Positions 1 through 64,000 of a stretch of 64,000 nucleotides of DNA are shown in pieces. The notes under the pieces were generated by a model. That model searched no databases. It was not told where the DNA came from and was given only the letters and a program-made list of their open reading frames with translations. How positions within the stretch are numbered: position 1 is the first letter of the stretch; every line of letters begins with the position of its first letter. The DNA is taken from assembly GCF_000239815.1 (NCBI RefSeq), contig NZ_CAFK01000310.1:1-64000 (forward strand), in the 5' to 3' direction. This stretch comes from Bradyrhizobium sp. STM 3843. Lineage in GTDB: Bacteria; Pseudomonadota; Alphaproteobacteria; Rhizobiales; Xanthobacteraceae. A program made the position numbers and the translations under genes.

Positions 1-966
1 AGAGATCTTCGAATTGGCGCCGCGGCAGTCGCCGCGCTTGGTGACGAAGTTGTAGATGCCGCCGACGCCTTCGGCGTTTCCTGGATACCAGTTCTGCACC
101 GTCGAATATTTGATCTCGGCGTCTTCCAGCGCGACCAGCTCGACGACAGCCGCATGCAGCTGGTTCTCGTCGCGCTGGGGGGCGGTGCAGCCCTCAAGAT
201 AGCTGACATAGGCGCCCTTGTCGGCGATGATCAGCGTACGCTCGAACTGACCGGTATTGCGTTCGTTGATGCGGAAATAGGTCGACAGCTCCATCGGGCA
301 GTGTACGCCTTCCGGCACATAGACGAAGGAGCCGTCCGAGAACACCGCCGAATTGAGGGTAGCGAAGTAGTTGTCTGATGTCGGCACCACGCTGCCGAGA
401 TATTTCTGCACCAGCTCCGGATACTCACGGATCGCCTCCGAGATCGGCATGAAGATCACGCCGGCCTTCTTCAGCTCCTCCTTAAACGTGGTCGCGACCG
501 AGACCGAGTCGAACACTGCGTCAACCGCGATCTTGCTGCGCGGCGCTATAGTTTCGCCGTCGACCTCGCCCGCCGGCCGTTCCACGCCTTCGAGGATCTC
601 GACCTCGCGCAGGGGGATGCCGAGCTTCTCGTAAGTCTTCAGGATCTCCGGATCGATCTCCTCCAGCGACGCAACCTTCTTCTTCGGCTTCGGCGCGGCA
701 TAATAATAAAGATCCTGATAGTCGATCTTGGGGTAGCCGACGCGGGCCCAGGTCGGTTCCTCCATGGTCAGCCAGCGGCGATAGGCCTCCAGCCGCCATT
801 GCAGCATCCAGGCGGGCTCGTTCTTCTTGGCCGAGATGAAGCGGATGGTGTCTTCCGAGAGGCCCTTGGGAGCCTTCTCCGACTCGATGAGGGTCTCAAA
901 TCCGTACCGATACTGATCGACGTCGATACCCTTGACCCGATCGACGGTCTCTTGAACGGCTGCCAT
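1..966 (-). CDS. sufB: Fe-S cluster assembly scaffold SufB, N-terminal part (runs off the window)
   Basis: This is the first 322 codons of SufB; the C-terminal third lies beyond the left edge. The translation from ATG at 966 carries the conserved SufB stretches, including the motifs [22 protein letters not shown] and [14 protein letters not shown], and ends inside the core beta-helix domain. SufB is the cytosolic scaffold of the SUF system, working with SufC and SufD to build [Fe-S] clusters. A GGAG lies just upstream of the ATG. It starts 38 bp after fdxN in the same direction, so it is probably co-transcribed with it under NifA control. This suggests a copy serving nitrogenase maturation rather than the housekeeping suf operon; that role is inferred from context. 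Confidence 0.93.
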
Positions 967-1004
967 GCCTCACTCCGCTTCTCTTCCCTCACCACGCCGT
1001 CGCG

Positions 1005-1199
1005 TCAGGCAGGCACGCAGGTGTCCGGAACCGGACAGACGGCTGCGCATTGCGGCGAGTCGAAATGCCCTTCGCACTCGGTGCACTTCTTGGGATCGAT
1101 GATGTACATGTCGTTCTTCAGCCGGATGGCTGCATTCGGACATTCGAATTCGCAGGCACCGCAGACCGTGCATTGCGAAGCGATGATCTTGTAGGCCAT
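1005..1199 (-). CDS. fdxN: 2[4Fe-4S] ferredoxin, FdxN type
   Basis: A 64-residue bacterial-type ferredoxin. The first cluster motif is C10-x2-C13-x2-C16-x3-C20-P. The second is the looser C39-x2-C42-x8-C51-x3-C55 with an extra C61, the pattern of nif-associated FdxN-like ferredoxins. Such proteins pass low-potential electrons to nitrogenase or to its cofactor assembly. The start at 1199 has GGGGAG upstream; the longer reading frame to 1238 has no such support. It is preceded by two NifA sites and a -24/-12 promoter and followed by sufB. Confidence 0.9.
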
Positions 1200-1252
1200 G
1201 AACCGCTCCCCGCGATTAGCGACATCGGACGACGTCATTCGCCAGGAGGTCT

Positions 1253-1268
1253 TTCAAGCCGCATGCCA
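1253..1268 (-). promoter_or_regulatory. Sigma-54 (-24/-12) promoter of fdxN-sufB
   Basis: Read on the minus strand the site is TGGCATGCGGCTTGAA. The -24 half is a perfect TGGCATG. The -12 half reads TTGA instead of TTGC, so one key base is off consensus. It sits about 55 bp upstream of the fdxN start and about 60-90 bp downstream of the NifA sites, the normal geometry for NifA-activated promoters. Confidence 0.65.
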
Positions 1269-1323
1269 GAGGTCATGCGGTTGATATTTCAGGATTATTC
1301 TAAACTGCTTCGGGGGGCCGGGC

Positions 1324-1355
1324 TGTCGCGCTCCCGACATGTCGCAAGTCCGACA
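1324..1355. promoter_or_regulatory. Two abutting NifA upstream activator sequences
   Basis: Two exact TGT-N10-ACA elements lie end to end at 1324-1339 and 1340-1355. This is the established NifA binding motif. They stand 60-90 bp upstream of the fdxN -24/-12 promoter. Directly adjacent sites on different helix faces would allow dense NifA loading. Confidence 0.75.
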
Positions 1356-1404
1356 GCTTCGCCGACCTCGATCGACACGTCGCGCACACGCCGGGTCGCG
1401 AGCC

Positions 1405-1437
1405 AAAAAAAATCACGCGCCGTTGGATGGCGCGTGA
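1405..1437 (-). terminator. Rho-independent terminator after nifA
   Basis: A perfect 9-bp stem (TCACGCGCC and GGCGCGTGA) with a 7-base loop is followed, on the minus strand, by eight T residues. It lies 64 bp past the nifA stop and upstream of the NifA sites of fdxN, so it separates fixR-nifA transcription from the fdxN-sufB unit. Confidence 0.9.
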
Positions 1438-1500
1438 GCTATTCGCTGACGTTTCGGTTGCGCAGCGAACGGAAAGCAGCTGGGCGCCGCAACCGCCGGA

Positions 1501-3318
1501 TCAGAACCGCTTGACCTCGATGTTATACTTCTTCAGGGCGTAGCCGATCTGCCGCGGCGTGAGGCCAAGCAGCCGCGCAGCTTTCGCCTGAACCCAGCCG
1601 CAACGCTCCATCGCCTGCACGATCCGGTCGCGGTCGATCAGTCCGGCCTCATCGTTGAGGTCGGCGATCTCGCCCGCCGCCTCGTCGTCCACGGGTTCAA
1701 TTTCGCGAACCGGCGGCTCAATCGGCGCTTTCGCACGCGGCATGATCGGTAGCGGCACCAATGGCTGCGATCGCGGCGCAGGCAGATCGGAATTGCCCTT
1801 CCAGAGGATCGCCGACATGCATTCGTCGCGGCTGCAGGCGAAATCCTCCATCACGATCGATGGCCCCGCCGCCATGGTCGCCGTGCGCTGCACGCAGTTC
1901 TCGAGTTCGCGGACGTTGCCGGGGAAACCACAATGCATGAGAACATCGATCGCGCTGACGTCGAAGTTCAGGTTGCGGTTGTTTTCGGTGTTGAAGCGCC
2001 GCAGGAACTCGCAGGCGAGCTGCGGAATGTCGCTGCGGCGTTCGCGCAAGGGCGGCAGCCGGATCGGAACGACGCTGATGCGGTAGTAGAGGTCGGCGCG
2101 GAACTCGTTGCGCGATACCGCCTCTTCAAGGTTGCGGTTGGTCGCGGTGACGATGCGGACATCGACCTTGATGGTCTGGTTGCCGCCCACACGCTCGAAC
2201 TCCTGCTCCTGCAGGACACGCAGCAGCTTGGCCTGGAATGCCGGCGAGATCTCACCGATCTCGTCCAGGAAAAGAGTGCCCTTGTCGGCCAGCTCGAAGC
2301 GGCCCTTGCGGGCATTGATCGCGCCGGTGAACGCCCCCTTCTCGTGACCGAACAGTTCGGATTCAAGCACGGTCTCCGGCAGCGCCGCGCAGTTGATCTT
2401 GATGAAGGGCCGCTTGGCCCGCGCCGACAATTCGTGGATGGCTTTTGCTACCAATTCCTTGCCGGTGCCGGATTCGCCGCGCAACAGAACCGGCGCGTTC
2501 GACTTGGCGACCACGTTGATCTTGTCGAGCAGTGTACGCAGCGCCGGGCTGTCGCCGACGATGCCCTCGACCAGCACCTTCTTGCGATCCTTTGGCGCCG
2601 GCTTCAGCTCCGACAGCTCCTTCTGCAGCCGATGGCTTTCCGCCATCAGCCGCTCGCGGTCGCGCGCAACCACGCGGTGCAGCTTAATGGTCTGACCGAT
2701 CAGGTTCGCCACCATTGTCAGGAAGCGCACATCGGCGTCGAGGCGGAACACCGCCCGTCCGTCCCAGACCCGATCGATGGTCAACGTTCCCACCACCTTC
2801 TGGTCGATCCGGATCGGCACGCCGAGGAAGGATACGCGCACGTCAGACCCGGCACCGAGCACCGCCACGTCGGCTTCACTGAACGCCGAATGGTCGGCCA
2901 CATTCTCCGCGATCAGTGGCACGGCGGTGGCCACGATCTGATCGAGCGCCTTTTGCGGGAGACGTTCGCGGTAGCGCTGATCGCTGCCCTCGCTCCAACC
3001 GGCGCCTACGGCGATATCAGGAATACCGTCATCGGCCAGCAACGATACCACGCCATGGCGCATCTGCATGAACGACTGCAGCAGGTTGACGACATTGGCG
3101 AGGGTGATTTCGAGCCGCGTCGGTGCGGCGAGAATTTTCGAGATCTCGAAGATACCGGTCAGTGCGATCTCACTGAGCGGGATCGGAGCTGCATTGGACC
3201 GCGTGTCTTGAGCTTCGAGCTTCAGTGCTTCCGTATGGATCATGGTCGCATCTCTATGCGTCACGGACGCCCCAGCGGATCGCCCGGATTTTGTAGGCGT
3301 TCTAACATCCTCGCTCAT
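1501..3318 (-). CDS. nifA: Nitrogen-fixation transcriptional activator NifA
   Basis: A 605-residue sigma-54 enhancer-binding protein. A GAF domain occupies roughly residues 50-215. The AAA+ domain follows, with a Walker A GESGTGKE at 281-288 and the sigma-54 contact loop GAFTGA at 328-333. The interdomain region holds C463, C475, C495 and C500, including the C-x4-C signature of oxygen-sensitive rhizobial NifA proteins. A Fis-type helix-turn-helix ends the protein. It activates nif genes when oxygen is low. Starting at the internal ATG at 3243 would give 580 residues, closer to the B. japonicum protein, and neither start has a strong ribosome site. It lies 235 bp downstream of fixR, the known fixR-nifA arrangement, and is closed by the terminator at 1405-1437. 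Confidence 0.96.
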
Positions 3319-3553
3319 CAGCTACTGATTGTCGTGCCTAACTTTGCTGCACCGCCGCAGAATGAGTGGGCAAACACAGACCAGAAAAGTTGCAGGGCTT
3401 TCATGATGTTAACGCCGCACGCGCGCGCACGGAGGCGGCCTCGACCGCATCGCCGCATGATCGAGGACCGACAGGACAAATTTGCTCTTATCAGGTCGAT
3501 TCCGTCATTCAATCGAACGGCTTGCGGTAGATCGGAACGCCTCGCAAATGCAA

Positions 3554-4396
3554 TTAGAGATGCTGGCCGCCATTGATCTGAATCTCCTCGCCGGTCACGT
3601 AGCTCGCCGCGTCCGAGCAGAGAAAGAAGATCACCTTCGCGACCTCGTCCGGCGTGCCGATACGGCGCATCGGGATCAGCGGCGAGAAACGCGCCTCGGT
3701 CTCCGGTGACACCATCTCCGTCTTGATTTCGCCGGGCGCGATCGCGTTGACGCGGATGCCATGCGGCGCGAAGTCGTGGGCCATTTCACGGGTGAGACAC
3801 GCGAGCGCCGCCTTCGACGTCGCATAGGCGGTACCGGCGAAGGGATGGACGCGGGAGCCGACGATCGAGGTCACATTGACGACCGCGGCCTGCCCAAGCT
3901 TGAGCTCATCAAATAGCCCCCGCGCGAGCAGAATGGGCCCGAGAAAATTGACATGAAAGACGGTCATCCAGGCTTCGACCGAGGTGGACAGTGAATCGAG
4001 CCGGGAGCCGTCCATCGCCTTCGGCGAGATCGCGGCATTGTTGATCAACGCATGCAACGGGGCCCCCGCCAGTCGCGCCTTGATATCGGCGATGGCGCGC
4101 GGTACCGCCTGGCGATCACTGAGATCGACCTGGACGTGATTGTCGGGACCGGCGTCCCACGGACATCGTCCGCCATCGAACGGCTGCCGCGAGCAGGTGA
4201 TGATCCGCCAGCCTGCGTCGGAGAATAACTTGGCCGTGGCGTGCCCGATCCCGCGCGAGCCGCCGGTCAGCACCATCGTCTTCTGCTCTTGTCGCCCTCT
4301 CATCTCGGTGGAGAGAGCATCGCCGTGAAATGGACACGACAACGGCACCGCTTCGGCGTCCGCTGGCCGCTCGTCATGTTCGAGATCGAGACTCAC
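3554..4396 (-). CDS. fixR: Short-chain dehydrogenase/reductase FixR
   Basis: A classical SDR of about 280 residues from a GTG at 4396, which has GGGAG five bases upstream and gives the length of the B. japonicum FixR. Longer readings begin only with TTG at 4489. Visible motifs are the nucleotide-binding TGGSRGIG, the NNAA segment, and the active-site Tyr and Lys in YATSK. FixR is co-transcribed with nifA in Bradyrhizobium; its substrate is unknown and it is not strictly needed for fixation there. The head of the operon faces the YqeB-like gene across a shared regulatory region of about 320 bp. No convincing -24/-12 promoter was found for this direction. Confidence 0.92.
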   Translation of the reverse strand: MSLDLEHDERPADAEAVPLSCPFHGDALSTEMRGRQEQKTMVLTGGSRGIGHATAKLFSDAGWRIITCSRQPFDGGRCPWDAGPDNHVQVDLSDRQAVPRAIADIKARLAGAPLHALINNAAISPKAMDGSRLDSLSTSVEAWMTVFHVNFLGPILLARGLFDELKLGQAAVVNVTSIVGSRVHPFAGTAYATSKAALACLTREMAHDFAPHGIRVNAIAPGEIKTEMVSPETEARFSPLIPMRRIGTPDEVAKVIFFLCSDAASYVTGEEIQINGGQHL

Positions 4397-4515
4397 ACGC
4401 GCTCCCGCGTTGTGCTTCAGATATCGACCTGCGGCCACGAGATGCGGCGCGATGGTCTTGCGGTAAAACTGCAGGATTTGGGCCAGCAAAAAACACGGCG
4501 CAACATCTCCGGGCC

Positions 4516-4531
4516 TGTCGGATTTGCGACA
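4516..4531. promoter_or_regulatory. NifA upstream activator sequence in the fixR/yqeB-like divergent region
   Basis: An exact TGT-N10-ACA, extended into a perfect dyad CTGTCG-N6-CGACAG (4515-4532). It stands about 110 bp upstream of the plus-strand -24/-12 promoter at 4626. It also lies 120 bp upstream of fixR, so it could act in either direction. Confidence 0.7.
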
Positions 4532-4625
4532 GCTTGGCTGGTTTGGAACATGCCGCTCGTCGAATTCGTGACGGATCTTCGGGTAACCCGTTGAAGTCTA
4601 GCCGCTAGTTCCCGTCCTATGGATG

Positions 4626-4641
4626 TGGTCCAAGTCTTGCT
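4626..4641 (+). promoter_or_regulatory. Sigma-54 (-24/-12) promoter of the YqeB-like gene
   Basis: TGGTCCAAGTCTTGCT matches the -24/-12 consensus with the invariant GG and GC and the required 10-base spacing between them. Transcription would start near 4652, about 70 bases before the ATG at 4721. The NifA site at 4516-4531 is at the usual distance upstream. Confidence 0.65.
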
Positions 4642-4720
4642 CACGTTCTGACAATCAGGTTTTGCCAATCTACTTTCCAACCACACTGCGTGAGACGTTC
4701 GACGCTGCAGGGCCTTTTCG

Positions 4721-5569
4721 ATGGGATTGAGCGCCGTCAGGCTCGCTGTCATTCTCGGCACGAACGAAATCGCGTCGGCCGTCGCCGTCTATCTGCATCG
4801 CGCGGGCTACTGCGTGGTGCTCTCGCACGATCCCAACCCGCCGGTCATGCGTCGCAGGATGGCGTTCCATGACGCGTTGTTTGCCGATTTCGCGCGGGTC
4901 GAGAATGTGATCGGCGAGCGCATCGAGGGCAGCGTCGACGTCTTCAACGCATTGCGCGCGCCGCGGCACGTGCTTGTGACCTGGCTTGGACTACTCGATT
5001 TGTTGCCGGTGCGAGAGATCGACGTCTTGGTGGACGCGCGCATGCAGAAGCGCGACATCACGCCCGATCTGCGGGGCCTGACGCGCCTGTCAATCGGACT
5101 GGGACCCGGATTTTCTCCGTCAGCCAATTGCGATGTTGCGATTGAGACCAGGCCGGCGCAGAGCGGACAGATCGTGCGCCACGGCTGGACCGCAACGGCC
5201 GACAGCGCCCCCGCCTTGTTAGGCGGCGTCGGCGCCGAGCGCTTTGTCTACTCGCCCTATGAAGGCCGCTGGCACACGCCGGTCGAAATCGGCACCCGCA
5301 TCTACAAGGGCTTTGTCGTAGGCCACCTGTCGGGCGCGCCGCTGACAGCGCCTTATGATGGAATACTCCGCGGGATCGTCCGCGACGGCAGCGATGTGCC
5401 GGCCGGTGCCAAGCTCCTCGAAGTCGATCCCCGCGGTCGCGATGCGCAATGGACCGGGATCGATCGGCGCGGACGTGGCATCGCGCAAGCCACACTGACG
5501 GCCGTGCAGCAGCATCGCGCAGCCGGCGTTGCTCCCATGCCGCTTCACGCGGCGGACTCGAAGCTCTGA
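4721..5569 (+). CDS. YqeB/EF2563-family molybdenum-hydroxylase accessory-like protein
   Basis: A 282-residue soluble protein. The N-terminus is a Rossmann-like segment, and the middle holds the family signature around GLGPGF (about residue 126) followed by an IET-type strand. This resembles the EF2563/YqeB family, annotated as an accessory of selenium-dependent molybdenum hydroxylases and related to XdhC. The true function here is unknown. There is no molybdenum hydroxylase gene nearby. Instead a NifA site and a -24/-12 promoter lie upstream, which ties the gene to nitrogen fixation, perhaps to Mo or sulfur handling (inference). The [2Fe-2S] gene at 5728 follows after 158 bp. The ATG at 4721 has only a weak AGGG upstream. 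Confidence 0.75.
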   Translation: MGLSAVRLAVILGTNEIASAVAVYLHRAGYCVVLSHDPNPPVMRRRMAFHDALFADFARVENVIGERIEGSVDVFNALRAPRHVLVTWLGLLDLLPVREIDVLVDARMQKRDITPDLRGLTRLSIGLGPGFSPSANCDVAIETRPAQSGQIVRHGWTATADSAPALLGGVGAERFVYSPYEGRWHTPVEIGTRIYKGFVVGHLSGAPLTAPYDGILRGIVRDGSDVPAGAKLLEVDPRGRDAQWTGIDRRGRGIAQATLTAVQQHRAAGVAPMPLHAADSKL

Positions 5570-5727
5570 TCCCCCTTGTTCTGCGCTGTCATCGACAAAA
5601 GCAGCAGCAGAATCGACGTTTGCCTCCGTCTAGATCTATTCCAAATCCGCCTGTAACTGCTGCCGCCGTCCTGATCGCGGCTGGCACTCTTGTTGCTTAT
5701 CAGTTGCAGAAGCCGGACATCGAACCC

Positions 5728-6033
5728 ATGATCATCTGTTCCTGCAACGTCATCACCGACCACGCGATCCGCAACATCGTCACCACGACCGATCTCGCTT
5801 TCGGATCGCCGGCACAGGTCTATGACTGCCTCGGCTGCGCCGTCCAGTGCGGACAGTGCTCACGCTCGGTGAAGCGCATCCTGGAGGAGAAGCTTACAAA
5901 CGGTGTTGCGGCCTGGTCCGTTGGTCGGGCCGACCGCTATCAGGCTGCGGGCAACGCGAATGAAAATGTCGCGCCACCTTCGGGCGCGTTGGCAGCAACG
6001 AGTTCGCCGCCATGCTCACGCACGATGCCATAG
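5728..6033 (+). CDS. BFD-type [2Fe-2S] binding protein (bacterioferritin-associated ferredoxin-like)
   Basis: A 101-residue protein starting MIICSCN. Four cysteines fit the BFD domain: the CSC pair near the start and C-x2-C-x3-C-x2-C cysteines in the segment CLGCAVQCGQC around residues 33-43. BFD proteins bind a [2Fe-2S] cluster and often deliver electrons or iron; BFD-like domains also occur in NifU. The conserved part ends near residue 60, and the last third looks unstructured. The 3' end overlaps the convergent hupT gene by 94 bp. It probably shares the NifA-dependent transcript of the YqeB-like gene. The upstream ATG choice is set by the conserved N-terminus. Confidence 0.8.
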   Translation: MIICSCNVITDHAIRNIVTTTDLAFGSPAQVYDCLGCAVQCGQCSRSVKRILEEKLTNGVAAWSVGRADRYQAAGNANENVAPPSGALAATSSPPCSRTMP

Positions 6034-7281
6034 CTGATCCAGAGCCCAAGCCCGGTCCCCTCGCCCACGCGCTTGGTGGTGAAGAACGGCTCGAAGATAT
6101 GGCTCAGATGATCCTGATCGATGCCGGGGCCATTGTCGGACACCCTGAACAGGATCTCGTTGCCCTCGCGCTGGGCTGACACGACGAGCCGGGGCGCCTC
6201 GGTCGCGCGCATGGCATCAATGGCGTTCTCGACCAGATTGACGACCACCTGATGCAACTGGCCTTCATTGCCGGAGATCCAGAGGTCCGGCGCGACATCG
6301 ATCTGAACGTCGAGATGGCGCTGCTTGGTCCGGACCGCCCAGAGCACTGCCGTGTTGATCAACCGCTCGATATCGACCCGCTCGACCTCGCCGAGTTTCG
6401 AGAATGACAGCCGGCGCAGGTTCTTGACGATCTCGCTGATACGAACCGCACCTTCCAGCGTGCCATCGATCAACGAGCCGAAATCCGCGAGGATCGCATC
6501 GATCCTAAGCTTACCCTTGAGCTCGGCGACCTCGGCCGGCAGCGGCCGCTCATGGATCGCGTCGAGATAGGTCGTGAGCGCGGTCCGATAGCGCATCAGG
6601 GTGTGAATGTTGCCGTAGACAAAGCTGATCGGGTTGTTCAGCTCATGGGCGACGCCGGCAACAAGGCGGCCGAGGCTCGCCATCTTCTCCTGCTCGACCA
6701 GCTGCCGCTGTGCGCGCTGCAGCTCCCGGTGCGCCTTGTGCAGAGCCTCATAGGCGCGACGGAGCTCGCCGATCGGCCGGCCCGTCAACACGACGCCGAT
6801 GAAGCGGCCGCGGTGATCATGCCGGGGCGAGCTGTTGATCGCGAACAGGTCCGAGCTGCCTTGCTCGTTGACGAAGCGCAGCTCGCTGTCGACGACCTCC
6901 GCGGCAGCGCGGGGTTTCAGCAATGGCGCCAGCCTGGCCCTGTCCTCGCGGTCGATCAGGTCGGCGATATTGCCACCTGTGATCTCCTGCATTGCACGGC
7001 CGGAGGTCTGCTGAAATGCGGAATTGGCCTGCTGCACGGCTCCCCTGGCGTCGCACACCACCAGAATGTCCGAGACGGATTCGATTACATTGGTGACGAA
7101 AGCCTGCGCTTCCTCGAGCTCGGCATTCTTGTGCTCGAGATCGACCTCGTAGCGGAGGAGATCGGAATAGACCTCATCCATCTTGCGGATGACTTCGATC
7201 CAGACGCCTTCGCGCTCACTGTCGAATTCCAGCGAGCCGCGGCCGGCAATCAGCTTCAGCAGCGTTTCCGAACCGGGCATC

Positions 7282-7307
<26 letters not shown>
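5940..7307 (-). CDS. hupT: Hydrogenase two-component sensor histidine kinase HupT/HoxJ
   Basis: A 455-residue soluble kinase. A short helical N-terminus leads to a PAS domain (about residues 75-185), a coiled linker, the H-box in AHELNNP, and an ATPase domain with NLVENA (N-box), DNGPG (G1), FEPFFTTK (F-box) and GTGLGLW (G2). In other bacteria HupT/HoxJ works with the HupUV/HoxBC hydrogen sensor and sets the phosphorylation of HoxA/HupR. It starts 26 bp inside the end of hoxA and is the last gene of the hyp operon. Its 3' end overlaps the oppositely oriented BFD gene. Confidence 0.93.
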
Positions 7308-8736
<1,429 letters not shown>

Positions 8737-8768
8737 CTTCGGTCTCAACAGATCCTTCAACAGATTCG

Positions 8769-9809
8769 TCAACAGATCCTTGGCAACTGCTCGCCCGACA
8801 GCCAGTCGACGATCCGCCCGCCGCCGAAGCTGGTCGCCATCTGGACGAAGCGGTGATCGTCCGCGACCGCCTCGCCGATCTCAGCGGCGTCACGGCCGAG
8901 CGGATGGGCCTTCATTGCCGCCAGGACAGAGGCCGCCACATCCGGCGCGACCACCGCGACCAGCTTGCCTTCATTGGCGACATTGAGCGGGTCGAGCCCA
9001 AGCAGCTCGCAGGCCGCGGCCACCGCAGGCTTGACCGGGATCGCCTCTTCCTCCAGGCGGAAGCCGAGCCGCGACTGCTGGGCGATCTCGTTCATGGTTG
9101 CCGCAAGGCCGCCGCGGGTGGGATCGCGCATCAGCCGGATGCCTTGCCCGCCTGCCGCGATCATAGCCGCGACCAGCTCGTGCAAGGCTGCAGAGTCGGA
9201 GAGGATCTCGGTGTCGAAGGCGAGGTTCTGGCGCTTCGACATGATGGCGACGCCGTGATCACCGAGGCTGCCCGACAGCAGAACACGATCGCCGGGGCGC
9301 GCCTTGTCGGCCGACAGATCGAGCCCCTCGGGCAGCACGCCGACGCCGGCGGTCGAAATGAACAGACCATCGGCCTTGCCGCGCTCGACCACCTTGGTAT
9401 CGCCGGTGATAATCGCGATGCCGGCTGACCGCGCTGCCTCCCCCATCGCATCGGCAACTCGCTTCAGATCGGCGAGGCCAAATCCCTCCTCGATGATGAA
9501 GCTCGCCGAGAGATAGAGCGGCTGGGCGCCGGCCATCGCGATGTCGTTGACGGTGCCGTGCACAGCCAGCGAGCCAATGTTGCCGCCCGGAAAGAACAAG
9601 GGCGAGACGACGTAGCCGTCGGTCGTCATCACCATGCGGCCGGCGGGCACGTCGAAGGCCGACTGGTCGTTGCCGCGCGCCAGCCATTCGTTGCCGAAGG
9701 CTTCGTGGAAAAGACCGGAAATGAGCTGTCCCATTGCCCGTCCGCCGGCGCCGTGGGACAGGTCGACACAGCCGTTCTTGAGGTCGAGCCGGCGCTGCGG
9801 GACGCTCAT
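8769..9809 (-). CDS. hypE: Hydrogenase maturation carbamoyl dehydratase HypE
   Basis: A 346-residue AIR-synthase-like enzyme. It ends in the diagnostic PRIC motif, whose cysteine receives the carbamoyl group from HypF. HypE dehydrates this to a thiocyanate, the source of the cyanide ligands of the [NiFe] site. The N-terminus carries the glycine-rich HGAGGRAM segment. The start overlaps the hypD stop by 4 bp (ATGA), so translation is coupled. Confidence 0.97.
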   Translation of the reverse strand: MSVPQRRLDLKNGCVDLSHGAGGRAMGQLISGLFHEAFGNEWLARGNDQSAFDVPAGRMVMTTDGYVVSPLFFPGGNIGSLAVHGTVNDIAMAGAQPLYLSASFIIEEGFGLADLKRVADAMGEAARSAGIAIITGDTKVVERGKADGLFISTAGVGVLPEGLDLSADKARPGDRVLLSGSLGDHGVAIMSKRQNLAFDTEILSDSAALHELVAAMIAAGGQGIRLMRDPTRGGLAATMNEIAQQSRLGFRLEEEAIPVKPAVAAACELLGLDPLNVANEGKLVAVVAPDVAASVLAAMKAHPLGRDAAEIGEAVADDHRFVQMATSFGGGRIVDWLSGEQLPRIC

Positions 9810-10933
9810 GATGCGAGCCTCCGCTGATGGTCGCGGAAGCGGCCATAGGTCCAGTGCGCGGCGCAGGCGCCTTCCGACGACACCATGCAGGAACCGACCG
9901 GGGTCTCAGGCGTGCAGGCTGTGCCGAACAATTTGCAGTCGACCGGCTTCTTCAAGCCGCGCAGGATAGCCGGGCATTCGCAGGCGGGATTGTCGGCCAC
10001 GATCTTTTCGTCCATCGCAAAGCGCAGTTCGGCATCGAAACGCGCAAAGGCCGGGCTCAGCTTCAGCCCGCTGTGCGGGATCGACCCCAGGCCACGCCAT
10101 TCGAACGTCTCGCGCAGCGCAAAGATGTCGGCCACATCGGCCTTGGCGCGCTGATTGCCGACGCGGGTGACGGCGCGACGATATTGGTTTTCGACCTCGT
10201 GGCGTCCGTCATTGACCTGGTCGACCAACATCAGGATCGCCTGCATCATGTCGAGCGGTTCGAAGCCCGCGATCACCACCGGCTTGCCGTCACCCTCGGC
10301 AAAGGGCTCGTAGGGCGCGGTGCCGATCACGGTCGACACATGCGCAGGTCCCACGAAACCGTCGATCTCGACCGGGTTCTCGCTATCGAGGATCGCGCGC
10401 ATCGCCGGCGGCGTCAGCACGTGATTGCAGAACACGCTGAAATTCGTAAGGCCCTTCTTGTCCGCGAGCCTGATCATGATCGCCGTCGGCGGCGTCGTGG
10501 TCTCGAAGCCGATCGCAAAGAACACGATTTCGCGTGCCGGATTGTCTTCAGCGATCCTGATCGCGTCGAGCGTCGAATAGACCATGCGGATGTCGGCGCC
10601 GCGCGCCTTTGCCCGCAACAGCGAGGCGCCGCGCGAGCCCGGCACCCGCATCAGGTCGCCATAGACGCAAAGGATGATTTCGGGCCGTTCGGCGAGCTGG
10701 ATCGCCATGTCGATGCGCCCCGCTGGCAGCACGCAGACCGGACAGCCCGGGCCATGAATCATCCTAATATTGTCCGGCAGCATGTCCTCGAGGCCATAGC
10801 GGGCGATCGCGTGCGTGTGCCCGCCACAGAACTCCATGAAGCGGTAAGATCTCTGCGGGTCGGCCTTGGCGCGGATCGCCCGCGCCAGTCCGGTCGCAAT
10901 CTCCTTGTCGCGAAACTCGTCAGAATATTTCAT
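9806..10933 (-). CDS. hypD: Hydrogenase maturation factor HypD
   Basis: A 375-residue iron-sulfur protein that, with HypC, forms the scaffold on which Fe(CN)2CO is assembled. The CGGHTHA motif near residue 38, GPGCPVC near residue 66 and the cysteine-rich C-terminus with the [4Fe-4S] ligands are all present. It overlaps hypC upstream and hypE downstream by 4 bp each. Confidence 0.97.
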   Translation of the reverse strand: MKYSDEFRDKEIATGLARAIRAKADPQRSYRFMEFCGGHTHAIARYGLEDMLPDNIRMIHGPGCPVCVLPAGRIDMAIQLAERPEIILCVYGDLMRVPGSRGASLLRAKARGADIRMVYSTLDAIRIAEDNPAREIVFFAIGFETTTPPTAIMIRLADKKGLTNFSVFCNHVLTPPAMRAILDSENPVEIDGFVGPAHVSTVIGTAPYEPFAEGDGKPVVIAGFEPLDMMQAILMLVDQVNDGRHEVENQYRRAVTRVGNQRAKADVADIFALRETFEWRGLGSIPHSGLKLSPAFARFDAELRFAMDEKIVADNPACECPAILRGLKKPVDCKLFGTACTPETPVGSCMVSSEGACAAHWTYGRFRDHQRRLAS

Positions 10934-11163
10934 GGCTGCGCCTCCGCATAGTCGCCAAGCTGCCGCAGCAGATCGAGCGTCTCCTGAGCCTCGGCCGGAT
11001 CGATCTTGGCCAGCGCGTGGCCGACATGGAGGATGACATAGTCGCCGACCGCGAGGTCCTCGACCAGCGCGACCGAGACCTCCTTGCGGACACCATCGAT
11101 CGAGACGATCGCCATGTCGTCGGCTAAGAACTCGATCACCTCAGCGGGAATGGCTAGGCACAT
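10930..11163 (-). CDS. hypC: Hydrogenase maturation chaperone HypC
   Basis: A 77-residue HypC/HupF/HoxL-family protein. It begins MCLAIPAEV; after removal of Met the N-terminal Cys2 binds the iron fragment, with the help of the His in the later LHVGHA segment. It carries Fe(CN)2CO from HypD to the large subunit precursor. The ATG shares one base with the stop codon of hypF (TGATG), fixing the start at 11163. A second member of the family, hupF, lies at 18063. Confidence 0.95.
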   Translation of the reverse strand: MCLAIPAEVIEFLADDMAIVSIDGVRKEVSVALVEDLAVGDYVILHVGHALAKIDPAEAQETLDLLRQLGDYAEAQP

Positions 11164-13424
11164 CAGGTCGATCCTCCGAGATGTGGTGGCACAGTGGCAA
11201 GTGTGAGGGCCGCGATCCAAGCCTGCCCCAGGCTCAAGCCGCCGTCGTTCGGCGGCAGACGGCGCGGCCGCAGCGGGTTCAAGCCAGCGGCCCGGCAGCC
11301 GCGTTCGATCTGCTCTGTCAGATGCGCATTCAGGAAGCAGCCGCCGCTCAACACGATGTCGGATATGTTCAGCGAGCGCGCCGCACGCATGACCCAGTCG
11401 ACGCAGGCGGCGGCGAACGTACCGTGAAACAGGCCAGCGGCGTCGACCGGGGCCGTCGCGTCCGCCAGCAGGCGCTCGAACAAGGGACACAGCGACAGCA
11501 CGCCGTCAGCAACCTCCCAACCGCGATCGCATATCGACGTTTCGCGTACCAATGCTTCGAGCTTCATCGCGGCTTCGCCTTCGTAGCTCTGCAACAGACA
11601 GATCCCGAGCAGCCCGGCGGCCGCATCGAACAACCGGCCGGCACTGGTTGTGATCGGCGTGTCCGGCCTCTCGAGCAGCGACGGCAGATATTGCGCCTGC
11701 GCATGGGCTGAAAAGCGGCGCGGGATCTCGTCACTGCGGTCGAGTCCGTGCAGCAGCGCCGCCGCCATCCGCCAGGGCTCGCGCGCGGCACGATCGCCTC
11801 CGGGCATTTTCAGCGCGGCCAAATGGCCGATGCGGCGAAAGCTTGCGCCGTCGCAGAGCAACAGCTCGCCGCCCCAATTGCCGCCGTCGGAGCCATGGCC
11901 GTAGCCGTCCAGCACCAGCCCAATCGCCGGTCCGGTGTGACCATGTTCCGCCATGACCGAAGCGGCATGCGCATGATGATGCTGGACCGCGATCATCGGG
12001 CGCCCGCTTGCGTCGGCAAAGCGCGTCGAGGCCATGTCGGGATGCAGATCATGTGCGACCGCCACCGGCTCGACGTCGAGCACGTGCGTGAGATGCGCGA
12101 TCGTCTCTTCGAAGAAGCGGATGGCGGCGGCGGTATCGAGATCACCGATATGCTGGGAGACAAAGGCTTCATCGCCGCGCGTGAGCGTGACGGTGGATTT
12201 CAGGTGCCCGCCGACCGCGAGAATCGGCGGCACCTCGCGTGCAAGCCTTATCGGCTCGGGCACATAGCCGCGCGCGCGACGGATGAAATGCGGCTGCCCG
12301 GCCACGACCGACACGACGGAATCGTCGGCGCGAGTGACGATGTCACGGTCATGGGTCAACACCAGATCGGCGATGCCGGCCAGCCGCCGCCCGGCCTCCG
12401 CATTGTCGATCAGGAGCGGCTCGCCGCTGATGTTGGCGCTGGTGCAGACGAGCGCCCAATGCGCGGCATCGCTTGATCCGCTGCGCGCACCGAGCGCATG
12501 GAAGATCAGATGATGCAGCGGCGCGACCGGCAGCATCACCCCGATCCTGACAAGCCCGGGGGCCAAAGATGGTGCCAAGCCGGAGCGCGATCGCAGCAGC
12601 ACGATCGGCCGCGCCACCGTTTCCAGCAATCCGCGCTCGGCGGCATCGACATCGGCGATCCCGGCCACCGCGTCCACATCCGCCACCATCACCGCGAACG
12701 GCTTCTGGTCACGCTGCTTGCGCGCCCTCAAGCAGCGAACCGCCGCCTCGTTACGCGCGTCACAGAGCAGCTGATAGCCGCCGAGGCCTTTGATCGCGAC
12801 GATGCGACCGTCCTCGAGCGCTGCCGCAATCTCCTCGAGGTCATGGCTCAAGCGCGGCCCGCAGCGCGGGCACGAGATCGCCTCGGCATGAAAGCGCCGG
12901 CCGGCAGGATCCGCGTAGTCGACCGAGCAAGCCTCGCACAATGCAAAGGCCTTCATCGCGGTGGTGGCGCGGTCGTAGGGCAGCCGTTCGGCGATGGTGA
13001 AGCGCGGCCCGCAATCGGTACAGGTCACGAAGGGATAAAGATAAAAGCGGCTATCCGGATCGAACAGCTCGGCGAGACATTGCGGACAGGTGGCGGCGTC
13101 AGGCGTGATCCGCGTGGCGACCCGTCCGCGCCCGCTCTCGCGGATCTGGAACGCGGCGCTTGCCGCGGGCGCGACATGCTCGACTGCGATGTCGTCGATG
13201 CGCGCCAGCGGCGGCACCTGCCGCGGGAGCGCATCGACAAAATCAGCGGCGTGGTCGCCCTCGACCTCGATCAGGACTCCCTGCGGGTCGTTGGCGACGA
13301 AGCCGCCGAGCCGATAGCGGGTGGCCAGCCCATAGACATAGGGGCGAAAGCCGACGCCCTGCACGGCGCCGCGCACGCGCAGCCGCAGCCGCGTCCGATG
13401 CTGTGCCTGCGCCCCGCCGCTCAT
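11163..13424 (-). CDS. hypF: Carbamoyltransferase HypF
   Basis: A 753-residue four-domain enzyme. The acylphosphatase domain holds VQGVGFRPYV (residues ~20-29). Two zinc-finger units with C-x2-C pairs follow (CPQC/CTDC and CEAC/CPRC). A YrdC-like nucleotide-binding domain comes next, and the C-terminal Kae1-like domain has the metal-binding HHHAHA. HypF turns carbamoyl phosphate and ATP into the carbamoyl group transferred to HypE. Length and domain order are normal for the family. It starts 2 bp after hypB. Confidence 0.97.
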   Translation of the reverse strand: MSGGAQAQHRTRLRLRVRGAVQGVGFRPYVYGLATRYRLGGFVANDPQGVLIEVEGDHAADFVDALPRQVPPLARIDDIAVEHVAPAASAAFQIRESGRGRVATRITPDAATCPQCLAELFDPDSRFYLYPFVTCTDCGPRFTIAERLPYDRATTAMKAFALCEACSVDYADPAGRRFHAEAISCPRCGPRLSHDLEEIAAALEDGRIVAIKGLGGYQLLCDARNEAAVRCLRARKQRDQKPFAVMVADVDAVAGIADVDAAERGLLETVARPIVLLRSRSGLAPSLAPGLVRIGVMLPVAPLHHLIFHALGARSGSSDAAHWALVCTSANISGEPLLIDNAEAGRRLAGIADLVLTHDRDIVTRADDSVVSVVAGQPHFIRRARGYVPEPIRLAREVPPILAVGGHLKSTVTLTRGDEAFVSQHIGDLDTAAAIRFFEETIAHLTHVLDVEPVAVAHDLHPDMASTRFADASGRPMIAVQHHHAHAASVMAEHGHTGPAIGLVLDGYGHGSDGGNWGGELLLCDGASFRRIGHLAALKMPGGDRAAREPWRMAAALLHGLDRSDEIPRRFSAHAQAQYLPSLLERPDTPITTSAGRLFDAAAGLLGICLLQSYEGEAAMKLEALVRETSICDRGWEVADGVLSLCPLFERLLADATAPVDAAGLFHGTFAAACVDWVMRAARSLNISDIVLSGGCFLNAHLTEQIERGCRAAGLNPLRPRRLPPNDGGLSLGQAWIAALTLATVPPHLGGST

Positions 13425-13426
13425 GA

Positions 13427-14398
13427 TCAGACCGTAGCCGCGCTCAAGGCTTGCGCCGTAACGCTTGCCCTGGCCTTTTCCGACTGCTTCCTGATCCAGG
13501 CATAGAACGCGGCAAAGCCTTCGCCGGTGCGCGCGGAGATCGTCAACACCTCGATCTTCGGATTGACGCGCCGGGCATATTCGATGGTTTGCGCCAGATC
13601 GAAATCGACCGCCGGCGCGAGATCGATCTTGTTGATCAGCATCAAGGAGGAGGCTGCGAACATGTCCGGGTACTTCAGCGGCTTGTCCTCGCCTTCGGTG
13701 GTGGAGAACACCACAATCTTGCAGGCCTCGCCGAGGTCGAAGGCGGCCGGACAGACCAGATTGCCGACATTCTCGATGAACAGGATGCCGCCACGCAAGG
13801 ACGGCAGCTTGCGATAGGCTTCGTCCACCATCGCCGCATCCAGATGGCAGCCTTTGCCGGTGTTGACCTGGATCGCCGGCACGCCGGTCGCCCTGATCCG
13901 TTCGGCATCGTTCGAGGTCTGCTGGTCGCCTTCGATCACCGCAACGGGACGGGTCTGCTTCAGTTCGGCGACGGCGCGGACCAGGAGCGAGGTCTTGCCG
14001 GCACCGGGGCTGGAAACGAGGTTGAACGCGAGCACATCATCAGCGCCGAAGCGGGCGCGGTTGTCGGCGGCAATGGTGTTGTTCTTGCCGAGAATGTCGC
14101 GCTCGATCTGGACGATACGCGACGAGGAGAGACCGGCGATCTCTTGTCCGGCCGGATTGGCGGTGCAGTCGACACGGCTGGCTTCGCCATGATCGTGATG
14201 ATGATGATCATGGTCACCGTGATGATGATGGCCATGACCATGGTGGTGATGGTGGCCGTGATCGTCGTGGTTATGATCGTGAGCGTGGCCACGATGATGG
14301 TGGCCATGCGCATGATCATGATCGCCATGATGATGGTGGTGCTCGTCACCGGCTTCGACGGACGCCTTGCCTTCGCTGCAGCCACAGACCGTGCACAT
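13427..14398 (-). CDS. hypB: Nickel-binding GTPase HypB with a long His-rich tract
   Basis: A 323-residue protein. It begins MCTVCGC, the C-x2-C-G-C high-affinity nickel motif. A tract at about residues 20-72 then holds 32 histidines interspersed with Asp and Gly. The GTPase domain has a P-loop SSPGAGKTS and NKIDL. HypB with HypA inserts nickel into the hydrogenase large subunit, and His-rich versions also store nickel, as known for B. japonicum. The start at 14398 shares a base with the hypA stop; the longer frame up to 14722 runs inside hypA and is rejected. Confidence 0.96.
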
Positions 14399-14739
14399 CA
14401 CTCGACCTCCAATTCCTTGACCCGCATCTCCTCGCCGCCGGTGACCTGCAACTGGTAGCTGCCGCAGGACGGACACGGCGCGAGACGCTCGGCGATCTCG
14501 ACACTTTGCGAGCAGTTGAGACACCAGGCCGTGCCTGGCTGCGTGATGATTTCCAGCGCAGCGCCTTCCGCCACCGTGCGCGCGGTGACGGCATCGAAAC
14601 AGAACCGCAGTGCCTCGGGCGCGACATGGCTGAGCGCGCCGATCTCGAGCCACACCGTCTTGACCTTCGAGAATGCACACTTGCGTGCCTCCTGCTCGAC
14701 GATCTCGACGATGCCTTCGCACAACGCCATCTCATGCAT
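14398..14739 (-). CDS. hypA: Nickel metallochaperone HypA
   Basis: A 113-residue protein with the N-terminal MHEM (His2 is the nickel ligand) and a zinc site made of C73-x2-C76 and C89-x2-C92. HypA delivers nickel to the hydrogenase precursor together with HypB, and in some bacteria also supplies urease. It overlaps the end of hupK by 8 bp. Confidence 0.96.
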
Positions 14740-15820
14740 CGGCCAGCTCCGTCAGCTCGACACGCACGCCGACACAGGCATCGAATGCGCCGACCAGCGC
14801 CTCGACAGCGTCGCGATCGTGCATGGAGATGGCGGCGCCGGTCAGCGCCCTGGCCACCGGCCCGCGCGGATGAAAATTCCATTCGGTCGGCGCCAGAAAT
14901 TCGCAGTGAACAATCTGGCCTACGCCGTCGAGCTCGACCGCGTGATAGAGTCGCCCCCTGGCGCATTCGACCGCTGCCGCGCCACGCCCGCGCCCGAGCG
15001 GATAGCTCTCGACGACGCCGCTGTCGCGCGTCTCATTGTCGTCCTGCTGGTTCTCAAGCCAGCGAACGAGCTGGATGATTTCGGCGACCTTGGCCCTTAG
15101 CCGCTCAACCAGCGTTCCGTGCGAGGCCCCGGATGTCGTTCGCAAAATGTGACGGGCCCAGACGCCGGTTTCAGGAACACGGCCGCTGAGATCGGGCCGG
15201 TCGGCAAAGGATGCGCCCTCGTCAAGCAGACGTGTAACGATGAGCGGGTCGTCCGCCGCCGACAGGTGGCCTTGGTCTGCGAGCATAGGATGTGTCCAGT
15301 CGCGATCGTTCGCGGCCACAACGATCGAGGCCAGCGGGCTTTCTGGAACGATCTCCTCCGGCTGCAAACATAAGCCCAGCGCCGCAAGTGCGGTCTTGAT
15401 CTGCGACAAGGTTTCAATGCGGGACCGGTCTGCGGTGTCGGCGGCGAGGGACGCCACGGCCTGCAGCAGCTTGCGCAGGCCTACGGCCGCGCCCCGATCC
15501 TGAGCAAGACGCGGCACCAGCAGGCTACGCAGCAGTTCGGCGAGCCGCTCGGCGACGACAGCATGAGTGCGCCGTTGCTGCGTCAACGGCGCGACCTCGC
15601 GCGCATATGCGGCATCGAGCGCTGACAGAAATGCAACCTGATGCGCAGCAGCGCACAGCGAAAACAGGCGCGGCAGGGCCGCTGCCGCTTTCTCCGCGGG
15701 CTTGCCTGCGAAGATGCGGCTCAGAGGCGGACGGGTTCGCGGCCTGATATCGACGGCCGCGATCCGGCCATCGACAACCGACAGTGCGAGATCGATCTGA
15801 TCGCGGATGCCCGGGCTCAC
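14732..15820 (-). CDS. hupK: Hydrogenase expression/assembly protein HupK
   Basis: About 362 residues from a GTG at 15820, chosen because it forms a 4-bp GTGA overlap with the hupJ stop. HupK/HoxV proteins resemble the hydrogenase large subunit but lack the four nickel-binding cysteines, and none is seen here. In related systems HupK is a scaffold or transfer protein in maturation of the large subunit. The C-terminal third carries the segment LAPTEWNFHPRGP, which echoes the PTSWNFSPRD of large subunits. Confidence 0.88.
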   Translation of the reverse strand: MSPGIRDQIDLALSVVDGRIAAVDIRPRTRPPLSRIFAGKPAEKAAAALPRLFSLCAAAHQVAFLSALDAAYAREVAPLTQQRRTHAVVAERLAELLRSLLVPRLAQDRGAAVGLRKLLQAVASLAADTADRSRIETLSQIKTALAALGLCLQPEEIVPESPLASIVVAANDRDWTHPMLADQGHLSAADDPLIVTRLLDEGASFADRPDLSGRVPETGVWARHILRTTSGASHGTLVERLRAKVAEIIQLVRWLENQQDDNETRDSGVVESYPLGRGRGAAAVECARGRLYHAVELDGVGQIVHCEFLAPTEWNFHPRGPVARALTGAAISMHDRDAVEALVGAFDACVGVRVELTELADA

Positions 15821-16329
15821 CGCGCGCTCTCCGTCAGGCTTCCGCGCAGAAAGGCGCGGCGGTCGATAACGCTGCCGGTCTTTCCAAGCCCATTGACCCG
15901 CTGCTGATCGTCGGCGCATGCCGTCATCAGTTCGGCCGAGGCGGCCTGCGCCGCAGCACGTGCTGCGTCCATATCGGCGAACTCGAACATCGGTGAGAAC
16001 AGCGAGCAGCTCGCGATCCGGCCGACTTGCGCGATCTCACTGACCGTGAAAGTGAAGGCGCCCGCGGGAAAGTGGATCTGCAGATGGTCCGATGCAACTC
16101 CGTCCGCAGGCGTCACCACATTCATGAACCAGGGCGTGACGACGATGCCAACAATGTTGCCCTGCATCTGCTGGAAACCGATCGCCTCCACGTCGAGCGC
16201 ATCATGATAGATCGGCAGCTCGCGCATGGTGCGCGCGCCGATGTCGCGGTAGGCCGCAGCAAGCCGCTCGCCCCACGCGACCGGATCGGTGATGGGATCC
16301 CCTGCTGGCTGGACCGCGATCGCACTCAT
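15817..16329 (-). CDS. hupJ: Hydrogenase maturation protein HupJ
   Basis: A 170-residue HupJ/HoxT-family protein, recognised by its place between hupI and hupK and by the NIVGIVVTPWFMN segment typical of the family. It is needed for making active membrane-bound hydrogenase, especially in oxygen; the chemistry is unknown. The ATG at 16329 gives a 4-bp overlap with hupI. Confidence 0.85.
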   Translation of the reverse strand: MSAIAVQPAGDPITDPVAWGERLAAAYRDIGARTMRELPIYHDALDVEAIGFQQMQGNIVGIVVTPWFMNVVTPADGVASDHLQIHFPAGAFTFTVSEIAQVGRIASCSLFSPMFEFADMDAARAAAQAASAELMTACADDQQRVNGLGKTGSVIDRRAFLRGSLTESAR

Positions 16330-16535
16330 GCTTCGATCGCCATGAATTTCGATTTCGGCGCGTCGCAGGTCGGGCAGCGCCACTCCTCCGGCAAGGCGGT
16401 GAAAGCCGTCCCAGCGGGGATCTGCGCCACCGCATCGCCCTCCGCCGGGTCGTAGCGGGTCCAGCAGATGCCGCATTCCATGCGGACGCTGTCTGCGAGA
16501 TCGCTGGGCACGCCGAAATTCTCAAAGCCGCTCAT
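16326..16535 (-). CDS. hupI: Rubredoxin HupI
   Basis: A 69-residue rubredoxin. The single-iron site is C21-x2-C24 and C54-x2-C57. HupI/HoxR is a dedicated rubredoxin of oxygen-exposed uptake hydrogenases, thought to act in small-subunit cluster maturation or protection. It starts on an ATG overlapping the hupH stop by 4 bp. Confidence 0.93.
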
Positions 16536-17395
16536 GTGAAATAGGCCTCGATGATCTCTTTGAGGCGCACGGCCGAATCCTCGAAATCCTCGTCGGCGGC
16601 GAGCGCCACCACCGGCACGCCGCCGACCTCGAGCGTGTCGAGGATGATGGTGTCCATCGCGTTGAAGAACTGCACCGACCACACATTGCGCACGCCGGTG
16701 GCCAGCACGCGGCAGGTCCCATAGCCGCGCGAGACCAGCTGGATCGGTCCGTTCCTGAGCGTGTCCTGCAGGAAACTCATATCGGCCGGGCTCATCGGCA
16801 GCAGCGTGAAGTTGATGGTCTGCGTGCGCGTGCCCGGCTTCCAGGCGAGCGTGCGCTCGCGGATCTCAGCCAGCACCGGCAGCGCATTCATGATGCCCTC
16901 CGGCGCCGCTCCGATCTCGAAATCCGGCACGGTCAGATCGGCGGCAGCACGGGTCACGATTTCCGGCACCGGGCCGATCTCGATGTAATCGTGCTGGCTA
17001 TCCGCCTCCCAGCGCACGCGCCAGACTCCGGCCAGCACCGATTCCTGGATCTGTGCCAGCGATCCGCCGGGCAGCGCCACCACACCGGCCACCTCGCCCT
17101 CGCCGAGCACGTCGTCGATCAGCCGACGTTCGAGATCGTTGAGACCCGCGAGCCGGAACAACTGGGTCGGCCCGTCGCTGGTCTGACGCGCGATGCTGTC
17201 GGCGACCTGCGACAACAGCACGATCGCATTCGGGCAGTTACGTGCGAGTTCGGCACTGTCCAAGGTCGCAAGCTTGGCGAGCGCGCCTGCTGCGGTCAGG
17301 CCCTTATGCGCAGCGTCAAGACTCTCCTCGCCGATCGGAAAAATGTTGACCGGCTGCTCCTCCCCCTCCGGGGCAATCCAGAAACCTGCTTTCAT
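16532..17395 (-). CDS. hupH: Hydrogenase assembly protein HupH (HyaF family)
   Basis: A 287-residue HupH/HoxQ/HyaF-family protein. The conserved C-terminal half includes [20 protein letters not shown], here at about residues 223-242. HupH acts with HupG in assembling the small subunit and protecting it during maturation. It overlaps hupG by 4 bp. Confidence 0.92.
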
Positions 17396-17838
17396 CGCTC
17401 GGCCCCTTGGGCGGTATGGGCGGGAATAATGCTGGCGACGACGGCTGCCTTGCCCGACTTCGGTCGGTCGATCAGCCGGGAGATGCGCTCGACATAAACA
17501 GACCAGTCCTGGATCTTGGCGATCAGGCCGAGGGTCTCACCGCCGCGGCAAAAGATCAGGCTCGGCTGCACGCGCACGCCGAAACGTTCGCCCAGCGTGG
17601 CCTCAGCCTCACGCGCAATGACGGCCCCATGCAGCCGGCCCTGAAAGGCCGTGATCAGCTCGGGGAGCACGATGGCGACGTCGAGCACTTCGGGAAATCG
17701 CACGGGATCGCCCGCGGAGAACAGGACCGCCACGCCCCCGGCGCGATCGGCCGCGGCGAGAAAATCATCGATATTCGAGGCATCGACTTCGGGCAGCCCG
17801 CCCCGCCGCTGCGCGCGACCGCGCTCCTGAAACTCCAT
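17392..17838 (-). CDS. hupG: Hydrogenase assembly chaperone HupG (HyaE/HoxO family)
   Basis: A 148-residue thioredoxin-fold protein that lacks the CxxC redox pair, as expected for HupG/HoxO. Members bind the Tat signal of the small subunit precursor and hold it until assembly is complete. The ATG at 17838 has AGGAGG nine bases upstream; the reading frame extending to 17928 covers promoter DNA and is rejected. It heads the hupGHIJK-hypABFCDE-hoxA-hupT series, whose genes overlap or nearly touch throughout. Confidence 0.88.
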
Positions 17839-17883
17839 CGACGCTTCCTCCTGTCCAGTTTTTTGTTGCCAGGAATTGTGGTT

Positions 17884-17899
17884 AGCAAGCGATGTGCCA
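17884..17899 (-). promoter_or_regulatory. Sigma-54 (-24/-12) promoter of hupG operon
   Basis: On the minus strand the site is TGGCACATCGCTTGCT, a full match to TGGCAYR-N4-TTGCW. Transcription would start near 17873, about 35 bases before the hupG ATG. HoxA, encoded in the same operon, is the likely activator. It gives the assembly genes a promoter of their own, separate from that of hupSLCDF. Confidence 0.75.
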
Positions 17900-17954
17900 G
17901 AGCGATCCGGCCTGAGCTTACGAGCCAACTTATTGAAAATAGGAAATATTTTTA

Positions 17955-17968
17955 TTGATCTGGCTCAA
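17955..17968. promoter_or_regulatory. FixK/FNR-type box upstream of hupG
   Basis: TTGATCTGGCTCAA differs by one base from the palindrome TTGAT-N4-ATCAA bound by FixK2, FNR and FnrN. Its centre at 17961 would place a FixK-dependent start near 17920, upstream of the sigma-54 start. It would link the hydrogenase assembly genes to low oxygen. Confidence 0.55.
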
Positions 17969-17980
17969 TGCCTTCCAGCT

Positions 17981-18017
17981 GGAAAGCTATTTTCCGGACT
18001 TTGGCTGGAAATATTCC
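17981..18017. promoter_or_regulatory. Paired GGAAA/TTTCC dyads, candidate enhancer sites
   Basis: GGAAA-N5-TTTCC at 17981-17995 and GGAAATATTCC at 18007-18017 form two short dyads about 24 bp apart. They lie about 110-145 bp upstream of the sigma-54 start of hupG, where an enhancer-binding protein such as HoxA would bind. Assignment to HoxA is inference. Confidence 0.3.
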
Positions 18018-18062
18018 TACCAGGCCGGATACTTTCTTATCAGCACTCGGGGAGCCGACCGC

Positions 18063-18353
18063 TTATCGCAGGTGTTCGGGCAATTCCGGCTCGCGGTCGA
18101 CCAGGTCGCCAAAGAAGCGGTCGCAATCCTCGCCATTGAGCGCTGCCTGCAGTCCCTGGATCGCATCGCCGATCAAGCGAGCCTCCTCGTCGTCGAGCAA
18201 CCGCACTGCGCTGTCGAGATAGACCAGCACCTTCGCGCCCGCCGGCGGATCCGATAGCAGCAGCACCGAGACCCGACGCAGTTCGTCGCCATATTGGCAG
18301 AGCGCGGTCGTGCCGTCGGTTTCGACAATGGTCATCGGCAGGCCCAGGCACAT
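18063..18353 (-). CDS. hupF: HypC-like hydrogenase chaperone HupF
   Basis: A 96-residue HypC/HupF/HoxL-family protein beginning MCLGLP, so Cys2 is available to bind the iron fragment. HupF is specific to uptake hydrogenases and stabilises the large subunit in oxygen. An ATG two codons upstream (18359) also exists, but the GGAGA is better spaced for 18353 and the family requires Met-Cys. It closes the hupSLCDF unit. Confidence 0.92.
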   Translation of the reverse strand: MCLGLPMTIVETDGTTALCQYGDELRRVSVLLLSDPPAGAKVLVYLDSAVRLLDDEEARLIGDAIQGLQAALNGEDCDRFFGDLVDREPELPEHLR

Positions 18354-18380
18354 CGCCATGTTCTCCAGTGGCGAGCGGGC

Positions 18381-18962
18381 TCAAGCCGAGCGCGCCCTCA
18401 TTTCATAATTCAGGTGATCGATATCGTTTGCGAGCAGCCGCTCAGCCGGCGCGAGCGGCTCGGTGCGCGGCACCGGTGGCGCGCCCCATTGCACCAGTAA
18501 CTCACAGGCCAGTCGGATCGCCGGTTCGATCTGTGCCCGGACAGGCTCTGTCAACGGCCCGCCCCAATCTTCGAGATCAAGAGGCTGACAGCCGATCAAG
18601 GCAAGGCGCTTCGGATAGCGGCCCAGCAGATCAGCCGCGCTCAAGACCTCCTGAAAGCCGGTCTGATGCAGGCTCATCTTCTTGGCGCCGGTGAAGCGCG
18701 GCACCTCGTCATCGCGGACGAGCTTCAACTCACCCGGCGCAAGACCGTAGTCGATGGCATCGAAGACGATGAGGGCATCGGCGTCCTCGACGTAGTTCAC
18801 GAGGTAAAGGCCCTGCGTGCCACCGTCGAGGATGGTGACGTTGTCGGGAACGGCGTAGCGGCGGTGGAATTCCTCCACCACCCGCACGCCGAAGCCTTCG
18901 TCCGCCCACAGGATGTTGCCGATCCCGAGCACCAGGATCCGATCTTGCCCGGCCTCACTCAT
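18381..18962 (-). CDS. hupD: Hydrogenase maturation endopeptidase HupD
   Basis: A 193-residue protease that removes the C-terminal tail of HupL once nickel is bound. Family motifs are GIGNILWADEGFGVRV near the N-terminus, with the first metal-sensing acidic residue, the Asp of VFDAIDYG, and the His of LHQTGFQ. Substrate cleavage would be after the last His of the DPCLACSTH motif in HupL. Confidence 0.95.
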   Translation of the reverse strand: MSEAGQDRILVLGIGNILWADEGFGVRVVEEFHRRYAVPDNVTILDGGTQGLYLVNYVEDADALIVFDAIDYGLAPGELKLVRDDEVPRFTGAKKMSLHQTGFQEVLSAADLLGRYPKRLALIGCQPLDLEDWGGPLTEPVRAQIEPAIRLACELLVQWGAPPVPRTEPLAPAERLLANDIDHLNYEMRARSA

Positions 18963-18971
18963 ACACGGCCC

Positions 18972-19706
18972 CTATTCGCGGAATTGGCGCTCGCCCGAGA
19001 CCATCGAGGAGATGATGCTCTGGCGCGACATGATGTCTTCGCGGATCGCGGCATAGATGTGCACCATCACAAACGTGACCAGCGCCCACATGCCGAGGTG
19101 ATGCCACGTATGCACGTCCTGGCTGTTCGGCCAGATCGCAAACACCCAACCGAACAGTCTGTGCTGCCAGCTGTCGATACCGGTGCCCTCGGAGTAAAGC
19201 GCAAACCCGGTGATGATCATGAAGGCCACGAACAGCGTGAACCCCGTGAACATCGCGGTCTGGGCCAACGGATTGTGGCCGACATACATCTTCGGCTCAC
19301 GCTCCAGGAACGCGTACCAGCGGATTTCGTGCAGCACCTCCTTCCAGAACTGCACCCGATGCACCGGGACGTAGAAAATCTGCCGAGAGTGATGGTTGCC
19401 GACGAAAGCCCACAGGACTCGGGCGAGGAAGAACACCGCCAAGATCTGTCCCGCGGCGAAGTGCGTGAAACGAATATAGCCCATCAGGAAATGCGCCGAG
19501 GCCTCGCCGCCGACCGACGGCAGCGGCGTTCCGATGAAATAGCCGCTGACCATGAGCACGACGATCGCGAGCGCGTTCACCCAATGGCAGATGCGGACCG
19601 GGGCTTCGTAGACGTAGACCGTCGGACGCCCGATCACGCGCTCGCCATGCGCGTCGGAGGCCCCCGTCTGCAACGAACCGTCCGGTGCGATTGTTCTGTC
19701 CAGCAT
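18972..19706 (-). CDS. hupC: Ni/Fe-hydrogenase b-type cytochrome subunit HupC
   Basis: A 244-residue membrane protein with four predicted transmembrane helices and several helix-associated histidines (for example RICHWVN, FTHFAAG, WHHLGMW) that can bind two b hemes. It anchors HupSL to the periplasmic face of the membrane and passes electrons from H2 to the quinone pool. It lies 9 bp after hupL. Confidence 0.96.
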   Translation of the reverse strand: MLDRTIAPDGSLQTGASDAHGERVIGRPTVYVYEAPVRICHWVNALAIVVLMVSGYFIGTPLPSVGGEASAHFLMGYIRFTHFAAGQILAVFFLARVLWAFVGNHHSRQIFYVPVHRVQFWKEVLHEIRWYAFLEREPKMYVGHNPLAQTAMFTGFTLFVAFMIITGFALYSEGTGIDSWQHRLFGWVFAIWPNSQDVHTWHHLGMWALVTFVMVHIYAAIREDIMSRQSIISSMVSGERQFRE

Positions 19707-19715
19707 GACGCCCTC

Positions 19716-21506
19716 CTATCGCACTTTCACGGTGGCCAGCTCCTGGCCGTCCGGGCTCATCACATGGGTGGAGCAGGCCAGGCACGGATCGAAGGAATGG
19801 ATCGTGCGCAGGATTTCCAACGGTTTCTCTGGATCCGCCATCGGCGTATCCATCAGCGACGCCTCGAACGCGCCGATATTGCCCTTGGGATCGCGCGGCG
19901 AACCGTTCCAGGTGGTCGGCACCACGCACTGGTAGTTGTCGATCTTGGTGTCCTTGATCTTGATCCAGTGCGCGAGCGCACCGCGCGGCGCCTCGGTGAA
20001 ACCGAAGCCCTTGGCCTCCTTCGGCCAGCTCTCCGGCTTCCACTTCTCAACATTGGCGGTCGAGGAATCGCCGGCCTTGATCCGCGCCACCAGCTTGTCC
20101 TGGAAGTAGCGCATCTGCCGCGCCGCCCATTGACATTCGAGCGCGCGCGCCGCGGTACGGCCGAGCGTCGAGAACAGCGCCGTGACCGGCAGGTTCAGAT
20201 CCTTCAAGAACTTCTCGGTCGGCTCCTTGAATTCCGGCTTGCCCTGGGCATAGCCGACGATGTAGCGCGCCAGCGGCCCGACCTCGACGGCATTACCGCG
20301 CCAGCGCGGCGCCTTGATCCAGGAATACTTGCCGCCCTCGTCGAGCTCCTTGATGTCGGTCTTGGTGCCCTTGGCATTCGGCCCGAGCTGATAGTTCGGC
20401 TCGGTGATGCCGTCCCAGGGATGCAGACCCTTGGTCTCATCAGGGTATTTGTACCAGGAATGCGTGACGAACTCCTGGATCTGCTCGGGATCGGCGTGAT
20501 CGATCGGCAGCACCTCCTTGAGATTGCCGTTCAGGATCACGCCGCGCGGCAGCTTCAGGTTCTTGGCCGAATAGTCGTTGGCGTTTTCCGGGATGTCGCC
20601 ATAGGCCATCACGCTCTTGCCCGACAGCCCGCCGCCATAGAGCCAGTCCTTGTAGAAGGATCCGATCGCCGCGACATCAGGCAGATAGACCTGCTCCGTG
20701 AACTCGATGCAGCGGTCGATGATGGAGGAGACGAGGTTTAGCCGCTCCATGTTGATGGCGCCGACCGCGCCGGTGCCGTCGACATTGATGGCGCAGGGGA
20801 CACCGCCGACCAGCCAGTTCGGATGCGGATTCTTGCCGCCATAGATGGTGTGGACCTTGACGATCTCCTTCTGGAAATCGAGCGCTTCCAGATAGTGCGC
20901 CACCGCCATCAGATTGGCTTCGGGCGGCAGCTTGTAAGCCGCATGGCCCCAATAGGCATTCTTGAACGGCCCCAGCTGGCCGGACTCGACGAACTTGGTG
21001 AGACGGATCTGCAGGTCCTTGAAATAGCCGGGCGAGGACAGCGGCCAGTCCGAGATCGATTGCGCCAGCGCGGAGGTCGCCTTCGGGTCAGCCTTCAGCG
21101 CCGACACCACGTCGACCCAGTCGAGCGCATGCAGATGGTAGAAGTGCACGAGGTGATCATGCACCTGCAGGCAGAGCTGCATGATGTTGCGGATCGAGTT
21201 GGCGTTCTCCGGGATCGAGATGCCGAGCGCGTTCTCCACGGCGCGCACCGAGGTCAGCGCATGGGTGCCGGTGCAGACGCCGCAGATCCGCTCGGTGAAG
21301 GCCCAGGCGTCGCGCGGATCGCGGTTGCGCAGGATGGTCTCGATGCCGCGCCACATCGTGCCGGTCGAGACTGCATTGCGAATGACATTGTTGGAGTCGA
21401 CATTGACCTCGACGCGAAGATGTCCCTCGATCCGGGTCAAGGGATCGACCACGATCCGCTTGCCGGAATTATCGAGATTGAACCCATTGGGTGTCTGAAT
21501 GCCCAT
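19716..21506 (-). CDS. hupL: Uptake [NiFe] hydrogenase large subunit HupL
   Basis: A 596-residue catalytic subunit. The nickel-binding cysteines are C75 and C78 in RICGVC and C575 and C578 in DPCLAC. After His581 comes a 15-residue tail that HupD removes. The enzyme oxidises H2 in the periplasm after co-export with HupS. It follows hupS after 21 bp. Confidence 0.98.
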
Positions 21507-21527
21507 CGTTACCTGCCCTGAAGAGAA

Positions 21528-22631
21528 TTAGTTGTCCTGCCCGACGTTTTGTTTGGCGTCGTCACGCTTGGTCGCGAGCCGCTTCACGGCGGTGACCGCC
21601 GCATGCGCGGCGACGGCGGCGCCGACCGCGCCGGCCGCGACCATGCCGACCTCGTCCGCATTGTGCTCGATGCCGAACTGCTTGATCGTGGTAAGGCGAT
21701 CATAGAACGAGCCCTTGTCCCAGAAGCCGTCCTCCGAGCAGCCGATGCAGCCGTGACCGGATTGGATCGGGAACGAGACGCCGCCGTTCCAGCGCACCGT
21801 CGAGCAGGCGTTGTAGGTGGTCGGTCCCTTGCAGCCCATCTTGTAGAGACAGAAGCCCTTGCGCGCGGCCTCGTCGTCCCATTCCTCCACGAACTGGCCG
21901 GCGTCGAAATGCGGCCGGCGATAGCATTTGTCGTGGATGCGCTGGGAATAGAACATCTTCGGCCGCCCCTGCCGGTCGAGCTCGGGCAGCTTGCCAAAGG
22001 TCGTGATGAAGGTGACGACGCCGGTCATCACTTCCGCGATCGGCGGGCAGCCCGGCACCTTGATGATCGGCTTGTTGGTGATGACCTTGTCGATCGGAGT
22101 GGCCTGGGTGGGATTGGGCTTTGCGGCCTGCACGCAGCCCCAGGAGGCGCAGGCACCCCAGGCGATGATCGCCATCGCATCCTCGGCCATCAGCTTGAGT
22201 TTCTCGACGAACGGCTTGCCGCCGTCGATGCAGAACATGCCGCCTTCGTTCAGCGGCGGATTGCCTTCCACCGCGAGCACATACTGGCCCTTGTACTTGG
22301 CGCGGGTCTCTTCGAGAATCTCCTCGGCCTGATGGCCGGCCGCCGCCATGATCGTATCGTCGTAGTCGAGCGAGATCATCGACAGCACGGCATCCTTCAC
22401 CAGGGGATGCGCAGAACGGATGAAGCTTTCCGAGCAGCAGGTGCATTCGAGCCCGTGCATCCAGATCACGGGAATGCGCGGCTTGGTCTCGAGCGCGTTG
22501 GCGATGCGGCTCGCTGCCAGCGGGCCGAGTCCCAGGCTCGTTGCGGTCAGGCTGCAGAATTTATGAAAGCTGCGTCGCGTGATGCCCTGGCGCCTGATCA
22601 CGCTGTAAAAAGTTTCCGTTGCCGCGCCCAT
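21528..22631 (-). CDS. hupS: Uptake [NiFe] hydrogenase small subunit HupS (six-Cys proximal cluster type)
   Basis: A 367-residue precursor. A Tat signal carries RRSFHKF (R19-R20) followed by a hydrophobic run, and a C-terminal hydrophobic helix would anchor the mature protein. The proximal cluster motif is C63-T-C65-C66, and ASWGC supplies C166. The two extra cysteines, C65 and C166, are those that define the [4Fe-3S] cluster of oxygen-tolerant group 1d hydrogenases. It heads hupSLCDF, with a -24/-12 promoter about 60 bp upstream. Confidence 0.97.
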
Positions 22632-22691
22632 GAGCCCTCCCTTGATGATTGCTTTGGCGACCGCGACTGGTCGCTGTTCGGGAAGGCAGAC

Positions 22692-22707
22692 AGCAAGAAG
22701 CAGGCCA
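22692..22707 (-). promoter_or_regulatory. Sigma-54 (-24/-12) promoter of hupSLCDF
   Basis: On the minus strand, TGGCCTGCTTCTTGCT has the invariant GG and GC with the correct 10-base spacing. Transcription would start near 22681, about 50 bases before the hupS ATG. In B. japonicum hupSL is driven by RpoN and HoxA, so this agrees with the known regulation. AT-rich DNA just upstream (22708-22740) could host IHF. Confidence 0.7.
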
Positions 22708-22802
22708 GGATCAATTGCAACTTTAAATCAGAATGATTCCAAGCGCTTGAAGACGAGGCGCGGTCTCAAACCGGTGTCGCGGGCGTCTCATCACGGCGGA
22801 AG

Positions 22803-22842
22803 CGGAAACAACCGACTTTGCAGTCGACAACGAAGTTTCCGG
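22803..22842. promoter_or_regulatory. Nested inverted repeats upstream of hupS, candidate HoxA site
   Basis: CGGAAAC at 22803-22809 is mirrored by GTTTCCG at 22835-22841. Between them lies a second dyad, CGACT-TTGC-AGTCG, near 22812-22825. The array stands about 120-160 bp upstream of the hupS sigma-54 start. The GGAAA/TTTCC half-sites recur upstream of hupG. Confidence 0.3.
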
Positions 22843-22875
22843 CACACCGCCCAAGCATCGCGCGGCGCCACAACT

Positions 22876-24315
22876 TCAATGCGCAGTGCACACCATGCAG
22901 GGATCGAACGAGCGCACCACGTGCTGGACGCCGACCGCGCGCGCGCCGGCGTCGCCAACCTCCGTCCCGACCAGCGCCTGCTCGAGCGGCCCGGCAACGC
23001 CATCGGCATCGCGCGGCGAGAAATTCCAGCTGGTCGGCGCGATGATCTGATAGCGCTCGATCTTGCCGTGGTGGACTGCGAGCCAATGGCCAAGGCTGCC
23101 GCGCGCCGCTTCGACCAGACCGACAGAGTGACCATCGGAGATGTCGCGGGCGTTGACACAGAACGGCTCGTTGAGCCGCAGCGCCTTGACCCAGCTTTCG
23201 ATCGCAACCGCAAGACGTGCCGTCTCGATCAGCCGGGCGATCACGCGGTTGCGGACATTGCTGCCGCTCTCTGCAACGAGCGCGGCAATCAGCGATTGGC
23301 CGTCAATGGCCTGCCGCGCCAGTGCGCCGACCTCGACCGGCTGGCCAGCCAGCCGTGGCGCCTTGCACCAGCTATACGCACCCGGCTTATCGGCATCCGG
23401 CACGGTCGAGCTCTCTGCCGGATCGAGCGAGGTGTCCCGCATCCAGGCGTGCGAGACGTCCTCGGTGATCTGACCGAGCGGGAGCGGCGCGACTTGCGCG
23501 GACGAGCTGAGGACGCCTGCGCGGAAATGCGCGCCCTCCTGATCATGGTAGGCGCCAAAGCTCATCAGGCGCCCCGTACCCTTGCCGAGATCGGCGAGCG
23601 CAAGCGCGTCAGCAATCCGCAGGAAATGCGCGAAATCGCCACCGCGGCCCTCGCGCCAGCGGTCGAGCTCATGCGCGCTGGACAGCGCCAACACATTCTC
23701 CAGCCTATCGGCAAACACAACACGCTCGAGAAAGCCACGGAACGCGGCCGCAATCGAGGTCAGCCGGATACGTTCGCCGAGCTCGATCGCCCGCGTCGTG
23801 CCGCCCGGCTGGAAGGCGAGGCTATGTGGCCATTTGCCGGCGATCACGCCCATGATCTCCAGCAGCCGCGCACGGGCAGGCAGCGCCTCACGCGCGGCGC
23901 TGCCATGCGTCGCCTTGAAACGTTCTGTGGCCGGAGCATGCCAGGCTTGTGCCGCATAAGCTTCGCGCGCGAAGTCAGGCATGAAGAACACATAGAAATG
24001 CGTCAGATGGTCGGCGGCGTTCTCCGCCGCATGCGCGATATTGGTCGCGAGCAGGCCGTTGGGCGCAGCGTCCACGGCCATCGCGGCCCGCAATGCAGCC
24101 GCAGCGGCGACCGACTGCGAGACCGAGCAGATGCCGCAGATGCGCGGGGCGATCACCAGCGCGTCGAGCGGCGGACGCCCCTCCAGGATCTGCTCGAAGC
24201 CGCGGTAAAGCGGCGCGGTCACCTCGGCCCGCGCCACCCGCCCATCTGCGATATCGAGGCGCACCTCGAGGTCGCCCTCGACACGATTGAACGGGCCGAC
24301 CGTGATCCGGGTCAT
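22876..24315 (-). CDS. hupV: Regulatory hydrogenase (H2 sensor) large subunit HupV
   Basis: A 479-residue [NiFe] large subunit with C60 and C63 in RICGIC and C473 and C476 in DPCMVC. The protein stops directly after the following His479, so there is no tail for a maturation protease; this is the hallmark of HupV/HoxC sensors. With HupU it binds H2 and signals through HupT to HoxA. It overlaps hupU by 4 bp, and its stop lies 244 bp before hupS. Confidence 0.96.
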   Translation of the reverse strand: MTRITVGPFNRVEGDLEVRLDIADGRVARAEVTAPLYRGFEQILEGRPPLDALVIAPRICGICSVSQSVAAAAALRAAMAVDAAPNGLLATNIAHAAENAADHLTHFYVFFMPDFAREAYAAQAWHAPATERFKATHGSAAREALPARARLLEIMGVIAGKWPHSLAFQPGGTTRAIELGERIRLTSIAAAFRGFLERVVFADRLENVLALSSAHELDRWREGRGGDFAHFLRIADALALADLGKGTGRLMSFGAYHDQEGAHFRAGVLSSSAQVAPLPLGQITEDVSHAWMRDTSLDPAESSTVPDADKPGAYSWCKAPRLAGQPVEVGALARQAIDGQSLIAALVAESGSNVRNRVIARLIETARLAVAIESWVKALRLNEPFCVNARDISDGHSVGLVEAARGSLGHWLAVHHGKIERYQIIAPTSWNFSPRDADGVAGPLEQALVGTEVGDAGARAVGVQHVVRSFDPCMVCTAH

Positions 24316-25328
24316 GGCGCGCGTTTGCCGCTGGGCCGGGTCGGCGGCACCACGACATGGTCCGACGTCGCATTGACCCGCACGCGCCGCGGGGTTGCGG
24401 ATTTCGACAGGGCCGCGAGCGCAACGAACCAGGCCTTCGGCATGTCAGTCGGCAGGCCGACCGGGATGCCGGCAAGCTTGGCCGTCTCCAGATAATTTTG
24501 CGCCGCCTCGAAGCCCGGCGATGTGCAGGCAATGCAGGCATAGCCACCCTTGGTGCAGGAGCCTCCGCCATTCCAGGAGCGCTGATTGCAGTCGCCGACG
24601 GCTTGCGTCGCCCGACACCCGAGATGCTCCATCAGGCAGCCGCGCTCGGACATCGCTTCGGCGCTGGCCTTGAACTCATAGAATTCGTTGCGCGAGCAGC
24701 CGTGATGCGCGAGATGATTGGCGATGAATTTCGGCCGGCCATATCCGTCGAGATCGCCGGACGCGAGATCACCACTGCCAAGTGCCAACAAGGTTTCCAT
24801 GATCCAGCCGGGATGCGGCGCGCATCCCGCGATGTTGATCGCCGGCAGCCCGCGGCGCGACCGGAAGCCGCCCCCCAGCGCGCCGCCGCTGTCAGTGCCC
24901 TCGAACTGCAGCCCGACCGCATCGGTCGGATTGGAGCCGGCGGCCGGAATTCCACCATAGGCGGCACAGCTGCCGACCGCGACCACATAATCGGCGAGCG
25001 GCGCGAGTTCTGAGACCCAATGATAGATTGAACGGTTGGTGCCGGCGAGCATGTTGAAACGCCCGGTCAGGTCAGGCCCACGCGCGACCGAACCTTCGAG
25101 CACAAGAACATCGAGCCGCTCACGTCCGTCGCGAACGGCTTCCAGGATATCCAGCGCCTCTGCGCCGGTCTCCTCGCTGACCGAGGGATGCCACAGAAGC
25201 TCGATGCCGGATTGCCTCAGCTCATCGAACCAGCCGGATGCGCCGCTCTCCAGGATCGACATGGTACATCCGCCGCAGCTCGCCCCCTGCAGCCAGAGCA
25301 TCTTCATCTTCCGATCGGACAAGGCCAT
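24312..25328 (-). CDS. hupU: Regulatory hydrogenase small subunit HupU
   Basis: A 338-residue small subunit without a Tat signal or membrane anchor, so it stays in the cytosol. The proximal cluster motif is the ordinary ASCGGCT, without the extra cysteines seen in HupS. Further cluster ligands lie in GSCAAYGG, GCAPHPGW and the C-terminal Cys-rich part. It starts 53 bp after hupN. Confidence 0.95.
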   Translation of the reverse strand: MALSDRKMKMLWLQGASCGGCTMSILESGASGWFDELRQSGIELLWHPSVSEETGAEALDILEAVRDGRERLDVLVLEGSVARGPDLTGRFNMLAGTNRSIYHWVSELAPLADYVVAVGSCAAYGGIPAAGSNPTDAVGLQFEGTDSGGALGGGFRSRRGLPAINIAGCAPHPGWIMETLLALGSGDLASGDLDGYGRPKFIANHLAHHGCSRNEFYEFKASAEAMSERGCLMEHLGCRATQAVGDCNQRSWNGGGSCTKGGYACIACTSPGFEAAQNYLETAKLAGIPVGLPTDMPKAWFVALAALSKSATPRRVRVNATSDHVVVPPTRPSGKRAP

Positions 25329-25381
25329 CTCCGGGCGTCTTCAACTCATCTGGCGCGCGATCGCCACCAAAAGGACGGGGA

Positions 25382-26518
25382 TCACGGCGCGAGCTTGTGA
25401 TTTTGCGCTTCTGTCGGAACGCTGGCAAGCACCGCTCCGTCGGGATGGCGTCGGTGACATTCGACCGCGCTCGCGGCGGTATCCCGCCCCCGGTTGATCA
25501 ACATCGATCCGATCCAGACCGCGCCGAGCAAACCGATCACGACAATCCCGAGATCGGCGAGATGGGCGTTGAGATCGCCAACCACATCCCACACGCTGCC
25601 CACGAGGCCGAACCGCGTACCCAACAGCTGAGCCGCTTCGATGCCACCAATGACAAAGGCAACCGTGACGGATGCCGCTGTTATCGCCAGATTGTAGCGA
25701 AGCTTGCGATGCGGATCCGTCAGCGCCCATCGATAGGCAGCGGTCATCAGCACGCTGTCAGCGGCATCGACCGTTGCCATGGCCGCAGCGAACAACGCCG
25801 GGAACACCAGAACATGCAAGAGCGATGTTCCACGTGCGGCCTCCGTCGCCGATAGGCTCAACAGGCCGATCTCGCTCGCGGTATCGAATCCAAGGCCGAA
25901 CACGAGACCGAGCGGATACATGTGCCACGGGCGGCTCACCATACGGAGCAGCGGCCTTAACACGCGGACCAGGAAGCCACGTTGCGGATCGGCCGAACTG
26001 ATCGCGACAACGTTGCGCGCGCTCTGGTCAGACTGCCGCAGCGAGCGAAACTTACGCCAGAGGTCGAACAAAACGACCAGATTGGCCGAAGCGATCAGCA
26101 GCAGGAACGCGGCGGAAACCGACGTGCCAACGGCGCTGCCGAACAACCTGATCAGGCTGTCGCCATCAGCCAAGCCTATCGTCGCCATGCTTGCCAGCAG
26201 GATGGTGGCCGCGACCACGACGCTGGAATGGCCGAGCGCGAAATAGAGGCCACTGGCACGCGGCATCTCGCCCGCATGCATTAGTTTCCTGACAACGTTA
26301 TCGATCGCGGCGATGTGGTCGGCATCGACGGCATGGCGCAGGCCGAGCAGCCAGGCCAGCAGCGCGGTGCCGACGACAGCAGGCCGCTCCGAATACAGCG
26401 CGAACGCCCAGGCCCAGGCAAGGCCGTTGGCGATCAGGAGCCCGCCGGCCAGGGCAGCCGGACCGGTGGTCCTGTCGCGCAGCCTACGTGCCGGATGATC
26501 ATTGGCAAGAATCGTCAT
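25382..26518 (-). CDS. hupN: Nickel/cobalt permease HupN (NiCoT family)
   Basis: A 378-residue membrane permease with about eight hydrophobic helices. The NiCoT signature H-x4-D-H appears as HAVDADH in helix II, and GHSSVV follows in the next helix. It imports nickel for hydrogenase and probably for the ureases. The ATG at 26518 is used; the longer frame to 26623 contains no transporter sequence. It is the first gene of a hupN-hupUV series. Confidence 0.92.
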   Translation of the reverse strand: MTILANDHPARRLRDRTTGPAALAGGLLIANGLAWAWAFALYSERPAVVGTALLAWLLGLRHAVDADHIAAIDNVVRKLMHAGEMPRASGLYFALGHSSVVVAATILLASMATIGLADGDSLIRLFGSAVGTSVSAAFLLLIASANLVVLFDLWRKFRSLRQSDQSARNVVAISSADPQRGFLVRVLRPLLRMVSRPWHMYPLGLVFGLGFDTASEIGLLSLSATEAARGTSLLHVLVFPALFAAAMATVDAADSVLMTAAYRWALTDPHRKLRYNLAITAASVTVAFVIGGIEAAQLLGTRFGLVGSVWDVVGDLNAHLADLGIVVIGLLGAVWIGSMLINRGRDTAASAVECHRRHPDGAVLASVPTEAQNHKLAP

Positions 26519-26529
26519 ACTCTGCTGAG

Positions 26530-26545
26530 AGCAAGTCCCGCGCCA
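26530..26545 (-). promoter_or_regulatory. Possible sigma-54 promoter before hupN
   Basis: On the minus strand TGGCGCGGGACTTGCT matches the -24/-12 consensus well. The implied transcription start, near 26519, sits one base before the hupN ATG, which would leave a leaderless mRNA. Either that is real, or the match is chance. Confidence 0.4.
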
Positions 26546-26732
26546 TTCGGTCCGTGCCAAAATTCCGTGGATCTTCAACGGCGGCGGGCGGCTGACTGAG
26601 GCCATGTTGGCACGTCGTGGCAAGCCGCTTACCAGCCGCCGACGGCCGCCCTGGCGAGATGGACCTGCACATCACTCAGACCATCACGGACAAGACCCCT
26701 ACGGACAGGCCATTGTGCCCAACGAATTATCG

Positions 26733-26999
26733 CTAGCCTTGTCGCGGTCCCGCAAACGTGTGTCGCGGGTTCCTGCCGCAGCGGGCGTTAGTCCCAGATG
26801 CGGCTGCCAGACACTGGCTGCGAGTCGCGAATTGACAGTTCCCGGGATAGCCCCATCGCCTTCCTTGCAGACAGTATCGATCCTGTATGCCGGAGGTCGC
26901 CCGCGTAACACGGTCACGCGCCTGACCTGGTGAACTCGAGGTCGCAATCGCAACAAGGCCAATCGCAAACAATGAAGCGAATAGAATGTGGCCGCGCAT
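26733..26999 (-). CDS. DUF3551 family small secreted protein
   Basis: An 88-residue protein with an N-terminal signal peptide (about 25 residues, ending near GQA). The mature part holds the Cys pattern of DUF3551, with YCLQG, GNCQF, QCLAA and RCGRNP, as seen in many copies in Bradyrhizobium genomes. Function is unknown. It is transcribed toward hupN but separated from it by about 210 bp, so probably independent. Confidence 0.75.
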   Translation of the reverse strand: MRGHILFASLFAIGLVAIATSSSPGQARDRVTRATSGIQDRYCLQGRRWGYPGNCQFATRSQCLAAASGTNARCGRNPRHTFAGPRQG

Positions 27000-27399
27000 G
27001 GCACAACTCCCGGTCTCGGACTACAAGGCGAGCCGTCGGCCAATCGTGCGGCATGATCGAGCATTTCAGCTACTACTCGATTGATCTGCCGTGACGATCG
27101 TGCACGTCGGCGCGATCGGCCTTCGACACGGAAATCCACCTAACACCGATGCTGGAAGTTGGCGATGCGGGTTTTACCCGGGCCCGGATCGGGACAAGTC
27201 CACCTTCGGGTCATGACCTTTACTTAGTGTTCTGGGAGTGTGCAGCGGATTCGACGGCGCTCCCGCTTTCAGTCCGGTTGGATCGTGCTTTTGCGCAGCA
27301 TTTCCGTTGACTCGGCCCAAGCTTGCGTCCTGGTGCCTGACGTGGAGTTCCCGGGGGTCACGCCCCAGCGAAGCGCGCCCACTCATAGTTTCAGCTCTC
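27000..27399. other. Intergenic stretch without a supported gene
   Basis: Short frames exist here, including one of 90 codons on the minus strand, but none has a ribosome site or a recognisable family. The DNA leads into the candidate small RNA that starts near 27400. Confidence 0.5.
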
Positions 27400-27509
27400 G
27401 ACCATGAGGTTAATACCGGATGTTCGGGACCGTTCCGACGGGGCATGGTCTACCAATGAGAGGAGCCTGTCCTCCCAAGACTGGCCCACCCTCAGGTGGG
27501 CATTTTTTT
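27400..27509 (+). ncRNA. Candidate small RNA with three hairpins
   Basis: About 110 bases that fold into successive stems on the plus strand. The first is GACCATG (27400-27406) with CATGGTC (27444-27450). The second is GAGGA (27460-27464) with TCCTC (27470-27474), followed by a free CC. The third is the intrinsic terminator at 27484-27509. No open reading frame uses the terminator, since the next genes run the other way. The TCCTCCC in the second stem is complementary to Shine-Dalgarno sequences, as in the alpha-r14 family of rhizobial sRNAs; assignment to that family is not established. The 5' end and promoter are not determined. Confidence 0.5.
27484..27509 (+). terminator. Rho-independent terminator (plus strand)
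   Basis: A perfect 7-bp stem GCCCACC/GGTGGGC with the tetraloop CTCA, then A and seven T residues. It ends 8 bp before the stop of the convergent response-regulator gene. With no plus-strand gene upstream, it most likely ends the small RNA. Confidence 0.8.
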
Positions 27510-27516
27510 GATAGCT

Positions 27517-28152
27517 TCAGGGCTCGATCAATTTCTTGCGGATCGCATAGCGTACCAGCTCGGCCGTCGTCGACGTGCGAAGCTTGTGCATCGCCGATGC
27601 TCGGTGGGTTTCGACGGTCTTTATGCTGAGTTTCAAGATCGAGCCGATGGATTTGTTGGTGTATCCCTCCGCGATCAGCTGAACCACACTCTGCTCTCGC
27701 GGAGTGAGAAGCGTTGATGACCGGTTCTGCTGGTGGAGCTGGTAGTCGCTAAGCAATTTCTCCAGCAACACTCCGGTGAAGTAAGGCCTTCCCTCCAACA
27801 GAGCCTCGATCGCCGAAATGAGATGCTTGCTGGCGTCCGATTTCAACAGGAAACCGCGAGCTCCCGTCAGAAGAGCCTCGGTCAGAATCTCCTCGTCTTC
27901 GTGCATCGTGAGAAGCAGCACCTGCGAAGGGAGATGGAGCGCCTTGATGCGCCGGCTCACTTCCAACCCGTTCATCAAAGGCATCGAATAGTCGACGATG
28001 ACAATGTCCGGCCTCGTCTTCGCAGACAATGCCACTGCCTGCTCGCCGTCAATCGCGTCTCCACTTACGGTCCAATCGGGTCGTGCCTGAATGATCGCAC
28101 GAAGTCCCGAGCGTACCACCTCATGATCATCCGCGATCAATATCCGTTTCAC
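27517..28152 (-). CDS. NarL/FixJ-type response regulator (first of a pair)
   Basis: About 211 residues from a GTG at 28152, placed by alignment with the neighbouring paralogue. The receiver domain begins RILIADDHE and has its phospho-Asp in IVDYSMP. The C-terminal LuxR helix-turn-helix spans the LTPREQ to KTVETHR region. The target genes are unknown. It is a close relative of the regulator at 28337; both probably answer to the kinase at 29038, which lies just upstream. The ATG at 28206 would add 18 residues not conserved in the paralogue. Confidence 0.87.
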   Translation of the reverse strand: MKRILIADDHEVVRSGLRAIIQARPDWTVSGDAIDGEQAVALSAKTRPDIVIVDYSMPLMNGLEVSRRIKALHLPSQVLLLTMHEDEEILTEALLTGARGFLLKSDASKHLISAIEALLEGRPYFTGVLLEKLLSDYQLHQQNRSSTLLTPREQSVVQLIAEGYTNKSIGSILKLSIKTVETHRASAMHKLRTSTTAELVRYAIRKKLIEP

Positions 28153-28336
28153 AGCGTCGCCCCGTATACCGGCGCCGCAATCATTGCCGGTTGTCTGCAG
28201 ATTCAAGCGGGCAGGTCGACAGCGTACTGATCGGTCTTCCAGCGACCATTACGCAAAACCCGAGGAATCTCGCAGGAAATGTATTGAGATCGCGCACGCC
28301 GTCCCGCCTAAACACCGGCGCGACACGAGCGCCCCG

Positions 28337-28966
28337 TTACGGTTCCACGAGGTTGGCGCGTACTGCGTATCGAACCAGGCCTGCCGTCGAGTTGACTTCC
28401 AGCTTGCGCATTGCGGCCGCGCGATGCGCTTCGGTGGTCTTGACGCTGAGGTCCAGCATGGCGCTGATACGCTTGTTGGTATAGCCCTCCGCGACCAGCT
28501 TCACAACCAGCCGCTCTCGCGGCGAGAGGTGATGATACCTGTGCTTGTCTTCACCCAAACTGCCGTTCAGCTCGCTCGCGCAACTGTCCGTGCAGAATGC
28601 CTTGTGCACCAGAAGCGACTCGACCGCAGCCAGCAAGAGCTTGTTGGCATCTGATTTCAACAGGAACGCGCGCGCCCCCGCCTGGAACGCCTGCTGCGCA
28701 AGTAGACCTGAATTGTGCACGGTGAAGATGAGAATCTCCGTGTGCATGCGATATTCCTTGATGCGCCGCGCAACCTCCACCCCCGTCATGCGCGGCATGG
28801 AGAAATCGAGTATCGCGACATGGGGCTGGCTTGCGACGGCCGCGGCAAGAGCCTTGCTGCCGTCGTTCGCCTCCGCAACGACTTCCCAGCCGGGGTGCTG
28901 TTCCAGGACAGCCCGCAGTCCCGAACGGACCGCTTCGTGATCATCCGCAATGAGAAAACGCTTCAT
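28337..28966 (-). CDS. NarL/FixJ-type response regulator (second of a pair)
   Basis: A 209-residue regulator: receiver domain (FLIADDHE, phospho-Asp in ILDFSMP) and LuxR-type helix-turn-helix (LSPRER to KTTEAHR). It is the paralogue of the gene at 27517, sharing residues along the whole length, but the second helix and linker differ, so the two may bind different DNA. It lies 71 bp after the kinase gene. Confidence 0.9.
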   Translation of the reverse strand: MKRFLIADDHEAVRSGLRAVLEQHPGWEVVAEANDGSKALAAAVASQPHVAILDFSMPRMTGVEVARRIKEYRMHTEILIFTVHNSGLLAQQAFQAGARAFLLKSDANKLLLAAVESLLVHKAFCTDSCASELNGSLGEDKHRYHHLSPRERLVVKLVAEGYTNKRISAMLDLSVKTTEAHRAAAMRKLEVNSTAGLVRYAVRANLVEP

Positions 28967-29037
28967 GGTGAGGCAACTCCAAACTCGTACCGCTTCGCGC
29001 GATCCAATCGGTGCCCAAACGCGATGTCCCCGTCTGA

Positions 29038-30300
29038 CTATCGATCCACCATTTCGTTCATGGCCTGCTTGCGCGAAAGCTGATGATTGCGGCGGCCTTT
29101 GACCGAGCGCGCCACATGTCCCCGGGGAAATGCCGCGCGCAGGATAGTACCGGACTGCCCCCCTTTCCGAGAATAGATCTCGAGCATACCTCCCATCTGC
29201 TGCAGCCTCGCCTGCATTGCGGGAATTCCGACGCCGAGTGATTTTGTTTTGGAGTGATACCCGGCCCTGGCAAGAGCCGGGATGCCGCGCCCATTGTCGG
29301 TTACGCTCAGCTCGAAATGCTTACCGACCACCTCGATGGCAACGTCGACCGCAGTTGCTTTCGCGTGACGGAAGACGTTCGTCAGGGCTTCTTGAATGAC
29401 TCGCAGCAGCGACCGCTGCGTTTCATAAGGCAGCCGATCGACGCTGGGCACAATCCGAGCGCTGACATCCAACGACGTGCGTGCGGCAAAGCCCTCGGCA
29501 TAGTGTTCAACCGTCGTCCTCAACCCGGAGGCCGCGAGGTTTTGCGGGTGCAACAGATAGGTAAATGTCCGGATTTCCCTCAAGGCGCGATCGATCGAGG
29601 CGTTGATATCGTCGTAAATCTGCTCGGCCTCGGCCGATTGGCTCAAACAGCTTCGTATCCGCATCAGACCGAGGCTCGCAGCAACCAAATGCTGACAGGT
29701 CGAGTCGTGCAGATCGGACGCGATCCGCTGCTGGATGTCCTCCTGAATGGAAGCTAACCGGGCGGTTATGCCTGTATCGTCCCGATCCATCTCCAGGGCG
29801 CCTTGCGCCGGCTCTTCACTCGCGACGCGATGGCTCCCGATCAATCGGGTGATGTTGCCCGTCAGCGGATCGCACATCGGCGCTACGACTGTCTCGATGT
29901 TTCGCGGAACTCCACCGAGCGCTAGCCGATGACGCAGACGTGTTTCGTTGCCTTGGGCGAGACAGGCATCCAGGACCTGATAGACGGACCTGGCATCTTC
30001 TGTCCCCATACAGTCGCTGACGGCCATCTCCCGGATCTCTTCTGAAGCGATCCCAATAAGCGCTTCGAACGCCGGGTTTATAGCTTCGTAGACGAAACGG
30101 CCCCCATATGATGGGCGCACGACGAAGAGAAGCTCTCGAGCGAACTTCCAGTACAGCCGTTCCTTGGTGTCCTGGGCGTCAATCTGGGCCTCGATGCGCG
30201 CCAAGTTCAGGACACTGGATCCACCAGCCCCCCTGGCAGAAGCGTTGTCAGACCTCACGGTACACACTCCGCTTATGACCTTCCAACTTGGAAAGTCCAT
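29038..30300 (-). CDS. PAS-domain sensor histidine kinase (NarX/UhpB type)
   Basis: A 420-residue soluble kinase. A PAS-like domain at about residues 45-165 is followed by a HisKA_3 dimerisation segment with the phospho-His in ASDLHDS and an ATPase domain with EALTNVFRHAKAT and DNGRGIP. No membrane helix is seen, so it senses a cytosolic cue. A GTG at 30258 with a good GGAG five bases upstream is a strong alternative start and would drop 14 residues. HisKA_3 kinases pair with NarL-type regulators, and two lie directly downstream. Confidence 0.9.
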   Translation of the reverse strand: MDFPSWKVISGVCTVRSDNASARGAGGSSVLNLARIEAQIDAQDTKERLYWKFARELLFVVRPSYGGRFVYEAINPAFEALIGIASEEIREMAVSDCMGTEDARSVYQVLDACLAQGNETRLRHRLALGGVPRNIETVVAPMCDPLTGNITRLIGSHRVASEEPAQGALEMDRDDTGITARLASIQEDIQQRIASDLHDSTCQHLVAASLGLMRIRSCLSQSAEAEQIYDDINASIDRALREIRTFTYLLHPQNLAASGLRTTVEHYAEGFAARTSLDVSARIVPSVDRLPYETQRSLLRVIQEALTNVFRHAKATAVDVAIEVVGKHFELSVTDNGRGIPALARAGYHSKTKSLGVGIPAMQARLQQMGGMLEIYSRKGGQSGTILRAAFPRGHVARSVKGRRNHQLSRKQAMNEMVDR

Positions 30301-31111
30301 TCCTGCCCCGGAACTACTCCAGTATACACCGTCGGTTAAGTTATACCATAGGTCGATTCATCTTTCAGTTGAGATCGCGGTTTTGTGTAATGAGTCACGC
30401 GCAACGGAGGCGGAGCTCGCTGCACTGCTCAAATGCTATGGAAACAAAACTAAAATGCGTTTCGTCGAAGCCCAGGACCGATGGGTGCTCTAGTCCGTGG
30501 AGTGAATTTTTGTTCCATGATTATACTGAGTTAAGCTTCTTTTGGTCTGAATAACACCTATCAATACTTGGCAACGCTGTCCCTCACTCCTCAGGATACT
30601 ACCTTAGGGTGAATTATCAAATTTTTTGGAGTGCGACAGCGGACTGCACAGGGGCGTTTACGGCAACAACAAGTGGCTGGTTCCGTTGGTTCCGATGCCG
30701 GATTTCCGGGGAACTCAAGCCGACCATGCTGCCTGCGCCCGATCGGCCCTAACCAGAGTGTGCTGTCTGCCAACTCAGGCGAGCGTGATGAAGGCAATTC
30801 GCCCGGCGAAAAGTTGGCGGAGATGATGCCTCAGCCGAGACACGAGACATGAGTCTCATCACCAGATTCATAGGAGATTCCTTAGCCTTGATCGGGCAAC
30901 CACCCGATATCTGTGTCAGATGAGGAGCGTAATGTTAGACGCGAAGCAGGATTGGAAGACGGCGTTCTGGTCGCGTACGCCTAAGCTCACCAGTTCTGAT
31001 CACGACGGCGCCGCGCCTTGGCCGCACTCGGCAAACGCGCTCCGACCGGCCGTCCTCGACAAACGTAGATGTGCGTACCCTCCTCGACCCCAACACAGCT
31101 GAAAGTTGCAC
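30301..31111. other. Intergenic region of about 800 bp, no gene supported
   Basis: The first 300 bases are AT-richer than the surroundings and must contain the promoter of the kinase gene. Several frames of 60-110 codons occur but lack ribosome sites and family resemblance. No terminator, tRNA or repeat was seen. Confidence 0.5.
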
Positions 31112-31429
31112 ATGCCGCGCTTTTACTTTGACCTCTATTTCGATCGCTACGTCGTGCTCGATCCGGGCGGAATGCCATTCGAGCACAACGCGGGCGCGCA
31201 GGTCGCAGCGCTACAAATGGCGCGCGATCTTGCGATCATCCACTCCGAGCTACGGAACGGTCGTGGCTGGATACGCGTCAGAGACGAGAAGCGACACGAA
31301 ATCCAGCGCTTCCCAATCGACGTAGACCCTGGTTCCGCATGGTTGATGGCCACACGGGAGCCAACGGCGAGAGTTACGAGCCGCAGCCGCTCCTCACACG
31401 AAGAAGATCCTTCCAATCGTCAATTTTGA
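31112..31429 (+). CDS. DUF6894 family protein
   Basis: About 105 residues beginning MPRFYFDLYFD, the N-terminal pattern of DUF6894 proteins, which are abundant in Bradyrhizobium and of unknown function. The central helix (AALQMARDLA) and the following strand fit the family; the last 30 residues are low-complexity. A TTG two codons upstream is less likely. Confidence 0.65.
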   Translation: MPRFYFDLYFDRYVVLDPGGMPFEHNAGAQVAALQMARDLAIIHSELRNGRGWIRVRDEKRHEIQRFPIDVDPGSAWLMATREPTARVTSRSRSSHEEDPSNRQF

Positions 31430-31493
31430 GTTCTCGCTCCGATCGAGCCGATCTGACGGGGACATTGTTGTTTCTCGTTCTTGGAGATGTTCA

Positions 31494-31904
31494 ATGGGAG
31501 AGGCCGCAGTCCTCGTCGCCGTCACAGGCTTTGCTGTCGGCACGATGTTTCCGATCACTGCTCTGCTCCCATTTCTGTTTGTGGTATTGATGGCTTCGAT
31601 CCTGTTTTCGGTACATCGAGATTTATCGCTCTTCCATACGGCATTGGTCATCATCCTCGCGCAAGCCATCATTCAATACGGCTATTGTCTCGGCGTTGTC
31701 GTACGATTCGCTCTGATAGACCGTGGTCGCGGGCGGCGTCCCGAGAGAGACAATTCACGGATCTGGCAACCACGATTTTTCGATGAACCTGCCAGATCTC
31801 GCTCGCGAGTCGCTGACGCGAGTCATCCCAAGATCCATCCGCCCGCCCCGGGGGTTTCCACCGATGTCGGCAATGCGAAACCGCGCGTTAAGGTGCGCGA
31901 CTGA
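31494..31904 (+). CDS. Small membrane protein of unknown function
   Basis: A 136-residue protein with two or three hydrophobic helices in the first 75 residues, then a charged, proline-containing tail. GGAG lies just before the ATG. No family was recognised. It sits between the DUF6894 and DUF1269 genes, all on the plus strand. Confidence 0.5.
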   Translation: MGEAAVLVAVTGFAVGTMFPITALLPFLFVVLMASILFSVHRDLSLFHTALVIILAQAIIQYGYCLGVVVRFALIDRGRGRRPERDNSRIWQPRFFDEPARSRSRVADASHPKIHPPAPGVSTDVGNAKPRVKVRD

Positions 31905-31960
31905 CGTGCTATGAGCGGCCCGACGCAAGCTGACCAAATCTCGATCAGCAGGAGGTCTCC

Positions 31961-32464
31961 ATGTCCGATCTGGTGGCGATCGTATATCCAACCGAGGCGG
32001 AAGCCGAACGGGTGCGTGAGCGCCTCCTCCAGCTGCAGAAGGAGTACCTGATAACGATCAGCGACGCGGTGGTGGCCGTGAAGACCGATGCGGGCAGCAT
32101 CAGGCTCAATCAGCTCGTCAATACCACCACGATGGGGGCGATCACGGGCAGTTTCTGGGGGTTGTTGGTCGGAGTGCTCTTTCTCAATCCGATTTTCGGC
32201 GTCGCAGTCGGCGCCGCATCAGGAGCGCTCGGCGGTGCCCTTTCGGATTTCGGCATCGACGACTCGTTCATGAAGCAGCTCGCAATGACGATCCAACCCG
32301 GAAACGCCGCGCTGTTCGTCCTGATCAAGAACATGACTGCGGACAAGGTGCTCAAGGAAATCAAGGACGCCGGAGGAGTCGTTCTGAAAACATCTCTGGA
32401 TGAGACCAAGGAAAAGGCTCTCCGCGACGCGCTCGCGAGCGTCGCGGCCAGGCCGGCGGCCTGA
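31961..32464 (+). CDS. DUF1269 family membrane protein
   Basis: A 167-residue protein with an N-terminal soluble strand-helix part (MSDLVAIVYP), a glycine-rich hydrophobic hairpin at about residues 60-95 and a soluble C-terminal domain. This layout is that of DUF1269, often stress-induced and of unknown role. AGGAGG lies just upstream of the ATG. Confidence 0.88.
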   Translation: MSDLVAIVYPTEAEAERVRERLLQLQKEYLITISDAVVAVKTDAGSIRLNQLVNTTTMGAITGSFWGLLVGVLFLNPIFGVAVGAASGALGGALSDFGIDDSFMKQLAMTIQPGNAALFVLIKNMTADKVLKEIKDAGGVVLKTSLDETKEKALRDALASVAARPAA

Positions 32465-32487
32465 GCCGGTGAACTCGGTTTTGCGCT

Positions 32488-33201
32488 CTAGCGGCGACTG
32501 CCGACCAGACGCAGCAGCATCATGAACATATTGAGGAAGTTGAGATAGAGCGACAGCGCGGCGATCACCGACTTGCGGCCGGCGGCGGTCTCATCGTCCC
32601 TGCCGTCGTACATCGCCTTGATGCGCTGCGTATCATAGGCAGTCAGACCGGCGAAGACGCCGATTCCGATGACCGAGATCAACCAGTCCAGTCCGGTCGA
32701 TCGCAGGAAGAGATTGACTACCGTTGCGATAATGATTCCGATCAGACCCATGAACAGGAAGGTCCCCAGCCCGGACAGGTCCCGGCTGGTGGTATATCCA
32801 AAGACGCTGAGCGCTCCGAACATTGCCGCTGCGATGAAGAAGACTCGCGTGATCGAAGAGGCGGTATAGATGTGAAGCAGCGTCGAGACTGACACGCCCA
32901 CCAGGGCGGCGTAGGTAAAGAACAGCCACCGTGCGGCCGTCGCCGACAACGTATTGATGCGCGAGCTGATGAAGAACACCAAGGCCAAAGGCGCCAAAAT
33001 GAAGATCCACATCAGGGGGCTCTGAAGCAATGCCGGACCGGTCAGCTGATAGCTCAACCATGCGACAAGAGCGGTCAGTCCGACGCCCGCAGCCATGAAG
33101 TTGTAGACTCCGAGCATGTAGCCGTGCAGACCGGCATCCGCAGCAAGGTCGTGGCTGCCGATCGTGCCAGAACCCAGTGAATTTTGATCGTAGTTGGACA
33201 T
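32488..33201 (-). CDS. Bax inhibitor-1/YccA family membrane protein
   Basis: A 237-residue protein with seven hydrophobic helices and the BI-1 signature around GLTAYDTQRIKAMYD. Bacterial members resemble YbhL and YccA; some conduct Ca2+ or modulate FtsH. The ATG at 33201 has GGGAGGAG upstream, and the longer frame to 33372 is not family-like. It converges with the DUF1269 gene. Confidence 0.92.
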   Translation of the reverse strand: MSNYDQNSLGSGTIGSHDLAADAGLHGYMLGVYNFMAAGVGLTALVAWLSYQLTGPALLQSPLMWIFILAPLALVFFISSRINTLSATAARWLFFTYAALVGVSVSTLLHIYTASSITRVFFIAAAMFGALSVFGYTTSRDLSGLGTFLFMGLIGIIIATVVNLFLRSTGLDWLISVIGIGVFAGLTAYDTQRIKAMYDGRDDETAAGRKSVIAALSLYLNFLNMFMMLLRLVGSRR

Positions 33202-33476
33202 AGCCCGTCTCCTCCCGGTACCACTGACGAGGCGTGAACGTCGACGGTATTGCCGGGAGCATCTTGCGGGATATTGGAAAATCACCCGAGCGCCTGCGGC
33301 GAAAACCACCCGATCATTTCGCAGCCTTTGACAGAAGAACGCGCCGATCAATCGGCCGCCATGGCTTGCCATTACGAAAGAGTAACCCCGGAGGCGGACG
33401 CCCTAATCCAAATTGGGGATATTCCCTTACACGTTTGTCACTGGAACCTGCTCCGCATCCGCCCTATTCAGCGCGG

Positions 33477-33737
33477 ATGCGATACTTCTTTCACATCGTC
33501 GATAGATACGGCCTGTGTCAGGACAGGATCGGATTCGAGTGCGCCACCCGGCGCGCCGCGGTTAGGCATGCCGAACGCATCGCCGCCGAACTGGCGAGGG
33601 CCGGCGAGTTTCTTCGTGGCGGCGCTGTCCTTGTGACCCATGGCGCCGCATCGGGCGCGGATGTCGGAGCGGAACCCGGATGCTGCGGCCATCTGGGAAA
33701 ACTGGGCAGCGATGGCGGGCGCGCGGTACTGCCCTGA
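33477..33737 (+). CDS. DUF6894 family protein, C-terminus divergent
   Basis: An 86-residue frame beginning MRYFFHIVDRYG, typical of DUF6894. The helix AAVRHAERIAAELA follows. After about residue 55 the usual strand pattern is lost and the sequence turns into Gly- and Cys-containing filler, which suggests a decayed or frameshifted 3' end. It is a second copy of the family seen at 31112. Confidence 0.5.
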   Translation: MRYFFHIVDRYGLCQDRIGFECATRRAAVRHAERIAAELARAGEFLRGGAVLVTHGAASGADVGAEPGCCGHLGKLGSDGGRAVLP

Positions 33738-34007
33738 CGTCCTACAGAGAATCCCGGATAGGCGACCGGAAGAGGCCCCCACAAGATCAGCCGGCTGGAT
33801 GGCCGCGTATTGGTATGTTCTGCCCGCGGTGCCTCCGCGATCGACGGAAGAAGGCCATCACGCGCCATGGCACCTGCATCGCATGAGGTCGATCAGAAGC
33901 TCTCCCGCCTTGCGCCCATCGCGCGGCTGGATGTAGCATTCTCGCACTGCCGACCTGGTTCCACTGAAAAAGTTCTGCGTTCGCCGGCCCTCCACATGGA
34001 GGCACGC

Positions 34008-34238
34008 ATGACCATTCGTCTTGTTTGCGGACTTCTGATCGCAGGCGCATTGGCCGCAACTGCGGCTCCAACGCCCTCCGTTGCGGAAGCGAATAGCCCA
34101 AGCGCATCTGCGCCAACGGACGCGGCGCGGGTCGCTAATCCCCATAAGCATCGATATTGGCGCCATCGCGGCGGAAGGCATCCGCACTACGGCAGCCGGC
34201 GGGTTCGTACCTATGCTCCGAACGACCCGGGACGATAG
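34008..34238 (+). CDS. Small secreted His/Arg-rich protein
   Basis: A 76-residue protein with a clear signal peptide (cleavage near SVAEA, about residue 28) and a basic mature part rich in His, Arg and Tyr (HKHRYWRHRGGRHPHYG). GGAGG lies 5 bases upstream of the ATG at 34008. Such proteins are common in Bradyrhizobium; function unknown. Confidence 0.6.
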   Translation: MTIRLVCGLLIAGALAATAAPTPSVAEANSPSASAPTDAARVANPHKHRYWRHRGGRHPHYGSRRVRTYAPNDPGR

Positions 34239-34293
34239 CTCGCCGACCGCAGAGCTGAACGCCTCGGAATGCATCTGCCGATTTGAGCGATTA

Positions 34294-35415
34294 ATGACTG
34301 ATACGAAGACGGCCTTGGAACGACTTCGCGAGGACGCCCGACACGATGATCCCGCAAGTCGGCCTGCACATGTCGAATGGCGCGGCCTGTTGACGGCCGG
34401 TCTCGGCCTGCTCGCATTCAGCATATGTCTTTTCCTGGTGTGGCAGACCGCTTCGAGCCTGCTCATTATCTTCGCAGGCGTCCTGTTCGCCGCATTTCTG
34501 GACGCCGCCGCGAGGACCCTTGCGCCCGTCCTCCCCCTCAATCGAGTCTGGCGGCTGACGCTGGTCGTGCTGCTTCTGGCCGCCGCGTTGACGCTGGGCT
34601 TCGTCTGGGGCGCGAGCAAGCTGCCCGAGCAGACGCGGCTGCTCCTCAAGGTCATGGATGAGCAGGTCGACGTCGTCCAGGATCACCTGTTGTCGTTCGG
34701 CGTGGACCTGCTGGGCCCGGACGGAGGACGAAACCTCGCCACGTGGCTGTTTCCCGATCACAACAGTCTGTTCAGCCATGCTCAGATGATCCTCGGCGGC
34801 GCATCGAGCTTCTTGGTCAACGCTCTGGTCATCCTGTTCCTCGGACTTCTCTTTGCTTTCGATCCGGCCGGCCACCGCGACAGCCTGCTCCTGTTGGTCA
34901 AGCCCTCGTACCGGCCCCGCGCGCGCGGGGTTCTCAACGAAATGGGATTGGTTTTGCGGCTGTGGTTCATGGGCCAAGTGGTTCGTATCGTCCTGATGAC
35001 GCTATGTACCTGGGTCGCGCTCTATCTCGTCGGATTGCCGGGTCCGTTCGTGCTCGGGCTTCAGGCTGGATTGTCGAATTTCGTTCCCTACCTGGGTCCC
35101 CTTGTGGCTGCGGTTCCGATTGCGCTTGTGGCGATGCCCTTCGGCGTTTCGGTATTGGCCTGGGCGGTGATCATCTACACCATTATCCAGTCGGTCGAAG
35201 GCTATGTGATCGGTCCGCTGATCCAGCGCCAAGCGGTTGAAATTCCACCTGCGTGGACGCTGGTCACGATCGTGCTGCTCGGCGCACTTTTTGGCGTGAT
35301 GGGTCTGGCGCTTGCGATGCCGCTGGTCGCGATCGGCCGCACCGCGGTGCTCAGATTCTATGTCGAGGACTTTCTTGGTGATGAGGTCAACGCAACCGCG
35401 AGGGATGGCCCATGA
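34294..35415 (+). CDS. AI-2E family transporter (UPF0118)
   Basis: A 373-residue permease with about eight transmembrane helices: a block near residues 30-105, a soluble stretch, and the C-terminal helices with LSNFVPYLGPLVAAVP and QSVEGYVIGPLIQ, the two best conserved segments of the family. Substrate unknown; some members act as Na+/H+ antiporters. The longer frame from 34081 overlaps the small secreted protein and is not used. It overlaps the next gene by 4 bp. Confidence 0.88.
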   Translation: MTDTKTALERLREDARHDDPASRPAHVEWRGLLTAGLGLLAFSICLFLVWQTASSLLIIFAGVLFAAFLDAAARTLAPVLPLNRVWRLTLVVLLLAAALTLGFVWGASKLPEQTRLLLKVMDEQVDVVQDHLLSFGVDLLGPDGGRNLATWLFPDHNSLFSHAQMILGGASSFLVNALVILFLGLLFAFDPAGHRDSLLLLVKPSYRPRARGVLNEMGLVLRLWFMGQVVRIVLMTLCTWVALYLVGLPGPFVLGLQAGLSNFVPYLGPLVAAVPIALVAMPFGVSVLAWAVIIYTIIQSVEGYVIGPLIQRQAVEIPPAWTLVTIVLLGALFGVMGLALAMPLVAIGRTAVLRFYVEDFLGDEVNATARDGP

Positions 35416-36008
35416 GCGAGATCGATCTGCAATCGCACGATAGCGTCGCACCCTCGACCAGTCCCGCGAGAGCCAATTTCCTGTGGCAGCAACTGCCGTA
35501 CATCCTGGCTCTCGTGCTTGCAATCGCAGGCGTCGCCTACACCAACATCTCGCACCGGCCACTCGTCGGCTATTGGGAGTTTCTCTCGCTTGCAATCGCG
35601 GCGGTGTGCGTCGTAGCCAAATGGCCCCTGCTTGACAACAAGCAGGCCCAGTTTCGTCTGCTATGGACCCAGGCGCTGCACTGGGTCGCTGTCCTGGTCG
35701 CGATGAATATTGTCCTGATTTCCAGCGTCCAACAGCTGCTTCCGACCCCGGCGTCAAGCCTTGTCCTTTTGGTGCTACTGGCGCTCGGCACCTTTCTGGC
35801 AGGACTGAGCCTCTTGCTCCCACAGATCTGCTTCCTCGGCGTTGCGATGGCGGCAACCGTTCCGGCGCTGTCCTGGCTGAAGCAGTCGATGATCTTCTTC
35901 CTTCTGGCGGCCGTATTGCTGGTCGGACTCGGCATGGCGTTCTGGCTTTACCGCGGCGACCAGCGCGTGGCGGTGTCACCGCGGACCAACGATCAACACG
36001 AGTCCTGA
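35412..36008 (+). CDS. Multi-helix membrane protein of unknown function
   Basis: A 198-residue protein with about five or six hydrophobic helices between residues 28 and 180 and charged ends. No family was recognised. Its ATG overlaps the stop of the AI-2E transporter gene (ATGA), so the two are translationally coupled and may act together. Confidence 0.7.
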   Translation: MSEIDLQSHDSVAPSTSPARANFLWQQLPYILALVLAIAGVAYTNISHRPLVGYWEFLSLAIAAVCVVAKWPLLDNKQAQFRLLWTQALHWVAVLVAMNIVLISSVQQLLPTPASSLVLLVLLALGTFLAGLSLLLPQICFLGVAMAATVPALSWLKQSMIFFLLAAVLLVGLGMAFWLYRGDQRVAVSPRTNDQHES

Positions 36009-36009
36009 G

Positions 36010-36495
36010 ATGCAAATGATACGACCTCTCGGCGCGCTGAGCGTTTCCGCGCTGATCGCGATGAGCTCGGCCGCAGCACAGGGCGAGAGATTCCGGGTCG
36101 GCCGCCTCCTGTGCTTCGGCGGGGCGAGAGTTGGCGCCCTCGTTGGATCAACTCAATCCCTTCGTTGCGAATTCTATCGGAGAGGATCGACGACGCGCTA
36201 CATCTATGACGGACGAATCCAGCGTGTTGGTCTGGACCTTGGCGTCACCGGAGTTGGCGCTCTGTCTTGGGCCGTGTTGGCCAGGAACTCAGGGATTGGC
36301 CGCGGCTCCTTGCACGGGAGCTACGTCGGGATAAGCAGCCATGTTGCGCTCGGGCCCGGCCTCGGGGCCAATGTTCTGATCGGAGGGTCGCGCCGAAGTA
36401 TCGTTCTGCAGCCGCTCTCCCTGGAGCGCAGCATTGGCGTCAATCTCGCCGCGACGGTGACCCGCCTCACGCTCAGCGAGCGAGGCGGGCGATAG
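36010..36495 (+). CDS. DUF992 family secreted protein
   Basis: A 161-residue protein with a signal peptide (about 23 residues) and the DUF992 pattern: GRLLCFGG, LRCEFYRRG, the YIYDGRIQRVGLDLGVTG strand region and ANVLIGGSRRSIVLQPLS near the C-terminus. These periplasmic or outer-surface proteins are widespread in Rhizobiales with no assigned role. It starts one base after the preceding gene. Confidence 0.87.
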   Translation: MQMIRPLGALSVSALIAMSSAAAQGERFRVGRLLCFGGARVGALVGSTQSLRCEFYRRGSTTRYIYDGRIQRVGLDLGVTGVGALSWAVLARNSGIGRGSLHGSYVGISSHVALGPGLGANVLIGGSRRSIVLQPLSLERSIGVNLAATVTRLTLSERGGR

Positions 36496-36639
36496 CGCAT
36501 TGACCGTCTACGGCTTCGCCGGGTGGCCGAGACTCCCCCGCGATCGGAACTTCCCATCCCGACGCTCAGGGTTTCGTCGGATGCCGATCATAGGGGCGGC
36601 AGCTACCATTGCGTCACCCGGCAATGAAAGGAGGGGTCC

Positions 36640-37194
36640 ATGACTCTCTATAGAAGCTCCACCATTGAGAGCCTGGGTCCACCGCCGCTCTGGGTTTGCA
36701 CGCTCCTCGGCGTCGTCATGATCCTCGCCGGGTTCTTTGCTCTGAGCGATCTTATGTTCGCTACCATTATCAGCGTCAAGCTGATCGGTCTGACGGCCAT
36801 TGCGGCCGGCGCGTTCGAGATCATTCACGCCTTCTGGACTAGAGGCTGGGGCGGCTTCCTGTGGCAGATTCTGCTTGGAGCGCTCTATGTCGCATTCGGT
36901 CTTACGCTCGTCACCCAACCGGCTTCCGGCGCCCTGGTCCTGACTTATCTCCTGGGCGCACTGCTGTTCGCATCGGGTGCCATTCGATGCGCGCTGAGCT
37001 TCGCCCACTGGGCGCAGAACGGTTGGATGATGCTGATTTCCGGCATTTTCGGAATAGCTGCCGGTCTGCTGATCCTATTCGGAATTCCCAATATCAGCCT
37101 ATGGGCACTTGGATTCCTGCTTGGGGTCGACCTGCTTTCGCATGGTCTGGCTTGGCTGCTTTACGCATTTCAATCCGCGCGAGCAACGGCATAA
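36640..37194 (+). CDS. HdeD family membrane protein
   Basis: A 184-residue protein with six hydrophobic helices arranged as three hairpins and the glycine-rich turns typical of HdeD/DUF308. In E. coli HdeD is linked to acid resistance at high cell density. GGAGGGG lies just before the ATG. Confidence 0.85.
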   Translation: MTLYRSSTIESLGPPPLWVCTLLGVVMILAGFFALSDLMFATIISVKLIGLTAIAAGAFEIIHAFWTRGWGGFLWQILLGALYVAFGLTLVTQPASGALVLTYLLGALLFASGAIRCALSFAHWAQNGWMMLISGIFGIAAGLLILFGIPNISLWALGFLLGVDLLSHGLAWLLYAFQSARATA

Positions 37195-37212
37195 CAAACT
37201 AAGGAGAAGAAA

Positions 37213-37512
37213 ATGACCGTTAGATCCCGCCGGGCTGTTCTCGGTCTTGTTGCGCAGGGCGTGGCAGCTAGTGCTGCCGCCGGCATCCTCGGCGCCCGCT
37301 TCGTCGAAACGGTCCAGGCCATGCCGATGGCTCCTGATCTTGCACGAACTGAGAGGCAATCGGACCAACTTACGCCGGCGCAGTGGTGGGGCGCACCGCC
37401 GGCTCCGGGTTGGGGACGACCGCCCCCTCCCGGCTGGGGACGACCGCCGCCGCGCAGGCGCCGGTGGGTCTGCTGGTGGCATCGAGGCCGACGCCGCTGT
37501 GGTTGGCGCTGA
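37213..37512 (+). CDS. Small Tat-type exported protein with WG-Pro repeats and basic tail
   Basis: A 99-residue protein. The N-terminus RSRRAVLGLV and a following Ala-rich hydrophobic stretch look like a twin-arginine signal. The mature part holds tandem PGWGRPPP units and ends in a cluster of Arg, Trp and two Cys (RRRRWVCWW). GGAGAAG lies 7 bases upstream. Function unknown. Confidence 0.6.
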   Translation: MTVRSRRAVLGLVAQGVAASAAAGILGARFVETVQAMPMAPDLARTERQSDQLTPAQWWGAPPAPGWGRPPPPGWGRPPPRRRRWVCWWHRGRRRCGWR

Positions 37513-37595
37513 GCCGTGCATTTGGAGACTCCATCCGCGCGCAGCAGGTTCATCGTGAACCTCTGCCGGGGTTCCGCAAACCGATGGAGGAAGCC

Positions 37596-37841
37596 GTGCA
37601 CGTGACCTACCGGCTCTTTCTGGCGATGCTAGCCACTCTTTTTCTCGTGTTTGCTGCAATCTGGTATATCGCGATGGTGTCGGCCGCGACGCCGCCGATG
37701 TCTCTGTACCGCAACGTCATCATGGCAGTGGCCGTGACCGTAATGGCGTTGACCGCTGGTGGCCTGATTGCGCTCATGTTCTACAGCCGCCGCAAGGGCT
37801 ACGACGAGCCTGCGCGCAGCGATCGGGATTCTCGCATGTGA
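37596..37841 (+). CDS. Small two-helix membrane protein
   Basis: About 81 residues from a GTG at 37596, which has GGAGG five bases upstream; an ATG at 37584 in the same frame contains that GGAGG. Two hydrophobic helices (residues ~8-27 and ~38-62) are followed by a charged tail. It lies upstream of the RND efflux genes; no family was recognised. Confidence 0.55.
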   Translation: MHVTYRLFLAMLATLFLVFAAIWYIAMVSAATPPMSLYRNVIMAVAVTVMALTAGGLIALMFYSRRKGYDEPARSDRDSRM

Positions 37842-37911
37842 ACCACGAGCTTCCGCCCGGCTTCCGGGGGCGAACTTGGCAACGGCGGCGCCTGAGACGT
37901 CAACTCAGGGA

Positions 37912-39180
37912 ATGATCCGGGAACATGCCTTGAGCAAGCAACGAAATATTTGCCTTGCTGAAGTCGCGCTTGTCGCGGGCATCATCGCGGTGGGCGCTGG
38001 TGGCGCCGTTCTGGCGCAACCGGCCGCCGCTCCACCTGCGGTCGGCGTCGTGGAAGCGGCCAGGAGGTCGATCACCGAGACCAGCGAATTTCTCGGACGC
38101 ATCGAGGCGATCAGCCGGGTCAACGTTGTGGCGCGCGTCACGGCGTTTCTCGAAGAGCGTCTGTTCACCGAAGGCGCCGAGGTTCGAAAGGGCGATGAGC
38201 TCTATCATCTCGAGCGAGGCCCCTTCGAGGCCGACCTCGCATCGAAGCGGGCGCAGGTTGCTGAGCTGCAGGCAACGCTCGAAAACGCCAAATTGACAAC
38301 CGAACGTGCCCGCACCCTGCTCGGCGGCCCGGCCGGACAACAATCGACCTACGACGCTGCGATCGCGAGCCAGCGGAGCCTGGAAGCCCAGGTGCAGGCC
38401 GCCCAGGCTCAGGTCCAGGCTTCGCAGATCAATCTTGATTACACCACGATCAGGGCACCGATCGACGGGAAGATCGGACGTACGGCGGTGACCGAGGGCA
38501 ACGTCGTCAGTCCAAACTCCGGGGTGCTCACCACGATCGTCAGCCAGGATCCCATGCACGTCACCTTCCCGGTGCCGCTGCGTCAGGGATTGCAGCTGCG
38601 TGAGCGTTACGGGCCGCAGGGCGGCCTGGAAGCCGTTGTCATCAGGCTTCGGCTGCCCGATGGCCGCATGTACGGCCAGTCCGGCAAACTGAATTTCGTC
38701 GACAATACGATTGCGCAGAACACGGATACAATCCTGGTGCGCGGCCAGATCGCCAATCCAATCCTGCGCGCCCCTTCAGCTGCCGGTGTCACCGTTCATG
38801 AACTCACCGACGGCGAGTTCGTCAGCGTCGAGCTTGAGGGTGTCGAACCGGTCGAGGTGCTGGCGATTCCGCGAGCCGCGGTGCTGTCCGACCAACGGGG
38901 CGACTACGTCCTCAAGGTCAGCGAGGACAACAAGGCTGAACAGCGCCGGGTCCAGCTTGGGCAGTCGACCCCCACACTAGCCGCCGTCATCAGCGGCCTT
39001 GCGGCCCATGACAGGGTGATCGTTGAAGGGCTGCAACGGGTTCGTCCTGGTCAATCCGTCGCGCCGGGGCCGCCAAGTCCCCAAATTCTGTCGATCATGA
39101 AAGCCGGCACGAATGATGGAGCAACGCAAACAGACCACGCCCCCTCCCCCGCGGCGCAGCCGGTGGACAGCAAGCCATGA
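37912..39180 (+). CDS. RND efflux periplasmic adaptor subunit
   Basis: A 422-residue membrane-fusion protein. A signal peptide is followed by a lipoyl/hairpin region with a coiled coil (about residues 105-170), a beta-barrel domain and the membrane-proximal domain. The motif [15 protein letters not shown] is typical of AcrA/MexE-like adaptors. It links the inner-membrane pump to an outer-membrane channel, which is not encoded here. The stop overlaps the pump gene by 4 bp (ATGA). Confidence 0.93.
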
Positions 39181-42100
39181 TGTCCGCCGTCTTTATCGAC
39201 CGCCCCCGCCTGGCGATGGTGATCGCCACCATCATCATCCTCGCCGGCGCGCTGGCGATCATGCAGATCCCGGTCGCACAATTCCCTGATATCGTGCCAC
39301 CGCAGGTCACGGTTTCCGGTACATTCCCGGGCGCTTCGGCTGAGGTCGTCGAAACCAGTGTCGCTCAACCGCTCGAAGCCCAGGTCATCGGAGTTGATCG
39401 CGCGCTCTATATGAAGTCGACCAGCGGCAATGATGGAAGCTACACACTCACCGTCTCGTTCGCGCTTGGCACCAATCCGGATATCAACACGGTCAACGTC
39501 AACAATCGCGTTCAGGCCGCGCTGTCGCAATTGCCTACCGAGGTTCAGCAGCAGGGTGTGACGGTCAGGAAGAAATCCTCAGCGATCCTGCAATTCCTGG
39601 TGCTGTACAGCTCCGATGATTCACAGGACGCGCTGTTCATCACCAACTATGCCATCATCAACATACTCGATGCAATTGCCAGCACACCCGGCGTCGGGCA
39701 GGCGAACCTGTTCACAAAGCTCAACTACTCGATGCGAATCTGGTTCGATTCGAAACGGCTGACGAGCCTCAACCTCACTCCATCCGATGTCATCGCGGCG
39801 ATCCGCGCTCAAAGCGTGCAGGCGCCGGTCGGGCGCATCGGCGCCCGGCCGATCAGCGATGACCAGCAGTTTCAGTTCAACGTACAGACCTTGGGGCGGC
39901 TCGCGACAGTCGACCAATTCGCAAACATTGTGCTCCGCGCCAATCCGGACGGCTCAGCGCTCCTGGTCAAGGACGTTGCCCGCGTCGAAATCGGCGCACA
40001 AAATCTGGACAGCGAGGCACGGATCGACGGCCGCGCCGCGGTGCCGATTGCGATCTATTTGGCGCCCGACGCTAATGCGGTGACGACGGCGCAGGCCGTC
40101 CACGCTGCCATGGAGCGGCTGTCCAGCCGATTTCCGCCGGGGCTTAGCTATCTCGTCCAATACGACTCCACGAGCTTCGTCCGCGATACGATCACCGAGG
40201 TGTTGAGGACCCTTGGCGAGGCGTTCGTGCTGGTGGTCATCGTGGTGTACCTGTTCCTGGGCAGTCTTCGCGCGACCGTGATTCCCGCGATCGCCGTTCC
40301 GGTCAGCCTGGTCGGTACTTTCGCCGTCCTGCTCGTACTCGGATATTCGGCCAACACGGTGTCGCTGCTCGCGCTGGTGCTTGCCATCGGGATTGTCGTC
40401 GACGACGCCATCGTCGTGGTCGAGAACGTCGAACGCGTGATGGAGGAAGAACCGGAACTTTCTTCCGTCGAGGCCAGCAAGAAGGCGATGATGCAGATCA
40501 CCGCGCCGATCATTGCGATTACGCTGGTGCTGCTCTCTGTGTTTGTGCCGATCGCGTTCATTCCCGGAATTTCCGGCACGCTGTTTCGCCAATTCGCCGT
40601 GACGATCAGCGCAGCCATGATGATTTCCGCGCTGAACGCTCTGACGCTCTCGCCTGCTTTGTGCGCGCTGTTCCTGCGGCACAGCGGCCGGCGTCGCGGC
40701 ATCATGGGCCGCGTGCTCGGCGGCATCGACTGGTTGCGCGACCAATATAGCGGCGGCGTCCGCCGGCTGATGCGTGTGGCCGGATTATCGGTCCTAATGG
40801 TCGCGATATTTGCTGGCGGCATATTCGCGATATCGCGCGTGACACCCACCGGGTTTCTGCCCGAGGAAGACCAAGGCGCGTTCTTCACCTCGGTGCAACT
40901 CCCGGATGGTGCCTCGGTCGCGCGCACGAGCGAGGTCACCCGGCAGGTTGAGGGCCTCCTGAAGCAGATGTCGGCCATCGATCATACGCTGGCCATCATC
41001 GGCTTTTCGCTGCTCGATGGAGCATCCGAACCAAACAGCGCACTCGTTGTCGCCCGGCTGAAACCATTTGCGGATCGCAGGGCGGCAGCGGATTCTGCAC
41101 AAGCGCTGATCCGGCATATTTTCGAGGCTGGCACACAGATCAGGCAGGCCAACGTGCTGCCGTTCAACCTGCCCCCTATCATTGGGCTTTCCGTTGGCGG
41201 CGGTTTTGAATACCAGCTCCAGGCCTTGGAGGGACAGGATCCAGCCGCGATCTCAAGTGTCACCGGCGCGTTGATTGCCGCTGCCAATGCCGATCCGCGG
41301 CTGGCCCGCGTCTTCTCGACCTTCACCGCGACCAATCCCTCGATCTATCTCGATATCGATCGCCGCAAGGCCCAGGCGCTCGGCCTGACGATCACCGACA
41401 TCTTCGCCGCACTGCAAGCGACGCTTGGCGGCATCTATGTCAACAACTTCAATCTCTATGGCCGCACATGGCAGGTCAACATTCAAGGCGAGGCATTCGA
41501 TCGCGCGGATATTTCCGACATCTGGCGAGTCTACCTCCGCAACAGCACGGGCCAGATGGTGCCCATCCGATCTTTGGCCGATATCAAGATCGTCACCGGC
41601 CCCCAGGTCATCACCCGCTACAACAACTACCGTTCGGTCACCGTGAATGGCAGCCCGGCGCCTGGCGTTTCATCGGGAACTGCACTTGCGGCCATGACGG
41701 AGATTTCCAACGCGGTGCTGCCTGCGGGCTACGGTTTTGAATGGACCGGAACCGCCTATCAGGAACAGCAGGCCGCCGGCCAAACAGGCATCGTGCTGAT
41801 GCTCGCCGTTCTGTTTGCCTATCTCTTCCTGGTGGCGCTCTATGAGAGCACGATCATTCCCGTCCCCGTGCTGCTATCCGTCGTTGTCGGTGTGCTCGGG
41901 TCCTATCTCGGCATCAAGATTTCCGGACTCAATCTTGACCTCTACGGCCAGATCGGACTTGTAGTGCTGATTGCGCTCGCCGCCAAGAACGGCATCCTCA
42001 TCGTCGAGTTTGCGAAGGAGCGGCGCGAGACGGGCACAGCAATCGACGAGGCCGCGATCCAGGGGTCCCATATGCGATTTCGCGCGGTTATGATGACGTC

Positions 42101-42329
42101 CGTTGCGTTCATCCTGGGACTTCTGCCGCTCGTGTTCGCAACCGGCGCCGCCCAACTCAGCCGCCGCGCCGTCGGCACCGCCGTGTTTGCGGGCATGCTC
42201 GCGGCGAGCTCGATTGGGATCTTCATGGTGCCGATGCTCTATGTGACCTTTCAGCGCATGCGCGAGCGGGTGAAGACGGCTTCGAATTCAAGCAGACGGC
42301 CGCTCGATGACTCGGCGCCGGCAGAATGA
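39177..42329 (+). CDS. RND multidrug efflux permease (HAE1 family)
   Basis: A 1050-residue pump with 12 transmembrane helices and two large periplasmic loops. The proton-relay Asp pair is in [18 protein letters not shown], and the relay Lys is in [16 protein letters not shown]. Full length, no frameshift. Substrates cannot be told from sequence. No TetR or MarR regulator lies next to the pair. Confidence 0.96.
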
Positions 42330-42405
42330 CCTCCGGCGCGGCCACATGTGGTCCTTTTCGCTACACGCGGTCGATGTCGAATGGATACGGAGATACGCAA
42401 GATGG

Positions 42406-43851
42406 TCAGAACGACCCGAACACCGACCCCAGTATCAGGACCGCGACAAGTGCAATAATGCAGCTGACGATCACGGTCATCACCATGTCGAGATAGCTCT
42501 CACGGTGGGTCAGACCACTGATTTGCAGCAACAGCAACACCGTGCCGTTGTGTGGGAGAGCGTCCAGGGTGCCCGCGCTCATCGTTGTTATACGATGCAT
42601 TAGGTCGGGAGCGATGCCATGTTCATTGGCAAGGCGCACGAAGTCATCACCGAATGCATTGAGCACGATAGCCATGCCGCCGGAAGCAGTCCCGGTAAGC
42701 CCCGCCAGCACGTTCATGGAGACGGCGAGTGAGACGAGCGGCCCGCCGCCGATCGAGAATACCGCATCGCGGACCGTCGTAAATGCCGGCAACGCCGCAA
42801 CGACCGCGCCGAAGCCAACGAGGCTGGCGATCATCAGCATCGGCAGAGCTGCAGAATTCGCCCCGGCGTCGATGCTCTCACGGACAGATGGCAAGCGTCG
42901 CAAGTTGACGAGAAGGACGGTCACGTTTGCCGCCGCGAGCGCCACGACAACAGACCAGACGCCCGACACCGCTCCGATCGACGTACCACCCCACTGCTCC
43001 TCCGACAGAAATGAAAAATCGAGCCGCGGGAATATGACAAGCGACATCAAGAAATTCGTCACAATGACAACGACGAGGGGCAGCACGGCCAGGAAGAAGC
43101 TGGGTTCATTCTCGGCCCGCTTGCCATGCGGCAGCTCCGCCGGATCGAAGTCGCCCGCCGGCGCCGCCTGTTCGCGAACCATCTCGTTGACGACGGGGAC
43201 AGTTTCCGTCTCACCACCATAACCCTCGCCGGCTTTCTGTGCGGCCGCCTCGGCGCGGCCGAGCCACCACATGCCAAAGATAAAGATGATCGCCGACGCG
43301 ATGACGCTCAGCCCGGGCGCCGCGAAGGTGGTGGTGCCGAAATACGGCATTGGGATCGCGTTATTGACCGAAGGCGTTCCAGGCATCACCGACATCGTGA
43401 ACGTGAATGCTCCAAGGCCGACCGTCGCTGGCAACAGCCGTCGCGGGATGTTCGCGGCTCGGAACATTTCATGAGCCATGGGCACCACCACGAAAAATGC
43501 GACGAACACGCTCACGCCGCCGTAGGTCACAACGGCCGAAGCGATCACCACCGCGAGTATCGTGCGGTTCGTCCCCAGCCTGTTGGTCAGATATTTGGCG
43601 ATGGAGCTGATCGACCCGCTGTCGCCCATCAGCTTTCCGAACAATCCGCCCAACATGAACATTGGAAACCATTGCGCGACGAATCGCGCCGCTCCGCCCA
43701 TGAACGTTTGGGTCCAGTGAGCGAGCAGCGGTTCGCCGGAGAACGCGGCTGCGACGAGCGCAGCCACTGGAGAGACCAGAAGTACACTCACCCCGCGGTA
43801 CGCGAGCCACATGAGCAGAGCCAAACCAAGCAAAACTCCGATAAGTCCCAT
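42406..43851 (-). CDS. GntP-type permease
   Basis: A 481-residue transporter with 12 or more hydrophobic segments. The length and conserved patches (for example GGLFGKLMGDSGS, MPGTPSVNNAIP and TGTASGGMAI) place it near GntP-family symporters of gluconate and other carboxylates; the substrate is not known. GGAGAAGG precedes the ATG. It begins 48 bp after the urea channel gene in the same direction, so it may be the last member of urease operon 1. Confidence 0.85.
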   Translation of the reverse strand: MGLIGVLLGLALLMWLAYRGVSVLLVSPVAALVAAAFSGEPLLAHWTQTFMGGAARFVAQWFPMFMLGGLFGKLMGDSGSISSIAKYLTNRLGTNRTILAVVIASAVVTYGGVSVFVAFFVVVPMAHEMFRAANIPRRLLPATVGLGAFTFTMSVMPGTPSVNNAIPMPYFGTTTFAAPGLSVIASAIIFIFGMWWLGRAEAAAQKAGEGYGGETETVPVVNEMVREQAAPAGDFDPAELPHGKRAENEPSFFLAVLPLVVVIVTNFLMSLVIFPRLDFSFLSEEQWGGTSIGAVSGVWSVVVALAAANVTVLLVNLRRLPSVRESIDAGANSAALPMLMIASLVGFGAVVAALPAFTTVRDAVFSIGGGPLVSLAVSMNVLAGLTGTASGGMAIVLNAFGDDFVRLANEHGIAPDLMHRITTMSAGTLDALPHNGTVLLLLQISGLTHRESYLDMVMTVIVSCIIALVAVLILGSVFGSF

Positions 43852-43899
43852 GGTGCACCTTCTCCAACGAATGCGGGAGCCTTGATTGAGCTGTCGCTC

Positions 43900-44916
43900 T
43901 CAAGCCCCGGCAGCCGGATTTTCGATATCGCGAGCGGCAGGATCCTTCTGCTCCAAGCGTTGCCGCGGCAACAGGAACAACCAGGTCACCAGCACGAAAG
44001 GTGCCGTGAGAGCCGGGATCGCAAACGGCGTCAAAGCGACGTTCAGGGCTGCCTGGGTGATCACCGTGAACACTGTGGCGAGCGCAGCGTAGACAACGAC
44101 GCGCCAGCTCGGCTGATAGAAGACGGTACCGAGCGCGATCGCCGTCAGGACTGGGCTGAACCCAAGCAGGCCGCCGGTGATCAGATCGCTCTCGGCGCCG
44201 AAAAGATGAGCGGTCAGCACTGCCAATATCGCTCCCCCGAGCGCGAAGACAGCTGCCGCGAGCGAGCTCACGGCGAGCCCCGCAAGCAGGAGCAGCGCCG
44301 CGATGCCGCTGGCTTTCAAAAAGACTTGCGAGATGCTCAGGAAAACTCCCTCGACAAGGTCAAGCAGCCGAAGTGGACTTGTCGGGTAGGGTTGGAACGC
44401 GGTGACTACGGCGCCGGACGGCAGTGCCGTTCCCGCGAGGCCGGAAAATCCATATGTCGCCAACAGAAGAAGCCACGTCGTGAGCACAAATGGGAAGGTG
44501 AGAGCACTCCCCCATGGCTTGACGATGTTGGTGGTGGCGAGCATCACGATGACGGATACGGCCGCTCCCAGTATCACATACACCCAAAGCAGCGGTCCGG
44601 GCGCCAGGAACGTCGCCAGCGCAAGACCGACGAGAATGCCGTTGAAGCCATAAAGCCCGGAATAGAGTGAGTCATTGTCGACGCGAAGCCATTGCGCCGT
44701 CAGGTTGGACACGACGACCGCGAGGATGCCCGCAATTGCCACCTGGGGGACGCCGGCCGCATAGGAACCCCAGCCGATCGCGGCCAGGAAGAGAATGCCG
44801 GTCAGCGGATTGTTCTGAAACATGACCTGCCCGATGCCGCGCAAGTTGATGTCCAGAAACCGCAACAGGCCCGACGACACAGAGAGGCTTTCCCAGCCTG
44901 CCAAGATCCTTTCCAT
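43900..44916 (-). CDS. Urea transporter, UT/Yut channel family
   Basis: A 338-residue membrane channel with two related halves. The signature N-N-P-L-T-G lies near residue 36 of the first half, and the NALAL-type repeat is represented by ITQAALNVALTPF in the second. UT channels let urea diffuse into the cell down its gradient. It lies 63 bp after ureD of operon 1, which supports this role. Confidence 0.9.
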   Translation of the reverse strand: MERILAGWESLSVSSGLLRFLDINLRGIGQVMFQNNPLTGILFLAAIGWGSYAAGVPQVAIAGILAVVVSNLTAQWLRVDNDSLYSGLYGFNGILVGLALATFLAPGPLLWVYVILGAAVSVIVMLATTNIVKPWGSALTFPFVLTTWLLLLATYGFSGLAGTALPSGAVVTAFQPYPTSPLRLLDLVEGVFLSISQVFLKASGIAALLLLAGLAVSSLAAAVFALGGAILAVLTAHLFGAESDLITGGLLGFSPVLTAIALGTVFYQPSWRVVVYAALATVFTVITQAALNVALTPFAIPALTAPFVLVTWLFLLPRQRLEQKDPAARDIENPAAGA

Positions 44917-44979
44917 TGCCGCCTCCTCGAACGTGTCGCTATCGGCTGCCGCGCGTCAGCCGTTTACAGCGCTCACCCG

Positions 44980-45930
44980 CTACCGCCAGAGATAGAGCGG
45001 AGGCAGCGCAGCGCCGATGACCTCCTGACGTACCAGCCCCCAGATTTCGCGGACTTTTGCCTTCACCTGCGCGGTTTCACGGCCCAGCACTTTGAAAATC
45101 AAGCCAGCATCATTGGGCAGATAGCAGGCACCGAGCGCTATGCCTCCAGCCTGATTCACATCGGCTTCCGCGCGTTCGTGAATACGCACAGCCTTTTCCT
45201 TGGGTGTGCACAGGACCACGTTGGCGAACACGTCAAAGGAATTCATCACGCCAGTCTGCCGCATCTCATATCGCCTGGGCTCGATCACCAGCTTCTCTGC
45301 GAACAGGGAGCGACCATCAGGTCGTGTCGCCGACGTCGAGATCGACAACACGGTTGCTCCGAAGCATTCGTCAGGATGATGGTATTTCCGCCCCGCTTGA
45401 ATGATTTCCGAAAGCAGCAGCGTGGCCGATGGTGCGACCGAGATTTGGGTATCGCTGAGAAACCGCGACTCTCGGTGCGGGATCACAGGCTCCGGAATGA
45501 ATTCCAAATAGGCATCTTCAAACAGCGTAATCGTTTGGCTCTGCGCCGCATAGTTTGCATCCATCGCATGGATCTTGGTTGCCGACTGCGAGGTGAGATG
45601 AGCCTGCGCGCGTGGACCAAGGGTTATGTCGAGAGCGAGCCTGTCTCCCTGCAGCACGCAGCCCGTGGTGGTGATGAGAAAGACGCTAGCCAACCCCGGC
45701 ATGGCTTCGTCGCAATGCAGCGCACGCTGCACCATGTAAGGCGCTTGACGCTGCAAGTTCGCCAGGATCGTTTGGCCCGAGCGTTGCTCGAAGCCAAGAC
45801 GCAGGTATCCCGTCTTCCCTACGGTGCCGCTCCGCATCTGCGGCGGCTCGTCCTGGAATGGTGCAAATTCAGGCATCGACGCGCCAAGCGCTTCGGCGCG
45901 AGCCCAGGGCGGAACGGCGGCCGGTATCAT
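44980..45930 (-). CDS. ureD: Urease accessory protein UreD (operon 1)
   Basis: A 316-residue UreD/UreH protein; longer than most because of about 30 extra residues at the N-terminus. Typical segments are [42 protein letters not shown] and the C-terminal [17 protein letters not shown]. UreD binds the apo-urease with UreF and UreG and guides nickel to the active site. It overlaps ureG by 4 bp. Confidence 0.95.
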
Positions 45931-46571
45931 GCTGACCGCCGCGCACGCGGATCGATGTCGAACAGAAACTCCCGTTCGATCAGCGCGACCAGCTCGGGAA
46001 TACCTTCTCCGGTCTTGCAGTTCGTGAACAGGAACGGCTTGACGCCACGCATCATCCGCGAGTCCCGCTCCATCACGTCGAGGCTGGCCCCGACGTAAGG
46101 TGCAAGATCGATTTTGTTGATGACCAGGATATCGGAATGTGTGATCCCGGGTCCGTTCTTGCGCGGGATCTTGTCGCCTGCGGCGACGTCGATCACGTAG
46201 ATGAAGTAGTCCACCAAGGCGGGCGAGAAGGTCAATGTCAGATTATCGCCTCCGCTTTCGATCAGCACGACGTCGCTGTCCGGAAAGCGCCGCTCCATAT
46301 CCTCGACCGCGGCAAGGTTCATGCTTGGATCTTCACGCACGGCGGTATGAGGGCAGGCCCCCGTCTCCACGCCAAGAATACGTTCGTGGAGCAGAACACC
46401 CTTGAGCGTACGCTGAACATGCTTGGCATCTTCAGTCGTCACCACATCATTTGTAATAATCAGCACCTTGATGCCGAGATCGAGCAGGCGCGGCGTGATC
46501 GCCTCCACGATCGCGGTCTTGCCTGACCCGACCGGGCCGCCGATACCGATACGCGTGATACTATTCGCCAT
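45927..46571 (-). CDS. ureG: Urease accessory GTPase UreG (operon 1)
   Basis: A 214-residue SIMIBI GTPase from the ATG at 46571 (GGAG at good spacing); an ATG four codons upstream is possible. P-loop [10 protein letters not shown], the nickel-binding CPH motif in [11 protein letters not shown], and NKIDLAP are all present. GTP hydrolysis drives nickel loading of urease. Confidence 0.97.
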
Positions 46572-46590
46572 TCCCAGCTCCATTTCGACG

Positions 46591-47310
46591 TCAGTTCATG
46601 AACAGCCGCACACGCGCTCGGGTGTGGACAGCAGCTAGGATCTCGGTCAACGGCGCAAACCCTGCCATGTCCGACAGCCGTGCTGCCGCCGCGGTCGCGT
46701 ACATCTGTTCCACTTCGCCGGCGAGTTCGTACAGGATCTTCTGCGTCTCGATGTGGCTGACCTTCATCAGCCGAAGAGCTGCGCCGAGGATGGTCGTCGC
46801 TACGCCATACTGGTGCACGACGAACGCGTGATAGGCGGGTAGTTCCTGCGCCGCGAAATTGATCGCCAATGCGATGGGGTAACAGCCGGGCGTGACGGAC
46901 TTTTCAATGCATTCGCGCCACGTGCGAAGCAGTGAGGCACCAATCACTGCGACGCCCATCTCCGTGAACTTCTTGCCCATACGGACCGACATGGTTCGCG
47001 CTTCGTCAGAGAGCTTGCGCGCATAGACCTGAGCATCGATCCTAACGAGGGTATCGATCTCGCCGGCCGTCGCCGCGCGGTGTGCTGCTATGAGTGCGAT
47101 GCAGTCGCCGCGGGCCGCCTGTTCCACCGCGGTGCGCGCGAAGGCCCGAAGGGTCGCCGCGTTTCTGACCACACCTTCCTGAACGGCGGATTCCAGTCCG
47201 GACGAAAATGAAAACGCTCCAACGGGGAACATCGAGTCGCCAAACTGCAATGTCCGCGAAAGCGACGCCGTTATCTTCGATCCGTCCACATTTTCATTCG
47301 CGGTGATCAC
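46591..47310 (-). CDS. ureF: Urease accessory protein UreF (operon 1)
   Basis: About 239 residues from a GTG at 47310 that overlaps ureE by 17 bp; a later GTG at 47289 is an alternative. All-helical UreF with [21 protein letters not shown] at the N-terminus (residues ~16-36) and the conserved C-terminal patch. UreF gates GTPase activity of UreG in the activation complex. The frame extending to 47475 lies inside ureE and is not used. Confidence 0.92.
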
Positions 47311-47911
47311 GTGCAGACCCGGTCCTTGTCGGTATGGCCTCTGCTTCGGCATCATGCTCGTGAGTATGAGAATGCACGGGCCCTTCCGCACCACCGAAAA
47401 GCCGCCGGGACTCATGTGGGGCGAGGTAGGGAACGACCTCTCGTCCGGGCACGAATTCGAAGCGGATCCGCTCAAAGCGATGGGTGTTCATGACGGAGGC
47501 CATGACCTTCCGATCGACGGTCAGAGGGACATAGACGCGGTTGTCCTTGACCAGCGCCGGCCAATGCTGGTTGCCCATCGCGTGGCCGAGTTCGACGCAG
47601 GTGCGCATTGCTAGTCCGGGCGCGACGTTCATGAGGTCATCCAGATGCACGATCATCACCTCGCGCAGCTCGATTCGCGCAACGAGTGCCGACAGCGCCT
47701 GGGCATTCCAGAGCAGAATGTCTCCGTCGCGGATGTGGGTGCGGCGATCGAGAGAGACGGCCACTTCGGCACCCTTTGTGGTCGTCTTGCGGAAACGGCT
47801 CTTCTGCGCCTCCCACTGGTCGATCTCGATCAGATCCATTTCGACGCTACACAACCGCCGGGCCCAATCCGGATCGGCGACATTGCCTAGAACGGAGTTG
47901 ATGAGGATCAT
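47294..47911 (-). CDS. ureE: Urease nickel metallochaperone UreE (operon 1)
   Basis: A 205-residue UreE. The second domain holds the conserved GNQHWPALV, whose His binds nickel. The tail is His-containing (HSHTHEHDAEAE) but much poorer in His than the enterobacterial form. The last 20 residues are less typical. It supplies nickel to UreG. It begins 10 bp after ureC. Confidence 0.92.
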   Translation of the reverse strand: MILINSVLGNVADPDWARRLCSVEMDLIEIDQWEAQKSRFRKTTTKGAEVAVSLDRRTHIRDGDILLWNAQALSALVARIELREVMIVHLDDLMNVAPGLAMRTCVELGHAMGNQHWPALVKDNRVYVPLTVDRKVMASVMNTHRFERIRFEFVPGREVVPYLAPHESRRLFGGAEGPVHSHTHEHDAEAEAIPTRTGSARDHRE

Positions 47912-47921
47912 GACCGGTTTC

Positions 47922-49643
47922 TCAGCTGAAGAAGTATTTTTGATTGAGCGAGACTGTCGTCAGCGGCGGAACCGTCGCGTGCTTGCCGTCAACGGTCACC
48001 GCAAAGGTTTCCGGACTGACCTCGATCTTCGGTGTCCCCGTATTTCGAACCATGTCGTGCTTTCCGATCTTGCGCACATTTCTCACCGGCATCACCTGCC
48101 GGCGGAGCCCCAACCGCTCCTTGACACCTGCAGCATGGGCGGAGCCGGAGACGAAGGTGATGCAATTGGCGGCCAGCGCATCGCCGTAAGCACCGAACAT
48201 CGGCCGGTAATAGGTGGGTTGCGGCGTCGGCAGCGATGCGTTCGGATCGCCCATCACCGCCCAGCTTATGAAGCCGTTCTTGATCACGATCTTTGGCTTT
48301 GCGCCGAAGAACGCCGGCTCCCACAGCACGAGATCGGCGATCTTGCCGACCTCGACCGAACCCAGCACGTCGGCAATTCCATGCGCGATCGCCGGATTGA
48401 TCGTGATCTTTGCGACATAGCGCAGCACGCGGAAGTTATCGTTTCCCGGTACGTCCTCCGGCAGCTTGCCGTGTCCAGTCTTCATTGCATCAGCGGTCTG
48501 GATGCAACGTAGCCAGCATTCCCCGATCCGCCCCATGGCCTGCGAGTCGCTCGAGAACATCGAGATGACACCGAGATCCTGCAGGACATTTTCGGCAGCA
48601 ATGGTCTCGGCGCGGATACGGCTCTCGGTGAAGGCCACATCCGAGGGGATGTCAGGACTGAGATGATGACAGACCATAATCATGTCGTAGAGCTCCGCCT
48701 GCGAATTGATGCCGTAGGGGAGCGTAGGATTGGTCGAGGACGGCAAGACGTTAGGAAGGCCGGCGATCTTGATGATATCCGGCGCGTGGCCGCCGCCGGA
48801 ACCTTCGGTATGGAACGAATGGACCGTCCGTCCTTCAAACGCCGCGATCGAATCGTCGATGAAGCCGGACTCGTTCAGCGTATCCGTATGGATGCAGACC
48901 TGGGTGTCCGTCTCGTCGGCAACGGTCAGCGCGGAGCGAAGCACCGCCGGGGTGGTGCCCCAGTCTTCGTGACATTTGACACCGACCGCGCCCGCCTCAA
49001 TCTGTTCAACCAGCGCGGCTTTGCCGTGTCCGTGCCCCTTGCCGAGAATGCCGACGTTGAGCGGCCAGTTTTCGAACGCGCGCAACATCATGCTGATGTT
49101 GCCGGGACCCGAAGTGACGGTGGTTGCGTTGGAGCCGTCCGAAGGACCGGTACCGCCACCGATCAACGTGGTCGTGCCGTTGGAGAGCGCGGCCTCGGCC
49201 TGCTGCGGGGAAATGAAATGAATGTGCGTGTCGATCCCGGCGGCCGTCAGGATGAGATGTGAGCCCGAGATGGCGTCGGTAGCCAATCCCAACTCCAGGC
49301 CAGGCGTAACGCGATCCATCGTCTGAGGGTTGCCAGACTTGCCGATCGCACAGATGCGGCCATCCTTGATACCCACGTCGGCTTTCACGACGCCCAGCAC
49401 CGCGTCGATGACGGTCACGTTGGTGATCACCAGGTCGGGGGCGCCCCCTGCCCGCGTCACCTGATTGTCCATCCCCATGCCCTCGCGCATGCTCTTGCCG
49501 CCGCCGAAGACGATTTCATCGCCGTAACCGCCGCGCAGATCGCGCTCGATTTCGACGAACAGGCCCGTGTCGCCCAAGCGGATGCGGTCGCCTGTCGTCG
49601 GACCGAAAAGGCCGACATATTCTTGCCGGGAGATGGTAGCCAT
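47922..49643 (-). CDS. ureC: Urease alpha subunit UreC (operon 1)
   Basis: A 573-residue catalytic subunit. The dinuclear nickel site is complete: H140 and H142 (DTHIHF), carbamylated K223 (GVKCHEDWG), H252 (CIHTDTLNE), H278 (HTEGSGGGH), D366 (SSDSQAMGR). The flap carries C325 and H326. It hydrolyses urea to ammonia and carbamate. It shares only part of its sequence with the second UreC at 55444, so the two are not a recent duplication. Confidence 0.98.
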
Positions 49644-49670
49644 TATGGCCCTCGTTCAAGGATTTGCGTT

Positions 49671-50120
49671 TCACGCCTTGTTCTGTAAGGAACGAAAGCC
49701 CCGTTGCGCTGCCAGCGCTACCGCCTTTGATTTCACCGTGGCGGCATTGCGATCCGCGGTCGGACCATCGACGAGGTTGTTGAAACCGTAGACGGCGCGC
49801 TTGCCGCCATAGGGCACGAGCTGCACCTCGCGCTCGTCGCCGGGCTCGAACCGCGTTGCCGTCGAGGATGGGATGTTCAGGTGCAGCCCGAAGGCCGCAG
49901 CGCGATCGAACTCGAGTGCAGGATTGACCTCAAAGAAATGGAAGTGCGATCCCACCTGTACCGGCCGGTCACCCGCGTTGCGCACCTTGAGCGTCGTCAC
50001 CGGGCGATCGGCATCGAATGTGATCGCCGCCGGGCTGCACACGTAGCCGCCGAGCGGCACGTGGGATGTCGCCGGATCCACATCGGCGGCGATCTTGGGT
50101 CCCACTTTTGGTCCAGCCAT
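49671..50120 (-). CDS. ureB: Urease beta subunit UreB with N- and C-terminal extensions (operon 1)
   Basis: A 149-residue beta subunit. The core ([10 protein letters not shown] to [10 protein letters not shown]) matches UreB, including [13 protein letters not shown]. About 20 residues precede and 30 residues follow the normal chain, whose usual length is near 100. The tail includes a segment [11 protein letters not shown], similar to the end of fused UreAB proteins. The ATG at 50120 is the first that covers the core; the longer frame overlaps ureA. Confidence 0.93.
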
Positions 50121-50139
50121 GTTGATCTCCAGAAAACAC

Positions 50140-50442
50140 TTATTGAATCGGCGTGTGCACCGTGACCAGGCGGCTTCCGTCGCTGAACACGGCCTCGATC
50201 TGCACCATGGGAATGAGATCGGCGACGCCATCCATCACGTCGGCCTTGGTCAGAACGGTACGCGCCTCGTTGGTGACGTCTTCGATTGTCTTGCCGGCCC
50301 GCGCGCCATCAAGGGCGGTCGCCGATATGACGGCGACGGCTTCCGGATAGTTGAGCTTGAGGCCCTTGGCTCGTCGTTTCAGTGCAACATCGGCCAACAT
50401 ATGGACGAGCAGCTTGTCGAACTCCCTCGGAGTTAGCTGCAT
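50140..50442 (-). CDS. ureA: Urease gamma subunit UreA (operon 1)
   Basis: A 100-residue gamma subunit, [12 protein letters not shown] at the start and [13 protein letters not shown] in the middle, as usual. GGGAGG lies 5 bases upstream of the ATG at 50442, so the frame extending to 50658 is not used. It is the first gene of ureABCEFGD. Confidence 0.96.
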
Positions 50443-50853
50443 AAAATCCTCCCGGAGCCAGGCCGCCAAAGAGAGATCGGCATATTGAACCACCTCCCGG
50501 CCCGGATCATCCGGTGTTCTACTTAGTTTAACCCGAGAAAATACCCGATAACCGATGTCGTCCGGTCCGGCTCTTGCGCTCACCATTATGATGGACTTCC
50601 GCGCTGTTCGCCGGCCAAGCCCTCGGCCAGGCGGGGGCGCAGCGAAGCTTGCGGCCAAGGTGGCGACTCCCCAGCAAGGTATCGAAAGCCTTGTCTCGCG
50701 GCCCTTCTTCGGCTCTAATTGGAACCGCGGCCACGCCGCTCCTGGTGCGCTTCGAAGCTGCAGCGTGCCTCCCAGGCAAAGATTGCCACATCCTCATTCG
50801 CGAGGGACGGTGGCGTTTGGCCCGGCCCTTCGCGCAGAACGCGGAGGCCTCGC
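50443..50853. other. Divergent promoter region between ureA and the CbbQ-like gene
   Basis: About 410 bp without a gene. No -24/-12 promoter and no NtrC-like dyad could be identified. An AT-rich patch near 50520-50550 is the best place for the ureA promoter. Confidence 0.45.
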
Positions 50854-51654
50854 ATGATTCTCGATCCCTACCGGATCGGTGCAGAACCCTACTACCAGCC
50901 GCAAGCCGACGAAATCGCAACCTTCACGGCCGCCTATCAGGAACGGTTGCCGGTGATGCTGAAGGGACCGACCGGCTGCGGCAAGACGCGGTTCATCGAG
51001 CACATGGCCTGGCGGCTTGACATGCCGCTGATCACGGTCGCCGCGCACGAGGATATGACGGCGGCCGACCTCGCCGGCCGCTACCTGCTGGAACCGTCCG
51101 GCACCGTATGGCACGACGGGCCGCTGACGCTCGCCGTGCGCCACGGCGCGATCTGCTATCTCGACGAAATCGTCGAGGCGCGGCAGGACACCACGGTCGT
51201 GATCCACCCCCTGACCGATGCGCGCCGCATCCTGCCGCTCGACAAGCACAACGAGATCGTGCCGGCGAATCCGGACTTCCAGCTCACCATTTCCTACAAC
51301 CCCGGCTACCAGAGCGCGGTCAAGGACCTGAAGGAATCGACCAAGCAGCGCTTCATCGCGATCGACTTCGGCTATCCGCCGCCGGCAACGGAGAGCGCCA
51401 TCATTGCACGCGAGAGTGGCGCGGACACGGACCTCGCCCGCCTGCTCGTCGCGATCGCGGAGCGCTCGCGCAATCTGCAGGGCCACGGCCTCGACGAAGG
51501 CGCCTCAACGCGGATGCTGATCCATACCGGCCGCATGGTGCGCGCCGGCCTGCCGCTTGCGACCGCGGTACAGTCCGGCATCGTGCTGCCAATCACGGAT
51601 AATCCGGACATCCGCGCGGCCCTCACCGACGCGATCGAGGCATGCCTGCCGTGA
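50854..51654 (+). CDS. MoxR-type AAA+ ATPase, CbbQ/NorQ family
   Basis: A 266-residue AAA+ protein: Walker A GPTGCGKTR near residue 36, a Walker B ICYLDEIVEA near residue 105, sensor and arginine-finger regions (TISYNPGYQ) and a CbbQ C-terminal domain. CbbQ with CbbO reactivates RuBisCO; NorQ with NorD matures nitric oxide reductase. Neither target is in this window. GCGGAGG lies upstream of the ATG. It overlaps the VWA partner by 4 bp, so the two are coupled. Confidence 0.9.
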   Translation: MILDPYRIGAEPYYQPQADEIATFTAAYQERLPVMLKGPTGCGKTRFIEHMAWRLDMPLITVAAHEDMTAADLAGRYLLEPSGTVWHDGPLTLAVRHGAICYLDEIVEARQDTTVVIHPLTDARRILPLDKHNEIVPANPDFQLTISYNPGYQSAVKDLKESTKQRFIAIDFGYPPPATESAIIARESGADTDLARLLVAIAERSRNLQGHGLDEGASTRMLIHTGRMVRAGLPLATAVQSGIVLPITDNPDIRAALTDAIEACLP

Positions 51655-53972
51655 GCGCAGCCAAGCCGCCGATCGCGTTGAAGCTGGTCGCGGAGCCGGA
51701 GGGCGACACGCGCGCGCTGCATTTGCTAATGCGGCAGCGCGACAGCCTGCGGCCGCTGTTTCTGTCGACCTGGGAGATGCTGTCGCGGCAGTTCCAGCCG
51801 CCCGAACTGGAGGCATGGGCCGGCGCGGTGCTCAAGCTCGCGCATGTCAATGCGGGCCCGTCCTGCCTGCTGGCCTATTGGGAGGCGAGCACGGCAGGCG
51901 CTATGTCCGGCGAAATCGCGCCGCTGCTCGGCGCGGCGCAGGCGAGCGTCGAGATCTGCCGCAATGCCGGTGCGCAGGCCGCAACCGGCGCGCTCAAGGC
52001 TCTGCCTGCCGCGCGCCGCGTCCTCGGCAACGGCGCGCCGTTATCGCGGTGGTGGCGGGCGATGGAGAGGCTTGCACGGCAGGCGCCGGAATCCGTGGTG
52101 CCGGTGGCGAGCCGGATGGGCGAGATCCTGCAGCCGGGCACGATCGAGGCGTTCGAGAATTTCGTCGCCGCAGGATTGCGCGCCGCGGCCGGCGACCGTC
52201 GCAAGCGGATCGCGTTCTTCTCGCTGCAGGACGAGTTGGCGCGGCGGCTGATCACGCGGGATCCCGGTGCGGTGACATTCACCGATATCGAACATGAGCT
52301 GAAAGCGTTCCTCACCGCACTCTGGGGCGACGTGCCGCTGTTGCGAAGCATGGCGCTCGAAGACGGCGGTCAGCAGCCGCAGCGCCGCGCCGCAATCGCG
52401 GAACCGCTGATCCGGCTGCCCGAGATCTATCGCGGCGTGCAGGGCGATGCGGCACGGGCACTGTTTCAGGCTGCGGCCGCCCATGCGCAGGCGCACCTCG
52501 CGCTCGGCCGTGCACGCTTTCCGATCGGCCAGCTCAAGCCGCTGCAGGTGGCGCTGGTCGGTCTGATCGAGGACGCCCGCGCCGAAGCGCTGGCGATGCG
52601 CGCCCTGCCCGGCCTGCGGCGGCTGTGGGCGCCCTATCACGTCGCAGTTCCCACCACCATCGGCACCGCGCCGATGCTGCTCGCACGGCTGGCGCGCGCG
52701 TTGTTCGATCCAGCTTACGTCGACGATGACGGCTTCGTCAGCAAAGGACGCGCGCTGTTTACAGCGGCACTGCCGCGGATCAACGAGTCCGCGATCAGCC
52801 GCGAGATCGGCATGCTGCTCGGCAACGACCTCGGCCAGATGCGGGTGCAGTTCAACGCCAAGACCTATGTGGTCGAGCCGCTCTATCGTGACGATGGTCT
52901 CGGCCTGTGGGATTTTGGTGACGACCCGCAGCCCACCGCCGACGTGTTGGAGCTGTTCATCGACGCCGTCCGGCAGCGGCGGGAGGACAACGAGGGGCCG
53001 CGACAGGAGCATGATCCGGGTGGGACGACACCCGCGCCGGGAAAAGCTCGCTCCGTGGCGCCCAATGAACGCGGCGTGATCATTGCGCGCTATCCCGAAT
53101 GGGACCGCGTCGATGCGATCGAGCGCGCCAACTGGACTACCGTGCGCGAGGTCGCGGCGCATGCGGGCGACGCCAGAAGTATCGAGGATGCGCTCGACCG
53201 CGCGGGCGCATTGCGCAGCCGTGTCGCGCGCCTCGTCCGCGGCGTCCGCATCGGCCGCACGGTGCGGCTGAAGCGGCAACAGGACGGTCATGACCTCGAT
53301 CTCGATGCCGTGCTCGACGCCGCAATCGCGCTGCGCAGCCGCGAGAAGCCGGACCTGCGCGTGTTCCGCGCCACCAAGGCCATGCACCGCGATCTCTCGG
53401 CGCTGCTCCTGATCGATACGTCCGAGTCCACCCACGACCGGCTTGCCTCGGGAGCAACCATTCTCGATGTCGAACGGCTGGCCGTGGCCCTGCTTGCGGA
53501 GGCCATGAACCAGCTCGGCGATACGTTCGGGCTGCTGGCCTTCGCCTCCGACGGACGCGAAGATGTCCGGATGACCAGCATCAAGGGCTTCGACGAGCCT
53601 TATGATACCGACTGCCGCGCGCGGCTCGCGGGCCTGTCCTCCGGATTGTCCACCCGCCTGGGCACGGCCTTGCGTCATGCCGGTGCGGTGGTCGGCCAGA
53701 CGACGACGAGCCGCAAGCTGCTTATCGTGCTGACCGACGGCGAGCCCTCGGACGTCGATGTCTCGGATCCGCTGGATCTGATCGAAGATGCCCGTCGCGC
53801 TGCGGTCGGGCTGCATGCCGCCGGCATTGATGCCTATGGCGTCGTGCTTGGCCGAGCCGGCTCGGAGGCTGCGACACGCATCTTCGGCCGCGGCAACACC
53901 ATGCTGGTCCATCGTGTCGAAGACTTGCCGGCGCGATTGTCCGAGCTCTATTTTCGCTTGGCGCGACGATGA
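51651..53972 (+). CDS. VWA-domain protein, CbbO/NorD family
   Basis: About 773 residues from a GTG at 51651 (GTGA overlap with the AAA+ gene; an ATG at 51642 is possible). The long N-terminal alpha-helical region is CbbO-like and longer than that of NorD, which is usually near 630 residues. A VWA domain fills the last 190 residues with the MIDAS motif DTSES, a downstream Thr, and LTDGEPSD. In this family the VWA protein recognises the substrate and the AAA+ ring remodels it. The gene ends 2 bp before the convergent ureD of operon 2. Confidence 0.9.
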   Translation: MSAAKPPIALKLVAEPEGDTRALHLLMRQRDSLRPLFLSTWEMLSRQFQPPELEAWAGAVLKLAHVNAGPSCLLAYWEASTAGAMSGEIAPLLGAAQASVEICRNAGAQAATGALKALPAARRVLGNGAPLSRWWRAMERLARQAPESVVPVASRMGEILQPGTIEAFENFVAAGLRAAAGDRRKRIAFFSLQDELARRLITRDPGAVTFTDIEHELKAFLTALWGDVPLLRSMALEDGGQQPQRRAAIAEPLIRLPEIYRGVQGDAARALFQAAAAHAQAHLALGRARFPIGQLKPLQVALVGLIEDARAEALAMRALPGLRRLWAPYHVAVPTTIGTAPMLLARLARALFDPAYVDDDGFVSKGRALFTAALPRINESAISREIGMLLGNDLGQMRVQFNAKTYVVEPLYRDDGLGLWDFGDDPQPTADVLELFIDAVRQRREDNEGPRQEHDPGGTTPAPGKARSVAPNERGVIIARYPEWDRVDAIERANWTTVREVAAHAGDARSIEDALDRAGALRSRVARLVRGVRIGRTVRLKRQQDGHDLDLDAVLDAAIALRSREKPDLRVFRATKAMHRDLSALLLIDTSESTHDRLASGATILDVERLAVALLAEAMNQLGDTFGLLAFASDGREDVRMTSIKGFDEPYDTDCRARLAGLSSGLSTRLGTALRHAGAVVGQTTTSRKLLIVLTDGEPSDVDVSDPLDLIEDARRAAVGLHAAGIDAYGVVLGRAGSEAATRIFGRGNTMLVHRVEDLPARLSELYFRLARR

Positions 53973-53974
53973 TC

Positions 53975-54820
53975 CTATTTGCGCCGGCGCGCCAGCTTCA
54001 CCCCGAGTGCGGCCTGCGCGGCGACGTGGAATGCTGCATCCATTGCGCGCGACAGCGCGCCACCATCAGGCGCCAGGATACGAAGAACAAGGCCTGCGGC
54101 GTTCGGGGCGGCCGACGCGCCAGCCAGCGCGCCGCATTCGTCCGCGACCTGATGCAAGGTCTGCGGCGGCGGCAGCCGATCGGTTGGCGCGATCAGGACA
54201 AGACTGGCCGAGGCCGTGCGCGCTCCCAGCGCATCGTGCAGCTGGTCGCCCTTGATCCGGCCGGCGTCCTGCAGCAGCAGGCGGCCATCCGGCCGCACGA
54301 TCCGCAGACGACTGGAGACCTCCGCGAAGGCACGCCCATTCGCACGGGGATCATGCATTGCGAAGCCATCGGCCACACAGAGCACGGCGTCCGCAGCCAC
54401 AACGGCTGTCGTTTCCAGCGCCAGCGACGCGCCGGGAAACAGCACGTAAGGATCGGTCGTGATGGCGCAGAATGCGCCGGTGTCCACGTTCACGGTCTGC
54501 CGCTGCACGGCGCCGATGCCGCGGCCGTCGTGAACCACAGTCGCGGCCTGCGTTGTCAGGTGGAACGCAGCGTCACGCGCAACGACGACGTCGAGCGCGA
54601 TCCGGTCGCCGGCATAGATCCCACCAGAGGCCGATTGCAGATAGAGCGTCAACAGATCGGGCCTGAGGGCGTCGAGATAGAACCCGCGAGTCACATGCAG
54701 GGGATAACCGACATGTTGGCGTCGCAGGACGCTGCGGCCGCCGGCGAGATCGACGGATAGCGCGGCTTCAGCCGCCCGTCCCGTCTCAGATACGGAATAG
54801 GACGGCAGCAGAGATCGCAT
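53975..54820 (-). CDS. ureD: Urease accessory protein UreD (operon 2)
   Basis: A 281-residue UreD. Typical segments are [41 protein letters not shown] and the C-terminal [14 protein letters not shown]. It diverges widely from the operon 1 copy. The start overlaps ureG by 35 bp; a later internal start cannot be excluded. It is the last gene of operon 2 and lies head-on to the CbbO-like gene with a 2-bp gap. Confidence 0.93.
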
Positions 54821-55439
54821 CGGCCACCGCCTCCACGCCAGTGCAGGTCTTGAGATTGGTCGCGATCACAGGCTGTCCATCACGGACCTTGCGCGCCTCC
54901 ACAAGCATGCGATCGAGATCGACACCGACATGCGGAGCGAGGTCGATCTTATTGACGACCAGGAGATCACAGCGCAGCAGGCCAGGCCCTCGCTTGCGCG
55001 GGATATCGTCGCCACCCGCGACGTCGATGACGAAGATCCACCAGTCGACGAGGTCCAGCGAGAAGGTCGAGGCCAGATTGTCGCCGCCCGACTCGAACAG
55101 GATCAGCTCCAGCCTGGGAAAGCGCATTTCGAGCTCATCGCCGGCCGCAATGTTGAGAGTCGGATCCTCGCGGATCACGGTATGCGGACAGGCGCCCGCC
55201 TCCACTGCGGAGACGCGCGCCGGATCGATCAGACCGGAGCGGCGCAGCCGCTCGGCATCCTCCTTGGTGACGAGATCATTGGTGACGACTGCGAAATCGA
55301 TGCCGCGCCGCTGCAGCACCGGGATCAGCGCCTCGATCAGAGCCGTTTTGCCCGAGCCGACTGGGCCGCCAATGCCGACGCGCGCCGCGCCGACTTGGGC
55401 GCCGACGTCATCATCGATCGGTCGCGGGTTGTGCAGCAT
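54786..55439 (-). CDS. ureG: Urease accessory GTPase UreG (operon 2)
   Basis: A 217-residue GTPase with P-loop [19 protein letters not shown] and [10 protein letters not shown]. It shares all UreG signatures with the operon 1 copy but has a distinct switch region and N-terminus. It starts 4 bp after ureC. Confidence 0.96.
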
Positions 55440-55443
55440 CGGC

Positions 55444-57153
55444 TCACCTCAGCATGTAGCGCCGCGCCAGCGGCAGCTCGCGGGCGGGCTCGCAGGTCGC
55501 AAGCTCGCCATCGACGAACACGTCGAACGTCTCCGGGTCGACGGCGATGTTCGGACAAGCGTCGTTCCACAGCATGTCGTGTTTGGAGAGCTTGCGCGTA
55601 CCGCTGACCGGCAGCAGCTGCTTCGAGAGGCCAAGCTCGCGGCCGAGCCCGCGGTCGATCGCGAACGGGTGGACGAAGCAGGCCGACAGCGCCGCGGGCG
55701 CGCGGCCGAATGCGCCCCATTGCGGCCGCATCAGCATCGGCTCGCAGGTCATCAGCGACGCCGCGCTATCCCCCATCGCGCCCCAGGCGATGAAGCCGCT
55801 CTTGATCACAAGCTCCGGTTTGATGCCGAAGAAGGCGGGACGCCACACCACGATGTCGGCGATCTTGCCATCCTCGAGCGAACCGATGTGCTCGGCGATG
55901 CCGAAAGTCCGTGCGGCGTTGATGGTGTATTTGGCGATGTAGCGACGAATGCGCGCATTGTCGCCGAAGCCTGGTTTGTCCTCCGGCAGCGCGCCGCGCT
56001 GATCCTTCATCTTCGACGCCAGCTGCCAGGTCCGGCAGATCACTTCATGGATGCGGCCCATGCCCTGGCTGTCCGAGCCCAGCATCGAAATCGCGCCGAT
56101 GTCGTGCAGCACGTCTTCGGCGGCGATCGTCTGCGCGCGGATGCGACTCTCGGCGAAGGCGACGTCCTCCGGGATGGCCGGATTGAGATGGTGGCACACC
56201 ATCGTCATGTCGAGATGTTCGTCGAAGGTGTTGACCGTGTAGGGATTGGTCGGGTTGGTCGACGACGGCAGGCAGTGCCTCTCGCCGGCGACGCGGATGA
56301 TGTCGGGTGCGTGGCCACCGCCCGCGCCCTCGGTGTGATACATGTGGATGGTGCGCCCGCCGATCGCCTCCAGCGTGTTCTCGACGAAGCCGGATTCGTT
56401 CAGCGTATCGGTATGGATCTGCACCTGGAAATCGTGGGCGTCGGCAATCTTGAGGCAGGTATCGATTGCGGCCGGCATCGATCCCCAGTCCTCGTGCAGC
56501 TTGAGTCCCATCACGCCGGTCTGCAGCTGCTCGATCAGCGGTGCCTCGCGATGGGAATTGCCGCGCCCGAGAAAGCCGAAATTCATCGGCCACGCTTCCG
56601 CGGCCTGCAGCATCTTGCCGGTGTTGAACGGTCCGCCGGAATCGATGCCGACCGTGATCGGCCCTAGCGAACCGCCGATCATGGTGGTGATGCCGCTCGC
56701 CAGCGCATGCTCGACGAGGCCGGCGCTGTCGAAATGCACGTGCACGTCGATCGCGCCTGGGGTTGCGATCAACCCTTCACAGTCGCGCACCGTCGTGCCG
56801 GTCGAAACGATCAGGCGCGGATCGACCCCATCCATGATCGCGGGATTGCCGGCCTTGCCGATGCCGACGATACGACCGTTACGAATGCCAAGGTCGCCCT
56901 TGACGATCCCGATCACGGGATCGATCACGGTGACGTTGCAGAGCAGGAAGTCCAGCGCACCTTCGCGGCTCGTGATCCCGGCCATGCCGATGCCGTCGCG
57001 CAGGGTCTTGCCGCCGCCATGCAGGCACTCGTCGCCATACACGGCATGGTCCTTCTCAACCACGGCGAACAGCGAGGTGTCGCCGAGCCGGACCGCATCG
57101 CCGGTGGTCGGGCCATAGAGTGCGGCATAGTCGCGCCGGTCGATCGTCGTCAC
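55444..57153 (-). CDS. ureC: Urease alpha subunit UreC (operon 2)
   Basis: A 569-residue catalytic subunit starting with GTG at 57153, preceded by AAGGGGG. The nickel site is complete: H138 and H140 (DVHVHFD), carbamylated K218 (GLKLHEDWG), H247 (QIHTDTLNE), H273 (HTEGAGGGH), D361 (GSDSQGMGR), with flap C320 and H321. The sequence differs from operon 1 UreC throughout, and the subunit partner here is a fused gamma-beta chain. Nothing suggests loss of activity. Confidence 0.97.
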
Positions 57154-57174
57154 CTCGTTCCCCCTTCAAAAGGC

Positions 57175-57870
57175 TCAGGCGCCGCGGAAGCCACGTGCCT
57201 TGGCGCGCGCCAGCGCCGCAGCACGCACGTCCGGATGCGCGGCCGCGCCATCGGTCAGATTATTGAGCCCGGTAAGCTGCTGGCTGCCACCGAATTCGAC
57301 CAGGGTGACCTCCTTGGATGCCCCTGGCTCGAAGCGCACGGCTGTGCCGGCGGGAATATCAAGCCGCATGTTGAAGGCTGCGGCGCGATCGAATTCGAGC
57401 GCCTTGTTGACCTCGAAGAAGTGGAAGTGCGAGCCGATTTGGATCGGCCGGTCGCCGGTGTTGATCGCCGTGAGCGTTACGCTGCGACGTCCGGCATTGA
57501 GCACGATCTGTCCCGCCTGCGCGTTCACCTCACCGGGGCGCTCGCCATCCGCCGCAGCGCCGGGTGCAGGCCGGATCGGCTCGTGCACGGTCACGAGCTT
57601 GGTGCCGTCGGGAAAGGTGCATTCGACCTGGATGATGTCCATCATCGCGGCAATGCCGGGCAGCACGTCGTCCGTGGTCAAGATGGTCGAGCCGTAGCTG
57701 ATCAGGTCGGCGACCGAGCGGCCGTCGCGCGCACCTTCCAAGATCTCGTCGGCAATGATGGCGACAGCTTCCGGATAATTCAGCTTGAGCCCGCGCCTTC
57801 GGCGGCGACGCGAGAGCTCAGCGGCGTTGAAGATGGTCAGGCGCTCGAGTTCGGTTGGCGTCAGCAGCAT
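57175..57870 (-). CDS. ureAB: Fused urease gamma-beta subunit UreAB (operon 2)
   Basis: A 231-residue chain joining the gamma subunit (about residues 1-100, with [12 protein letters not shown]) to the beta subunit (about residues 115-231, with [13 protein letters not shown]). The linker is Ala-, Gly- and Pro-rich. Such fusions are known from Helicobacter and some other bacteria; operon 1 encodes the two chains separately. An Arg run at residues 21-26 replaces the usual lysines of the gamma chain. Confidence 0.95.
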
Positions 57871-57882
57871 GCGGTTTCACTC

Positions 57883-58566
57883 TCAATTGGCGAACAGCCG
57901 GAGTTCGGCATGAGCATGGCGCGCCGTTGCAACGTCGAGAAAGGGAATGAAGCTCTCCAGTTCGGCATGCTCGGCGACCGGGCGCGCAACCAGTTCGTCG
58001 ATGAGCGGCAGCAATCCCTGCAGCACGGCCTGGCCCTGCAACGCGCCGACACTTCCTAACCGCACCGCAGCCGTGATGAGCCCGGATGCTGCCGTATAGG
58101 CCGAGCACAGCTCGGCGTGGCGCTCATCGAGCTGCAGCGCCGCCCACACGGCCCCCTGCATGACTGCGATGTGCCCCAAGCATGTACTCGACTTCACGGC
58201 ATCGCGTAGCGCAAGAGCGAACGGCTGGCCGAGCCGCGCATGGGCGGCCAAGAAGGATGCGCCGTTGCGCCGCGAGCCGGATCGCAAGGCCTCGATCATG
58301 GTCGATGCCTCGACCTCCTGATCGATCGTCGCAAGTGCCGCGATATCAGCCTTGGCCCGAAAAGCACGCAACAGCGCGATCCGGTCATAGCTTGCCCAGC
58401 GCTGCCGCAAGACGGCGGCACACAGCCGCTCGAACTCGCACAGACTCATGTCACGGCGCAGCGCCATCGCGCCCTCGATACCGTAGGAAAAAGCGAACGC
58501 GCCGCTCGGGAACGCCGCGTCCGCCTGCCATATCGCGCGCAGCAGCGCCAGCATCTCAGTGATCAT
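57883..58566 (-). CDS. ureF: Urease accessory protein UreF (operon 2)
   Basis: A 227-residue all-helical UreF with WQADAAFPSGAFAFSYGIEG near the N-terminus. It overlaps ureE by 11 bp and is followed by ureAB after 12 bp. It acts with UreD and UreG on this urease. Confidence 0.93.
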   Translation of the reverse strand: MITEMLALLRAIWQADAAFPSGAFAFSYGIEGAMALRRDMSLCEFERLCAAVLRQRWASYDRIALLRAFRAKADIAALATIDQEVEASTMIEALRSGSRRNGASFLAAHARLGQPFALALRDAVKSSTCLGHIAVMQGAVWAALQLDERHAELCSAYTAASGLITAAVRLGSVGALQGQAVLQGLLPLIDELVARPVAEHAELESFIPFLDVATARHAHAELRLFAN

Positions 58567-59083
58567 CGTGAGGGTGGTCGTGCGCTATCGCGGTTGAGAC
58601 CGAATCGGCCGGCGCGAGCGCATCGACAGTCTCCTCGTCCAGCACCGTGACGGCAACGCGCCGCGCGGCGATCAGGTTCTCGATCCGCGCGGTGTAGTCT
58701 TCGGGGCGTCCTTCCAACGCCACCAGCAGCACCTCCCCGCCGAAGCGCACCCGCCAATGCAGGTTGCCGACTTGATAGCCGAGTTCGACGGCATCCGAGA
58801 TCGAGCGTGGCTCCAGCCGAAGCCAGCGCTCGGTCGCAGCGCGCACAACGATGGCGCGATCGTCCTCCAGCAGCAGCACCGCGCCATCGAATAGCTTTTC
58901 ATTGCGGGGCAACGCAATCGCCAGCTCTTCGCCATTGCGGGTCGCGATGAGGAGCCGTCGGCGGGCGAGGTCGGCTGCCGGGACAGTGACGACATCGACC
59001 GCGCCCTGATGTTCGAGGCGGTGAAGCTCTTCGGAGAATTCCGGCTCCAGCCTGCTCCCCAGCACGCGGTCGATGCGCAGCAT
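58556..59083 (-). CDS. ureE: UreE-like urease nickel chaperone (operon 2)
   Basis: A 175-residue UreE-family protein beginning MLRIDRVLG. The second domain holds VGNLHWRVRF, matching the GNxHW nickel motif, and the chain ends in a short HDHPHDDH tail. It is more diverged than the operon 1 UreE. The ATG at 59083 is used because the frame beyond it is low complexity. Confidence 0.88.
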   Translation of the reverse strand: MLRIDRVLGSRLEPEFSEELHRLEHQGAVDVVTVPAADLARRRLLIATRNGEELAIALPRNEKLFDGAVLLLEDDRAIVVRAATERWLRLEPRSISDAVELGYQVGNLHWRVRFGGEVLLVALEGRPEDYTARIENLIAARRVAVTVLDEETVDALAPADSVSTAIAHDHPHDDH

Positions 59084-59120
59084 CGCAGATAACTCCAGAG
59101 ATTGCGATTCAGGGGACGCC

Positions 59121-59149
59121 GGGGCGGACGGATGCTGATCCGCCGCCCC
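59121..59149. repeat. GC-rich hairpin between amiE and ureE
   Basis: GGGGCGG at 59121-59127 pairs with CCGCCCC at 59143-59149, with an inner GGAT/ATCC helix. There is no T run after it, so it is not a classical terminator. It may stabilise amiE mRNA or lower downstream expression. Confidence 0.4.
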
Positions 59150-59162
59150 ACACGCCAACCTC

Positions 59163-60200
59163 TTACCGATGCGCCACCTTCTTGTTCGGGATGCCCTCGA
59201 TCGGACATTCCTCGGTGCCGACAGTCTGGCGCGTGAACGATTCCACCATCTCGCGGGTGCCCTCGGGATCCGCGATCCACTTGGCATAGAAGTCGTACGG
59301 ACAGGCGGCGACGCCGCGGTCGCCGTCGCCCGAATTGATCAGGCCGGTGTAGCCGCGATGCACGAGCTTGAAGAGATGATTCTGCGACTGGCCGTTTTTG
59401 CGGGCGTCGCGGATCAGCGATTTCGATAACTGCGCATACTGCACGCCGTAATCCTCCTCGCCGCACTCGCCGAGCGTCCGGCCGTCGAAGCCGATGATCG
59501 CGGAATGGCCGAAATAGGAATAGACGCCGTCAAAGCCCGACGCGTTGGCAACCGCGACATAGACGTTGTTGGCCCAGGCCATGGCCTTGGCCATGATCAC
59601 CTGCTGATCCTTGGCGGGATACATGTAGCCCTGGCAGCGCACGATCAGCTCGGCACCCTTCATGGCGCAGTCGCGCCATATCTCGGGATAGTTGCCGTCA
59701 TCGCAGATGATCAGCGAGATCTTCAGCCCCTTCGGACCTTCCGACACGTATGTGCAATTGCCGGGATACCATCCCTCGATCGGTACCCAAGGCATGATCT
59801 TGCGGTATTTCTGCACGATCTCGCCCTTGTCGTTCATCAGGATCAGCGTGTTGTAGGGCGCCTTCTTCGGATGCTCCTCATGGCGCTCGCCGGTCAGCGA
59901 GAACACGCCCCAGACCTTGGCCTTGCGGCAGGCTTCCGCAAAGATCTCGGTCTCGTCGCCGGGCACGGTAGAGGCGGTCTCGTACATCTCCTTGGAATCG
60001 TACATGATGCCGTGGGTCGAGTATTCCGGGAAGATCACGAGATCCATCCCGGGCAGACCGGTCTTCATTCCGACGATCATGTCGGCGATCTTGCGCGCGT
60101 TGTCGAGCACCTCCGCCTTGGTGTGAAGGCGCGGCATCTTGTAGTTCACGACGGCGACGCCGATCGTGTCCTGACTTGAAGTGATATCACCGTGCAGCAT
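59163..60200 (-). CDS. amiE: Aliphatic amidase AmiE
   Basis: A 345-residue nitrilase-superfamily amidase, strongly resembling AmiE along its whole length. The catalytic triad is E59 (FPEYS), K134 (KYRKIMPW) and C166 (LIICDDGN). AmiE hydrolyses short amides such as acetamide and propionamide to acids and ammonia. Length and N-terminus point to AmiE rather than the related formamidase AmiF. GGAGA lies upstream of the ATG. It sits between the ABC importer and the urease genes. Confidence 0.95.
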
Positions 60201-60296
60201 CTTGCTCTCCTTGCATCCAACCCGTCATAAGCCCTGCCGTTCAAGTTCCGATGCGCTGGCCGACGCACCGCCCTCTGCCTCCACGCACCGCCCCGG

Positions 60297-60992
60297 TCAC
60301 ACCGCCATGTGCCGGTGAACCATCGCGTCGGTGAGTTCCGAAATGTCGCCCGCCGCGACGATGCGCCCCTTCTCCATCATGGCAAAGCGGTGCGCCGCAT
60401 TGCGGACGAACGAGACGTTCTGCTCGACCAGGATCACGGTCAGTCCGATCTCCCGGTTGAGCCGGACGATGACCTGCTCGATCTCCTCGACGATGGACGG
60501 CTGGATGCCTTCGTTCGGCTCGTCGAGCAGGATGATCTTGGGATTGGCGGCGAGCGCACGTGCGATCGCAAGCTGCTGCTGCTGGCCGCCGGACAGCACG
60601 CCGCCGTTGCGGTCGAGATTGTTCATCAGATAAGGAAACAGCTCGGCGACCAGCGGCGGGATCTCGCGTTTACCGTCCCTCCGCGCGAACGAGCCCATCA
60701 GGATGTTCTCGCGGATCGTGAAATCGGGAATGATATCCCGGCCCTGAGGCACATAGGCGATCCCTGCGCGCGCCCGCCTGAATGTCGGCTCCGCGCCGAT
60801 CTCTCGATCGGCCAGCCTGATCTGCCCGTCCATGCGGTCGGTCAATCCCATCAGGGTCTTGAGCAGCGTCGTCTTGCCGGTGCCGTTGCGTCCCAAGACG
60901 GCCGTCACGCGCTTCTCAGGCACATCGAGCGAGATGTCGTGCAGGATGTGGCTGCGATCGTAGAAGCTGTCGACATGCGAGAGCGCCAGCAT
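60297..60992 (-). CDS. urtE: ABC transporter ATP-binding protein, UrtE/LivF type
   Basis: A 231-residue ATPase with Walker A GRNGTGKTT, signature LSGGQQQQ and Walker B LLDEP. With the neighbouring ATPase it powers import of urea or short amides. Its ATG shares one base with the stop of the UrtD gene. It is the last importer gene, 96 bp before amiE. Confidence 0.9.
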   Translation of the reverse strand: MLALSHVDSFYDRSHILHDISLDVPEKRVTAVLGRNGTGKTTLLKTLMGLTDRMDGQIRLADREIGAEPTFRRARAGIAYVPQGRDIIPDFTIRENILMGSFARRDGKREIPPLVAELFPYLMNNLDRNGGVLSGGQQQQLAIARALAANPKIILLDEPNEGIQPSIVEEIEQVIVRLNREIGLTVILVEQNVSFVRNAAHRFAMMEKGRIVAAGDISELTDAMVHRHMAV

Positions 60993-61735
60993 CAGGTGAT
61001 CCCTTTCGAGCCAAGATAGGCCTGCTTGACCTTGGGATCGGTCTCGATCTCGGAAACGCTACCTTCCGCCAAGACCTGCCCGAGATGCAGGACGGTGATC
61101 CGTTCGGCGATCTCACGCACGAACGCCATGTCATGCTCGACTACGATGATGGTGTGGCGCCCCTTGAGATTGTTGACGATCAGTGAGGTCTTATGCGTCT
61201 CGGCCTGGGTCATGCCCGCGGTCGGCTCGTCGAGCAGGATGATCTTCGGGTCCTGCGTGAGCAGGAGACCCAGCTCGAGCCATTGCGTCTGGCCATGGCT
61301 GAGATAGGCGGCAACGCGGTTGGCTTCGTCGGTGAGCCCGATCAGTTCCAGCACCTCGTCGACCTTCGCCTTCGCCGGAAAGCCGAAGCCAAGATTGGCG
61401 AACACGCTTGGGCTCGTGCAGCTCGCGACCTCCAGATTGCGGCGGACGGTCAGCTCCTTGAACACGCTCGGGATCTGGAATTTGCGCCCGATGCCGGCGC
61501 GCGCGATTCTGTGCTCTTCCCAGTTCGTGATGTCGGTATCGTGGAGAAACACGCGACCGCCGGTCGACCTGGTCTTGCCCGAGATCAGGTCCATGAGGGT
61601 GGTCTTGCCGGCGCCGTTGGCGCCGAGCAGGACGCGCAGCTCGCCGTCTTCGACGATCATCGACACGCCGTTGACGGCCTTGAAGCCCTCGAAGTCGACA
61701 CTGAGCCCATCAATGGTCAATGCTGCCTGTGCCAT
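60992..61735 (-). CDS. urtD: ABC transporter ATP-binding protein, UrtD/LivG type
   Basis: A 247-residue ATPase with Walker A GANGAGKTT, the family signature LSHGQTQW in place of LSGGQ, and Walker B LLDEPTAGM. LSHGQ is usual for UrtD proteins. The ATG at 61735 lies 4 bases after the UrtC stop; the TTG at 61750 is less likely. Confidence 0.92.
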   Translation of the reverse strand: MAQAALTIDGLSVDFEGFKAVNGVSMIVEDGELRVLLGANGAGKTTLMDLISGKTRSTGGRVFLHDTDITNWEEHRIARAGIGRKFQIPSVFKELTVRRNLEVASCTSPSVFANLGFGFPAKAKVDEVLELIGLTDEANRVAAYLSHGQTQWLELGLLLTQDPKIILLDEPTAGMTQAETHKTSLIVNNLKGRHTIIVVEHDMAFVREIAERITVLHLGQVLAEGSVSEIETDPKVKQAYLGSKGIT

Positions 61736-61739
61736 CGGC

Positions 61740-62888
61740 CTACTCTGCAAGCTGTGAGGACGCGCCGTTGACGCGCAACGCTCGCGTCCGGTCAGGCGTC
61801 CTGCGCGCGACGAAGCGGTCGATCAGATCATGCGCGAGACCGGCGATGCCGCGCGGCAGATAGAGCACGACCAGCACGAAGACGAGGCCGATGATCGCCT
61901 TCCACGCCTCAGCGAACCCTTCGGTCTCGCTGACCGTCGCCGAGATCATGTTGATCAGGATGGCGCCGATGCATGCCCCGAGGATCGAGGCGCGGCCGCC
62001 GACTGCCGCCCACACCACCATGGTGATCGAGAAACTCAGATCCATGAAGGTCGGCGAGGCGAACTCCGATACGATCACATAGAGCATGCCAGCGAAGCCG
62101 GCGATCAGCGCCGACACAGCGAAGAAGAAGGTCTGGTAGGCCGGAACGTCGAAGCCGAGATAGCGCGCCCGATTCTGGTCGTCGCGGATCGCCTGCAGGA
62201 TCACGCCGGCCCGGGTCTCGACCAGGAGCCGCGCCAGCACCAGCACGACGCTCAGCGAAATCGCAATCAGGTAATAGGTCGGCACCACATAGGGGTCGAA
62301 CTCGAATTCTCCCAGCTTGAACCAGCCGAGATCGGTGAGGCCGTTGAACCCGTTGGTCACCGGCTGGGCATCGATCATGATGAGGCGGACCAGCAGCACC
62401 AGCGCCAGGGTGATGATCGAGACGAATACCCCGGAAATGCGCTTGCGGAACACGATCGAGCCGAGCACGAAGGCGATCAACACGGGCAGGACCAAGGCCA
62501 TGGCGACGCCGAACCACTGGCTCTGGAACGGTAGCCAGAGGAACGAGGCCTTGTTGATGCAGCACAGTTCGGTTTTGGCGCCAGGCTCAGCGTTCCACAG
62601 CATGAAGTCCGGCACCGGCTTATCGGAGCCCTGCTGCAGGCTGGTGGTGCTGGCGAGCTTCAGCGACATCGCCAGCATGTAGGCGCCGGCCCCGAAGAAC
62701 AGCCCCTGCCCGAGATTGAGGATGCCGGCATAGCCCCACGACAGCGCGACAGCGATGCCGAGCATCCCGAATACGAGATATTTGGCGAGCCGGTTCAGCC
62801 AGAACGAATCCATGATCAGCGGAAAGACCATGATCAGGACAATGAACGCGGCGTAGATCACCCAGTCGATGCGGCGCCTGGACAGCAT
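61740..62888 (-). CDS. urtC: ABC transporter permease, UrtC/LivM type
   Basis: A 382-residue permease with about ten helices and the GYAGILNLGQGLFFGAGAY stretch near the N-terminus that marks UrtC/LivM. A large hydrophilic loop at residues ~85-115 contains two Cys. It starts 2 bp after the UrtB gene. Confidence 0.92.
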   Translation of the reverse strand: MLSRRRIDWVIYAAFIVLIMVFPLIMDSFWLNRLAKYLVFGMLGIAVALSWGYAGILNLGQGLFFGAGAYMLAMSLKLASTTSLQQGSDKPVPDFMLWNAEPGAKTELCCINKASFLWLPFQSQWFGVAMALVLPVLIAFVLGSIVFRKRISGVFVSIITLALVLLVRLIMIDAQPVTNGFNGLTDLGWFKLGEFEFDPYVVPTYYLIAISLSVVLVLARLLVETRAGVILQAIRDDQNRARYLGFDVPAYQTFFFAVSALIAGFAGMLYVIVSEFASPTFMDLSFSITMVVWAAVGGRASILGACIGAILINMISATVSETEGFAEAWKAIIGLVFVLVVLYLPRGIAGLAHDLIDRFVARRTPDRTRALRVNGASSQLAE

Positions 62889-62890
62889 GG

Positions 62891-63784
62891 TCAGCGCCCC
62901 TTCAGGGCGAACAGGCCCTTCGGCTTGAGCACGATGATCGCAATCACGACGCCGAACACGACGGCACGGGCGAGAATGTCATTGGTCGCGGCCGCCACCA
63001 GGCCGTTGATCTCGCCGAGAATGCCCGCAGAGAACACCGAGCCGAGTAGGCTGCCGACGCCCCCCATCACGACGACCAGGAAGCCGTCGACCACCATCGG
63101 CGTCCCCATGTCCGGAAACACGGTCTTGAAGCCGGACATCATCACGCCGGCGACGCCGGCAAGGCCTGAGCCGAATGCGAAGGTCAGCGCGTTGACGCGC
63201 GTGACATCGATGCCGCAGGCCGCCGCCATCTTCGGATTGCGGATGATGGCGCGAACCTGGGTGCCGGCCACGGTGCGGTAGATCACAAACCAGGTCGCGA
63301 GGGCGAGGATAGCGGTCACCACAATGATGAAGGCGCGGTAGCGATTGATGTCGGCACCTGCGATACGGAGTGTGCCCTGCAGGATCTCCGGCACGCTGAC
63401 GTTCTGCAGGCCCGGTCCGAGGCCCTGGATGTGAATGCCGAGGAACGACAGCCCGAATTCGAGTCTGACGGCCTGCTGGATCAAAATCGCGATGCCCCAG
63501 GTCGCGAGCAGCGTATCGAGCAGCCGGCCATAAAGCTTGCGAACGACGACCCGCTCGATCAGCAGCCCGAGCAGCGCGGTGACGATGAAGGCGAGCGGGA
63601 TCGCGACAAAGATGTTGGTGCCCAGCCACAGGCCGGACAGCACGGTCACATAGGCCCCCACCATCACCATCTCGCCATGGGCCATGTTGATGACGCCCAT
63701 CGCGCCATAGGTAATGGCGAGGCCGAGCGCGACCAACAGCAGGATCGATCCCAGGCTGAGACCGATGAACAGGACCTCGAGCAT
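62891..63784 (-). CDS. urtB: ABC transporter permease, UrtB/LivH type
   Basis: A 297-residue permease with about eight helices and the AITYGAMGVINMAHGEMVMVG segment of the UrtB/LivH family. Many UrtB proteins carry a long extra N-terminal domain, giving about 500 residues; this one lacks it, as do the amide importers of the FmdE type. So the substrate could be urea, short amides or both. Confidence 0.88.
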   Translation of the reverse strand: MLEVLFIGLSLGSILLLVALGLAITYGAMGVINMAHGEMVMVGAYVTVLSGLWLGTNIFVAIPLAFIVTALLGLLIERVVVRKLYGRLLDTLLATWGIAILIQQAVRLEFGLSFLGIHIQGLGPGLQNVSVPEILQGTLRIAGADINRYRAFIIVVTAILALATWFVIYRTVAGTQVRAIIRNPKMAAACGIDVTRVNALTFAFGSGLAGVAGVMMSGFKTVFPDMGTPMVVDGFLVVVMGGVGSLLGSVFSAGILGEINGLVAAATNDILARAVVFGVVIAIIVLKPKGLFALKGR

Positions 63785-63863
63785 GCCATATGCCTCCGCC
63801 GTCCAACCGCGCGCGGGAGAACGCGCGGCGGACGAGATTTCCTTCAGGTCAGGTTTTTTGACG

Positions 63864-64000
63864 TCAGGTTTTCAGCTTGGCTGCATCCAGCCCCTTCCCC
63901 GTGCAGAAGAGGTTCGTCGGCGTCTCACCGTACGCGACGTAAGGAAGCGGCATGACCGGCTCCTTGTAGGCGTCGATGATCTTCCCCTGCCCATCCGGGA
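63864..64000 (-). CDS. urtA: ABC transporter substrate-binding protein, UrtA/FmdD type (C-terminal end only)
   Basis: The last 45 codons of a substrate-binding protein. The C-terminal segment PYVAYGETPTNLFCTGKGL is typical of UrtA/FmdD proteins. The start and signal peptide lie beyond the right edge. It is 79 bp upstream of the permease gene and would bind urea or amides in the periplasm. Confidence 0.85.
   Translation of the reverse strand, partial: PDGQGKIIDAYKEPVMPLPYVAYGETPTNLFCTGKGLDAAKLKT

Follow-up and report, generated by a model that had tools for sequence, protein, structure and literature searches.

Genomic context of the candidate RNA

The candidate RNA lies on the plus strand of contig NZ_CAFK01000310.1 of Bradyrhizobium sp. 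STM 3843 (assembly GCF_000239815.1, labelled G000; 8.43 Mb in 349 contigs), and all strong relatives are Bradyrhizobium. The analysis covered positions 1 to 64,000 of the forward strand, a stretch of 64,000 nt that is referred to here as the window. Features at the locus are collected in Table 1. A sensor kinase gene (HK) and two genes for NarL/FixJ-type response regulators form an HK-RR2-RR1 unit, of which RR1 is the final gene, and this unit converges on the candidate. RR1 and the neighbouring DUF3551 gene are spaced by approximately 500 bp, and the candidate sits near the RR1 stop codon. An earlier reading of this DNA, made from the sequence alone (the sequence-only reading), had described the RNA as head-on to a response-regulator gene with 8 bp between their ends. 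The tail-to-tail arrangement is correct, but the gap from the T run to the stop codon is 7 bp.

Table 1. Coordinates of genes and RNA features at the locus (positions in the window)
Feature	Positions	Strand	Basis
NicO nickel transporter gene; NiFe hydrogenase subunit genes next on the same strand	25385-26623	-	
DUF3551 gene	26733-26999	-	
Weak hairpin on the 5' side of the interval first described, a doubtful part	27399-27426	+	MFE fold
Upstream hairpin, GGGACCGTTCCGACGGGGCATGGTC	27427-27451	+	MFE fold
MmgR/suhB-like 3' end (seed-like motif plus terminator)	27451-27509	+	RF00519 alignment, model R1
Hairpin burying TCCTC; core GAGGA-GCCUG-UCCUC at 27460-27474	27457-27477	+	MFE fold
TCCTCCC	27470-27476	+	
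TCCTCCC-AA-GACT, anti-Shine-Dalgarno motif common to MmgR (there CCTCCC-TA-GACTT)	27470-27482	+	Pattern searches against scrambled control, alignment A1
Intrinsic terminator, GCCCACC-CTCA-GGTGGGC-A-TTTTTTT	27484-27509	+	
RR1, NarL/FixJ-type response regulator (stop codon 27517-27519)	27517-28206	-	Pfam Response_reg and GerE
RR2, NarL/FixJ-type response regulator	28340-28966	-	
Sensor kinase (HK)	29041-30300	-	

The plus strand had also been described as free of genes at this point. A Pfam search of the small open reading frames on both strands of 27174-27629 returned no family matches, and the third-position GC of the small frames in the region is not coding-like. Across 26733-30300, the kinase and the two tandem NarL-type regulators adjoin the NicO transporter and NiFe hydrogenase genes. 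HK-RR2-RR1 occurs widely in Bradyrhizobium, and NicO is close to this unit in three further genomes (L042, L044 and L046). Beyond RR1, the neighbourhood varies among relatives, with NicO or DUF3551 genes placed in other orientations. A search of RR1 against viral contigs gave no matches.

Secondary structure and termination

The minimum free energy fold of 27390-27515 contains four hairpins, namely the three in Table 1 and the terminator. The three consecutive stems reported earlier for 27400-27509 are real, but the fold adds a fourth, at 27399-27426. The claim that a strong intrinsic terminator ends the candidate was borne out: the stem (27484-27501) has 7 bp, of which six are GC pairs, with the loop CTCA and a run of seven T at 27503-27509. 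Because the minus strand lacks a U tract after the stem, this terminator serves plus-strand transcription only, and a bidirectional role that would also serve RR1 was rejected. No sigma-70-like promoter was found in a scan of the 3 kb from 26000 to 29000.

Fold stability exceeds that of shuffled sequences only slightly (z -1.63; 10 of 200 shuffles were equally or more stable), and we gave it little weight. The heptamer TCCTCCC is indeed present in the middle stem, as the sequence-only reading had it. However, when the upstream sequence was shuffled 2000 times, a stem of at least 5 bp against TCCTCCC formed in 336 cases (17%), so the stem is at chance level, is not evidence by itself and was rejected as a designed feature. 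Structure alone does not carry the case for a small RNA (sRNA), the terminator being its only strong element. It is the joint occurrence of TCCTCCC-NN-GACT and a terminator 1 nt further on that exceeds chance.

Comparison with known sRNA families

The closest resemblance at the locus is to suhB (RF00519, alpha-r8), the family of MmgR. MmgR is an Hfq-dependent transcript of approximately 77 nt with a proposed anti-Shine-Dalgarno (anti-SD) motif (PMC7143759). The suhB model aligns end to end over 27451-27516 with 19.0 bits, against a curated gathering threshold of 41 bits (E = 0.675 genome-wide, and 0.1 when a 301-base stretch was compared with all of Rfam). It is the best sub-threshold match in an Rfam search in which no family reached threshold at the locus. 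As in MmgR, CCTCCC-N2-GACT stands immediately 5' of the terminator stem; in the candidate it occupies 27471-27482 and GACT ends 1 nt before the stem. Unlike MmgR, the candidate has no GGGC-type first hairpin, its locus is strain-specific, and its seed lies in a stem arm whereas that of MmgR is mostly unpaired.

Other families share single traits with the candidate. The alpha-r14/cuckoo RNAs (NfeR1, SmelA075) likewise combine a CU-rich anti-SD sequence with a terminator. However, each of their hairpins carries the anti-SD motif (CCUCCUCCC in SmelA075) as unpaired loop sequence (PMC7143759, PMC3927594), while the candidate has a single UCCUCCC, which forms part of the 3' strand of a stem. AbcR1 and AbcR2 (alpha-r15) are said to show partial homology to suhB (PMC7143759), and Brucella AbcR regulates its targets through CUCCCA, the M1 motif (PMC5461406). 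This motif is present in the candidate at 27472-27477, but the M2 motif GUUCCC is absent from 27400-27509, there is no Rfam match to AbcR, and the Sinorhizobium meliloti abcR pair is found at the lsrB locus, the candidate elsewhere. Hence, assignment to suhB/MmgR (score, exposed seed), alpha-r14 (anti-SD loops) or AbcR (second motif) is not supported, and the alpha-r14/suhB membership raised by the sequence-only reading was not upheld. BjsR1-10 and 3'-seR-ntrC of Bradyrhizobium japonicum resemble the candidate in being genus-specific, a likeness of description (PMC5082802). Some of the orphan or 3'-UTR-associated sRNAs of that species have no predicted promoter, and some overlap 3' UTRs (PMC5082802).

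Elsewhere in the window, the Helicobacter 5'ureB sRNA family matched 49190-49490 with 42.4 bits (cut-off 40), antisense to the start of a ureC-like gene (47922-49643, minus strand). This match most likely reflects conserved coding sequence rather than an RNA gene.

A motif-plus-terminator module in Bradyrhizobium

To place the candidate among related 3' ends, we defined in the present analysis a Bradyrhizobium class of 3' modules with CCUCCC-N2-GACU followed by an intrinsic terminator, a layout that the candidate shows. The corresponding pattern, CCTCCCNNGACTN{15,45}TTTTT, has only four matches in the 8.43-Mb genome: two true MmgR genes (on C304 and C131, with suhB scores of 76.7 and 72.5 bits), the candidate, and a site on C261 that lacks a hairpin and whose complement resembles a ribosome-binding site. 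Of 257 Bradyrhizobium genomes, 254 contain the pattern. A scrambled motif of the same composition and spacing gave seven matches in 98 genomes (about 0.07 per genome before a T run), none with a terminator-like stem before the T run, compared with stems of 9-12 bp in 29 of 30 automatically chosen matches to the true pattern. The combination is thus enriched in the genus.

A sequence model (R1) was built from 22 other modules, with the candidate left out of training. R1 uses sequence only because RNAalifold gave no consensus pairs on the module alignment, the stems differing in length. It matches the candidate at 27464-27508 with 19.1 bits (E = 0.011 genome-wide and 8e-5 in the window), as its sole match in the window, and ranks it fourth in the genome, after both MmgR genes and a site on C32 that is complementary to a ribosome-binding site.

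Among the genus matches listed, a substantial minority are not MmgR, and several of these have quite different upstream sequence. When non-canonical loci were tested against Rfam, one of 18 was suhB and 17 had no family at threshold. Many RNA 3' ends in Bradyrhizobium other than MmgR bear CCTCCC-N2-GACT with a terminator (L100-L119); some of these, judging from sequence, appear to follow directly on a reading frame, as at L102 and L103, where the motif comes approximately 10 nt past a TGA stop. The STM 3843 genome also holds a third, divergent MmgR-like gene (C131:28899-28982; 30 bits) with CCTTCC in place of CCTCCC and a strong terminator; one of the two true MmgR genes is located approximately 3.8 kb away.

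The candidate departs from the class in its seed. With 20 nt of upstream sequence included, the mean unpaired probability of TCCTCCC is 0.19, compared with 0.41-0.99 in 50 class members, and none of the 50 relatives measured has an equally occluded seed. This value rises to 0.85 only when the hairpin is opened or its left arm lies before the RNA start. The earlier suggestion that TCCTCCC could pair with ribosome binding sites is therefore not supported for the folded RNA, in which the motif is buried. The terminator stem is also shorter, with 7 bp compared with 8-12 bp in the class.

Conservation of the locus

The 136-bp feature had no convincing relative in 195 genomes of the genus, nor did the 517-bp intergenic region in 391 genomes of the family. 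Searches with model R1 and blastn found the candidate at none of 58 related loci with RR1 orthologues, and 29 of these loci, inspected directly, lack both the motif and any comparable terminator after RR1. As there are no DNA relatives and none of the 58 loci keeps the candidate, neither covariation nor selection is evident; the upstream hairpin at 27427-27451, in particular, has no relatives in these genus and family genomes to supply covariation. Retention of the locus in more than one species, a criterion of the class, was not found for the candidate. The sequence-only reading had named loss of the stems in relatives that keep the neighbouring regulators as an outcome that would refute it, and this is the outcome observed.

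Short BLAST matches in three Bradyrhizobium genomes (L005-L007) were rejected for their low bit scores and unrelated flanks. A match to AGGAGCGTCCTCCCAAGACTT at L160 (91% over 22 nt) lies inside a histidine-kinase frame, has no terminator and was rejected as chance.

Potential origins and function of the candidate

We consider that plus-strand positions from about 27451 to 27509 represent the 3' end of a lineage-specific sRNA, or of a longer transcript, bearing an MmgR-like anti-SD 3' module like that of MmgR and other Bradyrhizobium RNAs, and we give this reading a probability of roughly 0.5. This interval is the part of the putative RNA that is most likely to be functional. The predicted transcript may start earlier, near 27400. 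Hfq, or the opening of the hairpin at 27457-27477, could expose its CU-rich motif, which would then pair with an AGUC-N2-GGGAGG type ribosome-binding region in target mRNAs, blocking their translation. Hfq is probably involved; both Hfq and anti-SD action are proposed by analogy with MmgR (PMC7143759) and Brucella AbcR (PMC5461406), and for the candidate to act as an anti-SD sRNA it would have to be both transcribed and opened. A full-length complement (AGTC-TT-GGGAGGA) of the exact motif is absent from all start regions of the STM 3843 genome, and hence no target is proposed. Of the original proposal of an sRNA with an anti-SD element, an RNA 3' end with such an element stays plausible given the layout of motif and terminator common to suhB/MmgR and the genus-wide class, while family membership, an accessible seed and conservation are not supported.

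The main rival to this reading is that the locus holds a plain terminator that stops plus-strand transcription, either read-through or antisense, heading towards the response-regulator operon, with a coincidental CU-rich motif and upstream hairpins and no discrete regulatory RNA. This is quite conceivable given the missing promoter and conservation, the chance-level upstream hairpins and anti-SD stem, and the occluded seed. However, matches to CCTCCC-NN-GACT with the spacing seen in MmgR are rare, the scrambled counterpart occurring about 0.07 times per genome and without a hairpin, and the independently trained model R1 finds the candidate with E = 0.011.

A decayed or recently copied MmgR-like gene, which inherited the 3' module but lost its 5' domain and became non-functional with its seed buried, is unlikely. 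Such a history would fit the sub-threshold suhB score (19 bits) over the full model length, the occluded seed, the terminator stem shorter than in the class and the restriction of the candidate to its own genome among those searched, but both the 12-nt motif and the terminator are intact, although decay would not specially spare them, and the genus has many non-canonical carriers of the module whose 5' parts are unrelated. It is very improbable that minus-strand GGGAGGA serves as ribosome-binding site for a small gene after RR1 in the operon, the plus-strand motif being merely its complement as at the C261 and C32 matches, since the nearest minus-strand ATG (27446) is 23 nt off, the 90-aa frame has neither a Pfam match nor coding-like GC3, and the adjoining terminator indicates plus-strand transcription.

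Returning to the reading of the locus as an RNA 3' end, a broader and more speculative proposal, which we advance with considerable doubt, is that CCUCCC-N2-GACU with a terminator is a portable 3' module in Bradyrhizobium, carried by many unrelated sRNAs and mRNA 3' UTRs. MmgR would then be one carrier in a shared-seed regulon silencing AGUC-N2-GGGAGG mRNAs, and the candidate a strain-specific carrier with a hairpin-switched seed. If real, the candidate would be an anti-SD sRNA limited to this strain, next to both a two-component system and a hydrogenase locus, and it would point to a larger Bradyrhizobium set of RNA 3' ends with one seed-plus-terminator module.

A candidate target of MmgR

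MmgR controls polyhydroxybutyrate (PHB) accumulation in S. meliloti, and a 2020 review reported no known direct mRNA target (PMC7143759). For this reason, the ribosome-binding site of an acetyl-CoA acetyltransferase gene in STM 3843 (C32:34677-34730; L015/L203) offers a testable candidate target. The site contains CCAAGTCTAGGGAGGAAAC, a 19-nt perfect complement of the conserved motif of the MmgR from the same genome. This complementarity makes the acetyl-CoA acetyltransferase mRNA a candidate direct target of MmgR in one lineage. In 28 other relatives that were read, the site keeps little beyond GGGAG. In the closest matching genome for this gene (G065), the ribosome-binding site reads CCAAGTCTAGGGAGGGAAC, and 15 of the 19 bases (CCAAGTCTAGGGAGG) recur.
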